Below, piece after piece: positions 1-64,000 of a stretch of 64,000 nt of DNA. The translations under genes and the position numbers were made by a program. Each line of letters begins with the position of its first letter. Positions within the stretch are counted from its first letter, which is position 1. Under the pieces are notes generated by a model, which worked only from the letters and a program-made list of their open reading frames with translations, was not told where the DNA came from and did no database searches. Source of the DNA: Arabidopsis thaliana (Eukaryota > Streptophyta > Magnoliopsida > Brassicales > Brassicaceae); assembly GCF_000001735.4 (NCBI RefSeq), contig NC_003071.7, forward strand, positions 15,289,443 to 15,353,442, written 5' to 3'.

Positions 1-768
1 ATTTCATTTTGATATACGTATTTATTGTTATTTAGTCATACGTATGAACGTAACACGTTACAACAATATATATCTCTACTACATAGTATTATCTTCTGTT
101 TTTATATTACCAACATATTTTTGCTTAAAATCATTGCCTAACATATGTTCTTTTTTATATGGATTGGTTTGTTATACATGATATTATGTCAAATTAGTAA
201 TATTATTACTGAAAATACCAATTTACAAACGGATTGATTGATTTGTGTTATTTCAAATGTAAATTTGTTAACAATTTGTTATATAAAAAAACTGCCAAAT
301 TATTTTGTTTGTGAATAATGATTTTAGGGTCGGGTTCGGACATTTAAGAATAAGGCTTCACTCGGACTCGGACATGGCTGTCCCCTGACACTTACGTGAT
401 ACCAACTGATACTTTCTAACATATTATCTATCTTATATAATGTTTATTGGGGGAATACTGTATCACTTTCTTATAACTCTAGAGATAAAACATTAAGAAA
501 AATCTCTACTAGTTCTTCAAAAACAATTCGGAGCGAGAACATGGATGGACCAAGTCATGAACCATGACTATTAATTAAGTCTTCATTGAAAAATCTACAT
601 CAAAGTTTTAAATAAATAATATCAAGCTTAAAATGAACCACCTTCCATTATGTGACGATGATGTGGACCAACAAAAGAAATATACCAATCACAAAGACCA
701 GTTTAGTCCCAAAACTACCCCTTATCACTTTTTTATAGATCATTTCCATTAATTTCACACCAATCAAA
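1..768. other. Intergenic, upstream of the DUF247 gene
   Basis: AT-rich sequence with no credible coding region. A GC-richer patch at about 325-400 has repeated TCGGAC-type words and could be a transposon scrap, but I cannot assign it. The last 100 bases should hold the DUF247 promoter and leader. Confidence 0.5.
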
Positions 769-2115
769 ATGGTGGATGCGGCGGAGCAACCACCTTCTAC
801 CTCCGAGGGAGAAAGCCTCCTCAAGATCCACATTGAGAGGATGCATAAGAAGCTGAAGGAACCACCACGGTTGCTCAGTTCGGCCGCCGGGAAACCTACT
901 TGCTCCATCTTCCGGGTACCTCAGAGCATGATTGATTGTAATGGAAGATGCTATGAGCCACGAGTGGTCTCGATTGGACCGTACCACCGTGGCCAAACAC
1001 AACTCAAAATGATTGAAGAACACAAATGGCGTTACCTAAACGTTCTGCTCACTAGAACCCAAAACCTAACTCTAGAGGATTACATGAAGAGCGTGAAGAA
1101 CGTTGAGGAAGTGGCGAGAGAATGTTACTCCGAGACAATCCACATGGACTCGGAAGAGTTCAACGAGATGATGGTTCTTGACGGTTGCTTTCTCCTTGAG
1201 CTGTTTCGCAAAGTGAACAATCTTGTTCCTTTCGAACCAAACGATCCACTTGTGGCCATGGCTTGGGTTCTTCCTTTCTTCTACAGAGATTTTCTCTGTC
1301 TTGAGAATCAAATCCCTTTCTTCGTTCTAGAAACTTTGTTCAATCTCACAAGAGGAGACAACGAAAACGAGACAAACGCTTCTTTACAATCTCTAGCGTT
1401 TGCGTTTTTCAACAACATGATGCACAGAACAGAGGAAGATCTCGCCAGGTTCAAAGAGCTAAGAGCCAAACACCTCCTCGACCTCCTCCGGTCAAGTTTC
1501 ATCCCGGAGAGTGAGCTTCACACGCCGCCGGCAACGAATCCAGGGAAGGAAAAGATGCCGTCCCACATTATCCACAGCATTTCGAAGCTCCGGCGAGCCG
1601 GGATCAAACTCCGAGAGCTGAAAGACGCAGAGAGCTTCTTAGTGGTGAGATTCAGACACGGGACCATCGAGATGCCGGCGATCACCGTCGACGATTTCAT
1701 GAGCAGTTTCTTAGAGAACTGCGTGGCATACGAGCAATGCCACGTGGCGTGCTCAATGCATTTCACGACATACGCGACGCTCCTAGATTGTCTGACGAAT
1801 ACTTACAAGGACGTTGAGTATCTATGCGACCAAAACATCATAGAAAACTATTTCGGAACAGATACAGAGCTGGCGAAATTCGTGAACAGTTTAGGCAGAG
1901 ATGTGGCGTTCGACATAACACAGTGTTATCTCAAAGACTTGTTTGAAGAAGTGAATGAGTATTACAAGAGTAGTTGGCACGTGGAATGGGCTACTTTCAA
2001 ATTCACTTACTTTAACTCTCCTTGGTCTTTTGTCTCTGCTCTTGCTGCTCTTGTTCTTTTGGTCTTGTCCGTTATCCAGACTATTTACACTGTTTTCCAG
2101 GCTTATCAAAAATAA
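769..2115 (+). CDS. DUF247 domain protein (plant-specific, single membrane anchor)
   Basis: An intronless gene of 448 residues, which is the usual length of plant DUF247 proteins. Seen in the sequence: the motif YEPRVVSIGPYHRG at about residues 62-75, LENQIPFFVLETLF in the middle, and one hydrophobic segment near the C-terminus (about residues 418-445, following SPWSFVSALAA). These three are family hallmarks. The start is the first in-frame ATG after an AT-rich leader. DUF247 proteins are generally predicted to sit in the plasma membrane with the bulk of the protein on one side; a molecular function is not established for most members, although in grasses some are linked to self-incompatibility. 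I recall this locus as At2g36430. The gene has no operon-like relation to its neighbours. The family call is firm and the function is unknown. Confidence 0.9.
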   Translation: MVDAAEQPPSTSEGESLLKIHIERMHKKLKEPPRLLSSAAGKPTCSIFRVPQSMIDCNGRCYEPRVVSIGPYHRGQTQLKMIEEHKWRYLNVLLTRTQNLTLEDYMKSVKNVEEVARECYSETIHMDSEEFNEMMVLDGCFLLELFRKVNNLVPFEPNDPLVAMAWVLPFFYRDFLCLENQIPFFVLETLFNLTRGDNENETNASLQSLAFAFFNNMMHRTEEDLARFKELRAKHLLDLLRSSFIPESELHTPPATNPGKEKMPSHIIHSISKLRRAGIKLRELKDAESFLVVRFRHGTIEMPAITVDDFMSSFLENCVAYEQCHVACSMHFTTYATLLDCLTNTYKDVEYLCDQNIIENYFGTDTELAKFVNSLGRDVAFDITQCYLKDLFEEVNEYYKSSWHVEWATFKFTYFNSPWSFVSALAALVLLVLSVIQTIYTVFQAYQK

Positions 2116-3205
2116 ATTTTTCAACCTTTTCATTATTATATTGCAGTTCAAACAAATGTGTTGATATGATTTAATGAAGTAAAATGAGAATTCGTGTATT
2201 TAAAACCCTACTTCTATTATTGAGTAGTACAATTATGTGTTTGTTGGGATTAGTTGTCCAAACATGCATCGATAGTGTTTTTCGAGTAATAAATAAATGA
2301 TGTTGAGATGTATCATGTATGATATATTTTTTTTCCAGAAAAATTGGTTTACATTATTAAAAGATTATACGAGATGAGATTGTGTATCAAGAGAGTTATA
2401 AATATTAATGACAACTATTCTATAATTCAATAAATAAAGGGTTCAATTATTAGCAAAAATACGTGTTTGTTTGATAGGTTGACTGCAGGAATTGGTCAAT
2501 TTAGTAGAAATGTCAACGATCCTCAATGTTTCAGTCAACGAACAGCTCATGCTTCATAAATCAAAGTGAATAGTAAAACCCTGGACTTTTGGTAATTTCC
2601 TGTAACTAACATAATAACATTTGACACATATTTTATTTCCATATCTGGAACTTTCTGACCAAATATTTAGTACTTTTACATAATCAATGCATAAAAATAA
2701 AAAAATTGATTCGGTGCTTCATTCTAAATATTGAATTAAAGAATGCAATCTTGTCGTGATAATGTGTTAACGTAAATCTATCTATCAGGACTAATTTCCC
2801 TCTGCTATGAACGTTAAAAACTTTGTTTAGACAAATGATTTATTTTGAATATTAATATATAGAAATCATCCATAAAAATGATCAAACATGCGAAGAGGGG
2901 AATCCGAGTATGAGTACTGAAGACTTTTCCCACGACTCTCGAAATAACTATGTTTGAGTTTCTTTTTACCAAGTCTCTCGAAAAAGACTCGGTCGTAATT
3001 TCTTCTTCTTCAAATAATGTCTTAACTTAAGCAAGCCGCAATGCATATATAAACACACAATCCAATACACATTTTTCAAGAAACATACATAAATTCCACA
3101 ACTACACACAATCCAAATATACTTTTGATATTCTCCTTCATCTTAAATATCGTTTCCAAGCTCGTCATTTTGTGAAATCATTCTCGTTTTTACACGAACG
3201 CAATA
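2116..3205. other. Intergenic region with promoter of the small gene at 3206
   Basis: It holds the 3' flank of the DUF247 gene and the upstream region of the small gene. A W-box cluster lies at 2479-2538 and a TATA-like element (ATATATAAAC) at about 3043-3053. No other gene is visible. Confidence 0.5.
2479..2538. promoter_or_regulatory. W-box cluster
   Basis: Three strict W-box words, TTGAC[CT], occur in 60 bases: TTGACT at 2479-2484 on the + strand, and GGTCAA at 2494-2499 and AGTCAA at 2533-2538 read on the minus strand. A TTGACA lies between them. W-boxes are WRKY binding sites and clusters are typical of defence-inducible promoters. The cluster is about 0.7 kb upstream of the small gene at 3206. 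Binding is inferred. Confidence 0.45.
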
Positions 3206-3430
3206 ATGAGCGGCAAAACATCGATCACTAGCAGGTCAGACGAATTTCAAAGGCAGATAGATCATAAAGAGATGCCTCGAGATCACCAAATTGAAAGGCA
3301 CACTCATATTCACACGACGCGTTACCGAGGGGGCAGTCTAGTTGAGGAGGTCATCGAGAAGCTTGAGAGATTCAAAGTACGTACGGTTAACATCTTGGTG
3401 GGAGGAGAAGATGACGAACAGAAGAAATAA
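3206..3430 (+). CDS. Small hypothetical protein, 74 aa
   Basis: This open frame encodes 74 residues of a charged, His-rich, soluble protein with no signal peptide or membrane segment. The C-terminal half (SLVEEVIEKLERF) looks helical and amphipathic, and the tail is acidic-basic (GGEDDEQKK). I do not recognise a domain. Support for a real gene is a TATA-like element about 155 bases upstream, a leader free of other ATGs close to the start, and the lone ORF in an otherwise empty region. I recall an unknown-protein locus here (At2g36440). An overlapping frame at 3342-3536 looks like a shadow. The W-boxes upstream suggest stress regulation, which is inference only. Confidence 0.55.
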   Translation: MSGKTSITSRSDEFQRQIDHKEMPRDHQIERHTHIHTTRYRGGSLVEEVIEKLERFKVRTVNILVGGEDDEQKK

Positions 3431-4860
3431 AACAATTACCAAATATTCAAATTCATTCATTCATTCATTTCTAACCAACAAGACTATTTACCTATTCATT
3501 GGTCTTCTTTTTATTTTGAAGCTATTTAAAAGGTGAAATAGTGTTTTAATGGGTTGTATGGGTTACGAAGGCTGCAAGTTTTTTCTTTCTTTTTTTCTTT
3601 TTTATAGTTTTAAATACCCAAATAGTTCAAATGTATGTAATATGCATGAATGCATCAATTTCTTTCATACGTATGAAAATGTTACCCTTAAATAACCTGT
3701 TGGAACTTGGAACATATGTAATTTTGATGTACAAATTCGGATGATTTGCTTTGTTTTCAAGCATCTTTATAGTTCAGAATAAATTCAAAACTCTAAAGTT
3801 TTGATTTAACTAGAATGCAAAATATATTCATTTATAATATTTAAAAACTGTAACCTAAAAGAAAAGTTATTTTTGGTTCGGTTTCGCATTTACAACTTCC
3901 AAATCATATTTGATCAAATAGAAAAATGTTTCATAAACATAACCATTTAAATGATGATAATAAAGTAAAAAATAGGTACATATGTCTCAAAAAGACACAT
4001 ATATATGAGTAATCAAATTAAAAGGTAAAATACATATTGAAAAAAATCAGCAAGCTTATGATTCGACTAAGACTCGTTTCCATAACCATCTTGTGTTTTT
4101 TCCTCACCAAACCCATTTAGCTCCTCTCCTTTTCTTTTCTTTTTTTTCGTTTTTTCTTTTCCCATTCTGCTAACTAGGCTATGCATATCCTCAAGTATTT
4201 GTAAGATTGTTTGCATATATTTTATTATATTATCCGCTTGCTAGGGTTATATATACATTATGCATATTGTAACTTTTTTTCATTAAACTTTATGTGCCGA
4301 AGTTCAAACTATATCAAAATTTCAATTGCTATATACTAGAAGTGGTGGTCAAATATATTACAAGTAGAATTATTTCATGACATTGACCATTATATGTATA
4401 TTTTTAAAACTCCTAGAAAATCCCACAATTCAAATGGCTTCATACTTATGTCAGGTCACGGTTCAAAATGGTTTCGTGTTTTCTTATATATAAATAATGA
4501 TTGTTTATCATGTCTATATTAGACATATTTAATTAGTATATCAATCATATTAGACATATTTAATTAGTATATCAACCATACCAAGCCCTACGAAAATTGT
4601 ATCCATCTGTAAAATAAACAAATGAGTATCAGTCAAGGCATTGACTATTCATTACATTTGGCATTACATCAGACTAGATAAGATTGTAAATTGAGAATAA
4701 TTTAAAGACAAAAACTTAATACAGTACGACCTTATATTACGGTCTTAACGGGCCTAACCATGCATACAATGCATCACTAGACACCATATTTATTTATTTC
4801 ATACATACATATATAGAAACACACAAAATCACATATTTATATGGTTGGTTTGTTTAACTA
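3431..4860. other. Intergenic between the small gene and HARDY
   Basis: AT-rich and convergent between the 3' ends of the small + gene and HARDY. It contains a 31-bp tandem duplication at 4516-4577 and pyrimidine-rich tracts near 4130-4160. I see no coding region. Confidence 0.5.
4516..4577. repeat. 31-bp tandem duplication
   Basis: Two nearly identical 31-base units starting ATATTAGACATATTTAATTA lie head to tail at 4516-4546 and 4547-4577 in non-coding sequence. This looks like simple slippage or local duplication. Confidence 0.8.
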
Positions 4861-5415
4861 TCATGGAAAATTCCACAAGTAATCGTCTCCTCCAGGAAAA
4901 CCATCAGCGTCGTAAGCAGCATCAAAGACAGTAGGACGAGGGGGGCTAAGAAGCATTCCTTCAGCCATATTCATGAGCACATTAGGCATGTCGAATACCA
5001 AATCCTCGTCCATGAATCCATTCATATTTGTATTATCATAACTACTATTCATGCAAGCCACACCACTTGTTTGGCTGTTATTATTTGCCATAACAATCGC
5101 ATCCCTAGCAGCACCAAAAGCAGCAGCGGCCGAAGCGGCTGCTGCTTGGATGTCTGCTGGAGACATGGAGGTTGGGGCAGGCAAAGAGGAAACTGAGTTT
5201 GGGAAGTTGAGCTCAGCTTGACTGCCTTTGAGGGCTAGAGCTGCCACGTCATAGGCTATTGCCGCCATCTCGGGGGTAGAGAATGTTCCTAACCAGATAC
5301 GGTTAGGTTTTCTCGGCTCACGGATCTCAGAAACCCATTTGTTTGAGTTCTTTCGCTGCCTTACTCCCCTGTACAAAGGGTGGCGGCCGCCATTGTCTTT
5401 GGAGGTTCCTTGCAT
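4861..5415 (-). CDS. HRD: AP2/ERF transcription factor HARDY (DREB A-4 type)
   Basis: An intronless protein of 184 residues with a single AP2 domain at about residues 15-72, running from [13 protein letters not shown] through [19 protein letters not shown] to LNFP. The valine and glutamine-adjacent positions of the second and third strands fit the DREB side of the family. After the domain come an alanine-rich stretch ([19 protein letters not shown]) and an acidic C-terminus ending DDYLWNFP, both typical of the A-4 group. The factor acts in the nucleus on DRE/GCC-type promoter elements. The HARDY gene is known from an activation-tagged line in which overexpression gave drought tolerance and denser roots. 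The ATG at 5413-5415 is the first in frame and is preceded by a purine-rich leader on the minus strand. I recall the locus as At2g36450. Confidence 0.93.
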
Positions 5416-6745
5416 ATTGATAATGAGTATTAGGGTTTTGAGTAGAGAAGAGTGATGAGTTTGAGGAAGGAGAGGAAGAGATCGAAGCCATTTTATGGTG
5501 CAGTTAAGTTAGTTGGAGAGTGAAGTACGTAGTGAAGAGTGAAGAGAAGAGAGTGAAGAAAGTGCAAACCAGTTAGAAAATGGTTTGGGAGGAATTGATC
5601 ACAGCTTAGAGATGATGAAGCTAAAGCTGTAAAGACAGCTTTTTAATTGCTCCTCTTGTTGGATATCGCGTTTTTTTGGGTGGTGGCCAATTAAGTTGCA
5701 AATGATGTATATATGTTTCTATCTAAAGTGGTCGTTTTCGCCATCACAGGTTCATGAAAATACATGTGTTCTCATGATCTTGACACCACTTTATTGAAAA
5801 CACTTCAATAAAAATTAAAATTATCTACTTCATTTGTGTGATTTACAATATTTTTGGTATAATTTTGTGTTATTTACATATTGTGAAACTGTATTTCAAT
5901 GTTGCTATATATACACTCCATGTCCAGGGGTATAAACCACAACTTCTCCAATGTCATAATAAGACTATAATGTATATATGTATTTCCTATATATTGCTTA
6001 CTTTGGGGTTAATGGTTATTTCAGAATAGAAATGAATATAGAGTTGACTTGGTGAAGGGTCGGATATTTATAGAATAATCACATCGAAAAGTGTCTTAGA
6101 AATGCTAAGAAGAAGTTAGTGTGTGATTGCTGTTTCGTTTGGGTCAATTTCTTTGAGGCTTTATCATCCCCACTAGACATTAATATAATGTAATAGATTT
6201 TCTAGATTATTCTCATTCAAACTTGTCAAATCGATTAGGGTAAGAAATCCATTTCATGTCTCGATATACCGTGGAATCTTTGTTCCCACCATAGATGTAT
6301 GTGTGTGAAAAAAGAAATTCACCTAATTAAATCAAATTTTCTCTATCACCTACGTCTGCTGGTGCGTGCCGGTTGGCACTTGATCTACTAGGCTGTCGGA
6401 TATCTATGTAAAAATCAAGCATAAACATTGTAAACTAATTAATTAAACTTGATTAACAGAAAATAAATCAGAACAAGTACTAGATTCATATGCTAACTAA
6501 TGTATTGGCTACAAATACCACTTAATTTGAATCTATAACTAACCCACGGTGTAGTAAATACTTGGTTTCATTATAGTTTCCCAAAGTCTAAGTGAAAGTT
6601 GTGGTGTCTATACTATTTGTTCTCAAAGTCTCCAAGTATGGTGTCTATATGTTCTCAAAGTCTCTCAATTCTCAGATATTTTGTTGTTGTAACTAACGAA
6701 AAATCAAAACTAATTATTCTATTGACTACGTAGAGAATGATTCTA

Positions 6746-6780
<35 letters not shown>

Positions 6781-7486
6781 AATAATGGTAAGCTAGCTTT
6801 AATGCTTGCCTAACAAAAGCTTTTTGTGTATATAAAATACATTGTCTAGTAAAAATTTTGCTTTTGATCTTACTTCTTATGCCATAAATTAATTACTAGG
6901 TAGAATGTTAACTATATTATTAAAGCAGTCGGTAAATCCTTTCAACGTAGAAATAGTGGTGATATCAAAGGATTCCAAAAAGTTTGCAAGTAGATCACTG
7001 ATACAAAAGAAAAAAAGAATATGTACATATTTCGTTTTGATTGAATAAATACAACATTCAAAAGAAAAGAGTTTTCTAATGCTAAAAAATATGGATGTTG
7101 AAATGTGTAAGCATGGTTGGTAGCCTCACTGGCCTGTTCTTCTGTTGTGCCAGGAGGCCTTTTAGAGATTGTATGTTACCTTTGGGTTTCAAAGTTGGGA
7201 GTCCAAAATATTTCGATGATCTTTTCTATTTTCTTGAGTTTGGTAGACATTATGAACTATACAACCGCCCAAATGTCGTCACTATTGATAATGTTAAATT
7301 ATAACCCAACAAGCTAATATTCATTTTTAAAAAGGCTTCATAAGAACACAAAGACCTCATAAAAAAGTATAAACGGGGTTCTTTGGTGCCACCACTCTTC
7401 TAAACAAAACACCAAACAAAAAACAGAGAAAGTGAAAGCAAGAACATAAACGATGATATAAAAACTACGATCCTCAGCCTCTTTCT
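5416..7486. other. Intergenic, HARDY promoter and FBA6 3' flank
   Basis: About 2 kb without a convincing gene. HARDY upstream sequence lies from 5416, a (TA)n tract at 6750-6777, and the FBA6 3' UTR to the right. Two overlapping short frames at 7095-7317 hint at an old coding fragment but match nothing I recognise. Confidence 0.45.
6750..6777. repeat. (TA)n microsatellite
   Basis: An uninterrupted run of about 14 TA dinucleotides in intergenic DNA. Length polymorphism is likely. Confidence 0.9.
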
Positions 7487-8945
7487 TCAGTACTTGTAAT
7501 CCTTAACGTGAAGGCTCTCAGCTGCACCTTCACCGAGCTTAGCATCACCCTTGTAAGCACCAAGTGTTGCTTCAGAGTTAGCTTTGCATCTGACCAAGAA
7601 CGCTTCTTGAGCCTTCTTCACATTCTCCTCTTTTCCTCCCCAAGTCTTCAAAGTGCTCTGCTGCAACGCCCTTCCAAAGGAGAAAGACAACGACCAAGGC
7701 TTCTTTGTCTTCAACTGGTTCATCGCGTTAAGGTTTCTTGTCGCCTCTTCCTCGCTCTGTCCACCAGACAAGAACACTATGGCTGGAACAGCAGCTGGAA
7801 CTGTCCTCTGAAGAGCACGGACAGTGTGCTCAGCAATCACCTCTGGTGCAACCTTCGCACTCTCTGATCCTGGAGTAACCATGTTAGGTTTCAAGAGTGT
7901 TCCTTCTAGCAAGACATGGTGATCACTCAGAGCCTTGTAGCAAGCTGCAAGAACACGCTCTGTCACCGCGGCACACTTCTGAATGTCATGAGAGCCATCA
8001 ACAAGAATCTCAGGCTCCACAATCGGCACAAGACCGTTCTCCTGACAAATGACAGCATACCTAGCCAATCCATAAGCGTTCTCATGGATAGCTAACTGAG
8101 ATGGCTCATTAACACCAATCTTAAGAACCGCACGCCACTTGGCGAAACGAGCACCAGCCTCGTAGTATTTCTTGCAACGGTCACCAAGACCATCAAGACC
8201 TTGAGTAGTAGTCTCACCATTGGTTCCAGCAAGCTCAACGGTACCCTTATCAACCTTAATACCAGGCAAAACTCCTGCACTCTTCAACATATCAACAAAA
8301 GGCGTACCTGCATCACAACCAAAATCAACCCCAATCAAAGTCAACGATGATACACAGATTCAGACATATAGCGATGTTAAACTGTCAATTACCATCAGAG
8401 CTCTTCTGGTAAAGAGTTTCTTCAAAGAGGATAACACCACTGAGGCAAGGAAGAGCTCCAGGAGTAGTGAAGAGAAGCTCACGAAGAGCACGTCTGTTGG
8501 ATTCAACGTTCTCAACGTTGATGCTAGCGAGACGTTTCCCAATAGTACCAGTTGATTCATCTGCCGCAAGGATACCTTTTCCAGGTGTTCCGATGTAAGC
8601 AGCGTTAGCAATCAGCTCATCTGCAAGAGCAAAACCCAAAAATTAGACTCGTATAGTCAGATCACTTAAACAACTAGTCCAAAGCCTTTATATAAACCTC
8701 AAAAACGTTAAACCGTAAGACCTAAAAACCAAATCGAAGACAGCTAAAATCATTCTGATGTGCGTGATCGGATAATCTATCAATTTTTAGTGCAGAAGAC
8801 GAGATCGCATCAAAGTAGCACCGTATCAACGAAGAATCCAAACTTGTGACACAAATTAATATCGATTGTGCAGAAAATTGATAAACAGAGTACTGAGAAA
8901 GAGAGATGAAGTGTTACCGGCGAATTTGGAGGTGAAGGAAGACAT
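7487..8945 (-). CDS. FBA6: Cytosolic class I fructose-bisphosphate aldolase
   Basis: Three coding exons: 8918-8945, 8393-8620 and 7487-8307, joined at GT-AG sites. Together they give 1077 nt and 358 residues, the normal length of plant cytosolic aldolase. The enzyme cleaves fructose 1,6-bisphosphate reversibly to glyceraldehyde 3-phosphate and dihydroxyacetone phosphate. Motifs seen: [13 protein letters not shown] at the N-terminus with no transit peptide, the phosphate-binding [10 protein letters not shown], the Schiff-base lysine in [12 protein letters not shown] (about Lys225), [16 protein letters not shown], and the class I C-terminal tyrosine (VKDYKY). The first exon supplies only nine codons. 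A TATA box (TATATAAC on the minus strand) lies at about 9033-9042, and a GAT repeat sits between it and the start. I recall the locus as At2g36460. Confidence 0.97.
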
Positions 8946-9942
8946 GGTTGAAGAAGAATCGATTTGGTGAAGAAAGTTGGATAAAGAAAGGATGATGATG
9001 ATGATGATGATGAAGATGATGGTGAATTTTGAGTTATATAGGAGAGAGTGATGGTAGCTTCCAGAAGATATTTTGGACTCTTCTCCAAGGTAAGCTTTTT
9101 CAGCCGTTGGATTGTTTATACTTTCTATGGGCCGTTTTTACTACTTCCGTGATTACTGGTTTGTAACTCTAATATTATAGTAACTTCTACCACGTTCTAT
9201 TTAAGGTGTGACTTCGGCCTCACTACGGCCCATTGTAGCCCAATAATATTCCTCAGGTAAAATGATTCAATTTTTGTTTCCCTTGAAAAAAATTGTGTTT
9301 ACAAAATGAGAAGTGAAGACTTTGAGATCTTGGAACCAAAAATTTAGAATTGATATTTATGTGAGACTGTGAGTAGTCTAATTCGGACAATGAATCATCA
9401 AATTCATTGTATCAATTCTTTTCAAGTATTTTTCAGAATTTCAACTTCTAGTGTTTTTATTTATTCATGAATTCTTTCTTGTTTATTTTCTATCCTGCCT
9501 TTTGAATTTTATCCCCTAGCTGCACTTTTTATTTTGTTTGTTTGTTTGAATTTTCAATTTTGTTGCAATGTCCTTTCCATTTCTTTTTTTGGAAATATCG
9601 AAAATGCTCCTATCATCATCATTGTCATAAACAAAAGTTAATAACTTTAGAAGATATTATTAGGCTATTAAATTAGGTACATTTATTTTAGAAGATAACA
9701 AAAATTATGTACATTTTATCTTATGCATAGTTTGCCATCCACGGTTTTGAATATAAATTTTAGTTTTGATGAACACAATTTGAATATCTCTTGCATTCTC
9801 ACGAACATTTGGCAGAGAAAAAACACAAAAACATTTGATCTAATCAACCTATCAGATATACCTAAATGCAACACAAAATATTCTTAAAATTAAAATTTCA
9901 GACAACGAAGAGTTATGTTAAAATGTTTATTTGTTTATTTGG
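8946..9942. other. FBA6 promoter and DUF868 3' flank
   Basis: It includes the FBA6 leader with a GAT microsatellite, a TATA element near 9037, two GGCCCA or GCCCA-type site II words at 9220-9245, and then AT-rich spacer. No gene is visible. Confidence 0.5.
8991..9012. repeat. (GAT)n microsatellite in the FBA6 leader
   Basis: About seven GAT units (ATC on the transcribed strand) lie between the TATA-like element and the FBA6 start codon, so probably in the 5' UTR. Confidence 0.8.
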
Positions 9943-10926
9943 TCACTTTTTAGAGGCACAAATGATAAGTGAAAACGAATGTTTCTCATCTCTAGAACCA
10001 ATATTCTTCTTCATCTCACTCTCTTGTTCATCTTCATCAATCCATAATCTACTATCCAAACCACTCCTCCTCCTAAACATAAACACAGCACACGGAGGAG
10101 TAGACGATGAAGTTGAAGAAGACGATGACGACGACGCCGTTTTAGACGATGAACTAGTCGAAACAGACGACAACGTTTCTTTGTAGAACCAGTCGTGTAA
10201 ATCCCACATCATGTCTATAAGCATTCCATCGAAAAACATGGTTTGATTCCCTCTAAAGTTCCACTTAAGCTTCTTCACCGAAAACACTTTCCTCTTATCA
10301 ACATAAACCGACATCGTTTCAGGACTTTTCACTTTCCATAAATACCCTTCCTCTCCTCCTCCTCCTCCTCCTCCGCCGCATTGAATCTGTATCTCGTGTT
10401 TCCTTCCGACGTCGGAGAATTGAGCTTTCGTCGTGAGCCAACAAGTTCCAGAGAATCTCTCCGTTTTTGAGACTCGCCACGACGACGATGATGACGTGTC
10501 TCGCTCGTGGTCAACGTCGCCGACTCCGAGGGTAATCTCGGAATTTACAACGACGACGACGAAGAATCTTCTTATTGGTTCAGGTCCGTTGTTTTCGTAC
10601 TCTGCTTCCGATAGATCCCAGAGGATCTCGGCGTTGAGTGAACCGGAGGAAGAAGTCAACTTTCTTGATCCTTTAGGTTTTCTGAGTGAAACAGAGTATG
10701 ATTTCGGCGGCGTTGAGATGACGACGGTGAGATTATCCGACCAGGTGAGTGAAACAGAGACGGGTTTGTCGGAAGATGGGAGATTGGATCTATAAGTGGT
10801 GGTTACTGTGTCGGGGATTGAAGGAGGTAATGTCGGAGATATATAGGAATGATTCGATGGACCTGAACAATATGTATCTGATACTTTAATGGCGTGTTCA
10901 CTGTAACAAGCCGCGAGACCTCTCAT
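9943..10926 (-). CDS. DUF868 family protein
   Basis: A single-exon protein of 327 residues that I recognise as DUF868, a plant-only family. Its usual order is visible: an N-terminal segment with VSVSLTWSDNLTVVI, a middle part with FFVVVVVNSEITLGVGD, then KVKSPETMSVYVDKRKVFSVKKLKWNFRGNQ, and a DGMLIDMMWDLHDWFY block before a C-terminal FMFRRR basic patch and LWI. Low-complexity inserts include eight glycines and a long serine/threonine run before the C-terminal block. There is no signal peptide or membrane span. Molecular function is unknown in the family. The ATG at 10924-10926 starts the longest frame and fits family N-termini. I recall At2g36470. Confidence 0.9.
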   Translation of the reverse strand: MRGLAACYSEHAIKVSDTYCSGPSNHSYISPTLPPSIPDTVTTTYRSNLPSSDKPVSVSLTWSDNLTVVISTPPKSYSVSLRKPKGSRKLTSSSGSLNAEILWDLSEAEYENNGPEPIRRFFVVVVVNSEITLGVGDVDHERDTSSSSSWRVSKTERFSGTCWLTTKAQFSDVGRKHEIQIQCGGGGGGGGEEGYLWKVKSPETMSVYVDKRKVFSVKKLKWNFRGNQTMFFDGMLIDMMWDLHDWFYKETLSSVSTSSSSKTASSSSSSSTSSSTPPCAVFMFRRRSGLDSRLWIDEDEQESEMKKNIGSRDEKHSFSLIICASKK

Positions 10927-13671
10927 GGTTTTCTAACAGAAAGGGTTTGTTTTTTTCTCGGGAAGGTTAGAAAGGAAGAAACTTTACAGAGGAAAAGGTT
11001 ATAGATTTTTGGTTTTGGATGCTATACGTGTGAATAAAGAGAGATACTTGAAGTTGAAGGAAGGAAGAACATTTTTTGTGGTCTTTGGAGGGAGAGAAAG
11101 TTTTGTGTGGAAAAGGAGCAAAATGAAGTTTAGAGATTCTGTCTTGGGAGATTAGGAACGACGTGGAAGAACATAAGACATGACAGAGAGATTTTTTACC
11201 GGGAAACTAAAAGATAAAGAAACTTGGTGGAGAAATAATATTAGTTAGGGCTTTATGTATTTTTTGGTACGGAAGTTGCAGAGAAGAAATGGAAGAAAGT
11301 GATGAATTCTTCTTTGTCCTTGGCGTTTGGATATGTGTTTCATTCGGCCATGTGAAGATGTCTCTCTTCTCTTCTGACTTTTTGAGTTTCGTCTGGTCTA
11401 TTATATGGATTGGTGTTTTTTTTTATTGTTACTCTTGTTGAAAATGTAAAATTTAAATACGAATCCATCATTAAATGTAAGTTAGATGTGGAAAAGATGA
11501 GCTAACGACAAGAGATTTGCAGAAATGAAATTTAGATATTTTGTACCATGTTCCTTGCATTATCAACATTTATGAATTTTAAACTCTTCTCTTCCCCTTG
11601 ATATCTTTCTTTTGCTGATACAATGCTTGATAGTCAATTTTGTTTAATGTGAAACTATCTAGAAATGATGTGTTTTTAAAATTCATTTTATAATTGAATC
11701 ATATTTATCGATCGGCCAAAAATATTACTTAGACAGTTAGACCACTTTACTTATGTATCAACAATTTAGTTTTCGATAACATGTCAAGGTTTATGAGTTT
11801 CGAACTCAAAGTCTCAAACATCAACTGCAAGTGGAAAATTCTCATAAGGTCGTTAAAGAACTGTCTTTATAAAAAACCCAAGGAACGGACATTAGATAGC
11901 TCTTTCAATTGTCCAAAAAAAGAAAAAAAGATGGCTCTTTCGTTATGTATTTAAATGAATTGCCACTGCTTCTACGATTAAAATCATTAATTAGTATTAC
12001 TATAACATAATTCATGGAAACAAGATTAAATATATATTGTTGCAAACAAACAAATGAACTTAAATAATACGTTGACCTGATTTATACAGCTTAGGTTGTA
12101 ATAAGATGTGTGTGTTTGGTATTTTCTTATAGTCGTTAATTAAAGGAAAATACAAGATAGTATTCCAAATGACGTCTTCGAAAGTAAGAAAAAGTATGCA
12201 GTCGTGCAAAATAGAACACGAGATGTGAATAGACTTGACCCTTAACTGATATATTCTAGACATCTTTAATTTCACGTAAAATCTTAGGTTCTAAACATAA
12301 TTAAAGAGAAACTAAGATTAGAAACTGAAAAGAAAAAAAAGAGTCCATCACGAGGAAAAAATAAAGAAGACAAGAAACGAAACATGATAAATGAACAAAA
12401 AGGAACAAATCACATCTTGGACTTGTATTTCTCTGAGTGTTATAAAATTTGAGAAATGGCATCATGAGTCATCAAGACGGACGAATTGAAAACAAATCGA
12501 GTCTATTTTTAAAAACAAACACAATTGGATAAGCTCATTAAAGCTTACAAGTCAATCATCTTACCTACAACAACATCAAAACAATGATAATTAAATCTCC
12601 TTTTCCACAATTTATAGTTATTCAAAAACAGGGTTGATGTGGCTATTTAGTTAAAACACATGTTTGGAAGACTTGTCTCATTCATGCTCGGAAAGTTTCA
12701 GTCGATCGTGCTATTGGATATATCATATATGTGCCCTACTTAGCATTAATATTTTCATTAGATAAATAATTGTAAATGAACAAGGGTTTACATTTGTTAA
12801 TCTGCTACATGCCGCCAATGTATAAAATACCATTTTCGGATGTTGTCCTTTATTTGGCCAAATATTGACCATTTCCATTGGTAACAAACTTTGTATCCAC
12901 AATGACGTTCTCAAAAGTTTGCAATTGAAAGTAATGACTAGTTGCTTATTCAAGAAAGTTTGCTTATGCTGATACCACATTAATTTTGATGAGCTTCTTG
13001 TTCACGTGAAAATTGAGTTTTCCTAAAAGCAAGGAACAGCGAAGAAATAGAGACCGTCCTCTGCTTTTTTTCTAGCCTACTCTCTCCCACCTACACATTC
13101 ATTACAAGACTCACTAATTAACTCTCACACCTTTTGCATTTTTCTCCCTCCAATAAATGTTAATTTTGCTCTTTCCCCAATCTGCAAGCAAGTCAAGGGT
13201 TCATATAATAAAAAGCAACTCCCATTCTACGAGGATTCACATGATAACCACAACCACCCTCAAATAAGAGATATGACAACATAAATCTTTCAAACAGAAA
13301 TAGTAATTGCTAAGTTCTATATATGGTCTCATGGCTTTGCGTTGGATGTTCAAGAGACGTTAACGTGACAAATCTGTGTTTCACTTTCATAAGAAACCCG
13401 CATATTCTTTTGTGACACACGAAAGAAAGGCATAGAATATGGAAATGTCCGATATTGGGAAGGCCTCTTTGCTCTTTTTGTATTTGTATATGATGAAAAA
13501 GGAGAGACAAATAAGAAAAAATAAAATTAAAAATGCTGCACATCTTTTTTCCTTAACTCAAAAGCTCGACACTTTTCTACAAAACTAGCATCATGAGGAA
13601 CTCAGAGGAATCACGAACCTGTTTCCTCTGTGATGCCACTTCTTCCTCCACCATAGGTCTTTATATGGAGG
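10927..13671. other. Intergenic between the Pcf11-like gene and the DUF868 gene
   Basis: About 2.7 kb of AT-rich DNA containing the DUF868 promoter and the 3' flank of the Pcf11-like gene. Short frames at 12060-12275, 12723-12980 and 13310-13543 (minus) show no recognisable domain or gene-like context. No RNA gene was found. Confidence 0.45.
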
Positions 13672-16600
13672 CTACTCAACAATTTCCTAGCAAAATAGGA
13701 ACCGAACGAGAAACAAACACGTAAAGGTGGATTCATGCAGGATTAAAGAACAAAGTTTGAGATCAGAGAGCCCTAGAATGACCAAAAGTCGCAAATTGAC
13801 TAGAGCTACAAGTTACCTGCTTGATTGCAATTCCAACTTCCAAGCTCTGCAATGAACTCGTGGTCAGACAACCTGTATGGACGATAGGACCACTGGCCTC
13901 ACTGTTGGCTGGAGGATTGGTCAGGTAAGAAGCTCCCTTGAACATCCATTGAGCCATTTCTTGACTGAAATAATCCTCAAATACTTCTCCACATAATATA
14001 CATGCGCATTGGGTCTCATCAGCAGCTACGGCTTGACAATCCTCAATAGCACTCTCAGGTTCACTCAGAACTTCTTCATATTCAGGTTCTAACTCTCCCG
14101 CTTTTGCTGCTATCCAGTTATCAACCTTTGGAAACCAAACCCTACATTTACTGTTTGTGCCACTTAACTCGAGCTTCTTCTTATCATGCAGCTCCATGTG
14201 CCTATCAAGTTCTTCCTTTTGTTTAAGGCGAACGCTGCAGGAGGTGCAGAGATGGGGAAGGTCATCGAATAGACTACTAATGACCGAAGGGTGAAGTTCA
14301 CGGATTTTGTCCGCCCTAAACTTCAATCCTATGAGGTCCTTGGGTTCAGATTTTGATGTTTCAGATGGTGCAGCTAACCCTTTTACCTTAGGGGCAGTAG
14401 ATGGCCCCTTCACCAAAACAGATGGCTGAGCATCTGCTGGAACCACAGATACAGACATAGAGCTATTGGTGGAATGATCAGGACTGTGTTCCTGCGTTAT
14501 GGAAGGAGCCGATGGCAGCTCTGTCTTCGAAGCAGATATCAAGCCCTTCGAAACTAAAGAGCTTAAGAGGCATGAAAGAGGATCTGAGGCCTTACTTTTC
14601 TCTTTTGACGTTTGTACTGAGGTGATGCCAGTAAGAGACGCTGCACATGAGACAAGTGGTGCGGAGGATTGTTCAACTTTTAAACGAGCTAATAAATTGT
14701 CAGTAGCCAATGAAATTGGCAAAGTCTTAGGCTTAGAGGCTGCTGGCAGGGTTAGTGCCCCCGGGTTGACCTCATCATGACTTTCCTCCTTGATCGCACC
14801 ACATGTTGAATTATTAGAAAGGATTCCACTCTTCATGACAGCTTCTAGCAAATCACTCATGTTGGGTTGTCCTGTAGCTTCTGAGGCAAGAGTAAGGCCT
14901 GGGGCATTTTCAGCTGCTGACTTAGAGTCAAAGATTTCCACTGGTAGTTCACGCATATTTGTGTTTTTAAACTGACTACTTGAAGATGGGAGCCGTACAG
15001 AGTCATCCCTGGGAACATTTTGTTTTGCTGGAAACCGGGAAGCCCTAGGATCACGTTGGGGGAGTGAGTGAGCTCTTCTAACATCTTGCTTGGTCACATT
15101 CTGTTTAGAAGTTGAATCATGTAAAGGCGATTGTCTATCTGACCCAGATCCTGAGCTTGGCAAAATTCCAGAGCTTGCAACCCTTGGTTGAGGCTGAATT
15201 CCCTTTCTAGTTGCAGTCGAGGTTGCATTGGTAGAAGAAAACGCCCAGTGCCCAATACTACTTGGATCTTTTTGCTCGCTGGAATATGAATTTGTTGAAT
15301 TCGCTGGGTCAAACCTTGGGTCGAGAGCTGAAAACCTTGGTCGTTTTAAGAGGTGGTTTTCAGATTCCTACAAGATGGGAGATGGTTAAAAGCTAACAAA
15401 TTAAAATGAGATACATCACAATAAAAAGGAATGCAAATTACTATCATAGCTTACCAGTCTCTCTGATTCATCTGGTGCATGAAGCTCGTTCTTTGGGTTG
15501 ATAGTGGCTACATCAGTTTCGGATAACCTTGAGTGCATATCCCACATAAACTCTTCTTCCTCAGAGTTTTTCCAACTATCATAAGGCACACCTATATTTC
15601 TACTGGGACCACTTGATTCCAAATTTTCTACTCTAGCCGTAGCATAGTTGGAAGTTCTGCTTTTGGAATGTAACCCATCCCTTTGGTCAGAAATCAGATC
15701 AGGATCCCTGTTCGTAGCTCCGTACCATTGTTTCTCACATCCGTCATCAGTAATCCTTGAACCAACATTCTTAATCACCGATCTAGAGTTATGTGGTAGA
15801 TCAGAAGCATAATCATATTCCCCTGCTATTGACTCGATATCTTTCTCGTAGAGGGGCTCACTAAGTAAATCTCTTTGAGGTCGCCGAATGTTCTGAATTC
15901 GACACACAATCAGTGGAAAGCACTTAGGTAAAAAAACTGTAACCATGCCAAGGAAAAATCATCTTACATTTACTTTAGCTGGACCTACCCACGAGCCTCC
16001 AGATGCTATGCTTGAAACTCTCTCCAGTCTATCTGAATCCCTAGTCAAATTGGGTGCGGTCTCTGGGACATCAGTAACCATTCCTTTTGTCTGCAAAGAA
16101 AACCGACAAATACTCAGGGAAATTTTAATAAAGTCGATAAGTAGCCTCTACCTATATCCAGAAACCCAGGACCCTTTGAAAGAAATTGATTGCTATCTAA
16201 ACCGAAAAAGAAATGTTCCCTACATTTGTGAACACTTAGAACAGAGAAATGTTTAGTACTCCTGAAGGTTACATTTATGAACACTTAGAACAGCGAAATC
16301 TCTAGTAGAGCTGAAGGTTAGGGTGTATCATCACTAATAACTTTCAGTGGCTGCAAGTTTACTTTGGTCATTGCTTACCCGTCCCGACTGCTGAAGGCGC
16401 TGCCTTTCTAGATACTTGGGATTCACATGGATGCTATGTGGTGGGCGCTGAGATTGCGGCTCAGCTCTGGCTGTGGATACAACAGCTGCTGAACCATCAC
16501 TTTTAGCATTAAAGCCAAGTTCTTTCTCAATAAGCTGAAGTGTTTGCGGATGAAAGACTCCTTTCCAGGTTCCAAAAAGATGCCGCATGTTAGAATGCAT

Positions 16601-18093
16601 AGGAGGGTCAACTTGCCTGTAAGCCTTAACAAAAACCTTCAGAGAAGTAAAAAGAGGGTGATCAGAGATGAATTTGCTAGGAAAAAAACATTCTATAACC
16701 ATGACTATCAACAAAGCACCAAACCTCAGGCAGCCTGGCACCAAAGTACTTAATGTAATCCCTTCCGATGTTCTTCACAATGCTGTCTAACAGGTACAGT
16801 GTTGGCAGCTTCTGATCACTTGGTACCTGCATGATATTCTTCAAATCAGATAACCCAGAAGAAAAAAGGCCAATTTGATCTCATAGAGAGTAACATCGAG
16901 ATTTCCACATGAGCCTCTAAAGGTAATGAAAGAAATCAATAACTTAAAGTAGAATCAAAAGCACAGACCAAGATGACATTCAAGCTAATACTAACACATA
17001 TTCTGACAACTAGAAATCCAACAATAGACACAGATAACCATTAGACGATGTAAACAACACTGCAATAGCAATTCTTGTCTTCACTCTCCACACAGACTTG
17101 ATGGATCAGGCTCCTTCTATTGAGTGCTTCCTTGCTACCCAAAGACTGAATAAAAGTTGACTTGGCTTTGTGGAGAGCATGCGGTAAGCAGAAACCGCCA
17201 ACAGAAAATCCAACCTCAATAAAAACAGAGCTTATGAAAGCCCTTGCTAAATGGTAAAGTGAGATACAAAAAACTCTAACGCTGATAAAGAGACTACACA
17301 CTCATATAACCAAAACTCAGTACAATCACATGATGAGCTGATATATGCATTCTTGATATATGAACATGAACAAAATGGTTGCATGGGCAACAGCTATTTT
17401 TTAGATTGTTAACAACATTGTGTCAGTACTATGAACTTTGTTTCAAAGAAATGATTTGCGACTTGATGAAGAAATATAAAAACACATAGATCCCAGAAAA
17501 GGATACTAGGGTTGATTCAAAAAACTCAATTTCTCATTGAACCTCGTATACAGATAACACAAATCTCAACCACCACCTTTTACCTTATTCCCCTTATATC
17601 GTACAATTATTATTACTCAAACAAGAATTTGAGAACTAAAGCACGGATTATAACAACAAAACAGTGGGCATGAAAACTGGGTGTTCACCTCGAGGATGTT
17701 GTTGCAAATGGCGGTTACGACGGCTTTAGCAGCATGAACATTCTCTCCAGCAATTATTGTAAGGTTCGTTATTATCGGCTTCGAGTTGAAAGTGAGCTCA
17801 GCCAGTGCAGACTTGTACTGATTCACAAGCTCATAATGTGGATGAACCGGCTGTGGCTGGTAAGCCTCTCGGCTCGGATCACTGACAATACTACTCTCAG
17901 TTTCTCTACCACTAACTCGAAACCTTGACGAAGCAGGTGGCACTGTCACCGCCGTAGCCGTACCAAGCGTTCTCTGCGACAAAAACTGCCGCGCGTTGGA
18001 ATTAACAGGCCGGATTGATTCCTCGCTGAGCCTGGGTTTCTTCATCGGACCTGGATCTCTGGATCTATCAAACGGTCTACGAGGATTCTCCAT
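13672..18093 (-). CDS. Pcf11-like mRNA 3'-end processing factor (CID plus C2H2 fingers)
   Basis: Seven coding exons, all with phase-0 junctions: 17689-18093, 16725-16826, 16379-16636, 15968-16090, 15455-15892, 13817-15367 and 13672-13686. They give 963 residues. The N-terminal part (about residues 85-225, [20 protein letters not shown] to LIEKELGF) is a CTD-interacting domain of the ENTH/VHS fold, as in yeast Pcf11. A long Ser-rich linker follows. A zinc finger of form C-X2-C-X12-H-X3-H lies near residue 815, and a second Cys pair (CILC) near residue 893. Pcf11 links the RNA polymerase II CTD to cleavage and polyadenylation, and Arabidopsis PCFS4 regulates FCA polyadenylation. The last exon adds only EIVE and stop; it is my least certain junction. 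I recall At2g36480; some annotations split the 5' part off as a separate locus. Confidence 0.85.
16211..16322. repeat. Imperfect intronic tandem repeat
   Basis: Within an intron of the Pcf11-like gene two units of about 55-60 bases share ACATTT.TGAACACTTAGAACAG.GAAAT..CTAGT and end CTGAAGGTTA. They look like a local duplication of non-coding sequence. Confidence 0.65.
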
Positions 18094-18816
18094 TCCAAAG
18101 AACTATACAATACAAGAGGTACGCAAATAATGCCCTAAATTAAACCTAATCGGCAAAAATCGATTGCAGTGACAACAAATCCTCGTTAGAGGGGAATTCA
18201 GAGCATTACAACAATCAGTAACCCTAAGTTACAATCTAAAAATTGAGATGCATAACGCGATTCTGCGAAGAAGACGGAGAAGATAGAAGGAATGCTTCGA
18301 ATTCGGCAAAAATGTCAGAGAGTTTGGACAATCTCCGATCAATTAGGGTTGTGAATTGGGGATTTTATGGAGACGAGACAAAAAAAAGTTGAAGATCGGA
18401 GCTGGTTCCAAAAATATTTAGGCCCATTTAATGACCCACATTCCATGTATAATAGGCCCATCATCTAATATTTGACAACAATAGAATTCTTTGGTCCGGT
18501 TGAACTATCTGATTTAAACCAAGTTAAGTGAGATCCTCCACATATCGAACCAGATCTTGATTCAGGTAACCAAAAGCTAACCGTAAATTCAGATATAAAC
18601 CAAACGAAGGGAACAGAGAGTTTACACAGCTACGGGTCTGTTTTTTGTGACAAGTGTTTGATACAAATTTAAGACGAAACTAAAATGGGATTTAGAAACC
18701 TTGTACAACTCTAGGACTGTTAACTTTACGTTTTCACTTTCTTACATTAACTAGATTGGAACAGTGTGCTCTCTCACTCTTAACCATAAGCTTGTATTTG
18801 TTTGCTTGCCAACGGA
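18094..18816. other. Spacer between ROS1 3' end and Pcf11-like 5' end
   Basis: The two genes run head to tail on the minus strand with only about 0.7 kb between coding ends. The spacer must hold the ROS1 3' UTR and poly(A) signals and the Pcf11-like promoter. Site II words (GGCCCA) lie at 18420-18465. Confidence 0.5.
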
Positions 18817-21800
18817 TTAGGCGAGGTTAGCTTGTTGTCCCTTCAGTTTGCTCGCCGGGAAGTGCAATCTTGCAATCAAAGGCTTCGGTCCCCTCGTCTT
18901 TCGATCAAATCCACGTACACATACGTACCCTACATAATATCAAAAGATAAGTTATGTTTCAGAACAAGAAGAAACTGCTTAATACAAAATGTACCTTTCC
19001 AAAAGCAAGCCTGTATCTTCTCAGTTGATAAACCTGAGAAAAATAGAGCTCAAGTGGTTAGAACAACTTTCTTTTATATAAACAATCGCATCACAATCCA
19101 ATAAAGAAAATCTTATACCTTTGAATATCGTAGGAACAGAGGTACCAAAATAGACCGTTCTTCGAGGTAATTCCCATATCAATTCCCTTGGGACATTGAT
19201 TGGGTTTAGGCTGGATGCATGATCCGCAAACACCTGTATCAATAGAATACATCACAAGTTTCAATGCAAATAATTAAAATGAAAGAGTTGGAGTTATTGG
19301 AGTTCAAGTCTTACCTCATTTACTTGAAAGTACGTTCCATTTAGAGGAAAACTACCCCTCATCGCTGTTCTACAAGGAATCTGTACAATTTACAACATAT
19401 TAATCTGTAGAAAACATAAGTGTAGTAAGCCGCATAAGGAGATTGATGCAACTACTTACCAAAATTGTCCCTCTCACAATTTGAGATCTAGTCTCCTTGA
19501 TGCTGTTGCAGGAGAAACAAGTCTCCTCGTCACAAAGCATACCATTTGCTTGGAATATGCACGTACTAACAGACGGTTGAATAGAATCAGCCGTCTCACC
19601 TGTTGAATAACACATCGATTAAAGATACCGATTTGATTTCATGATTAAAAGATATGCAAATCATTAAATTACCTGGCGTCCATATAGCAAGCAAATAAGA
19701 ACATGGATCATCAGGTTCTCTCTTTTCCAACTGCCACAAGAAATCACAAACAGCTAGTCAGATTTTACAATATAGACAGCACTCTATACGGCATGTGTCC
19801 TTATCCAGTTAGCTCACATACCTGAGCTAGAAGAGGATGCTCGTCTGGAAGTTCGTAACTGCAAGATACGGGAAAAGAAACAAGTTATGGCATAGCCTGT
19901 AATTATTGGGAAGTTTGTCTGCTTTCCAACTTACGAGTTCATGCTTGGTCAATCACTTAAATATTCTACTCTGTTCAAGCTTTAATAATTTTGAAAAATG
20001 TGTTTCTGATTTCATTTTTAACCTAAGAACGAAGAAAAACAGAGAAAAATGGATTCTTACACTCGGTGTTCTGTCCTTAACTGGCTGATATTCTTGAGCT
20101 TAGGCATTGGAAGAGAAGCAGTTTCAGCAGTAAGTGCAACTAAAGCGCTGGACATGTTTCCGTCTTGAAGTTCCTTGTTGTGTTCCATTATCTTCTTCAA
20201 GTTACTGGTAAATGCATCCATGTTTAGCCTGATGGTAGGAATTTCTTCTGGATCCTCAAAAAACGCCTCCTCTATGTCAGCTATTGATACTTCTGCGGTT
20301 TCTGGCTCCGGTGAAGCAGGCTCTTCGATGATTGGTTCACAACATGTGACCTTTTTTGCTGGTTCTGAGTGCTGTACTACTTCAGACCCTTGCTCTCTCT
20401 GGAATGGCTCTGGCAGGTGTAGAGGCAAAGGGTTTTTATCAGGTGTCCCCATACCTTTCTCTGTACTTGGTAAAGCAAGCCTTGCACTGTAAAACAAATG
20501 AATGTTACTAAATTTTCTGTAATGATGATTCAGAGCTTCGTTTAGATACAGACCAATTCTCATTTAACTGGGTTATATTTTAACAAGGACTTTCCTCATA
20601 GAGTCATAGTGGTACTAAAGGTTTAAGAGAACATGTTGTAGCACCTTGCAAACGCACTGGCAAAATGTCTGCATTCTCCTTTCATCGGACATGCATTGCA
20701 ATTAGGTTTGCTCTTTGTGCAAAAGACCTGATACAATAATCAAGCAGATTACAAACCTCATCATGTGAGCTGATTTTGACATACGTATATATGTATTTCT
20801 TTAATACATACCTTTCCAAAAGTAATCATCTGGTAGTGCAACTCATACCTGTGAGATAATAGGGTATTAAACTAATGAATAAGTGTATTAGACTGAGGCA
20901 TGAAAAAAAAAAAGTTAGTGATAAACATCATTCTTACAATGTTTTTTGGTCGAGTTTGCAGAGACGGGGCCAAAGATACTTTTGAATAGATTCAAGCATA
21001 GGATACCTAGACAAACCAAACCTCAGATGTATTAAGTAACAAATTACAATTTCCAAGTAGGACCATTTTGAAAAGTGCTTACATTTCCAGAAGATGCAAC
21101 TGAAGTGACTCTGGGAGCGGCTGAAGGGGCACCCATCCAAGTCTGACGGCTATGCGCCCAACATTTGTATCAACCTGTCAATAAATTAAGTTCATGCATC
21201 ATATAATTCACTTTTTATAGGGACAGAAACAAAAGTTTGATCCTTGCTTACTGGAAAGGCAAGATGGTGAAGTGTTAGAAGCCGCACACACTCCACACTT
21301 TTCAGTCCCAATCCGTTAAAGCTCAGAAGATATTCTCTGCAGGGTTTTGTAATATACGAGAGTACATAATTCATTATTAAGTCACTAAAACTGCCAAAGT
21401 AGTAATCTTTGTATAGGTTAATAAAGAAGAAATAAAATGCTTCGTCTTTCAAACTTACTTTGCTTTATCTGGTGGAACATCTCTCAACCATTCAAGATCG
21501 ATACTTCCATGGTCATTTACCAGTCGATCAAGGAAGCCCTGCATGATTTTCATGTTCAGAGTCAAATACTTAAAATGAATGTTATCACGAAATTTAGCCA
21601 CTAAATTTTTACCTGTATACGTTCTGCAAGTTTATGGTTCATCCCGCGACTCTTGATTGTTTCAGCAACTTCCTTAACATCTGCTGCTCGTATTGCCTTC
21701 CAATCCACGGTGTCCATTGTACTTCTTGTTTTTTCTCTAATTCCTGCTCTAGCTTGGGCTTCTCTTCTTAAACAATCCCAGTCAAACGCTTTTTTTTCCT

Positions 21801-24800
21801 CCTTCAAAACCTTTTTCCCTTTTTCTTTTAAGGTAGGTTTCTGACAACTCAAAACATCCCCATCTTGCTGAGAGCAACAACCAGGTTCACTACTATCAAC
21901 AGAGGATTTTGTGGGCTCTTTCATTGACTGGAAACCCTTAATTTCTGAGCTACAATCACCCGGAGACATATTTGGTGATACTTGATTGGAATCTTCTAGA
22001 GAGACTTGTACCCCCTGTAGGAGCTTCATAAAGGAAGTACGATACTCTCCTTCTAAGTCGATCTCTGAGCTTGATCCTGCTCTCTCTGTATTTTGAGGAG
22101 CATCAGACACCATCGAATGTTGACATGTAAGTGCAGAATCTTCAGATGGAAACAGGTTCAGGACACGACACTTCTCATCCGTCTTATCAACCTCTACACT
22201 TGAGCCTTTTCGATCTGAATCAACATACTCCTTTGAATCCGTGGTTTTGTCAACTGATTCATGGGCTGAGATGGCAATCTCACTACTGCTTCTGGAGGTT
22301 TCATTGCTAGGTACATAATCCTTCTCCTCATCAGGCTGTGTATTTTTCAAAGTAACAGAACTGTGATTGTGATCGGGTGGGCTTGACATCGTTTCCTCTG
22401 AGTCCAAGTACGTTATTTGAATAGAAGGCATCGAGCTTGTTCCAGCGTCAAAGTTACTGCTCGGTACAAAAGGGACAGGGAACTGGGAAGCCAACGACAT
22501 GAAAGCCGAACTACAAGGAGTAAAAAACATCAAAGCAAGTTAGTTTTGTGACTTTTTGCTGTCTTGGATTTAGTTTGACATAGAATTATGTAAGAGCTTG
22601 TACCTTGAGAGATGGTCTGAAACATTTTGAGTGAGAAATACTCCAACAACAGAATCCACGACGGATCCCTTCCAAGGCGTAAAACGTCGATCCCCTGTTA
22701 GAAACCAAAGACCATAACAAGAAGCAGTAGCTGAGACATACTAATTGAAACCATGTGGTTAGAACAGAAACACATAAAAGGACAAGTGTGGTGTATAACC
22801 TTGTACAAGGTGCATCCTTGCAATAAATGAGTCAGCTCGTCCTCGAAACACATTACGTTCTTCCTCCCACCATTTCGCCTTCTGCTCGTCTGATCCGTCA
22901 ACACCTTCGCTATTAATATTCTCCAATAGCAGTTTCCACACTCTGTCTGTCTCATCGTCTAGATCAACCTTTGGTCGTGGGCGTGGTTTTTTAACAGGAG
23001 TTACAGGCACAATTGCTCCAGCGCCACCACCAAAGAGTACAATCTGGCTATTCATTGTGTAAGGAACGAGAGCAGTTTCAGAATGCTCCCTGTTGATGTC
23101 TAATAGACGCAATAGCTCACTGATTGTTTCGATCGAGTTACGTCGTTTCCAAAGTTCATCTGGAGAAAGACCTGCAGGAATCAAACATCATCATTATCAA
23201 GAAATAGTCTGCATTTAACAGATTCAAAAAAACAAAGAAATATAGTTCTGTATCTATTCATTACCAGTAAATGAAGGTGGAAAACGGCAAAGATTCGGAA
23301 GAAGATTTTTCTGTTTGGTTTGTGATTTCTCAGACTTGGTTGGCTTCTTTTTGCTCACAGTCACCCGCGTATCAACAAGAATCTTATTATTTTGCTGTGG
23401 CTTGCTACAATATCCTGAGGTTAAATGCTCAGGAACTTCCACAAGTTTATTCATTGAAGACAAATTCCGGAATCGAGCATGGCCTGTTGTTTTCTTCTTG
23501 ATCGGCGTGTCTATCTTATCCGAGAGAACATTTAGCTCAGACTCTTGCCTTCCTTGAAAGATACCTTCTCGTCTTTCTTCAACGGTTAGGACTCTATTAG
23601 CACTGAGCTGAGATGTGGAACTGTAGCACGTAGCGTGAAAGGCAGAAACATAATTGTGCTGTTGTCCAGAGAATACTTTGCTGCAAATGGCATCATATCT
23701 CATCCCTCCCTGTTGCAAGTTTGGGGAATACAACCAATGCATTTTCTGGTAGTCACATTGCTCATCATACTGAATCCCTGATAGATTCATGTCGCAACAA
23801 GTTGGTCCTTGTCTTCTCTTTGCAGCTTGCGCCATCGAAATATCGACTTCTTCTAGATTACTGCCATTTTTCTTTGGTTGAACTCCCTTTCTTTTACCTT
23901 GGCTGCGCTTTCTCTTGGGCGTGCTAGGAGCCGAAAGAAGGCAATCTTTTAACTCTTGATTCCCAGAATCTAACTGCTTCTCTTGAAGAGCTGATTCCAT
24001 CTCACCTGCTTCTCTAATGTCACCGTTGGTCTGGTTTTCTCCATTTTCGGCTTCAAAATCCAAGACTCGTCTACAGAGCCTCTTAGGACGAGTTGAAGTT
24101 TCAACAGCTGCTGATGATTCAACCGGAGTAGCGTCTTGATCCTTACTGACTTCAACCTTCTTCCGCACATATTTCCTCTTTGGTGTTTTGCTTTCTTGAC
24201 CATCGGTGACAACAGACTTCCTCGGAGCTCGTGGTTTAGGCTCCCTCTTGGGTTTAGCTTCTCTACGAACCTTTGGCCGATGCTTCTTCCTCTTAGGTTT
24301 TTCAGGAGTCTTGAGGATCTGTTCAGCAACATTGTTACTCACTGAGCTCAAACTCTCCACTTCTTCAGTACCTTTTTGCATAACCTCTGTGTTTCCTACA
24401 TTGAGAATCACATCTTTCTCAGTCCAACTCAAACAGAATCAAAATTTGACAAAGCGATTTCATTTCTCATGAGACCAGAATCAAAATCCCCTCTTACTTG
24501 TAGGTATTGGAGTCTGACCAGAGAATATGAGGGATGCAGTGTTAGCTAGAGCAAGCAAATCCCCAAAAGACAAGTGATCAAGACCACTCATATCCTTGTT
24601 CCCAACAAATCTCCTGCATGCATCAATACCTTACTTAACCAATTACCCATCACTACTCTTTGAAATTTCTCAACTTTAGAACAAAAAAGCACAAACCTTT
24701 CCTCCAATTGACTGCTATGATATTGATCCTCCACCGTGTATGGGCAGATCGGTGAAAATGGCTTCATGGGTGTCTGAGGAATCCATGGAGGTTGTTGAAA

Positions 24801-24830
24801 GCTGCTTTCTTCTCTCCTCTGTTTCTCCAT
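18817..24830 (-). CDS. ROS1: ROS1 5-methylcytosine DNA glycosylase/lyase
   Basis: Twenty coding exons: 24697-24830, 24498-24613, 23265-24395, 22800-23171, 22604-22694, 21613-22510, 21459-21538, 21252-21336, 21083-21174, 20938-21006, 20812-20848, 20645-20727, 20061-20486, 19822-19858, 19673-19730, 19460-19599, 19315-19380, 19119-19233, 18995-19033, 18817-18929. The sum is 4182 nt, or 1393 residues, exactly the known ROS1 length. The enzyme excises 5-methylcytosine and cuts the backbone, giving active DNA demethylation in the nucleus. Seen: a Lys-rich N-terminal region (KPKRKKHRPKVRREAKPK), the helix-hairpin-helix with catalytic Lys953 in LGLKSVECV, Asp971 in FPVDTNVGR, and the iron-sulphur cysteines 1038, 1045, 1048 and 1054 (C-X6-C-X2-C-X5-C). 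The C-terminal domain with GTYFQVNEVFADH is the family's extra module. I recall At2g36490. Confidence 0.97.
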
Positions 24831-24839
24831 TTCTGACTC

Positions 24840-25900
24840 TATTTTTACTTTTCTTCACTCTTACTTAAATCAGAACCATTTGAGAAAAAGCTTGGAACTT
24901 TCTATTTTTTCCACTGCAAAAAGTTCAATAATTTCTTCAATAAAAGAGATCACCAATTTTTTTTAAAAATCACGATTTTATAAAATGATCAGATCCACTT
25001 TTTTCTGGGGTTTTAGAGAAAGAGAGATCTCCGGAAGTCATTGATTTTGGGTGAGTGGCGACATGAACGATTAATCCGTTCGTTAGGTGAAAGAGAGACT
25101 TTTTAGATTCACAACAAAATGTAAAAAAAAGTAAGAAAAAAACAAAATTCATTACCAGTAGAATCAATGGTTATGGTGGTGATGGAGAGAGTTAGTTCGG
25201 TGGTAGCTATGAGAGGATAAGATCACTGATGCTTCGTTTCTTCTCTTGGAATCGATGAAGTTAAAGAGTAATATAGAAAAAGCTTTTTTGGCCTAACGTA
25301 TAAAGAAGAGGATATAACATGTGTTGTTGTGTGTTTCACTATTTTTCATAACCGTTTGTTTATGTAGGGCGAAAGTTCGTTTGGTTGGCGGGAAAAGTTT
25401 TACGGAATTTTATTTTAAAAATAATGATTCTTTTCTACAAAATCTCCTAGACTATGGGAAAGATGATTTAAAAAGTTAATAATATTGTCGTTGTTATCGT
25501 CATCGTCATCATCGTCTTTTCTGTTATCTTTTTCTCTTTAAAATTTCGTATTTTTTCTCGTTTACGTAACTATTTAAAATTATATGAACTAACTAATTTT
25601 ATAATTAATAGAAATTATAAAATAATCTTAATTTTGCTTTAGATATAAAATAATTAGAACTTTATTTATAAATTTATCATCAAATTATGATTTAAACAAA
25701 TAACATGTTATGTAATCCACGTTTATAATTTTGATCAATAATATATTATTTTGCTAATTTTTACGTAATCTCATAAATTTACACGTTTTCGTTTACATAT
25801 GCAGAAGTTAAATGATTCGTTTTAGAATTATTATTTTCCACTGATATGGGAGCTAGTGTAGTAGAGTGATTATTAGGCTAGTTGCCCAACGAGTCTTTCG
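24840..25900 (-). promoter_or_regulatory. ROS1 promoter with methylation-sensing function
   Basis: This interval lies immediately upstream of the ROS1 start. It is established for Arabidopsis that a short methylation-monitoring sequence and a neighbouring helitron make ROS1 expression rise with promoter methylation. I can place the promoter by position but cannot delimit those elements from sequence alone. Confidence 0.4.
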
Positions 25901-27297
25901 TTTTTGATCATTCCAAATGTTTTAGTCTAGTACGATAGGAGTCAAAATACTGCACCATATGTGTGAAACTGTGAATGTGTGTGAAAAAAAGAGTAATTAG
26001 TGTGCTAACCTTTGATTTCCTGTCATGCAAGAAACCTTCAAAGAGACGTACATGAGAAATGAGTATTGTAAATCATTTATTTCATGGACTTGGTTGGAAT
26101 CTTAGTGAATCGTTGTTGTCAATCTTAACAACTTGTTGGATTGGTTATGAGCCTATGACTTATGACTTATGAGTGAGTCAATGGTGGTCATAACCTAATG
26201 ATTGGGTTATGAGCAAAGAAATTTGGAATTTGTAAAAAAAAAAAAAAAAATCAAGAGCTTTTTTGTGTGGACATATCTATCCTAGAAACTGAGACGAATA
26301 ATAGTGGATAAAAAGTTGGGAACGGATTATTCGAATGTTTAAAACTATTATTGAAAACAATACAACTAAATATGGTACAAAAGTAAACGAATTCGTATAG
26401 CTAAACCTAATTCAAATTACGAAGCTAATCCATACTTGGATCCTAAACGCTTTTACTTTTACTTACGGTTTCTTTTTCAAAAAAGTTTTTACAAATTTGG
26501 GTTTGTCTTATGAAGATTATGGCAGAAGAGACTGATCAAAAGTGAATGCCTAATTCGGTTTAATCCATTCAAGTTTATCTTAAACAATGAAACTGACCAT
26601 GAAAGTGAATTCAAAGACCAAATCAAAGAAAAATTAAACTGATTTAGTTGTAATATTGGTATTGAATTAAACTATAAATAGAAATAACCAAACATATAAC
26701 CACAAAAGAAGACTATTTATATAAATATATGAGTTGGAAGTCATTTTTGGACTATTATATAAGATCTAATTATCACACGACGTGTGGATGTATGGTTAGC
26801 AGAGTTGTGTTCAGAGAGTTCGATAAAGCCATCACTCCAAACATACAAAATATCCATACATTGATCCACCAATATAACCGGCTGTGTGCCAAGCAAAGTG
26901 AAGCTTAGGCCTAACTAGGGTTCTCAAAAGTTCAAAATATAAAAAATATTTTGGCGTCGACCTTAAAGTCCTTGCTTCATCGACTATAGTCTAAAGCCGG
27001 CATGCCTAAAAACCTCATATAAATCGTCGCTTGTTACTCGATCATACTCTGTAACTATAAATATCCTGATCTTAATTATAACTTGAAATACTACTAATCT
27101 ACGAATCTATCATGTAACCTGTTTACTAGTTTTTATTTAATATAATCAAGGAGATAGGTCACTTGAAAACAAAGACGCCACGCTTGTATCTCAATCCATA
27201 CTTCTATTTTTTGTCTTATGATATGGTATCATTCACGTAGTTTATATATTAAAAAAAAAAAAATATCATTCCCATAGTTCTTAGTTCTTTGTTTTAT

Positions 27298-27504
27298 TCA
27301 TAATTTTATAATATTGGCCTTCCCAAAAATTTGGGTAAGGTCTTGGACATTACAAAGATCCAACATATACAAAAATAAATAATCAAAAAAATCTTTGTAT
27401 GACTGGAGATAATGATCGGATCTTGCTGAAGACCGGAAACAGAGAATCAGAGCAATAGTACCAGCGGATACAAGACCCACGACTTCGCTGATTTGTTTTC
27501 TCAT
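27298..27504 (-). CDS. Possible small membrane protein, 68 aa
   Basis: An ATG-started frame of 68 residues with an N-terminal hydrophobic stretch (VVGLVSAGTIALILCF) directly after a short basic start, resembling a signal anchor, followed by a soluble aromatic-rich tail. It is the only ORF with a sensible composition in a 4-kb gap. No domain is recognised and no homologue is known to me. It may be chance. Confidence 0.2.
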   Translation of the reverse strand: MRKQISEVVGLVSAGTIALILCFRSSARSDHYLQSYKDFFDYLFLYMLDLCNVQDLTQIFGKANIIKL

Positions 27505-29030
27505 AACATGTTTGTGATTATTTTCTGATTTAAGCGTCGAAAGATTTTTTTATCCCATAAGGTCAATCCTCTCAAGCGGTGGCAGGAGATTCCCGTTTCA
27601 CGCACTGTGTGAGACGTGTGAATGACATAGCTCTCGCTTACCATCCACGTCTCATGTATCAGATTCATTCAACTCTTTTACTCATTCACCATGCATGAAA
27701 AGTATAAATTACATTGAATTTTAGCAAAGCACTTAATTCTTATCTTATTATAATCCTATTTTACATGCACACGTTATAATGTTATGATATTATAATACAT
27801 TTTGTATCGACATGATATTATCCATATAAACAATGGTGAAACTTAACTCAAAGAGACAAATACCATATTGTGATTTCATGCAAACTGAGATAGTGCCAAG
27901 TGGAAGCCAAGTGCCATCTTTCGATCTTAAACATGTCACATAGAAGAAGACTACAATAACCCACTTAATAAGTATAAACTTTATTTATTAATGCATGACT
28001 TTTTCAACTGTTCCTTTCCCCATGCAATATTGATCTATCTTTTGGATCATTGTTTATAAAAGTTCACTTAGAACATTCATTCTAGAAAGTATATAAGTCG
28101 ATTCTTTTGATGAACAAACTCCAACGAGAAAGGTTCTTTATATATACTCCTAATAATGGTGATAACGTAGAATATACATATTGTTTACGCCAATTCGCCA
28201 AACAATTCACTCCTTAAAATGACCTCTGATAAATAAAATCGACTAATATAAACCTTATCTACTAATGACACCAACTAATAACACCCATTTAGGGTAATCC
28301 TCATTTATTAAACATAGCTTACTACCTAACAACAATAACAGAATTATTGTTCTATTAATCTTCTTTTTTAATTTTGGGTTGAGTGATAGAAACCAACCAC
28401 CAGACACGTTGTTAAGGAGGATGATGATAACGATTTTTAAAAAAATAAAACAGAAAATAGAAAAAAACTCAAAAGGAGAAAAAAAGAACAGATAGCGAAA
28501 GAAAAGTCTTATTTCTGGAATCAAATCCTTGTGAGTTTTCTTAAGATCAAAACATATAAATTTGTGATTTTGATTATTGGGTTTTGCTCATAGAAGACGA
28601 AACAGAAAGAAACATTCGTAAACAACACCAATACACCAACCCATACAATCTAAATTACATTAACATCAGAGAAAGTTTCAAACTTTTCCAAATCTTCAAC
28701 GCCATTGAAATAGCATCTCACAGGTTAGATTCTTTCATTTAGATATGAATCAGATTTCTGAAAATTTGTTGGATTCGTGAATTCTCATTGTCTTCATGTC
28801 CATTATCGATACCCTGAATTTGTCTGAATCTCCAATATCTAAGATAAGTAATGTATGTCCTTATCTTACTGAATTTGCATGTTCTGTTTTTTTGTTTGAT
28901 CTGTTTTGTTGTTTGATTATCTCTTTTCTGAAGATGTAAAGAGATTATGGATCAAATGATTGTTCTTCTTGTGTTTGCTTAAGAAGTATATGTGGTTTTG
29001 TAGATTGATGAGTCATTAAAGACCGTCAAT

Positions 29031-30641
29031 ATGACGACTACTCCAACTTCATCTGGGAGAAGAAGCATTTCAAGTATAAGGAGAACATCATCAGCTTCTA
29101 AGAAACCTGTTCTTCAATCAGAAGAGAGCGAAAGCGGAAGCGGAAGCATTAACGAGAACACCTCCAAACCTGATTCACCTCTTGCTCAACCGGTTTCTGA
29201 TGGCGAGAGAACAGTCAAGAAGCTACGGTTATCCAAAGCTCTCACTATTAATGAGGGAACCACTGTCTTTGATGCTTGTCGAAGGATGGCTGCTAGGCGT
29301 GTTGATGCGGTTTTGTTAACTGATTCAAGCGCTCTTCTTTCCGGTATTGTTACAGACAAAGATATAGCCACGAGGGTGATTGCAGAAGGGTTGAGACCAG
29401 AGCATACTCTGGTGTCTAAAGTCATGACAAGGAATCCCATTTTTGTCACATCTGATTCACTTGCCATTGAGGCTCTTCAGAAGATGGTTCAGGGAAAGTT
29501 CAGGCACTTGCCTGTTGTAGAGAATGGTGAAGTCATTGCTTTGTTGGATATCACAAAGTGTCTCTATGATGCTATCTCACGGATGGAAAAAGCTGCAGAG
29601 CAAGGAAGTGCTTTAGCTACTGCAGTGGAAGAACGGCATTGGGGAAGTGGAAACTTCGCTTTCATTGATACATTGAGAGAGAGGATGTTCAAGCCTGCAT
29701 TGTCAACTATAGTCACTGAGAATACCAAAGTTGCACTTGTATCAGCATCAGATCCTGTCTTTGTAGCTTCCAAAAAGATGCGTGATTTGCGGGTTAACTC
29801 TGTGATCATCGCGGTTGGGAACAAGATTCATGGGATTTTAACTTCAAAGGACATTCTCATGAGAGTTGTAGCACAGAATCTATCTCCTGAGCTGACTCTT
29901 GTTGAAAAGGTAATGACGCCAAATCCTGAATGTGCATCAATAGAGACAACAATCCTCGATGCATTGCATATAATGCATGATGGGAAGTTCTTGCATCTGC
30001 CGGTTTTCGATAAAGACGGATTCGCCGTAGCTTGTTTAGACGTGCTGCAGATAACTCACGCAGCTATATCAACGGTTGAGAACAACAGCTCAGGAGCTGT
30101 TAACGATATGGCGAATACAATGATGCAAAAGTTCTGGGACTCAGCTCTTGCGTTAGAACCACCTGAGGATTACGAAACACACAGCGATATGTCAGCAATG
30201 CTGATAAATTCAGAAGGGAAGCAGTCGTGTCCATCACAAGGACTTGTGAGCTCGTTTGCTTTCAAATTCGAAGATCGTAAAGGGAGAGTACAGCGGTTTA
30301 ACTCAACTGGTGAGAGTTTTGAAGAGCTGATGAGTGTTGTGATGCAAAGATGTGAAGCGGATTCAGGCCTTCAGATAATGTACCAAGATGATGAAGGTGA
30401 TAAAGTTTTGATTAGTAGGGACAGTGATCTTGTTGCTGCTGTAACTTTTGCTAGGTCTTTGGGGCAAAAGGTTTTGCGACTACATCTTGATTTTACCGAG
30501 ACAATTGCTCCTCTTGAGACGATTGCAGATTTGTCCGAGGGAAATGGCGGTTGTGTTTGGTGGCAGACTGGCGTCTTGGCTGGTGCTATTGTCCTAACGA
30601 GCATAGGTTTATTTGTTTACTTAAAACGTTCCAAGAAATGA
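29031..30641 (+). CDS. CBSCBSPB1: CBS and PB1 domain protein, membrane anchored
   Basis: A 536-residue protein read from one coding exon, with a likely intron in the 5' UTR (about 28724-29003). Order of parts: a Ser-rich N-terminus; four CBS domains as two pairs, at about 62-190 (LRLSKALTINEGTTVFDAC, then VMTRNPIFVTSDSLAIEAL) and 227-352 (VSASDPVFVASKKM, then VMTPNPECASIETTILDAL); a PB1 domain at about 405-492 (FAFKFEDRKGRVQRF to VLRLHLDF); and a C-terminal membrane span (TGVLAGAIVLTSIGLFVYL) with a basic tail. CBS pairs bind adenine nucleotides as energy sensors, and PB1 domains mediate protein pairing. Its biochemical role is unknown. The C-terminal span suggests a tail-anchored protein. 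I recall At2g36500. Confidence 0.93.
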   Translation: MTTTPTSSGRRSISSIRRTSSASKKPVLQSEESESGSGSINENTSKPDSPLAQPVSDGERTVKKLRLSKALTINEGTTVFDACRRMAARRVDAVLLTDSSALLSGIVTDKDIATRVIAEGLRPEHTLVSKVMTRNPIFVTSDSLAIEALQKMVQGKFRHLPVVENGEVIALLDITKCLYDAISRMEKAAEQGSALATAVEERHWGSGNFAFIDTLRERMFKPALSTIVTENTKVALVSASDPVFVASKKMRDLRVNSVIIAVGNKIHGILTSKDILMRVVAQNLSPELTLVEKVMTPNPECASIETTILDALHIMHDGKFLHLPVFDKDGFAVACLDVLQITHAAISTVENNSSGAVNDMANTMMQKFWDSALALEPPEDYETHSDMSAMLINSEGKQSCPSQGLVSSFAFKFEDRKGRVQRFNSTGESFEELMSVVMQRCEADSGLQIMYQDDEGDKVLISRDSDLVAAVTFARSLGQKVLRLHLDFTETIAPLETIADLSEGNGGCVWWQTGVLAGAIVLTSIGLFVYLKRSKK

Positions 30642-30791
30642 TATGTTGAATGGGAACTTAATTGTATTACACTGTTACTTTGTCTTTTTATTCGATTCAC
30701 ATTGCAAAGCAATAATAAAACTTGTTACCAAAACATACTTGTTCCTGTTTGAGAATTGTGATTGTTCTCTCAGTAGTCAATAGACAAGAAG
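30642..30791. other. CBSCBSPB1 3' flank
   Basis: An AATAAAA poly(A) signal lies at about 30713, followed by a short spacer to the first tRNA gene. Confidence 0.5.
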
Positions 30792-30874
30792 GCAGGTTTG
30801 CCCGAGTGGTTAAGGGGGAAGACTTAAGTTCTTCTGCACATAAGTGCGCGTGGGTTCGAACCCCACAGCCTGCA
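30792..30874 (+). tRNA. tRNA-Leu (anticodon TAA)
   Basis: An 83-nt class II tRNA. The acceptor strands GCAGGTT and AGCCTGC pair, the anticodon stem GAAGA/TCTTC encloses loop CTTAAGT with anticodon TAA, the variable arm is GCACATAAGTGC, and the T arm contains GTTCGAA. The discriminator is A. Internal A and B boxes (GAGTGGTTAAGG and GGTTCGAACCC) are intact, and a T-run follows within a few bases as a Pol III terminator. Confidence 0.96.
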
Positions 30875-30942
30875 TATTTTTCCTAAAATCTTTTTTCCTA
30901 AAAACTTCATGCATTGAAAATTTCAAAAAATAAAGAGAAAGA
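30875..30942. other. 68-nt spacer between inverted tRNA-Leu genes
   Basis: AT-rich spacer that must hold the Pol III terminators of both convergent tRNA genes (T-runs near 30876-30892 on the + strand and near 30925-30930 read on the minus strand). Confidence 0.7.
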
Positions 30943-31025
30943 TGCAGGCTGTGGGGTTCGAACCCACGCGCACTTATGTGCAGAAGAACTTAAGTCTTCC
31001 CCCTTAACCACTCGGGCAAACCTGC
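30943..31025 (-). tRNA. tRNA-Leu (anticodon TAA), second copy
   Basis: This is an apparently identical 83-nt copy of the preceding tRNA in opposite orientation: same acceptor stem, anticodon TAA, variable arm and T arm. A T-run follows on the minus strand. With its partner it forms a perfect inverted repeat around a 68-nt spacer. Confidence 0.96.
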
Positions 31026-31638
31026 TTATTGAATATCTGTTAATAAACCAAGTACTTGTTATTATTCTACAACCCAAATTCAAGAAATTTTTGTCCTTCA
31101 CCATCACTTGATTAAGCTTATTTCAACAGAAAGTGAACGATAAAAGTGATAAACCGAGAAGAAAATGATTTATCTACACAATTTTGTATGAATGTTTTTC
31201 TAGTCATCTTCAGATAGTGTTCACACCTTTTTTACGTGTGAACTCTTGTTGAATAATAGTAGTCATGAACACAAGCAGGTCTATTTTAAAACCTTTACTA
31301 GAGTTGCAATTTTAATATAATAATGAAGAACTTATTTTATTTTTGTTAAAACTCCATCGTATGTCACCAGAGATCATAACAATCACATGAGAAGATTAAA
31401 GAGTAAAGCCGAAATTAGATTGAAATAAGGGGCTACCGTCCTCGACAAAGGCAGAGCATTCTCATGTTTCCCTTACAAAAATGAGTAACTTTTCCCAAAA
31501 AGGGTTCAACAAAAGACGTAAGAAACCAAACAAAGAAGAAACAAAAACAGAACGTTTTATTTAATTAAAGCAAATGATCAAACTCAGGTCATCTTCTCCT
31601 CGTCACAAAGAAGACCACTTTGCTTCTAAAAGCTCCAT
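31026..31638. other. Spacer and enolase 3' UTR
   Basis: Upstream DNA of the minus-strand tRNA gene on the left, and the enolase 3' UTR from roughly 31,380. No gene is visible. Confidence 0.5.
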
Positions 31639-34344
<2,706 letters not shown>

Positions 34345-35794
34345 AGCGAGTAGATCTAGAGAAAGAGATAAAGGCGATGTGTTCGAGGGTTTTAGTGAGA
34401 ATCGCTTCAACAGTAGTAGCTGAGGAAATGGGTTGGTGGTCTGGTTCGATATATAAAGACGTCACGGATTTAGCCAAAACCGTTGGATTGTTTTAATAAC
34501 AGCCGTTGGATGAGAACAGTCAGCTCTGATGCAAGAAGCCAAAACGATGCGCTGCACGCCTTTTGCAGAATAGAAGAGTTTTTTCCATATTGTTTTGCTC
34601 CTTGTCCAAGTAATACCGACTATTTTTATTAAAGACTTTAGAACAAGTAAGAATAATATATGGCATCTAGATTTTATTCCATTTTCCGACTATACGTTTC
34701 ACTGTTTCCATTTTTATTTTGTCAATAACATCTTTTATACCATGTTTGAAATTTGGATGGTTGTACAGAACTCTCTAGAAACAATTCACTAGTTGAAAAT
34801 TTTCTTTTTTGTTAAAGGGGTTTCGCTAAACTATAACTTAATGGATATGTTTGTGGGTCAAAAACTTTGGGCCTTACTTATGTGACAAATTCTCCACTAG
34901 GGTTTCAATGTCCATCAACCATTTTTATACGATATTAATGGACCATATTTTTCAGTAATCATTGTTTGATTATGCTTATTCTATATGTATCAACATTTAA
35001 AATGCAAATCACTAGTTCTATAATTCTTATCAAAATGTGGTGTTTGCGTCGGATTTTTGGATGCTCTTTGGACTTTGGAGTTTCAAACTCAAGATTATGA
35101 GGTGATCTAATATTTATTTTAATCTAAGTTACTAATTTTTGAAAATAATTTAAATGTTGCTAAACTATTATGATTTTTATGTTCTTATAAACTTTTTTTT
35201 TTGTTAAAAGGTTCATATAAACTTAGATATTTCTGTTAATAATTTTAATTTCGATTAATTCAAATATAAGTTTTTCATGTTTTATATGAAAAAAATAGTA
35301 AACAAATGCGTTTTACTTATGTAAAAATTGTCAGAAGAAAATAGAGCACAATCTTCCATGTTTCATCAGGCTTCCTCCGAGCCTTTAGTGCTATTTCTTT
35401 TGATAGAATTCGTGAGAGATTCCCCAAATCATAACAAGAAAACAAAATGGTAAACGGGAAATATAACTCGACAAATCAGCGTCGATTAATTGATGTATCG
35501 ACTTTTGTCCATGTATAACAACTGCTGACAGGTGGAATTTTCTGATTGGTCGCTGTAAGTCGATTCACACTACCAAGTTGGATACAGGAAAAAAAAAAAA
35601 AAAAAAAAAAAAGAGAGAAATTAAGGATAAGTACAAAAAAGATTTGTGAGTATCCAAAGAGCCGCTTGAAGAAAAACGCCAAATAAATGGTTTTGATCTC
35701 GTGAAGCCAAATCGCCATTAGTCACCACCTTAAATGACTCACCTAGTATATATATATATGCACCATATGAGTTTGATCAATCTCATTCAATACA
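34345..35794. other. Enolase promoter and first copy of the HAD duplication flank
   Basis: Enolase promoter at the left. From about 34,900 the sequence resembles 37,150 onwards, so it belongs to the duplicated unit. A run of 24 A occurs at 35589-35612 and a TATATATATATG element at about 35747-35760, upstream of the HAD start. No other gene is visible. Confidence 0.6.
35589..35612. repeat. Poly(A) tract
   Basis: Twenty-four consecutive A residues upstream of the first HAD gene. The matching position of the second copy lacks a tract of this length. Confidence 0.9.
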
Positions 35795-37007
35795 ATGGCT
35801 GAAGAAAAGATCAAGAAGAGCTTGCTTGCTGCGGACGACAGCGACGATGAGTACTCAAGAGGTGATACAGTTTCAGATCAGACAGAACTGAGTTCGATTC
35901 TTGATAAACTTAGTCTAGAACCTAAGACGGAGAAAAAGAAACTCTTGGTCTTGAGTCTAAGTGGTCTTCTTCTTCACAGAGTCCACAAAAAAGAGTTGCG
36001 TAAGAAACCCAAGAACCGCTCTCCTGATGCTTCTTGTGGGCCAAATCTTGGTAACGTTTCATTATTCTTTTATTAACTTTGCTACCTTTTTTGTATTTAT
36101 AGTTTATTTGTGTTTGTTTTGTTGTTTAGTGTATAAGAGACCGTTTGCTGAAGAGTTTATGAAGTTTTGTCTTGAGAGATTTGAAGTTGGTATTTGGTCC
36201 TCTGCTTGCGAGTTAGTCTCTTCACTAAACATTCTTATAGTTACAGGTTAATATTGTTGATTTCTTAAGCTTAAATAGTACTTTTTATCTGACTCTTCAT
36301 GTGTTTGATTGATAGGAAAAATGTTGACATTGTTTTAAGCATTGTGCTTGAAAATCTCCAAGACAAGCTTCTCTTTGTTTGGGTAAGACTCTCATTGTAT
36401 AGAGATGTGTGTCTATTTATGTATATATAATTTCGAATACTCTTTTATTGTAGGACCAAGAGAGTGTACGGACAGTGGATATAAAACACTAGAGAACCGT
36501 TACAAGCCTTTGTTCTTTAAGGATCTCTCTAAAGTGTTCAAGTGCTTTAAAGGCTTCTCTGCTTCAAACACCATCTTCATTGATGATGAACCATATAAAG
36601 CTCTTCGTAATCCTGTAAAACACTCGAATCTCTATTATAGTGTTGTTTATCGATAACTTTGTAGTTCTTAATCCTAATTCTAATCTATCTTGATTTGCAT
36701 TCAGGACAATACTGGTCTGTTCCCAATGAGCTATGATGCTTCTAACATAAAGGATAATTTACTTGGTATGCAAAATTTAAACTTCTGCTGTTCACTTCTT
36801 ATCTTTAGACATGCGTTTTGGTTTATTTGTGATTGGTCTTTTATTTTGTTAGATCCGGAAGGAGAGTTGTGTTCTTACTTGGAAGGTTTGGCAAAATCAT
36901 CGGATGTTCAGGCTTACATAAAAGTGCATTCTTTTGGACGGCCCATGATCGATTCTTCTCATCCTGATTGGTCTTTCTACAGCAACGTTTCAAAGATTGT
37001 CTCTTAA
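35795..37007 (+). CDS. HAD/NIF-type phosphatase-like protein, copy 1
   Basis: Six exons fit: 35795-36050, 36130-36211, 36316-36382, 36465-36614, 36705-36765 and 36853-37007, giving about 256 residues. The family is the plant HAD-superfamily group resembling CTD small phosphatases (NIF domain). The region of motif I reads LLVLSLSGLLLHR, where relatives have LLVLDVNG, so the nucleophile Asp is missing. Motif II surroundings (GIWSSAC.KNVD) and the late acidic pair (IFIDDEPYKA) are kept. Exon 4 is odd: the acceptor aligned with copy 2 (36454) would put the frame out by one base and hit a stop, so I used the AG at 36463-36464, which restores frame but drops three codons. This may be a real alternative splice site or a sign of decay. 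I recall At2g36540. Confidence 0.7.
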
Positions 37008-38104
37008 TCTTTTATGATTATTAGTTTGTTTAAGCTTCGTATCTCAATCATTATCTTCTTTTGCTTAGTAATGAACACATTAAAAAGTCTACCTATTTCA
37101 ATTCTAATAAGAAAGATGAATCACTTGTGCTTCAGCATTTGTTAATTCTTCTGTACGTGTTCAATGTCGATCAACCATTTTTATACTGTGTCATGGTTGA
37201 TTATATATTCTCTTTTGGACCCATTTTTCATTAACAATTATTTGATTATGCTTATTCTATGTGTCAAAATTTGAAAATTCAGATCACTAGTTCTAATTTT
37301 TGTATCAAAATGTGGTGTTTGTGTGGGAGTTTAGGATGTTCTTTGGAATTTCAAACTCAAGATGATGAAGCTAGGTGATCCAATATATATTTAATCTAAC
37401 TGGTAATTTGTTAAAATTTGTAAAATAATTTGAATAACGCTAAACTGTATATGGGTTTCCATGTTTTTATATGAAAAAATAGCAAACAAATTCTTCTACT
37501 ATTTTTTTCGTCAACAAATTCGTTTACTTATTTGACATTTTTTTCAGAAAAATATATAATACAATTTTCCATTCAGCTTCTTCTGAGCCAAGTGAGATTT
37601 CATTTAATAGGATTTCTTTTGATTTTAAAACAATAAAAACAACTGGTAAACGAGAAATAGAAGTTGATTCAGTTTAAATTTATAGGATTTTAGTCTTTCA
37701 ACATTTCTATTGTTGGATTCATCAAAAACTTTAAATGAGATTCATTATTCATATGAGGAAAAAATCAACTTTCAAAGCGATGGAAAAGATGTACAGTATC
37801 TACATTTTCCCATGTATGACAGGTGGAATTATCTGATTGGTCCCTTTTAAGTCAATTACTAATGGTCTTTGTCTCTGACTCTCTTCGAATCAACAGAAAA
37901 AGTGAAAAAAGATAGTCATTAGAAAAACAATTAAAGATAAGTACAAAAAAAGATTTTGTGAGTATCCAAAGAGCCGCATGAAGAAAAACGTAAATTAAAT
38001 GGCTTTTGATCTCGTGAAGCTAAATCGCCATTCGTCACCACCTTAATGACTAAATCCTCTACTATATATGCACCATATGAGTCCTTACTGTCTTAAGCAT
38101 AACA
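37008..38104. other. Spacer between the tandem HAD genes
   Basis: It contains the 3' flank of copy 1 and the duplicated upstream region of copy 2, with the same TATA-proximal arrangement (ACTATATATGCACCATATGAGT before the start). No separate gene is visible. Confidence 0.6.
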
Positions 38105-39360
38105 ATGGCAGAAGAAAAGAATAAGAAGAGCATCATTGCTCCCGCGCCCGACTTATACGACAAGGATGAATATGATGATGATTACTCATGTGACACAGAT
38201 CCAGAAGAGACAGAACTGAGTTGGATTCTTGATAAACTTAGTTTAGTACCGAAGAAGGAGGACAAGAAACTCTTGGTCTTAAGTCTGAATGGTCTACTTC
38301 TACACCGATTGCATATAAAAAATAAGCGTAATGCTCCCAAGAACCGTTCTCCTGATGCTTCATGTGGACCAAATCTTGGTAACATTTCAATAGTAGTTTT
38401 ATTTATTCATTTCTTTTATATAATTAGCTTGATTGGGTTTGTTTTGTTGTTTAGTGTATAAGAGGCCATTTGCTGAAGAGTTTATGAAGTTTTGTCTAGA
38501 GAGATTCCAAGTTGGTATTTGGTCCTCTGCTTGCGAGTTAGTCTCTGATTAATTTTCAATAATTTCAATCTCTTCCTCTTAAGAGACTAAGAGTACCTGA
38601 TCTGTTTCTTCCATGGTTTTTGACTGATAGGAAAAATGTTGACATAATTCTAAACATTATTCTTGAAGATCTAGAAGATAAGCTTTTGTTTGTGTGTATA
38701 AGACTCTTATACTATATATACATGTGTGTGTGTGAGTGTGTGTTTGTTTGTCTATATATATATATATATATATGTATAAACTTTCGTGTTCTTTTTTCTT
38801 GTTAGGATCAAGAAAAGTGTACGGACAGTGGATATAAAACGCTTGAGAACAGTGACAAGCCTCTGTTCTTTAAGGATCTCTCTAAAGTGTTTCAGTGCTT
38901 CAAAGGTTTCTCTGCTTCAAACACCATATTCATTGAAGAAGAACCTTACAAAGCTCTTCTTAATCCTGTAAAGATACATTTATCTCTATAATACATTTGC
39001 TTATCGGTTTAGTTATTGGTCTTAATTCTGACTGATCTTATTGTGCATGCAGGACAATACAGGTGTGTTCCCGTTGAGTTATGACCCGTCAGACACAAAA
39101 GATAATTTACTTGGTACGCAAACAGTTTTTGACTTGTGATGTTTATCTGTTATATTTAGACATGTTTTTTTTTGTTTATGGTTGGATTGGTTTTGTTTAT
39201 GTTAGATCCAGAAGGAGAGTTCTGTTCTTACTTGGATGGTTTGGCAAATTCATCTGATGTTCAGGCTTACATAAAGGAGCATCCTTTTGGACAGCCCATG
39301 ATCGATTCTTCTCATCTTGATTGGTCTTACTACCGCAGAGTGTCGAATATTGTCTCTTAA
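38105..39360 (+). CDS. HAD/NIF-type phosphatase-like protein, copy 2
   Basis: Six exons fit: 38105-38378, 38455-38536, 38631-38691, 38806-38967, 39053-39113 and 39206-39360, giving about 264 residues. It is the tandem partner of the gene at 35795, with the same exon plan. Motif I reads LLVLSLNGLLLHR, so the catalytic Asp is Ser here too, and the late DD pair is EE (IFIEEEPYKA), making a phosphatase reaction very unlikely. The donor after exon 3 is changed: the site that reads TGG|GTAAG in copy 1 is TGT|ATAAG here. I used the upstream GT at 38692, which keeps frame and loses two codons. That intron has also expanded with (GT)n and (TA)n repeats. It may be a pseudo-enzyme or a pseudogene in the making. 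I recall At2g36550. Confidence 0.65.
38753..38772. repeat. (TA)n in intron 3 of HAD copy 2
   Basis: A TA run preceded by a GT-rich stretch (about 38722-38750), absent from the same intron of copy 1. Confidence 0.8.
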
Positions 39361-39750
39361 TCTTGCATGGTTATTAGTTTGTTGAAGTTTCGTATTCTCA
39401 ATAATTCTCTTCTTTTGCTTACTATTGATCACATTAAAAGTCTACTTATTTCAGTTCTAATAATAAAGTTGAATAACTTCTGTTTCATTATTTGCTAACC
39501 TATTTCCTAAGTTTGAAATTTTGGCAATGTTATATGTTGAAACAAAGAGAAGCAAATGTGAACGAAATAAGTTTTATTTTGTCCATTGGATTGTAAAGAA
39601 ACCAATGAGCTGAATGTTTAAAAAGTTCAAAAGAAATAACATCGAAAATTTAACAAATGAAGTCCAACGAAAATGAAAATGATAGCAAAGATCATCCACA
39701 GTTTAAAGAAACTTTTATGAACTTAAGAAGTCCAATGTTTTTTGATGAGA
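39361..39750. other. Convergent spacer between HAD copy 2 and the AT-hook gene
   Basis: The 3' flanks of two genes pointing at each other. No gene or RNA is seen. Confidence 0.5.
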
Positions 39751-42700
39751 TTACTTGTCTTGCTCCGGTGTAGAGCTGTACCACCCTAGAGTCAGAAACT
39801 GAGAAGGGTTAAACTCATCGTTCATCTCCTCAGAATGAGAAGGTCCTATCATCTCTGGTCCGGTGAATGAGGAAGCCAATAAGTTAGGTATTTCAGGTGT
39901 AACAACCGCAGCTTGGGACTCATTGTTCCTCTTCTGAGAATGAGAAGGGCCTGTCATTTCTGCTTGACGTTGGACTTGTCCAGTGAATGAGGAAGCCAAT
40001 GAGTTTGGTATTGCTGGTGTAACAACCGCAGCTTGCGACTCATCATTCCTCTTCTGAGAATGAGAAGGGCCTGTCATCTCTGGTTGACGTTGGACTTGTC
40101 TAGTGAATGAGGAAGCCAGTAAGTATTGAACTGTGGGTAGAAGAATCACATCGTTGGACTCATCGTTCCTCTGCCGAGAGTGATAAGGGCCAATCATATC
40201 TGGTTGTTGGACTTGTTCTGTGGATGAGGAAGCCAAGAAGCTTGGTGCTGTGGGTGAAAAAACAGCCATAGCGTTGTTGGACTCATCTTTTTTCTCCTGA
40301 GAGTGAGAAGGGCCAATCATATCTGGTCCCTGGACTTGTCCTGTGGATGAGGAAGCCAATGTGTTTGGTGGTGTGGCTGAAAAAACAACCGTAGTTCTGT
40401 TGGACTCACTGTTCCTCTTCTGAGAGTGAGAAGGGCCAACCATCTCTGGTTGTTGGACCGGTCCTGTGGATGAGGAAGCCAATGTGTTTGGTGGTGTGGC
40501 TGAAAGAACAACCATAGTTTTGTTGGACTCACTGTTCCTCTTCTGAGAGTGAGAAGGGCCAACCATCTCTGGTTGTTGGACCGGTCCTGTGGATGAGGAA
40601 GCCAATGTGTTTGGTGGTGTGGCTGAAAGAACAACCATAGTTCTGTTGGACTCGCTGTTCCTCTTCTGAGAGTGAGAAGGGCCAACCATCTCTGGTTGTT
40701 GGACCGGTCTTGTGGATGAGGAAGCCACCAAGTTTGGTGTTATGGATGGAGCAACCATAGCTTTGGACACATACTTCCTCTTCTGACGCGAATTTGTGAT
40801 CAACGGCCAGAAACTTCCAATCACAACCTATAAAAAGGAATTATAAGATATAGCTTCAAACATTGAACCATATGCATAAACAAAGAAGATGCTTTGTGTT
40901 CTTACTTGGACTGGACTTGCTGCAATGAGACTCCCAGCCAAAGCACCACCATGGACACGTCCACCAGCAGCTCCACCAATCGTAATCCGCCACCCTCCGG
41001 TCTTATTTTTCACTCCTCCGCTCTCAGATATCGCCATTGTATTATTGGTCAGCGATACTATCTCATACTCCTCCTACACCAAGTTGTTATCATTTTCTTA
41101 TCCATGTAAGACAACTTATTAATTCTATTTATAGACCAACTTTATAATGCATCCTTCCAATACATGAACCATTAGGTTATAAGATTGCACTGCAAGACCA
41201 AGTTTATCATATAAATATATACCTTAAACGTCATGACCCTGCGGCTTGAACCGTGAGGTAGAATCGTAACGTTAGCAACCGCACCATTTACTGACAAAAC
41301 ACTGATCCCACGAGAACCATTTGCAGTGAAGGACATGATCCTCTTGATTATATCCTGTAAAAAACACCATATATAAAAGACAAATAAAAACCTCTCATCT
41401 TCAACACATATATGCATATACAAAGACCAGATAAACAAAGCTGTTGCCTTAAGTCCATTGTTTCATCTCTCTTTTAGGTCACTAGAACTAATCTTATCTA
41501 TTCCTTCCATGTTTATAAAATTAGTAGGAGTGTTAAAGTGAGTTAGTTCACTCAATTCCAGTCAACGTATAATGAATTAGAATATTAATACTTCATGGTT
41601 TAGTTAAGTTCAGCTCATTTATTATGAGCTTATATTTATAGATTTGAATCCATATCATTCAACATTGTAAACATATGTAATAACAAAAATAATCCAGAAA
41701 AGTAAACTTCTAAAGTCTAAACAAATATATCCAGAAGAAACCCTACCTTTAAGAGCCAAAATATTCAAACAAAAATAAACCTAAATAAATAGTTGTCAAA
41801 TGCAACTATTGTATAATGGAAGTCAACTCTCTTCCATTTGAAAGTTTTAGATGATCTAAATCCCACGAAAACAACAAATGAATAAAAATATTACCGTTAT
41901 TGTATGTTGTAAAACCAAATAAAAACAAAAATATTACCGATATATAGAAATCAAACTTTATTCACGAATCTATTCATGACTCATTAGAGTTGATCCGTCT
42001 AATTTACTAACTTGAATACATTTGCTTACCTAATCCATGTATAAAAAGAATCTAAAACCATAACTCCAACTCATCAAGAACTCGATCGAGTTGAACTGAA
42101 CAAAATCTGTTCTTAAAGAGTTTCATTATACATTTTTTGCGTGGATTAAAAATTTATATAAATATTCGAATTCCGTTGTGGTGAATTGAAGAGAAATGTT
42201 ATTATACTTTGACTAAAGGATGATATTAAAAATCTAAAATCATAATTTTTAAAAACAAAAAGTTTTTTTTTTTCTACAACAACAAATGAAATAGAAAGTA
42301 TGCATATGTTATATATTTACCTCTCCTTTATTAACTGTGAAGCTATGCGGCGTGAAGTCCCCTCCTCCAAGCCTCATAGACATGTCACCTTCAATCAAAT
42401 TAAAAATACACTCAAACCCATCTGAATTCTCGTAGTTTGTTTAATAACAAATATAATTCTTACATGTTTAAGTAAAAAAAAACTAAATTGTCATGTTATG
42501 TCTTTTCCTTAGATTAATTTCCCTATGCCCTAACACAAGACAAGAGAATGTAGTTTTCCAAATACTTTCCACTGATTGATGAACCCTAGATTCATATTTT
42601 CTAATGGTTATTCTTTCTTAAGACATAGCAGATTTAGTTTTGTCCCATCGCCAATAACGAAACTCAAATAGTTATATTATCGTATTACATATTATTAGTT

Positions 42701-43005
42701 TTATTGTAAGAGACCAAAGCTTTACCTCTCCTCTTCCTCAACGATGACCTCGGCGTAAATGTCCCAGATGCTGTGATAAACCTCCCTTTATAATCACGAT
42801 ACGTCTTCGGCCTTTCTCTCTTCCTGCTCGCGTCGTTGACACCCTCCACCACCGTGGCTGGTGCCGCTTCGGCAGTCTTGGTGACCGGAAAGGGAGAGAT
42901 GGGCGTTGAGTTCGCGTCGTTGACACCCTCCACCACAGTGGCTGGTGCCGCTACGGCAGTCTTGGTGACCGGAAAGGGAGTGATGCAGGGCGTTGAGTTC
43001 GACAT
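39751..43005 (-). CDS. AT-hook/PPC (AHL-like) protein with C-terminal repeats
   Basis: Five exons: 42726-43005, 42321-42388, 41223-41354, 40906-41073 and 39751-40827, giving 574 residues. The PPC/DUF296 domain spans exons 2-4: GGGDFTPHSFTVNKGED, then SVLSVNGAVANVTI, then EEYEIVSL, and finally GGRVHGGALAGSLIAASPVQVVIGSF. AHL proteins bind AT-rich DNA in the nucleus as PPC trimers. The hook here is degenerate: KRERPKTYRDYKG replaces the usual KRGRP core. The N-terminus carries a 28-residue unit twice (PFPVTKTA.AAPATVVEGVNDA). The last exon holds eight repeats of about 41 residues built on ASSSTGPVQQPEMVGPSHSQ. Most AHL proteins are 300-400 residues, so this is a long, divergent member. The start is the first ATG (43003-43005). 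I recall At2g36560. Confidence 0.85.
39800..40790. repeat. Coding tandem array, about 120-123 bp unit
   Basis: Eight head-to-tail units in the last exon of the AT-hook gene. Units 2 and 3 (about 40,430-40,690) are almost identical at DNA level; the outer ones are more diverged and those toward the C-terminus are shorter. The unit is a multiple of three, so the frame is kept. Confidence 0.9.
42836..43003. repeat. Coding direct repeat, 84 bp, two copies
   Basis: Two copies of an 84-base unit (28 codons) encode the N-terminal PFPVTKTA.AAPATVVEGVNDA repeat of the AT-hook protein. Confidence 0.8.
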
Positions 43006-44384
43006 TGACAAGGAAATGATGCTCTCGTTTTGATCCAGATAGAGACTGGAAATGAGAGGCAATACGAGAGAAGTAGAGGTAGAGTTTGTGATTTTATGAA
43101 GTCTTTTTACTGGTCACGGAATAATTAGGGGAATTAAGGATTGTTTGGAAAACTTTTCTTTTCTTTTTACCGTTTCCTAATTAATATGTGGCTGTCCCAA
43201 TTAATAGAAAATATATAAATTAAATTTTGAAGTTTCACTGTGTATGTATATGTTGTCTGTACATACAGAGATAATATAAGAAGGTAAACAAAATCGATAT
43301 TTTGTCTATCTATGTAAAATTTAGTTTTTCTTTTCTGTAGATGTTATCTATAGATATGGATAATAAGAAAGAAAACTTTTTTTATATATAATTAATTTCA
43401 TATTAAAAAGAACTTAGTTTAGATTTTCGCTTAAAACTTTATGATTCTAGTTATTAACCATTGTTAACGGTTTAAATACCGTTATTTTGTAATGCTAGCT
43501 AGTGACCGTTGTAAATGGTTTTTATAACGTTTAAAACTTATAATTCTATTTTAGATGTGTTGGAAAGACTAGTAATTTCAACATTTTCATATTTTTTTAG
43601 TGATTTGTAACAGACTTCTAAAATGAACAAACTTACTTATATACAAATGAATATTATATTATATAATAATATAAACAATTAGACCTTATATTAATATAAT
43701 TTATATTCAATGGATATTAAGTTTCAAATATCAAATAATTTAGATTAAAATGCAAAAAAGAACAAAAAAGTCATGATTTGAATTTGGCCGAATTAAATCA
43801 TTTCAATGTAGCTGTCTTTTAAAAATGTTATTTTTTTGTTTTTAATGGAAACAGTAATTAAGTGTTACATAGAAAGTATTTTATTTTGACTAACATACAA
43901 TGCTAAGACAGATTTGTTTTAGTATACGATAATTATATATTTTAAAAGTAAAAGTTGGGAATTTGAATTGGCTTGGCCAGTTATACCACTAAAAAACAAA
44001 TTTCTTAAATGGAAAACGCCAGCGGGAAGCAAAGAACACGAGTCAAACCTTTATAGTTTTTTCCACTTCTAGATATTATATAATTAAAGTACAAATGGAA
44101 AGAAATATAGATTTTGACCAATTTAAAATAAGTTCACGGAATTTGTTTTTGATGTTCAGAAAGAAAGAAAATTATGTATATTTGGAAAACATCAACGGAA
44201 AAAAAAGTAGTATTTGCTAAAACAAAATCTACAACAATTGCAAATCATCAAGTCCGGTAATTTTTTTTTATTTTTGTATTTTTCTTCAGTCAAACCGATG
44301 ATGTGTTGTAACGTAAATGGCATCTTTTTCCAAACTCAGATTCTTTTTTTTTGTGTTGATAACATTATAATTTCGACCACTTTA

Positions 44385-44441
44385 AGCCCAAGGCCTAAGG
44401 CCCAACTGTATAGCATAACGTTTACCGTCAATGCTTGGGCC
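44385..44441. promoter_or_regulatory. Site II (TGGGCY) cluster without an obvious gene
   Basis: AGCCCA at 44385-44390, GGCCCA at 44399-44404 and TGGGCC at 44436-44441 lie within 57 bases. TCP-type factors bind such sites in promoters of housekeeping genes. No ORF or recognisable RNA follows. Confidence 0.3.
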
Positions 44442-45644
44442 AACATAATAAAACCAAGCGCGCACACACACATCAAGCCGACACATTCGGAAAGACTAAA
44501 AGAGCGACCCAAAGGGAACTGTGTTTTTTTTTTTTTTTTTTCTTTCTTTCAAAGAGAAGCAACGAACATTATCAATTCAATATGTTGTTATCTCCCTGTT
44601 TAAAGTTTCAGGTTGATTCAAGTTCTTCGTAGCAGAGAATTAGATCAAACGTAATCTACGTGAAATGCAAATGCATGGCCACATCGTAGCAGAATACAAC
44701 ATCACTACATGAGTCGTTCCTTCTCCAATGTTTAACAAAATATTCAACAAGTATACAAAGCTGACACTCTAGTCAAAAATTTGTAATGGTTATAGTCGTA
44801 GTTGTTACTTGTATGTATATTACTTAGTAAATCAAACATTCTTAAGATAGTTGTTTTAAGTAGAATACAAAAACAACCTAAAACTGTAAATTTTTTGTTT
44901 AAACTTTGGTAGTATGAAGGTGTAAAAACTTTAGTAAATTTTATTCAAAAGATAAAAAAACTTTGGTAAATTTTCTGATTAGCATTTGAATGGAAAAAGG
45001 GGATGGGAATCACAACGCCAATTGCGCATTTCTTTCCTCCTTTTATAATTTACATTTTAAATTGGTTAAAGGGGTCTCGAAAATGTCGGGTTGGTAAAAA
45101 ATAAGAGTGAGATTAGCTACAAGAAAGCTGACTTTGTTTTTCAAGCAAATCATCAACTGTCGCGTCGTACCAATCATGGATCCACCATGTTATTTGTTAT
45201 TTTTTTGTCGGCACACTAGTGTTAATTTGAATTATTTGATATATTAATAGCAGAAATAAAATACTTCTTACTTGAAGAGCTTAAACATATTTTCATTACC
45301 CGAGAATGTTGGTTTATCAAATGTGTATATTAGTGGAAATGACAAATACGAGTCCAATAGTTAACGTAATAACTACCCTTCTTTTGGGGTTCAAAAGAAC
45401 TAATTATGTTGTTTGGAGATTTCGGGAATACGAGATCGAAAAATCTATCTTATTTGGATTTGCTTTGATTCATTCTTAGTGTAAAAACCAAAAGGAAAGC
45501 TAACCTGTTATAAATTTTGATTTACTCAATATCTAAACAGAAAAGCAATTTGCACAAGTAACTTTAACTAATCTTGTAACAAAAAGACACAAGTTAAAGC
45601 AATGATATACTGTGGATACCTTTTTCAAACATTGGGTAAACTTT

Positions 45645-45745
45645 TTGGGCGTAGGGTTATGTTCACCCACACTATGGAGTGGAAAACAGCAATCATTCAC
45701 ACAACCACCACCATTCCTACTTTTTGTGCGTAGGGTTATGTTCAG
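45645..45745. repeat. Short direct repeat in PXC1 upstream region
   Basis: The word GCGTAGGGTTATGTTCA occurs twice about 80 bases apart, each preceded by a CTTTTTG-type context. Confidence 0.7.
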
Positions 45746-46140
45746 AAATATGATTTACCATTATCTCCTTTTTTACATCTATCAAAGTATATTATTAACT
45801 GATTAATGGAAATTTCAGTTGATATTACTCGATAACCTTATGTCATTACTCAGTTCAATCCTTATGTTATATATGCAATTTTAACATAGAACGTACATTA
45901 TTCTTCATGAGTTCTGTTCCTAATCAGTGCTATGTACGTAACTTTTGTTTTTACTTTGTTCAGTTTTTGTTTTGTCTCTTTTTTTCTTGACTATGACACT
46001 GCATTCAAAAACATAAGAAAACAGATTAAAGAAAAGAGAAAAAAGATAAAATTGAAAGATTCGTTTTTCTCAAATTTCAATAAAAAGAAAGATACATTTC
46101 TCTCTTCACACTTCACTCTTCTCTTTCCCGCCTCTCCGCC

Positions 46141-48283
46141 ATGGCTGCTAAACCTCTTCTTCTTCCTCTTCTCCTCCTTCTTCATCTCTCAATCACCTTA
46201 GCTCAAAACGACACAAATGCTCTCACACTCTTCCGTCTCCAAACCGACACACACGGCAACCTCGCCGGAAACTGGACCGGCTCCGACGCTTGTACCTCCT
46301 CATGGCAAGGCGTTTCTTGCTCACCATCTTCACACCGCGTCACTGAACTATCTCTCCCTTCCCTCTCCTTACGAGGACCATTAACCTCTCTCTCCTCCTT
46401 AGACCAACTTCGTCTTCTTGACCTCCACGATAACAGACTCAACGGCACCGTTTCACCACTCACAAACTGTAAAAACCTCAGACTCGTTTATCTCGCCGGT
46501 AACGATCTCTCCGGTGAGATTCCTAAAGAGATATCCTTTCTTAAACGGATGATACGTCTTGATCTCTCTGATAACAATATCCGTGGAGTTATACCAAGAG
46601 AGATTCTCGGGTTTACCCGGGTTTTAACGATCCGGATCCAGAACAATGAGTTAACGGGTCGGATCCCGGATTTTTCTCAGATGAAGTCACTTCTTGAATT
46701 GAATGTTTCCTTCAATGAGTTGCACGGAAACGTCTCCGACGGCGTGGTGAAGAAATTTGGAGACTTGAGCTTTTCCGGTAACGAAGGATTATGCGGGTCG
46801 GATCCTTTACCGGTTTGTACTATCACAAACGACCCGGAATCTTCTAACACTGATCAGATTGTTCCGTCGAATCCTACTTCGATTCCGCATTCTCCGGTTA
46901 GCGTTAGAGAACCGGAAATTCACAGTCATAGAGGGATTAAACCGGGAATAATCGCTGCGGTTATCGGTGGTTGCGTGGCGGTTATTGTTTTAGTATCTTT
47001 TGGTTTTGCTTTCTGTTGTGGAAGATTAGACCGTAACGGCGAAAGATCAAAATCCGGAAGTGTAGAGACTGGTTTCGTCGGAGGAGGAGAAGGGAAGAGA
47101 CGAAGCAGTTACGGAGAAGGAGGAGAGAGTGATGCGACGTCGGCGACAGATAGGAGCAGACTTGTGTTTTTCGAGAGGAGGAAACAGTTTGAGCTTGATG
47201 ATTTGTTGAAAGCATCTGCGGAGATGCTTGGGAAAGGGAGTTTAGGGACGGTGTACAAGGCGGTGTTAGACGACGGCTCAACGACTGTGGCGGTGAAGCG
47301 GCTTAAAGACGCGAATCCATGTCCGAGGAAAGAGTTTGAGCAGTATATGGAGATTATTGGTAGGCTTAAACACCAAAACGTTGTTAAGCTAAGAGCTTAT
47401 TACTATGCTAAAGAAGAGAAGCTCTTGGTTTATGAGTATCTTCCTAATGGAAGCTTGCACTCTCTTCTTCATGGTAAAACTCTCTTCTCTAAGCTTTGAT
47501 TATCAAACTGAAAATGCTCTGTTTTGCTTAGTGACAAAAGTGTTGATTTTTACTACATTATCGGCCAAAGTTATGATTTTTTTATTGGTGGTTTTAGGGA
47601 ATCGAGGACCAGGACGGATTCCATTGGATTGGACGACGAGGATTAGTCTAATGTTAGGAGCAGCGAGAGGATTAGCGAAGATTCACGACGAGTATAGCAT
47701 CTCAAAGATACCACACGGCAATATCAAATCCTCTAATGTTCTATTGGACAGAAACGGCGTCGCGCTAATAGCTGATTTCGGTTTATCACTTTTGCTAAAC
47801 CCGGTTCACGCTATCGCTCGGTTAGGAGGATACCGTGCGCCGGAACAGTCGGAGATCAAACGTCTCTCTCAGAAAGCTGACGTGTACAGTTTTGGTGTGT
47901 TGCTTCTCGAGGTTTTAACAGGAAAAGCACCCTCGATATTCCCGTCTCCGTCTAGACCTAGATCAGCGGCGTCGGTGGCTGTGGAGGAAGAGGAAGAAGC
48001 GGTGGTTGATTTACCGAAGTGGGTTAGATCGGTGGTGAAGGAGGAATGGACGGCAGAGGTTTTTGATCCGGAGCTTTTGAGGTATAAGAACATAGAGGAG
48101 GAGATGGTGGCAATGCTTCATATCGGTTTAGCTTGCGTTGTGCCTCAGCCGGAGAAGAGGCCGACGATGGCGGAAGTTGTTAAGATGGTTGAGGAGATTA
48201 GAGTTGAGCAATCTCCGGTCGGTGAGGATTTTGATGAGTCACGAAACTCAATGTCTCCGTCGTTGGCTACCACCGACGGCTAA
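46141..48283 (+). CDS. PXC1: LRR receptor-like kinase PXC1
   Basis: Two exons, 46141-47473 and 47598-48283, give 672 residues, matching PXC1. Order: a signal peptide ([21 protein letters not shown]), an N-terminal cap, about five leucine-rich repeats (for example [15 protein letters not shown]), a membrane span ([21 protein letters not shown]), then a kinase domain with glycine loop [12 protein letters not shown] and lysine in VAVKRLK. The catalytic loop reads [12 protein letters not shown] instead of HRD, while ADFGLSLL keeps the metal-binding DFG. This HGN form is usual in LRR subfamily III and suggests weak or no kinase activity. PXC1 is linked to secondary wall formation in xylem fibres. 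The intron splits the kinase domain after SLHSLLHG. I recall At2g36570. Confidence 0.95.
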
Positions 48284-49810
48284 GTTTGGTTTCTGTCTGT
48301 CGATGTTGTAGAATACGTATCGTTTGGACCTTGTCGATTTTTAAGGTTCTTGCTTAGAATCCCTGATTTGCGAACTTGTCGGAGTTTTTTTAGCCATGTT
48401 TTGTGTTTTCACTGTTTGTGATCGTAACGGGGTTGTGTGGTTTTGTGGATTTATGAAGCCGTTTCAATAATAAAACCCCATTTGTTACTCTTTAAAGCCC
48501 ATTAGGCCCATATGTTTTAGATGAATTATTTTGCAATTGCTGCTATTTAATTATAGAACCTAAAACTCGAACGCCCATTGATTAGTGCTTCTAGAACGGT
48601 GGATGCTTCTGTGTCCACTGGTAATTGTCTTTTTGGTTGAAGAGTCAGCCCTTCGGATTTGACCTTTCGTGTACCTTTTAAGCCCATTGATTATGATTGG
48701 CAGATTAAGTAAATTAACGAATGGTCAAGCACATGATTAGCCAAATCATGACAAATAAATGGATTCCTTTTTCATTTCTGGAAGCGGAATCTTGTCTAAC
48801 AATTTTTTTAATTGATAGTAATATTTTATGTTATGGGTTTCTGATAGTTGAAGACTTGAAATGTTGAACTTAAAAGTGAAATTACGCTTTCATAATTTCA
48901 TTAAGCCATGATGGCAAGTTTTTTTTTTGGGTTGAGGTCAACAAGAGCAAGTTTAATGGTATCGAATAGTGCGTAACTGAAATAAAACTTGTTGAAAAAT
49001 CATTCATTCACTATTCCTCGGCGCGTGAGGCCAATTTGACCCCTTCCCCCACGAAATTAAACTTGGGGAGTACTAAAAGTCTAAACCAGCAACGTCGCTT
49101 TTCATGTGCCTTAATCACACCCTTTTCTGCCACGTGTACGATCTGGGACCGTCGTTGTGCTCATTGACATTTGTAGATCCCTTTCTAGATGTTCATTAAA
49201 ATTACTTAATTTATATCCAGTCCTTCTACTTTTAGTTTTTTGATACTTTAATCCCTGTTGTTTTAATGATACTTCATTCAGTATCCATCCAAAATCAAAT
49301 TAAATCCATAGATTAAGATGTACATTTTTGAAAATAATAAATGGTTTATTATAATATGTTACTAAATTTATGGTATTTTTCGCTCTTGTATTGACTTTTA
49401 CATGGATACATTAATTTTAATCTTCTTTGATTTCTGTTAATTTTCTTTGAATTCATTTTATACATTTATTAGTGAACTATTCTAAAAATTAACAAAATCA
49501 TTTAAACCGACAAAAAAAACTTTAAAAGATCAGCGTATTATAAACCAACGGGGGATAGTTTGCATTAGGTATTGGACATCTGGGGGGTAAATAGAGCGAA
49601 ACAAAAGTTGAGGCTTGTTTTTCAACATTTTCATTTTATTGTGTGCTATTTAAACTGCGTCGTATTTGGAGGCATATTCGCCGGTCAAGCGTATCAAATA
49701 CCCAATCACGCGAACTTTTCTCCGCCTCTTCTCCACTCCAAAATTCTTCTCCGTCTTTCTCCCGTCACCGTCGAATAAAGCCTGAGATCTCCGAATTCTG
49801 ATCAGCAACT
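48284..49810. other. Spacer between PXC1 and pyruvate kinase
   Basis: PXC1 3' UTR with AATAAAA near 48468, site II words near 48497-48510, then AT-rich spacer and the pyruvate kinase leader (pyrimidine-rich at 49715-49760). No other gene is visible. Confidence 0.5.
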
Positions 49811-52800
49811 ATGCATTCAAGTCATCTCCTTCTCGAGGAACCGATCAGGATGACTTCAATCCTCGAACCTTCTAAATCAGTGAGCTATTTATTTCTCCTT
49901 CTCTCGCTCTGTGTGTTTTCTGTGGTTGTTTTGATTTCCTTAGCTCGTTGTTGATTATCGATTACGTTTGGATCTGTTGCGATATTTCATCCATTTTGAA
50001 GCAGTGAGAGATTTGTTTCGTTTGTCGTGGTTTTTGATCCGCTTGATGTTATTTCGCAGAGTTTCTTCCCGGCTTTGACTAAGATTGTTGGGACTCTAGG
50101 TCCGAAATCTCGATCCGTCGAGGTGATTGCTGGTTGTCTCAAAGCTGGAATGTCCGGTAATTGCGATTACTTCACTATTTGATACGTGATTCGCCTGGGG
50201 TTCTCTTTACTGGTTACTGATGTGTCGTTCTTTTTGCAGTGGCTCGATTCGATTTCTCTTGGTGCGATGCTGATTATCACCAGGAGACGCTGGAGAATCT
50301 GAAGATAGCTGTGAAGAGCACTAAGAAGCTTTGTGCTGTATGTTTTCTCTTTTCTTTGGTTTTGCTCTGCTGGATCTTATTTGGTAATGCTTAATACCAT
50401 GAATTAAGATTGTGGTTTATGGCTTTTCCAGGTTATGCTAGACACTGTAGGACCTGAGTTGCAAGTTATTAACAAGACTGAGAAAGCTATTTCTCTTAAA
50501 GCTGATGGCCTTGTAACTTTGACTCCGAGTCAAGATCAAGAAGCCTCCTCTGAAGTCCTTCCCATTAATTTTGATGGGTTAGCGAAGGTTTCTATATATA
50601 ACCCTTACCGTTTATTTTTTGGGAGAAGATGATTATTGCTTCGTGTCTATAGGGTTTGATGGATGTTATTGTTTGATGTATTCAGGCGGTTAAGAAAGGA
50701 GACACTATCTTTGTTGGACAATACCTCTTCACTGGTAGTGAAACAACTTCAGTTTGGCTTGAGGTATAAAAGAATTTTGCTTATGGAACCACTCTACACT
50801 GTTCTCTGGAATTCAAATTTAGACTTTAGATGTTTTTTTTGTGAGAAGACTAACCATTTAAACAAACCTTCAGGTTGAAGAAGTTAAAGGAGATGATGTC
50901 ATTTGTATTTCAAGGAATGCTGCTACTCTGGGTGGTCCGTTATTCACATTGCACGTCTCTCAAGTTCACATTGATATGCCAACCCTAACTGAGAAGGATA
51001 AGGAGGTAAGTGTTGCTTATAATTTACATATCTCAGTGACTGCTTTGCTCTGTCTCTAGTAATATTCTAGCTTATCTGTTCGAGTGCTTTAACTATTTTG
51101 TTCTGTTTTGGTTCTCTTCTAGGTTATAAGTACATGGGGAGTTCAGAATAAGATCGACTTTCTCTCATTATCTTATTGTCGACATGCAGAAGATGTTCGC
51201 CAGGTCCATATTCTTTTTCATAATATATTTTTTCCACCTTAGAAGTATGGCTACTTCGTTTGGGTTCTTTACTCACTACTAATTCTGAGCTTCTGATACG
51301 CTTGAATTATCATTTTTGTGCCACAACACAGGCCCGTGAGTTGCTTAACAGTTGTGGTGACCTCTCTCAAACACAAATATTTGCGAAGATTGAGAATGAA
51401 GAGGTAAGTGAAATGCATTTATTTTGCCTTTACATGTTTCCTCTGCAACTTTTCTGTGATGGTGCTGTACTGCTGTTTATATTTACCGATGTGTATTTGA
51501 TTTTAGGGACTAACCCACTTTGACGAAATTCTACAAGAAGCAGATGGCATTATTCTTTCTCGTGGGAATTTGGGTATCGATCTACCTCCGGAAAAGGTAT
51601 GATGTTGGTCAGTCAAATCAATACGTTTGGGTCCAAACCCCTACGCACTTTCTATGTAGATTGGTGTGTGACTGTGTGTCTTATTAGACGATTAGTGATT
51701 TTCTGGAACGAAGTACTAAGTTGACCGAAAAACTTGTAGGTGTTTTTGTTCCAAAAGGCTGCTCTTTACAAGTGTAACATGGCTGGAAAGCCTGCCGTTC
51801 TTACTCGTGTTGTAGACAGTATGACAGACAATCTGCGGCCAACTCGTGCAGAGGCAACTGATGTTGCTAATGCTGTTTTAGATGGTATACTTAGTTTCTG
51901 AAATATGTATTTTGTACTGCTTATAATTTATAGGAGGGAATACATATTTGTGGATCATAGTTTTGGTCATAACTTTAAGAGGGTTTCTTTCCTTTCGCTT
52001 CCTGCAGGAAGTGATGCAATTCTTCTTGGTGCTGAGACTCTTCGTGGATTGTACCCTGTTGAAACCATATCAACTGTTGGTAGAATCTGTTGTGAGGTAG
52101 GCTTTATCGTACTGTTCTAAAGTATTATTATTTCCATCACCTTCTTAGTATCTCAATCATCTTAGCCATGGTTTGTCATCTGATTTCTCTTATGCATTGA
52201 TTACTTGTTTATAGGCAGAGAAAGTTTTCAACCAAGATTTGTTCTTTAAGAAGACTGTCAAGTATGTTGGAGAACCAATGACTCACTTGGAATCTATTGC
52301 TTCTTCTGCTGTGAGCCTCTCTTTTGTGTTACCTATGTAACTTAAAAGCTGACAAGTTGCCTTTCAAGTTTTCTAACTTAATGGCTTAAATTCTGCTTGA
52401 TATCAGGTACGGGCAGCAATCAAGGTTAAGGCATCCGTAATTATATGCTTCACCTCGTCTGGCAGAGCAGCAAGGTTCACACCATTCCTTCCAACTTAAA
52501 CTGTTCGTACATTTAAATTCTAATGTAGCTGTCTAATAAATGTTTTATCCATATCGTGAAAGGTTGATTGCCAAATACCGTCCAACTATGCCCGTTCTCT
52601 CTGTTGTCATTCCCCGACTTACGACAAATCAGCTGAAGTGGAGCTTTAGCGGAGCCTTTGAGGTAAACTTTCATCCTGATTGTGTGAATTTTGAAAAAGA
52701 ATTGGGATTTTCTAATGCCACTTGTCAAGATTCAATGATTATGGTTGTTACTTGCTTATGACTGCATATACTATTTGGCAATTGTCCCCATGATGCAAAG

Positions 52801-53339
52801 GAATAACAACTCTTAAATGTGCTTTATAATTGAAGATAAAAAAGAAAGTTACCCTTTGGAATAATGTCACCTCTTATAGATTTCTATGTATGACTAGAAA
52901 AGCTTTTGTCATATCTGAATTGCATATATGGACTTTCTTTTGATTATTGCTCAAACTTAACATCGTGTTTGTGCCTATTGTTGTCTCAGGCAAGGCAGTC
53001 ACTTATTGTCAGAGGTCTTTTCCCCATGCTTGCTGATCCTCGTCACCCTGTAAGTCTCTATTGCATAGAATTTGATTCATTGCAAAAAGATTCTTGCTTG
53101 CAAATTTAGTGCTATAGTTGCAATTGTAACTTTAGTGGGGTTTGAAACCGTATTTTCTCTAATGTATTGTGAATCCTCTTGTTCAGGCGGAATCAACAAG
53201 TGCAACAAATGAGTCGGTTCTTAAAGTGGCTCTAGACCATGGGAAGCAAGCCGGAGTGATCAAGTCACATGACAGAGTTGTGGTCTGTCAGAAAGTGGGA
53301 GATGCGTCCGTGGTCAAAATCATCGAGCTAGAGGATTAG
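49811..53339 (+). CDS. Pyruvate kinase, cytosolic type
   Basis: Sixteen exons: 49811-49879, 50060-50156, 50240-50337, 50432-50587, 50686-50763, 50874-51005, 51123-51203, 51332-51403, 51507-51596, 51740-51884, 52008-52096, 52215-52310, 52407-52474, 52563-52662, 52990-53049 and 53187-53339. They give 527 residues, the length I recall for At2g36580. The enzyme makes pyruvate and ATP from phosphoenolpyruvate and ADP. No transit peptide is present. Seen: [11 protein letters not shown], the lysine in [30 protein letters not shown], and the C-terminal domain with [15 protein letters not shown]. Several active-site words differ from textbook enzymes: ARFDFSW for [15 protein letters not shown] for ARGDLGVE, and LLGAETL for LSGETA. 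These changes may mark a plant subgroup rather than decay, since the frame is intact. Confidence 0.94.
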
Positions 53340-53679
53340 AAGAAGCAGAGTGAGTCGTTGTCTCGGTCTTTTTTGTTCTGTTACTAATCAATTTTATTTC
53401 CTTCACTAAAACTCTTGGTGCCGTCCAAGAAAAATCCTTGCAATCATTGTTTCTCGCCGGCTATATGCTAGATACCGGAGTGAAAATATATCTCCTGGGC
53501 TTTTGTTTTCGTATTTAGGAGATTGATGTTTCCAAGTTATGATATAAACCACTTTCCACTTTATGCATAATATCTCCATCCCCTAGTAACCATAGTTCTA
53601 TATACATTGTTTTATTGAAAATTAATTTTATTGATAAGAAATCCAACTAAGAATAAATACGATGAGTATATATTATGAA
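53340..53679. other. Convergent spacer, pyruvate kinase and ProT3 3' ends
   Basis: Two convergent 3' UTRs in about 340 bases. No gene is visible. Confidence 0.5.
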
Positions 53680-55725
53680 TTACAAATCTGCAAAAACGTG
53701 GAAGTTTTTGGAGTCAAGGGCGATGAGCCTAAGAGCTGCAATGGCGGCAGCAACAGACATCAAACTGAAGAAGACAACGTTGAGCCAATGGCATAGCTTT
53801 TGCAAAGTATTGAGCTTATTGTTCTTAGCCTTATAGTACATGTGGTTGGCTAGAATGAATGTAAGGGGGAATGTGCTCACTGCACCAGTGAGGCTCATGA
53901 AGTCCCCAAGGAACGGCAAGAGTGCTGAGAGAAGCGTACTAACTGCTATGTACCCGCCTCTTGCCATGATCCTAAACAACAAGTTCTTTAATGCCAATGG
54001 GTTTCCTTTGATCCCAAACTTGGTGTCCATGTACTCATATGTTGGACTTGCAAAAATCTACAAAAATTGAGTAAGAACGGATTGACTAACACATAATTCT
54101 TTTCTCGAAGAGAAACTTACGTGCAACGAGATAACGGATTGAAGGATAGCGGAGATGTTAGCAAGGGCTTTAACCCAAAGTGGACCATTAACGTTGTTTA
54201 GTAGATAGGGCGAGGTCGAGGATCCGTAAGCCCAATACCCGATGAATACAACCGCAAACATCGGTAAAACACCCACCGTGAATTGAAAGTATAGAGCCTT
54301 CATCATGTTTTTTACTACTGGTTGCTTTACTGTTGCCTATCAATATCATGACGGAAAAAGCAGTGTAGATTAGAAGGATTGTCAAGCAGTGTAGTAAAAT
54401 ACACACACTAAACCTTTGAAGCCTAAAACATGAAGCTAAAAATCTCGAAAAAAAAGAAATCACCTGAATTTCTGGAAGCATCCCTGTGTTGAATACGAAA
54501 ACTAGTGTAGCGGCTGCTCCAGTGATGGTAAAAAGTTTGCTTAGTGGTGATCCTTGTATCTCGTAATCTCTTGAAGGTGCTTTAACTCCTACAAAAGCAA
54601 AAATATAAGGGAAGTATCTGAATTGTCAGAAGCTATAAAATCCATAAGTAATGGCTAACGCCTGATCATTACATAAGTTATACCATCTTTAACCGATAGC
54701 ACGATTGCCACAACGATATAGATGAGGCTGAGGATAGTCGAAACCGCAAGCCATATCCCAAGAGCCGACAAATGAGGAATTCCAATAGCAAAAACCGCAC
54801 AAATCAGACCCGCAATAGCTATAAAATGAGGTAACTTCATGGCATGATCATCCCTAAAAAGCACATAAACAGCCTGCAGAAAACAGAACACACCCCAAAC
54901 ATAACTGACTTCTGGCTCACGGAATCAAGAATCAAGAGAGAAAAATGTTTACTACGTACCTTTAAGGCGGAACCAGCTAGTATGATGAAACCACAATTAA
55001 TCATGAAAAGATTGACATATTGCAACACCCATGTAAGACAATAAGCCTTTCTACCTGAAAAAGAGATAAATATTTCAGTGAAAGTAACAGAGAAGATAGA
55101 GAAAGATAAAGCAAAGAGAGCTGGTTTACCGTAAATGAATCCCGCAAGGTCTCTATAGCGAATGTGTCTTTTGCCACCAAACTCATGAAGCTTGGCTACG
55201 AGAGTGTTTGCATAGAGTGAGATTGCAGTAGCAAGAATAAGACCAACCACACCACCAATCCATCCTAAAGGAACCATGACTGTTCCTGAATATCCCAACA
55301 CGTATGCGCTGTTTATACTTGTTGTCAGAACGAACGCTGCCTGAAACCATGAATCTGTATATTCCACAAAACTTACTAATTAGCTTTCCCCAATATGCGA
55401 TCATATCAGCTTCTAAACAGTTCCGCTTAATATTGCAAACATGCATAAAGAAGAAGCAAATGGAATTCTTAGGTCACATTTCTTTCTTTCTTGTAAATGA
55501 TTTTCATAGTTTAAAGAAAAAATAGTAATAAAGAAACTGAAATTGAGCACTAATCCAACGTTAATTAAATAGATAAATTGAGAAATCTTAAGCAGTAAAA
55601 TTAATATAACAAAACAAAAAGAGGGAGAAAACGAATGACAAACCGCTGCTAATCTGATGAGCAGTGTCAGGGATTTCGATATCAACACCTTCCCCGACAT
55701 TGTTTATGCGATTCTTAGAGTTCAT
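53680..55725 (-). CDS. PROT3: Proline/compatible-solute transporter ProT3
   Basis: Seven exons: 55644-55725, 55130-55354, 54960-55054, 54684-54873, 54464-54588, 54121-54336 and 53680-54057, giving 436 residues. This is a multi-span amino acid permease of the AAAP family. Seen: a short hydrophilic N-terminus, [21 protein letters not shown] leading into the first spans, [83 protein letters not shown] and [17 protein letters not shown]. ProT proteins are H+-coupled carriers of proline, glycine betaine and GABA in the plasma membrane, and AtProT3 is expressed mainly in leaf epidermis. The start is the first ATG (55723-55725). I recall At2g36590. Confidence 0.95.
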
Positions 55726-56717
55726 GACCTCTCCAAATGGTTATTGTGTCTCTGTAGCTAAGAGACTTTCCCTATATAATAGATGGTCGGTAACAACGGG
55801 ACAGACTATGGTGAGAAATCAAGTCCAACTAGAAGTGGCGGAGAGATTTTTAAAAGATTTTAGAAATCAGAAGTTGTTGAACAGTTTCTTTCATTATATA
55901 CGAATTACGAAGCAAGCACAATTAAAATGTGGTGAATGAAGAAATTTCTTTGGAATTGAGTGGTTCAGATCTAGACACAATCATTTACTGCAAAATTGGG
56001 ATAATATATGAACAAATTGTACAAATGATAGTGTTAGACTTATCACAAAACAATCCAAAACAAAAAAAACATCAACTCTGAAATGTATGTGGCTGTGAAT
56101 TTGGAAAGACACTTAAATGTTTCTTTAGACCGTTGAAGTGTTGTTGGGAAATGAGTGTACGCAGCTTGATCCTTAAAGATTTTTTGGACATTTCTGCCGT
56201 CTTGTTGTTAGGCTGAATAAGACTAGATACGAAAATATGTAACGTGACACGAAAGATAATAAATAGGCCAAAAGTTTATAGTGTACTAAATTCTCTTAGA
56301 GTTTTGACTTTTTATTGTTTGATTTATTTAAAAAGTGGCCGGCCGGGACCTCTATCAACACATTTATGTTAGACCAATTTTTTGGTTGAATACTTAAAAC
56401 CATTCTTTTCAAATGTGACATCACAATACGATATATCAACATCCGCTAAAACTGAAATAACACTTTTTCTTTTTTAGAGTATACATAACACTGAAATTGA
56501 AATTGAAAGCTAGCTTTAGAGATCTAATGAAGAGTTGCAACAATTTTGATCTTGTAAGAAATTAAATCAAAACTTTGTCCAAATCTATTCTTTAAGGTTA
56601 TGTCCCCGTTATACACATGATTTGCCTCTGTTATTTCTAGTAATTGTATGTTAATCTTTTTCAAAGAGATTTATCGTTTTAGTATATATATAAATGTAAG
56701 TAGGTGATAGTACAAAA
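55726..56717. other. ProT3 upstream region
   Basis: ProT3 promoter and leader, then AT-rich spacer up to the tRNA-Arg gene. No gene is visible. Confidence 0.5.
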
Positions 56718-56790
56718 GCGCCCGTGGCCTAATGGATAAGGCGTTTGACTTCTAATCAAACGATTGTGGGTTCGAGTCCCACCGGGCGTG
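56718..56790 (+). tRNA. tRNA-Arg (anticodon TCT)
   Basis: A 73-nt tRNA without intron. The acceptor GCGCCCG pairs with CGGGCGT, the D arm is GGCCTAATGGATAAGGC, the anticodon stem TTTGA/TCAAA encloses CTTCTAA with anticodon TCT, and the T arm is GTGGGTTCGAGTCCCAC. A T-run (CTATTTTTG) follows shortly as terminator. Confidence 0.97.
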
Positions 56791-59700
56791 CCAATTCTAT
56801 TTTTGTCCATCTATAAATCGGCCCATTGTTGACAGTGGTCGGCCCAATTATACTTCGAATGTTAGTTATTGTTTCCATTGCTGATAGATCGACAGGACGG
56901 TTTTGTATGGCGATTTCGGCAAGAGGAATGGCGATAACTGGAATCGAAGATCACAGATACTGGAATTGGATTGAAACAGAAGAATGAAGGTACAATATTT
57001 CCGAAACTCATTGAACTTAAGTAGAATTAGCAAGTAGATATCAAAGTGTTAACACAGAAGTAGATGATCAAGAGCATTGCAATACTTGGTTTGTGATCAT
57101 GTTATTTGACCTGTTTTTCGTAAACTGTTGATCTTTGGCTCTCAGTTTTGTGAATCTTTTAGAACAATTCTCTCTCTGGCAGATCAAATAAGGATTGAAA
57201 GTTTCCATATGTTCCTTGTGTTAACAAAAAAAAGTATCACACCACAATTATTCCGGTTCAAAGTCCATTTTTTGCTTGTATCTCATACTATAGTTAAAAA
57301 CTTGTACCATTTCATATCACCAGTCGATTCAATATGAACATGTAAAGTGGGTACAAATTGTGATTACTTAAAAAAAATGAAAATAGATAGGCTTTGACAA
57401 TTGTAACTTGAAAGAAAAGGGTCTTGTTCAAACGTAAGGACCATTCTTTAAAAGGGACCATTTTAATGTTAGGGTAATTGTTAAAACGTAGTTTAAGTTG
57501 TTATTCCAATGTCTATTTTCGTATTGAATGTTGATTTCGTTTTCACGACGGGGAGACACGTGACAGTTTCGACTTAAATTACCAAAAAGGTAATAATGGC
57601 AAATGGAAAGTCAGGTTCTGTGACTTCTGCCTTCCACTTGTTGGCATTTGGCAGTGCCAAAGTACATGTCAGAAAGATGTTATTGTCAAATTTGTCTGTA
57701 AAAAGAATTCTTATACTAGATTTCACCATGCTCTCTGTTTAGCAAGTACGTAATATACTGAAAACATTAACCGTTGGTTTTGGTGTTTAACTAACATGGA
57801 ATTTTGACCTATAAAGAAGGAAACAATTCTAGTGAGCTTCTTCTTTATACGAAAACATTCAGTAAATGACACAACACGCTGCTCTCTTGAGCTTTATTTC
57901 TCTGTAACTTTATACTATATGGTCCTCGTTTTTAGATTATCATAATATAGCTTTCTTCGTAGTACTATTTAGTATTTACTCACTCAATTTATCACTTCTA
58001 CACTCTCTCTATTCATTGGATTGTGACAATAATAGTTACGTATCTCGATCCCAAAGTGTTGAATTCAATAGATTTTAACAGGCTTTATACCTTCAGCTTC
58101 TAACAGAGATGCTTCTTGATTTAGCTTAGAACTAGCAGATAATAAGTAGATCTCTTTGGCATCTTTGATTATCCATCATGCTCCTGATGGTTAATTATTC
58201 TGTTTATATGTAACTTTTATTGTAGTTACATTCTCATTATTGATCCCTTCCAACATTGATGATCAAATATATCTTCGATCGGGATTCAAAAGAGCCTTTA
58301 ACTAATTACTCTTATCTTCTAGCGTTTGTAGGATTTTTGTTCGCTTTCATTAACATATGTGAACACGAAAAGTTAAACCAATTTTTATGATTATAATCTA
58401 TTACAAATTTATTTGGTTTACATTGTTTTATTTTAAGCAAAATCATATGGGACTAGTGGCTCTTTTTCCGTTTCCCAACTTATACGTGTTTTCGATACCA
58501 CATGTTATATAAAAAATATATATAATTAACAATATTTCCAAATGCTTATGAAAAATTAATAATGATTTAGATACAGTTTTGTTTCTGGTAAAGATGTATA
58601 AACTAATACACAAGGGAGAAATAAATTATTAAAAAAAAGTCAGTTTAAAAAAATTAGGATCACCGGTTAAGATTTTTTTCTTTGAAAATCTTTTATTTTT
58701 ATTCAATCCAATGACTTGATACAGAAAAAATATCCCCATCTTGAAATCACATCAAAAATTGGCTGATGTAGTTGTTACGTGCTTTGGAAATGGAACAAAA
58801 TATACTTATGTCAGTCACAATTAACGTTTAAACCGTAGAATTTGATTTAGAGAAACATAACTAGTGCTAGAAACTTCATCTTTATCTAACCATATAAGCA
58901 TTTACCATTTCTTCAAGATAAGTTGCATCATTCAATTTCTAACTATACTTTATCGCCGGATCATACCAAAAAAACACGTAGATCGATATGATGATACTAT
59001 TTTCACTAGTGCACTGTGTGCTCCCAAATTTTGTCAGGATCAGAATTGGACCCTTCTGATCTATCTGTTGGAGTAGCACCCTGCAGCTCCACAGTGTTAA
59101 ATAAAGATTGTGGGGACTTTACAAATACATATACATACAAAGAGATGAAAACTGGAGGCTATATTACAGATTGAGAGTAGAAGTTTGAATTCATATATGT
59201 CAGATTGGTTGGTTAATTAAGGTAGAGAAAGTGATAGACATTTGTACAAATGTAGAATCTGGACCATTCTCTCTTTTCTTTTTCACCTCTATCTCTTACT
59301 CTTACTGTTCCTTTCTCAACTCACATTACTTTCATTTTATTTTATTCTTTTATATATACTAAAATCCACATTAATTGGTCACGTATAATACGAAATACCT
59401 ACGTTATTACTTATGTAAATATCTTACTTATGGAAACATACAAGGTCATGTGAGAATATGAGAATAATAATCAATTTTTAACAAAAATTTCAAACTAAAT
59501 AATCACCATTAACTTTTTTTAGCTCGTTTTGTATCGTATAATGCATTTGCTCAACACCGCCTATTCTTACCCTCATCGTTCGGAGTACTATTTGTTACCG
59601 GTCAGACTAATGAAACCATTCATTTACACATATATTTATCTTACTTGATAGTGACCAATTAGTTACCCGAAGTTAAAAACAGAAGCCCTAGCGTTTTCAA

Positions 59701-59884
59701 CCACATTTACTTATCTATATATAATGTTCCTGCATGTTCTAACATATGCATATAGTGATAAAGATACACCCATATCAAACACCCAAAGTTGCTCATTTCC
59801 TTGTTTAGGTAAAAAATAGTCTCTTGAAAGTGATTGTTGTAAGCAGAGATAGACAAAAGAGGTAAAAAAAAAGAAGAAGAGAAG
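56791..59884. other. Intergenic between tRNA-Arg and HB22
   Basis: About 3.1 kb. Two GGCCCA words at 56820-56850 and a PP2-like exon relic at about 56883-56988 lie at the left. The rest is AT-rich with no convincing ORF; a CACGTG G-box is at about 57556. The right end is the HB22 promoter. Confidence 0.45.
56883..56988 (+). pseudogene. PP2/F-box-type (Nictaba-like) exon relic
   Basis: The frame reads TGRFCMAISARGMAITGIEDH followed closely by RYWNWIETEE and then TGA. In plant PP2-type F-box proteins a very similar block (ARG..ITGIDDRRYWN.IPTEESRF) opens the PP2 domain. Here the expected Ser after TEE is a stop, and what follows does not resemble the domain. A minimal ATG-to-stop reading (56907 to about 56987) would encode only 26 residues. 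I see no upstream F-box. It is best read as a stranded exon from a partial duplication, though an unusual short gene cannot be ruled out. The two GGCCCA motifs just upstream could be its old promoter. Confidence 0.5.
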
Positions 59885-60646
59885 ATGGAATATTGGAGCA
59901 GCTCCTTCATCGATGGCGCGTCTTCTTCCAGCTTCATCTCTCCTTTCTATAACTTTGACCATTTTTCAGGTAACATGCATCCATAGTACTAGGTTTTAGT
60001 AGAGCTAGTTTATATGCTTAATGCTTAATCATTCACTCAACTGTATGTCGCTTTACAAGTCTCTCTCTGTCTTGTATTGAATTTGTAGGAAACCAAGACA
60101 ACAGATGTTTAGGTACAATGATGGGTGCACAACAAGATATACTTCATGTTCCTCTAGCAATGGTAGAGAGTGGCTATGGAGAAGAAAGCAACAGTTTTAA
60201 TGGACAGGAGAAGAAAAAAAAGAAGATGACGAGCGAGCAGCTAAAGTTCCTCGAGAGAAGTTTCCAAGAAGAGATAAAGCTGAATCCGGACAGGAAGATG
60301 AAGCTGAATCCGGACAGGAAGATGAAGCTGTCCAAAGAACTGGGGCTGCAGCCGAGACAGATTGCGGTTTGGTTCCAGAACAGGAAAGCCAGGTGGAAGA
60401 ACAAACAACTTGAGCATCTCTATGAATCACTAAGACAAGAGTTTGATATTGTCTCTAGAGAAAAGGAATTGCTACAAGAAGAGGTAATTACTCCAGTGAT
60501 CAATACTAACTTAATAAATAAGCTTTCGAGTTACAATCCATTGAGTTACTTTCACTTTGTTTCAACAGCTAATACAACTGAAATCAATGATAAGAGAGGA
60601 TAGTTCATGCAAGAAGAAACAAACCTGGGAAAAAGCCTGCAGCTGA
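59885..60646 (+). CDS. HB22: HD-Zip class I transcription factor HB22
   Basis: Three exons, 59885-59969, 60089-60483 and 60569-60646, give 185 residues, as recorded for AtHB22. The homeodomain starts near residue 70 ([19 protein letters not shown]) and ends with [18 protein letters not shown] at about 120-137. A leucine zipper follows at once (heptad positions near 136, 143, 150, 157 and 164). HD-Zip I factors bind pseudopalindromic CAAT(A/T)ATTG as dimers in the nucleus. The oddity is a perfect 24-bp tandem duplication (60277-60300 and 60301-60324) that repeats KLNPDRKM and adds eight residues between helix 1 and helix 2, so the homeodomain is 68 rather than 60 residues. I recall At2g36610. 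Confidence 0.94.
60277..60324 (+). repeat. Perfect 24-bp coding tandem duplication in HB22
   Basis: Two identical 24-base units, 60277-60300 and 60301-60324, encode KLNPDRKM twice inside the homeodomain. Confidence 0.97.
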
Positions 60647-61105
60647 GGCAATAGTATATAAGTTCCACTTCAGTTATATCTCCAAAATGGCTCAAATTTG
60701 TAGCTTTAGTCCCAAACAAGCAACAATTTCTATGGCTGATTCTGTTTTCCTTTGTATTAAGTATTGTTTAAGTGATTTTCGTGTAAAGGGTTCTTTACTA
60801 AGTTGAAGTTAATGAAGAAACATCGTGATTCAAGAACTCTAGATCCATAATCAATGCTTAACCAAAGCTCAATTTAGCTCAGACCACTAATAATGTCCTA
60901 GAATAAGCCAAGTTGAAAATTCTATTTAGCAGTTTTTGGATCTACGAGTAAAACACAAGGGGATTGATACCAAACAAAAAGTTTTCATAAACTGAATATA
61001 TTAGATCTGGTGCAAAACTAAAAAATGGCTGACAAAACAAAACAATGTCAAAACAAGAAAGAAAGATAAGTGAAGAGAGAAGAGTGGGCTACTCTATAGC
61101 TCCAT
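60647..61105. other. Convergent spacer, HB22 and RPL24A 3' ends
   Basis: The two 3' UTRs meet here. No gene is visible. Confidence 0.5.
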
Positions 61106-62377
<1,272 letters not shown>

Positions 62378-63324
62378 GGCTCCGCCGCGCTATTACTCTT
62401 TTCACTTGAAACCCTAAAAAATCTGTTTTCTAGAATTACGAATCTATTTAAGGCAGATGAATTCGCCTGAGCCCTAGTTTTGGAGGAGTTTAATGGGCCT
62501 TTTAGCCGAAATTAAATGTCTTGGCCCATGAAAGAAATGTTTTAGTTAAAAACCCATTACACAAAGATTTGATGGCCTCTAATAAATAAAAAATGATAGT
62601 TAGTACAGTCTTAATAGGACCAAATGTTGTTTGGCTTGGACTTCCATATCTCACATGCATCATTTTTTGTTTGTTTCGAATTTGACGTTTAACCACGAAC
62701 AATATATCACAAAACTATACATAAATTCCAAGAAAAAAACTCACGGCTAAAATGGTATATGGACCAAGATGATCCGCGAATCATTCCATTGCAATCTCTC
62801 TTATCATTGGTTGACAAAACTTTTGGAACCACAATACTTAAATGCTTATAAAATTTAATCACTCAAGTGGGAAGACGATGTTGTGGTTAGATTTGTCTGA
62901 AGATGTCTTTTTCTTTAGTCAACTGTCTCAAAGTTGCCTTTGTTGTTCAACAATCTTAGCCAAGTCCAAATCAATTGCCCTCCTTCCTCCAATTAGAAAG
63001 ATTACCAAAACATGTTCTGTTTTCTTGTTGTAGTTACATTGAAGATGTGAATAGAAAAAGACTTCCATTTTTATTTTATCTATCGTCTCGCAAATAATAA
63101 TACAACGTTTGAATACAAGCAAAACACAATGACAACAATTTAGACAAACTCTATTTCTGAAGATGGTCAACTATGTATTGACCAAGAACAGAGCACAAAT
63201 GACTTGGACTGCAAGTAAAACAATCTAATTTTATAACTTCTCACAATAATGGTGTTGGACAACCGAAATTGTCCAGTAAATGAAAACAAAACACTTGAAA
63301 TTTTTGTTCAGATAGATGGTTGAT
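62378..63324. other. RPL24A promoter and TauE/SafE 3' flank
   Basis: RPL24A promoter with telo-box and site II at the left, then AT-rich sequence and the 3' UTR of the next minus-strand gene. Short frames at 62502-63170 have no recognisable content. Confidence 0.5.
62406..62500 (-). promoter_or_regulatory. Telo-box and site II elements of RPL24A
   Basis: AAACCCTAA at about 62408 and GGGCC/GGCCC words at 62493-62497 and 62523-62527 lie within 150 bases of the start codon. This pair is characteristic of plant translation-machinery promoters. Confidence 0.6.
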
Positions 63325-64000
63325 TCATTGACTGCTGCAGAATCCTAAGAATCCCATGAATTCATGGTTATGTATCATCTTTATGCTCTTCTCTATCCCA
63401 ATCACTCCCATTGTGAGAGCACTTGCACAAATGACTCCTGAGAGAACGAAAACGATTATGGAAGCTCTTCTCAGGATCGCCACGAGCTTTCTTATAAAGG
63501 ATTGTCCCCAAAAACCGGCAAGAATCGATACCGAAATCAAGTACATTGCTGTCAATGAAACAAAGGTCAATCATCAGTTTCCTTTTTATTCTGCTACGAC
63601 TTCTAAATGTATCTCATGTTGTGTGTTAGAGATCTTACCGTATGGTATTGGGAATCTCTTGAGGAGATAGAACTCGACTACGGATAAGGACGAAGAAAAC
63701 ATCATCACAAAGGTAGCTGTTGCGCTAGCAACCTGTGTTTTAACCGTTAGATAAAAATGAAAGACACAAGATGAATGATTATGGGTTTTACAATCATATA
63801 TACTGATAAGATGGTGTGTTTACCTGTGGGATGACTCCAATCTCAAGAAGCAAAGGCCCGAGAACAAATCCACCACCGGATCCAAGGAGACCACCTACGA
63901 TACCTCCAATGAGACCACAGAGACCACAGAAGATTAGACTCAGAGGAGTCCACTCAATCGTAGCTTCACAGATACATTCAGTGTTGCCACTGTTTAACCT
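63325..64000 (-). CDS. TauE/SafE family membrane protein, C-terminal part (cut by window edge)
   Basis: The last three coding exons are present: 63325-63548, 63639-63732 and 63824 to beyond 64000. The edge exon has an open frame of 59 codons in the window, so the 5' part lies outside. Seen: [21 protein letters not shown], then [22 protein letters not shown], which is the glycine-rich repeat signature of the sulfite exporter TauE/SafE family. It is followed by [17 protein letters not shown] and hydrophobic helices up to MGFLGFC at the end. Plant members are multi-span proteins thought to carry anions such as sulfite or sulfonates; substrates are mostly unproven. I recall At2g36630. Confidence 0.9.

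What the first reader, a model, noticed from the sequence alone, without database searches (positions are those of the whole stretch)
60277..60324. Eight-residue tandem duplication inside the HB22 homeodomain
A perfect 24-bp duplication repeats KLNPDRKM in the loop and start of helix 2, making a 68-residue homeodomain. HD-Zip I homeodomains are otherwise 60 residues with tight spacing. The unit is identical at all 24 bases, so the event is recent or conserved by conversion. It may change DNA recognition or the relation between homeodomain and zipper.
Basis: partly seen in the sequence, partly recalled or inferred. Interest (0 to 1): 0.7.

Follow-up and report, generated by a model that had tools for sequence, protein, structure and literature searches.

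The report
Repeated eight residues in plant homeodomain
One Arabidopsis gene-regulating protein carries a small, fairly young copying slip that repeats eight amino acids in a loop of its DNA-binding domain; modelling suggests that the domain still folds, so this looks like a tolerated quirk worth testing rather than a new kind of protein.

Summary
A perfect 24-bp in-frame tandem duplication lies at 60277-60300 and 60301-60324, with identity running on to 60330. It repeats KLNPDRKM (homeodomain positions 25-32) in HB22 and makes a 68-residue homeodomain. The 16 other HD-Zip I homeodomains found in the same assembly lack it. It is the window's only perfect tandem duplication with period 10-399 bp apart from A or AT runs. 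The likely cause is slippage or unequal exchange at a 10/11-bp direct repeat already 24 bp apart. A single-sequence AlphaFold2 model (pLDDT 88) puts the first copy into a longer loop 1 and builds helix 2 from the second. The core superposes on solved homeodomains at 1.1-2.0 A, leaving out eight residues in 44 of 50 listed rows. Helix 3-to-zipper spacing is unchanged, so an effect on the zipper is not supported. Extra loop-1 residues are a recurrent homeodomain variation in print. Unit identity alone dates the event poorly; against HB51, the duplication is younger than about 36% of the HB22-HB51 split, barring conversion. No orthologue or other accession could be reached, so age, polymorphism and DNA binding stay open.

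The parts
59885..60646 (+). HB22 (HD-Zip I, epsilon class) coding region, exons 59885-59969, 60089-60483, 60569-60646; 185 aa
   Evidence: GT-AG splice model and translation; kinship from the paralogue search and Pfam; ATHB22 = At2g36610 from papers (passages)
60205..60408 (+). 68-residue homeodomain (60 standard positions plus 8)
   Evidence: numbering anchored on W48; PF00046 51.2 bits, cut-off 22.9
60277..60300 (+). unit 1, KLNPDRKM; predicted to end helix 1 (KL) and form most of the lengthened loop 1
60301..60324 (+). unit 2, KLNPDRKM, identical; predicted to start helix 2 at its Pro
60325..60330 (+). AAGCTG, the partial third copy, where period-24 identity ends
60272..60330 (+). AGATRAAGCTG at 60272-60282, 60296-60306 and 60320-60330: the imperfect (10 of 11) direct repeat that would have flanked one unit before duplication
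   Evidence: read
60352..60483 (+). helix 3 and the first part of the leucine zipper, normal spacing

Best explanation
This is a single 24-bp in-frame tandem duplication in HB22, made after HB22 and HB51 separated. The likely cause (inferred) is replication slippage or unequal exchange between two near-identical 11-bp stretches, AGATAAAGCTG and AGATGAAGCTG, that lay 24 bp apart. The protein tolerates it because either copy can supply the residues that start helix 2. Copy 1 is extruded into loop 1 while copy 2 starts helix 2, so helix 2, helix 3 and the zipper keep their normal relation. I infer that HB22 still dimerises and binds the usual HD-Zip I site, perhaps with somewhat altered stability or backbone contact from the added net +2 charge. 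Shown: the duplication, its absence from 16 paralogues, its frame, unchanged zipper spacing. Predicted: the loop-out. Inferred: origin and near-neutral effect.
For: Perfect units and a sharp left edge. A 10/11 direct repeat flanks one unit; at HB51 the matching sites agree at only 6 of 11 (counted by eye). Absent from 16 of 16 paralogues. HB51's unit differs from HB22's at 7 of 24 bases while HB22's two differ at 0 of 24 (P about 0.00025 if as old as the split). HB22's HD-Zip region outside the repeat is constrained: dN 0.152 to HB51 with 42.5 differences at 47.8 synonymous sites, and distances to 14 outgroup paralogues within 3 of 80 residues of HB51's. Model: helix 1 at 9-25, helix 2 at 35-45 (from copy 2), helix 3/zipper at 49-91; mean pLDDT 88.2, and 82 and 86 in the ten-residue blocks 21-30 and 31-40. 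It superposes on Antennapedia 9ant at 1.2 A over 56 of 64 spanned residues and engrailed 2hdd at 1.2 A over 55 of 63, that is 8 left out; so in 44 of 50 listed rows (counted by hand).
Against: HB22 also bears K53 where 16 of 16 paralogues have R. Pfam scores its homeodomain 14 bits below HB51's (51.2 against 65.5), part of which is presumably the cost of the gap itself, and does not report the HALZ zipper model for the HB22 fragment at E<=0.001 (HB51's own HALZ match, 21.3 bits, is below the 28.1 cut-off). So weakened function is not excluded. Past purifying selection says nothing about the time since the duplication. No orthologue was seen.
Confidence: 0.6

Rival explanations
1. Hypomorph: the insert, with R53K, weakens DNA binding or stability and HB22 is drifting towards loss, covered by HB51/LMI1.
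For: K53 unique among 17; low reported expression of ATHB22 (PMC2664812, passage); lower Pfam score.
Against: Intact frame, splice sites and zipper start; HB22 and HB51 are about equally distant from 14 outgroups, so no acceleration; confident fold.
Confidence: 0.2
2. Gain of function: the longer loop 1 makes a new surface for a partner or for DNA backbone, as the three-residue loop extension does in TALE homeodomains (that role recalled).
For: Position is the TALE position, loop 1; the unit adds net +2 charge near the DNA backbone (charge from the sequence; geometry recalled).
Against: Nothing shows selection for the insert; the loop is a plain repeat.
Confidence: 0.08
3. Older insertion shared by several Brassicaceae, kept identical by conversion or chance.
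For: Synonymous-only bound reaches 49 My.
Against: 0 of 24 differences against 7 of 24 to HB51 bounds it to about 36% of the split age, if there was no conversion.
Confidence: 0.1
4. Assembly or sequencing artefact of the reference.
For: Perfect short tandem repeats can be mis-assembled; reads were not available.
Against: In frame, with a clear source repeat; 185 aa equals the length I recall for UniProt's ATHB-22 entry (recalled, not looked up); 54 bp is well inside one Sanger read.
Confidence: 0.02

Closest known systems
HB51/LMI1 (At5g03790), the epsilon-class paralogue
   Same: HD-Zip I, 62 of 80 compared residues identical with one HB22 unit set aside, same helix 3 to zipper spacing
   Different: single unit KLDSDRKV, 60-residue homeodomain, R53
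TALE homeodomains (plants: KNOX, BEL; animals: PBC, MEIS and others)
   Different: three residues, ancient and conserved; here eight, a plain duplication, in an HD-Zip I protein
Other length-variant homeodomains (WOX, HNF1, UNC-39)
   Same: loop insertions arising repeatedly (PMC4901127, passages; PMC4352023, passage)
   Different: WOX: one residue in loop 1 and four in loop 2; HNF1: long insert in loop 2; UNC-39: one residue in loop 1

Membership tests
HD-Zip class I | homeodomain | tested here: met
   PF00046 51.2 bits against cut-off 22.9
HD-Zip class I | leucine zipper directly after helix 3 with fixed spacing | tested here: met
   same spacing as the 16 paralogues; continuous helix 49-91. 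Against: HALZ (PF02183) was not reported for the HB22 exon-2 fragment at E<=0.001, and HB51's match is below its cut-off
HD-Zip class I | closest relatives are class I members | tested here: met
   the 17 best distinct genomic places fit the 17 class I genes, HB51 first (17 members in PMC3060862, passage); which locus is which gene was assigned by recalled positions
HD-Zip class I | usual but not defining: 60-residue homeodomain | tested here: not met
   68 residues, 60 in the others. HB22 is filed here by homeodomain, zipper spacing and kinship, not by length
HD-Zip class I | binding of CAAT(A/T)ATTG as a dimer | not testable with these tools
   needs an in vitro assay
TALE superclass | three extra residues in loop 1 | tested here: not met
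   eight extra residues, and HD-Zip kinship

The most novel reading that the evidence does not exclude
HB22 carries a young eight-residue loop-1 extension at the TALE position, made in one step, that gives an HD-Zip I dimer a new contact surface or altered backbone contacts and separates its function from LMI1; copy number may still vary among accessions because the flanking repeat remains.
Probability: 0.08. Interest if true: 0.65.

Novelty: new variant of a known kind. Interest (0 to 1): 0.3.

Why it matters
It is a clean natural test of how much length loop 1 of a homeodomain tolerates, with a close paralogue as control. If the copy number varies among accessions it would link a slippage-prone repeat to a transcription factor's DNA-binding domain. 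If it is fixed and neutral it is a small curiosity.

Tried and rejected
Text searches for the repeat peptide or its flank found 0 papers; LMI1 with HB22 and Brassicaceae found 0; an accession recalled for the protein found 0. So I found no mention of the repeat in what I saw: listings and passages of nine papers. Most listed papers were not opened, none was read whole, and the library lacks most subscription papers. A genome-wide count of homeodomain lengths (PF00046) did not complete, so the control covers HD-Zip I only. A zipper-spacing effect was rejected. Pseudogene was rejected as the main reading.

Dropped from counts: HB1 (L015) from the relative-rate comparison, from its own row of the private-residue comparison and from homeodomain positions 1-12, because its reading frame is broken there (an intron, I take it); its loop 1 was read and is normal.

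Own errors: and the last line used wrong starts or frames; one search failed for the same reason. and one search stopped on script errors; what they printed before is used, and the rest was redone.

Full report
What is there. The window is G000:C2:15289443-15353442 of a 119.66-Mb, seven-contig assembly, which fits Arabidopsis thaliana chromosome 2 (recognised by size and gene content). A splice model, 59885-59969, 60089-60483 and 60569-60646, encodes 185 residues. Its homeodomain runs from 60205 to 60408 and has 68 residues. Two identical 24-base units, 60277-60300 and 60301-60324, each encode KLNPDRKM, standard positions 25-32. Period-24 identity covers 30 bases and ends at 60330. Two hundred shuffles of the gene reached 13 at most. 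Among periods 10 to 399 no other perfect tandem duplication occurs in the window except A and AT runs, though imperfect longer ones do. The 24-mer has two exact places in the whole assembly, both here.

Paralogues. A search with one unit left out gave 39 matches; the 18 best rows are 17 distinct places, HB22 itself being split in two, and fit the 17 class I genes (PMC3060862 passages; loci listed in PMC9021843, passage; which locus is which gene I assigned by recalled positions). The 16 others lack extra residues between helix 1 and helix 2. HB22 also has four private residues within positions 6-60: M8, F15, N27 and K53; 16 of 16 paralogues have R53. That number is not unusual: HB51 also has 4, and the other members counted range from 0 to 14 (HB1 not counted). 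Homeodomains of other classes were not counted, as that search did not complete (last try).

Origin. With one unit, the site would read AGATAAAGCTG, then 13 bases, then AGATGAAGCTG: an 11-base direct repeat, 10 of 11 alike, at a distance of exactly 24. HB51 has 6 of 11 alike at the matching sites (by eye). Slippage or unequal exchange at that repeat would yield what is seen. This is inferred.

Age. Identity of the units is weak evidence of youth: with 4.33 synonymous sites per unit and a recalled rate of 7e-9 per site and year, 95% bounds are 49 My (synonymous only) or 9 My (all sites free). HB51's unit differs from HB22's at 7 of 24 bases; at that pace the duplication is younger than about 36% of the HB22-HB51 split, P about 0.00025 for the split itself. 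Conversion between the units would void this bound, and 24 bases give a rough estimate. It does not say whether A. lyrata shares the unit.

Function. The recognition-helix residues and zipper spacing match those of HD-Zip I, so I expect binding to the usual site. Outside the repeat the HD-Zip region was under constraint: dN 0.152 to HB51 with 42.5 differences at 47.8 synonymous sites (saturated), and distances of HB22 and HB51 to 14 outgroups differ by 0 to 3 of 80 residues. This covers mostly the time before the duplication. K53, low reported expression (PMC2664812 passage) and a Pfam score 14 bits below HB51's leave a hypomorph possible.

Known or new. A review of homeodomain proteins (PMC4901127, passages) says that extra residues in loop 1 or loop 2 arose several times independently; TALE has three in loop 1 and HNF1A a long insert in loop 2. 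PMC4352023 (passage) gives WOX one extra residue in loop 1 and four in loop 2. An eight-residue exact duplication in an HD-Zip I protein is thus a new variant of a known kind. I found no mention of it in the listings and passages that I saw (searches), which does not show that none exists.

Noticed in passing
window 39858-40786 (minus strand): A minisatellite of 123-bp units, about 7.7 copies, 82% matches, lies within a 357-codon open frame 39751-40824 on the minus strand that reads PVQQPEMVGPSHSQKRNSES-type repeats.
   Followed up: partly
window 42828-43001 (minus strand): An 84-bp duplication (93% matches) overlaps a 125-codon open frame that repeats about 28 residues (PFPVTKTA.AAPATVVEGVNDA).
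   Followed up: partly
window 59885-60646 (HB22): The name AtHB22 seems to be used for two genes: PMC10383618 annotates an athb22 mutant studied with AtHB25 as At2g36610, the HD-Zip I gene here, whereas AtHB25's close relative AtHB22 is, as I recall, a zinc-finger homeodomain gene elsewhere. Phenotypes filed under At2g36610 may belong to the other gene (passages).
   Followed up: partly
window 60385-60387 (K53 codon, helix 3): HB22 has lysine at homeodomain position 53, where the 16 other HD-Zip I members have arginine.
   Followed up: partly
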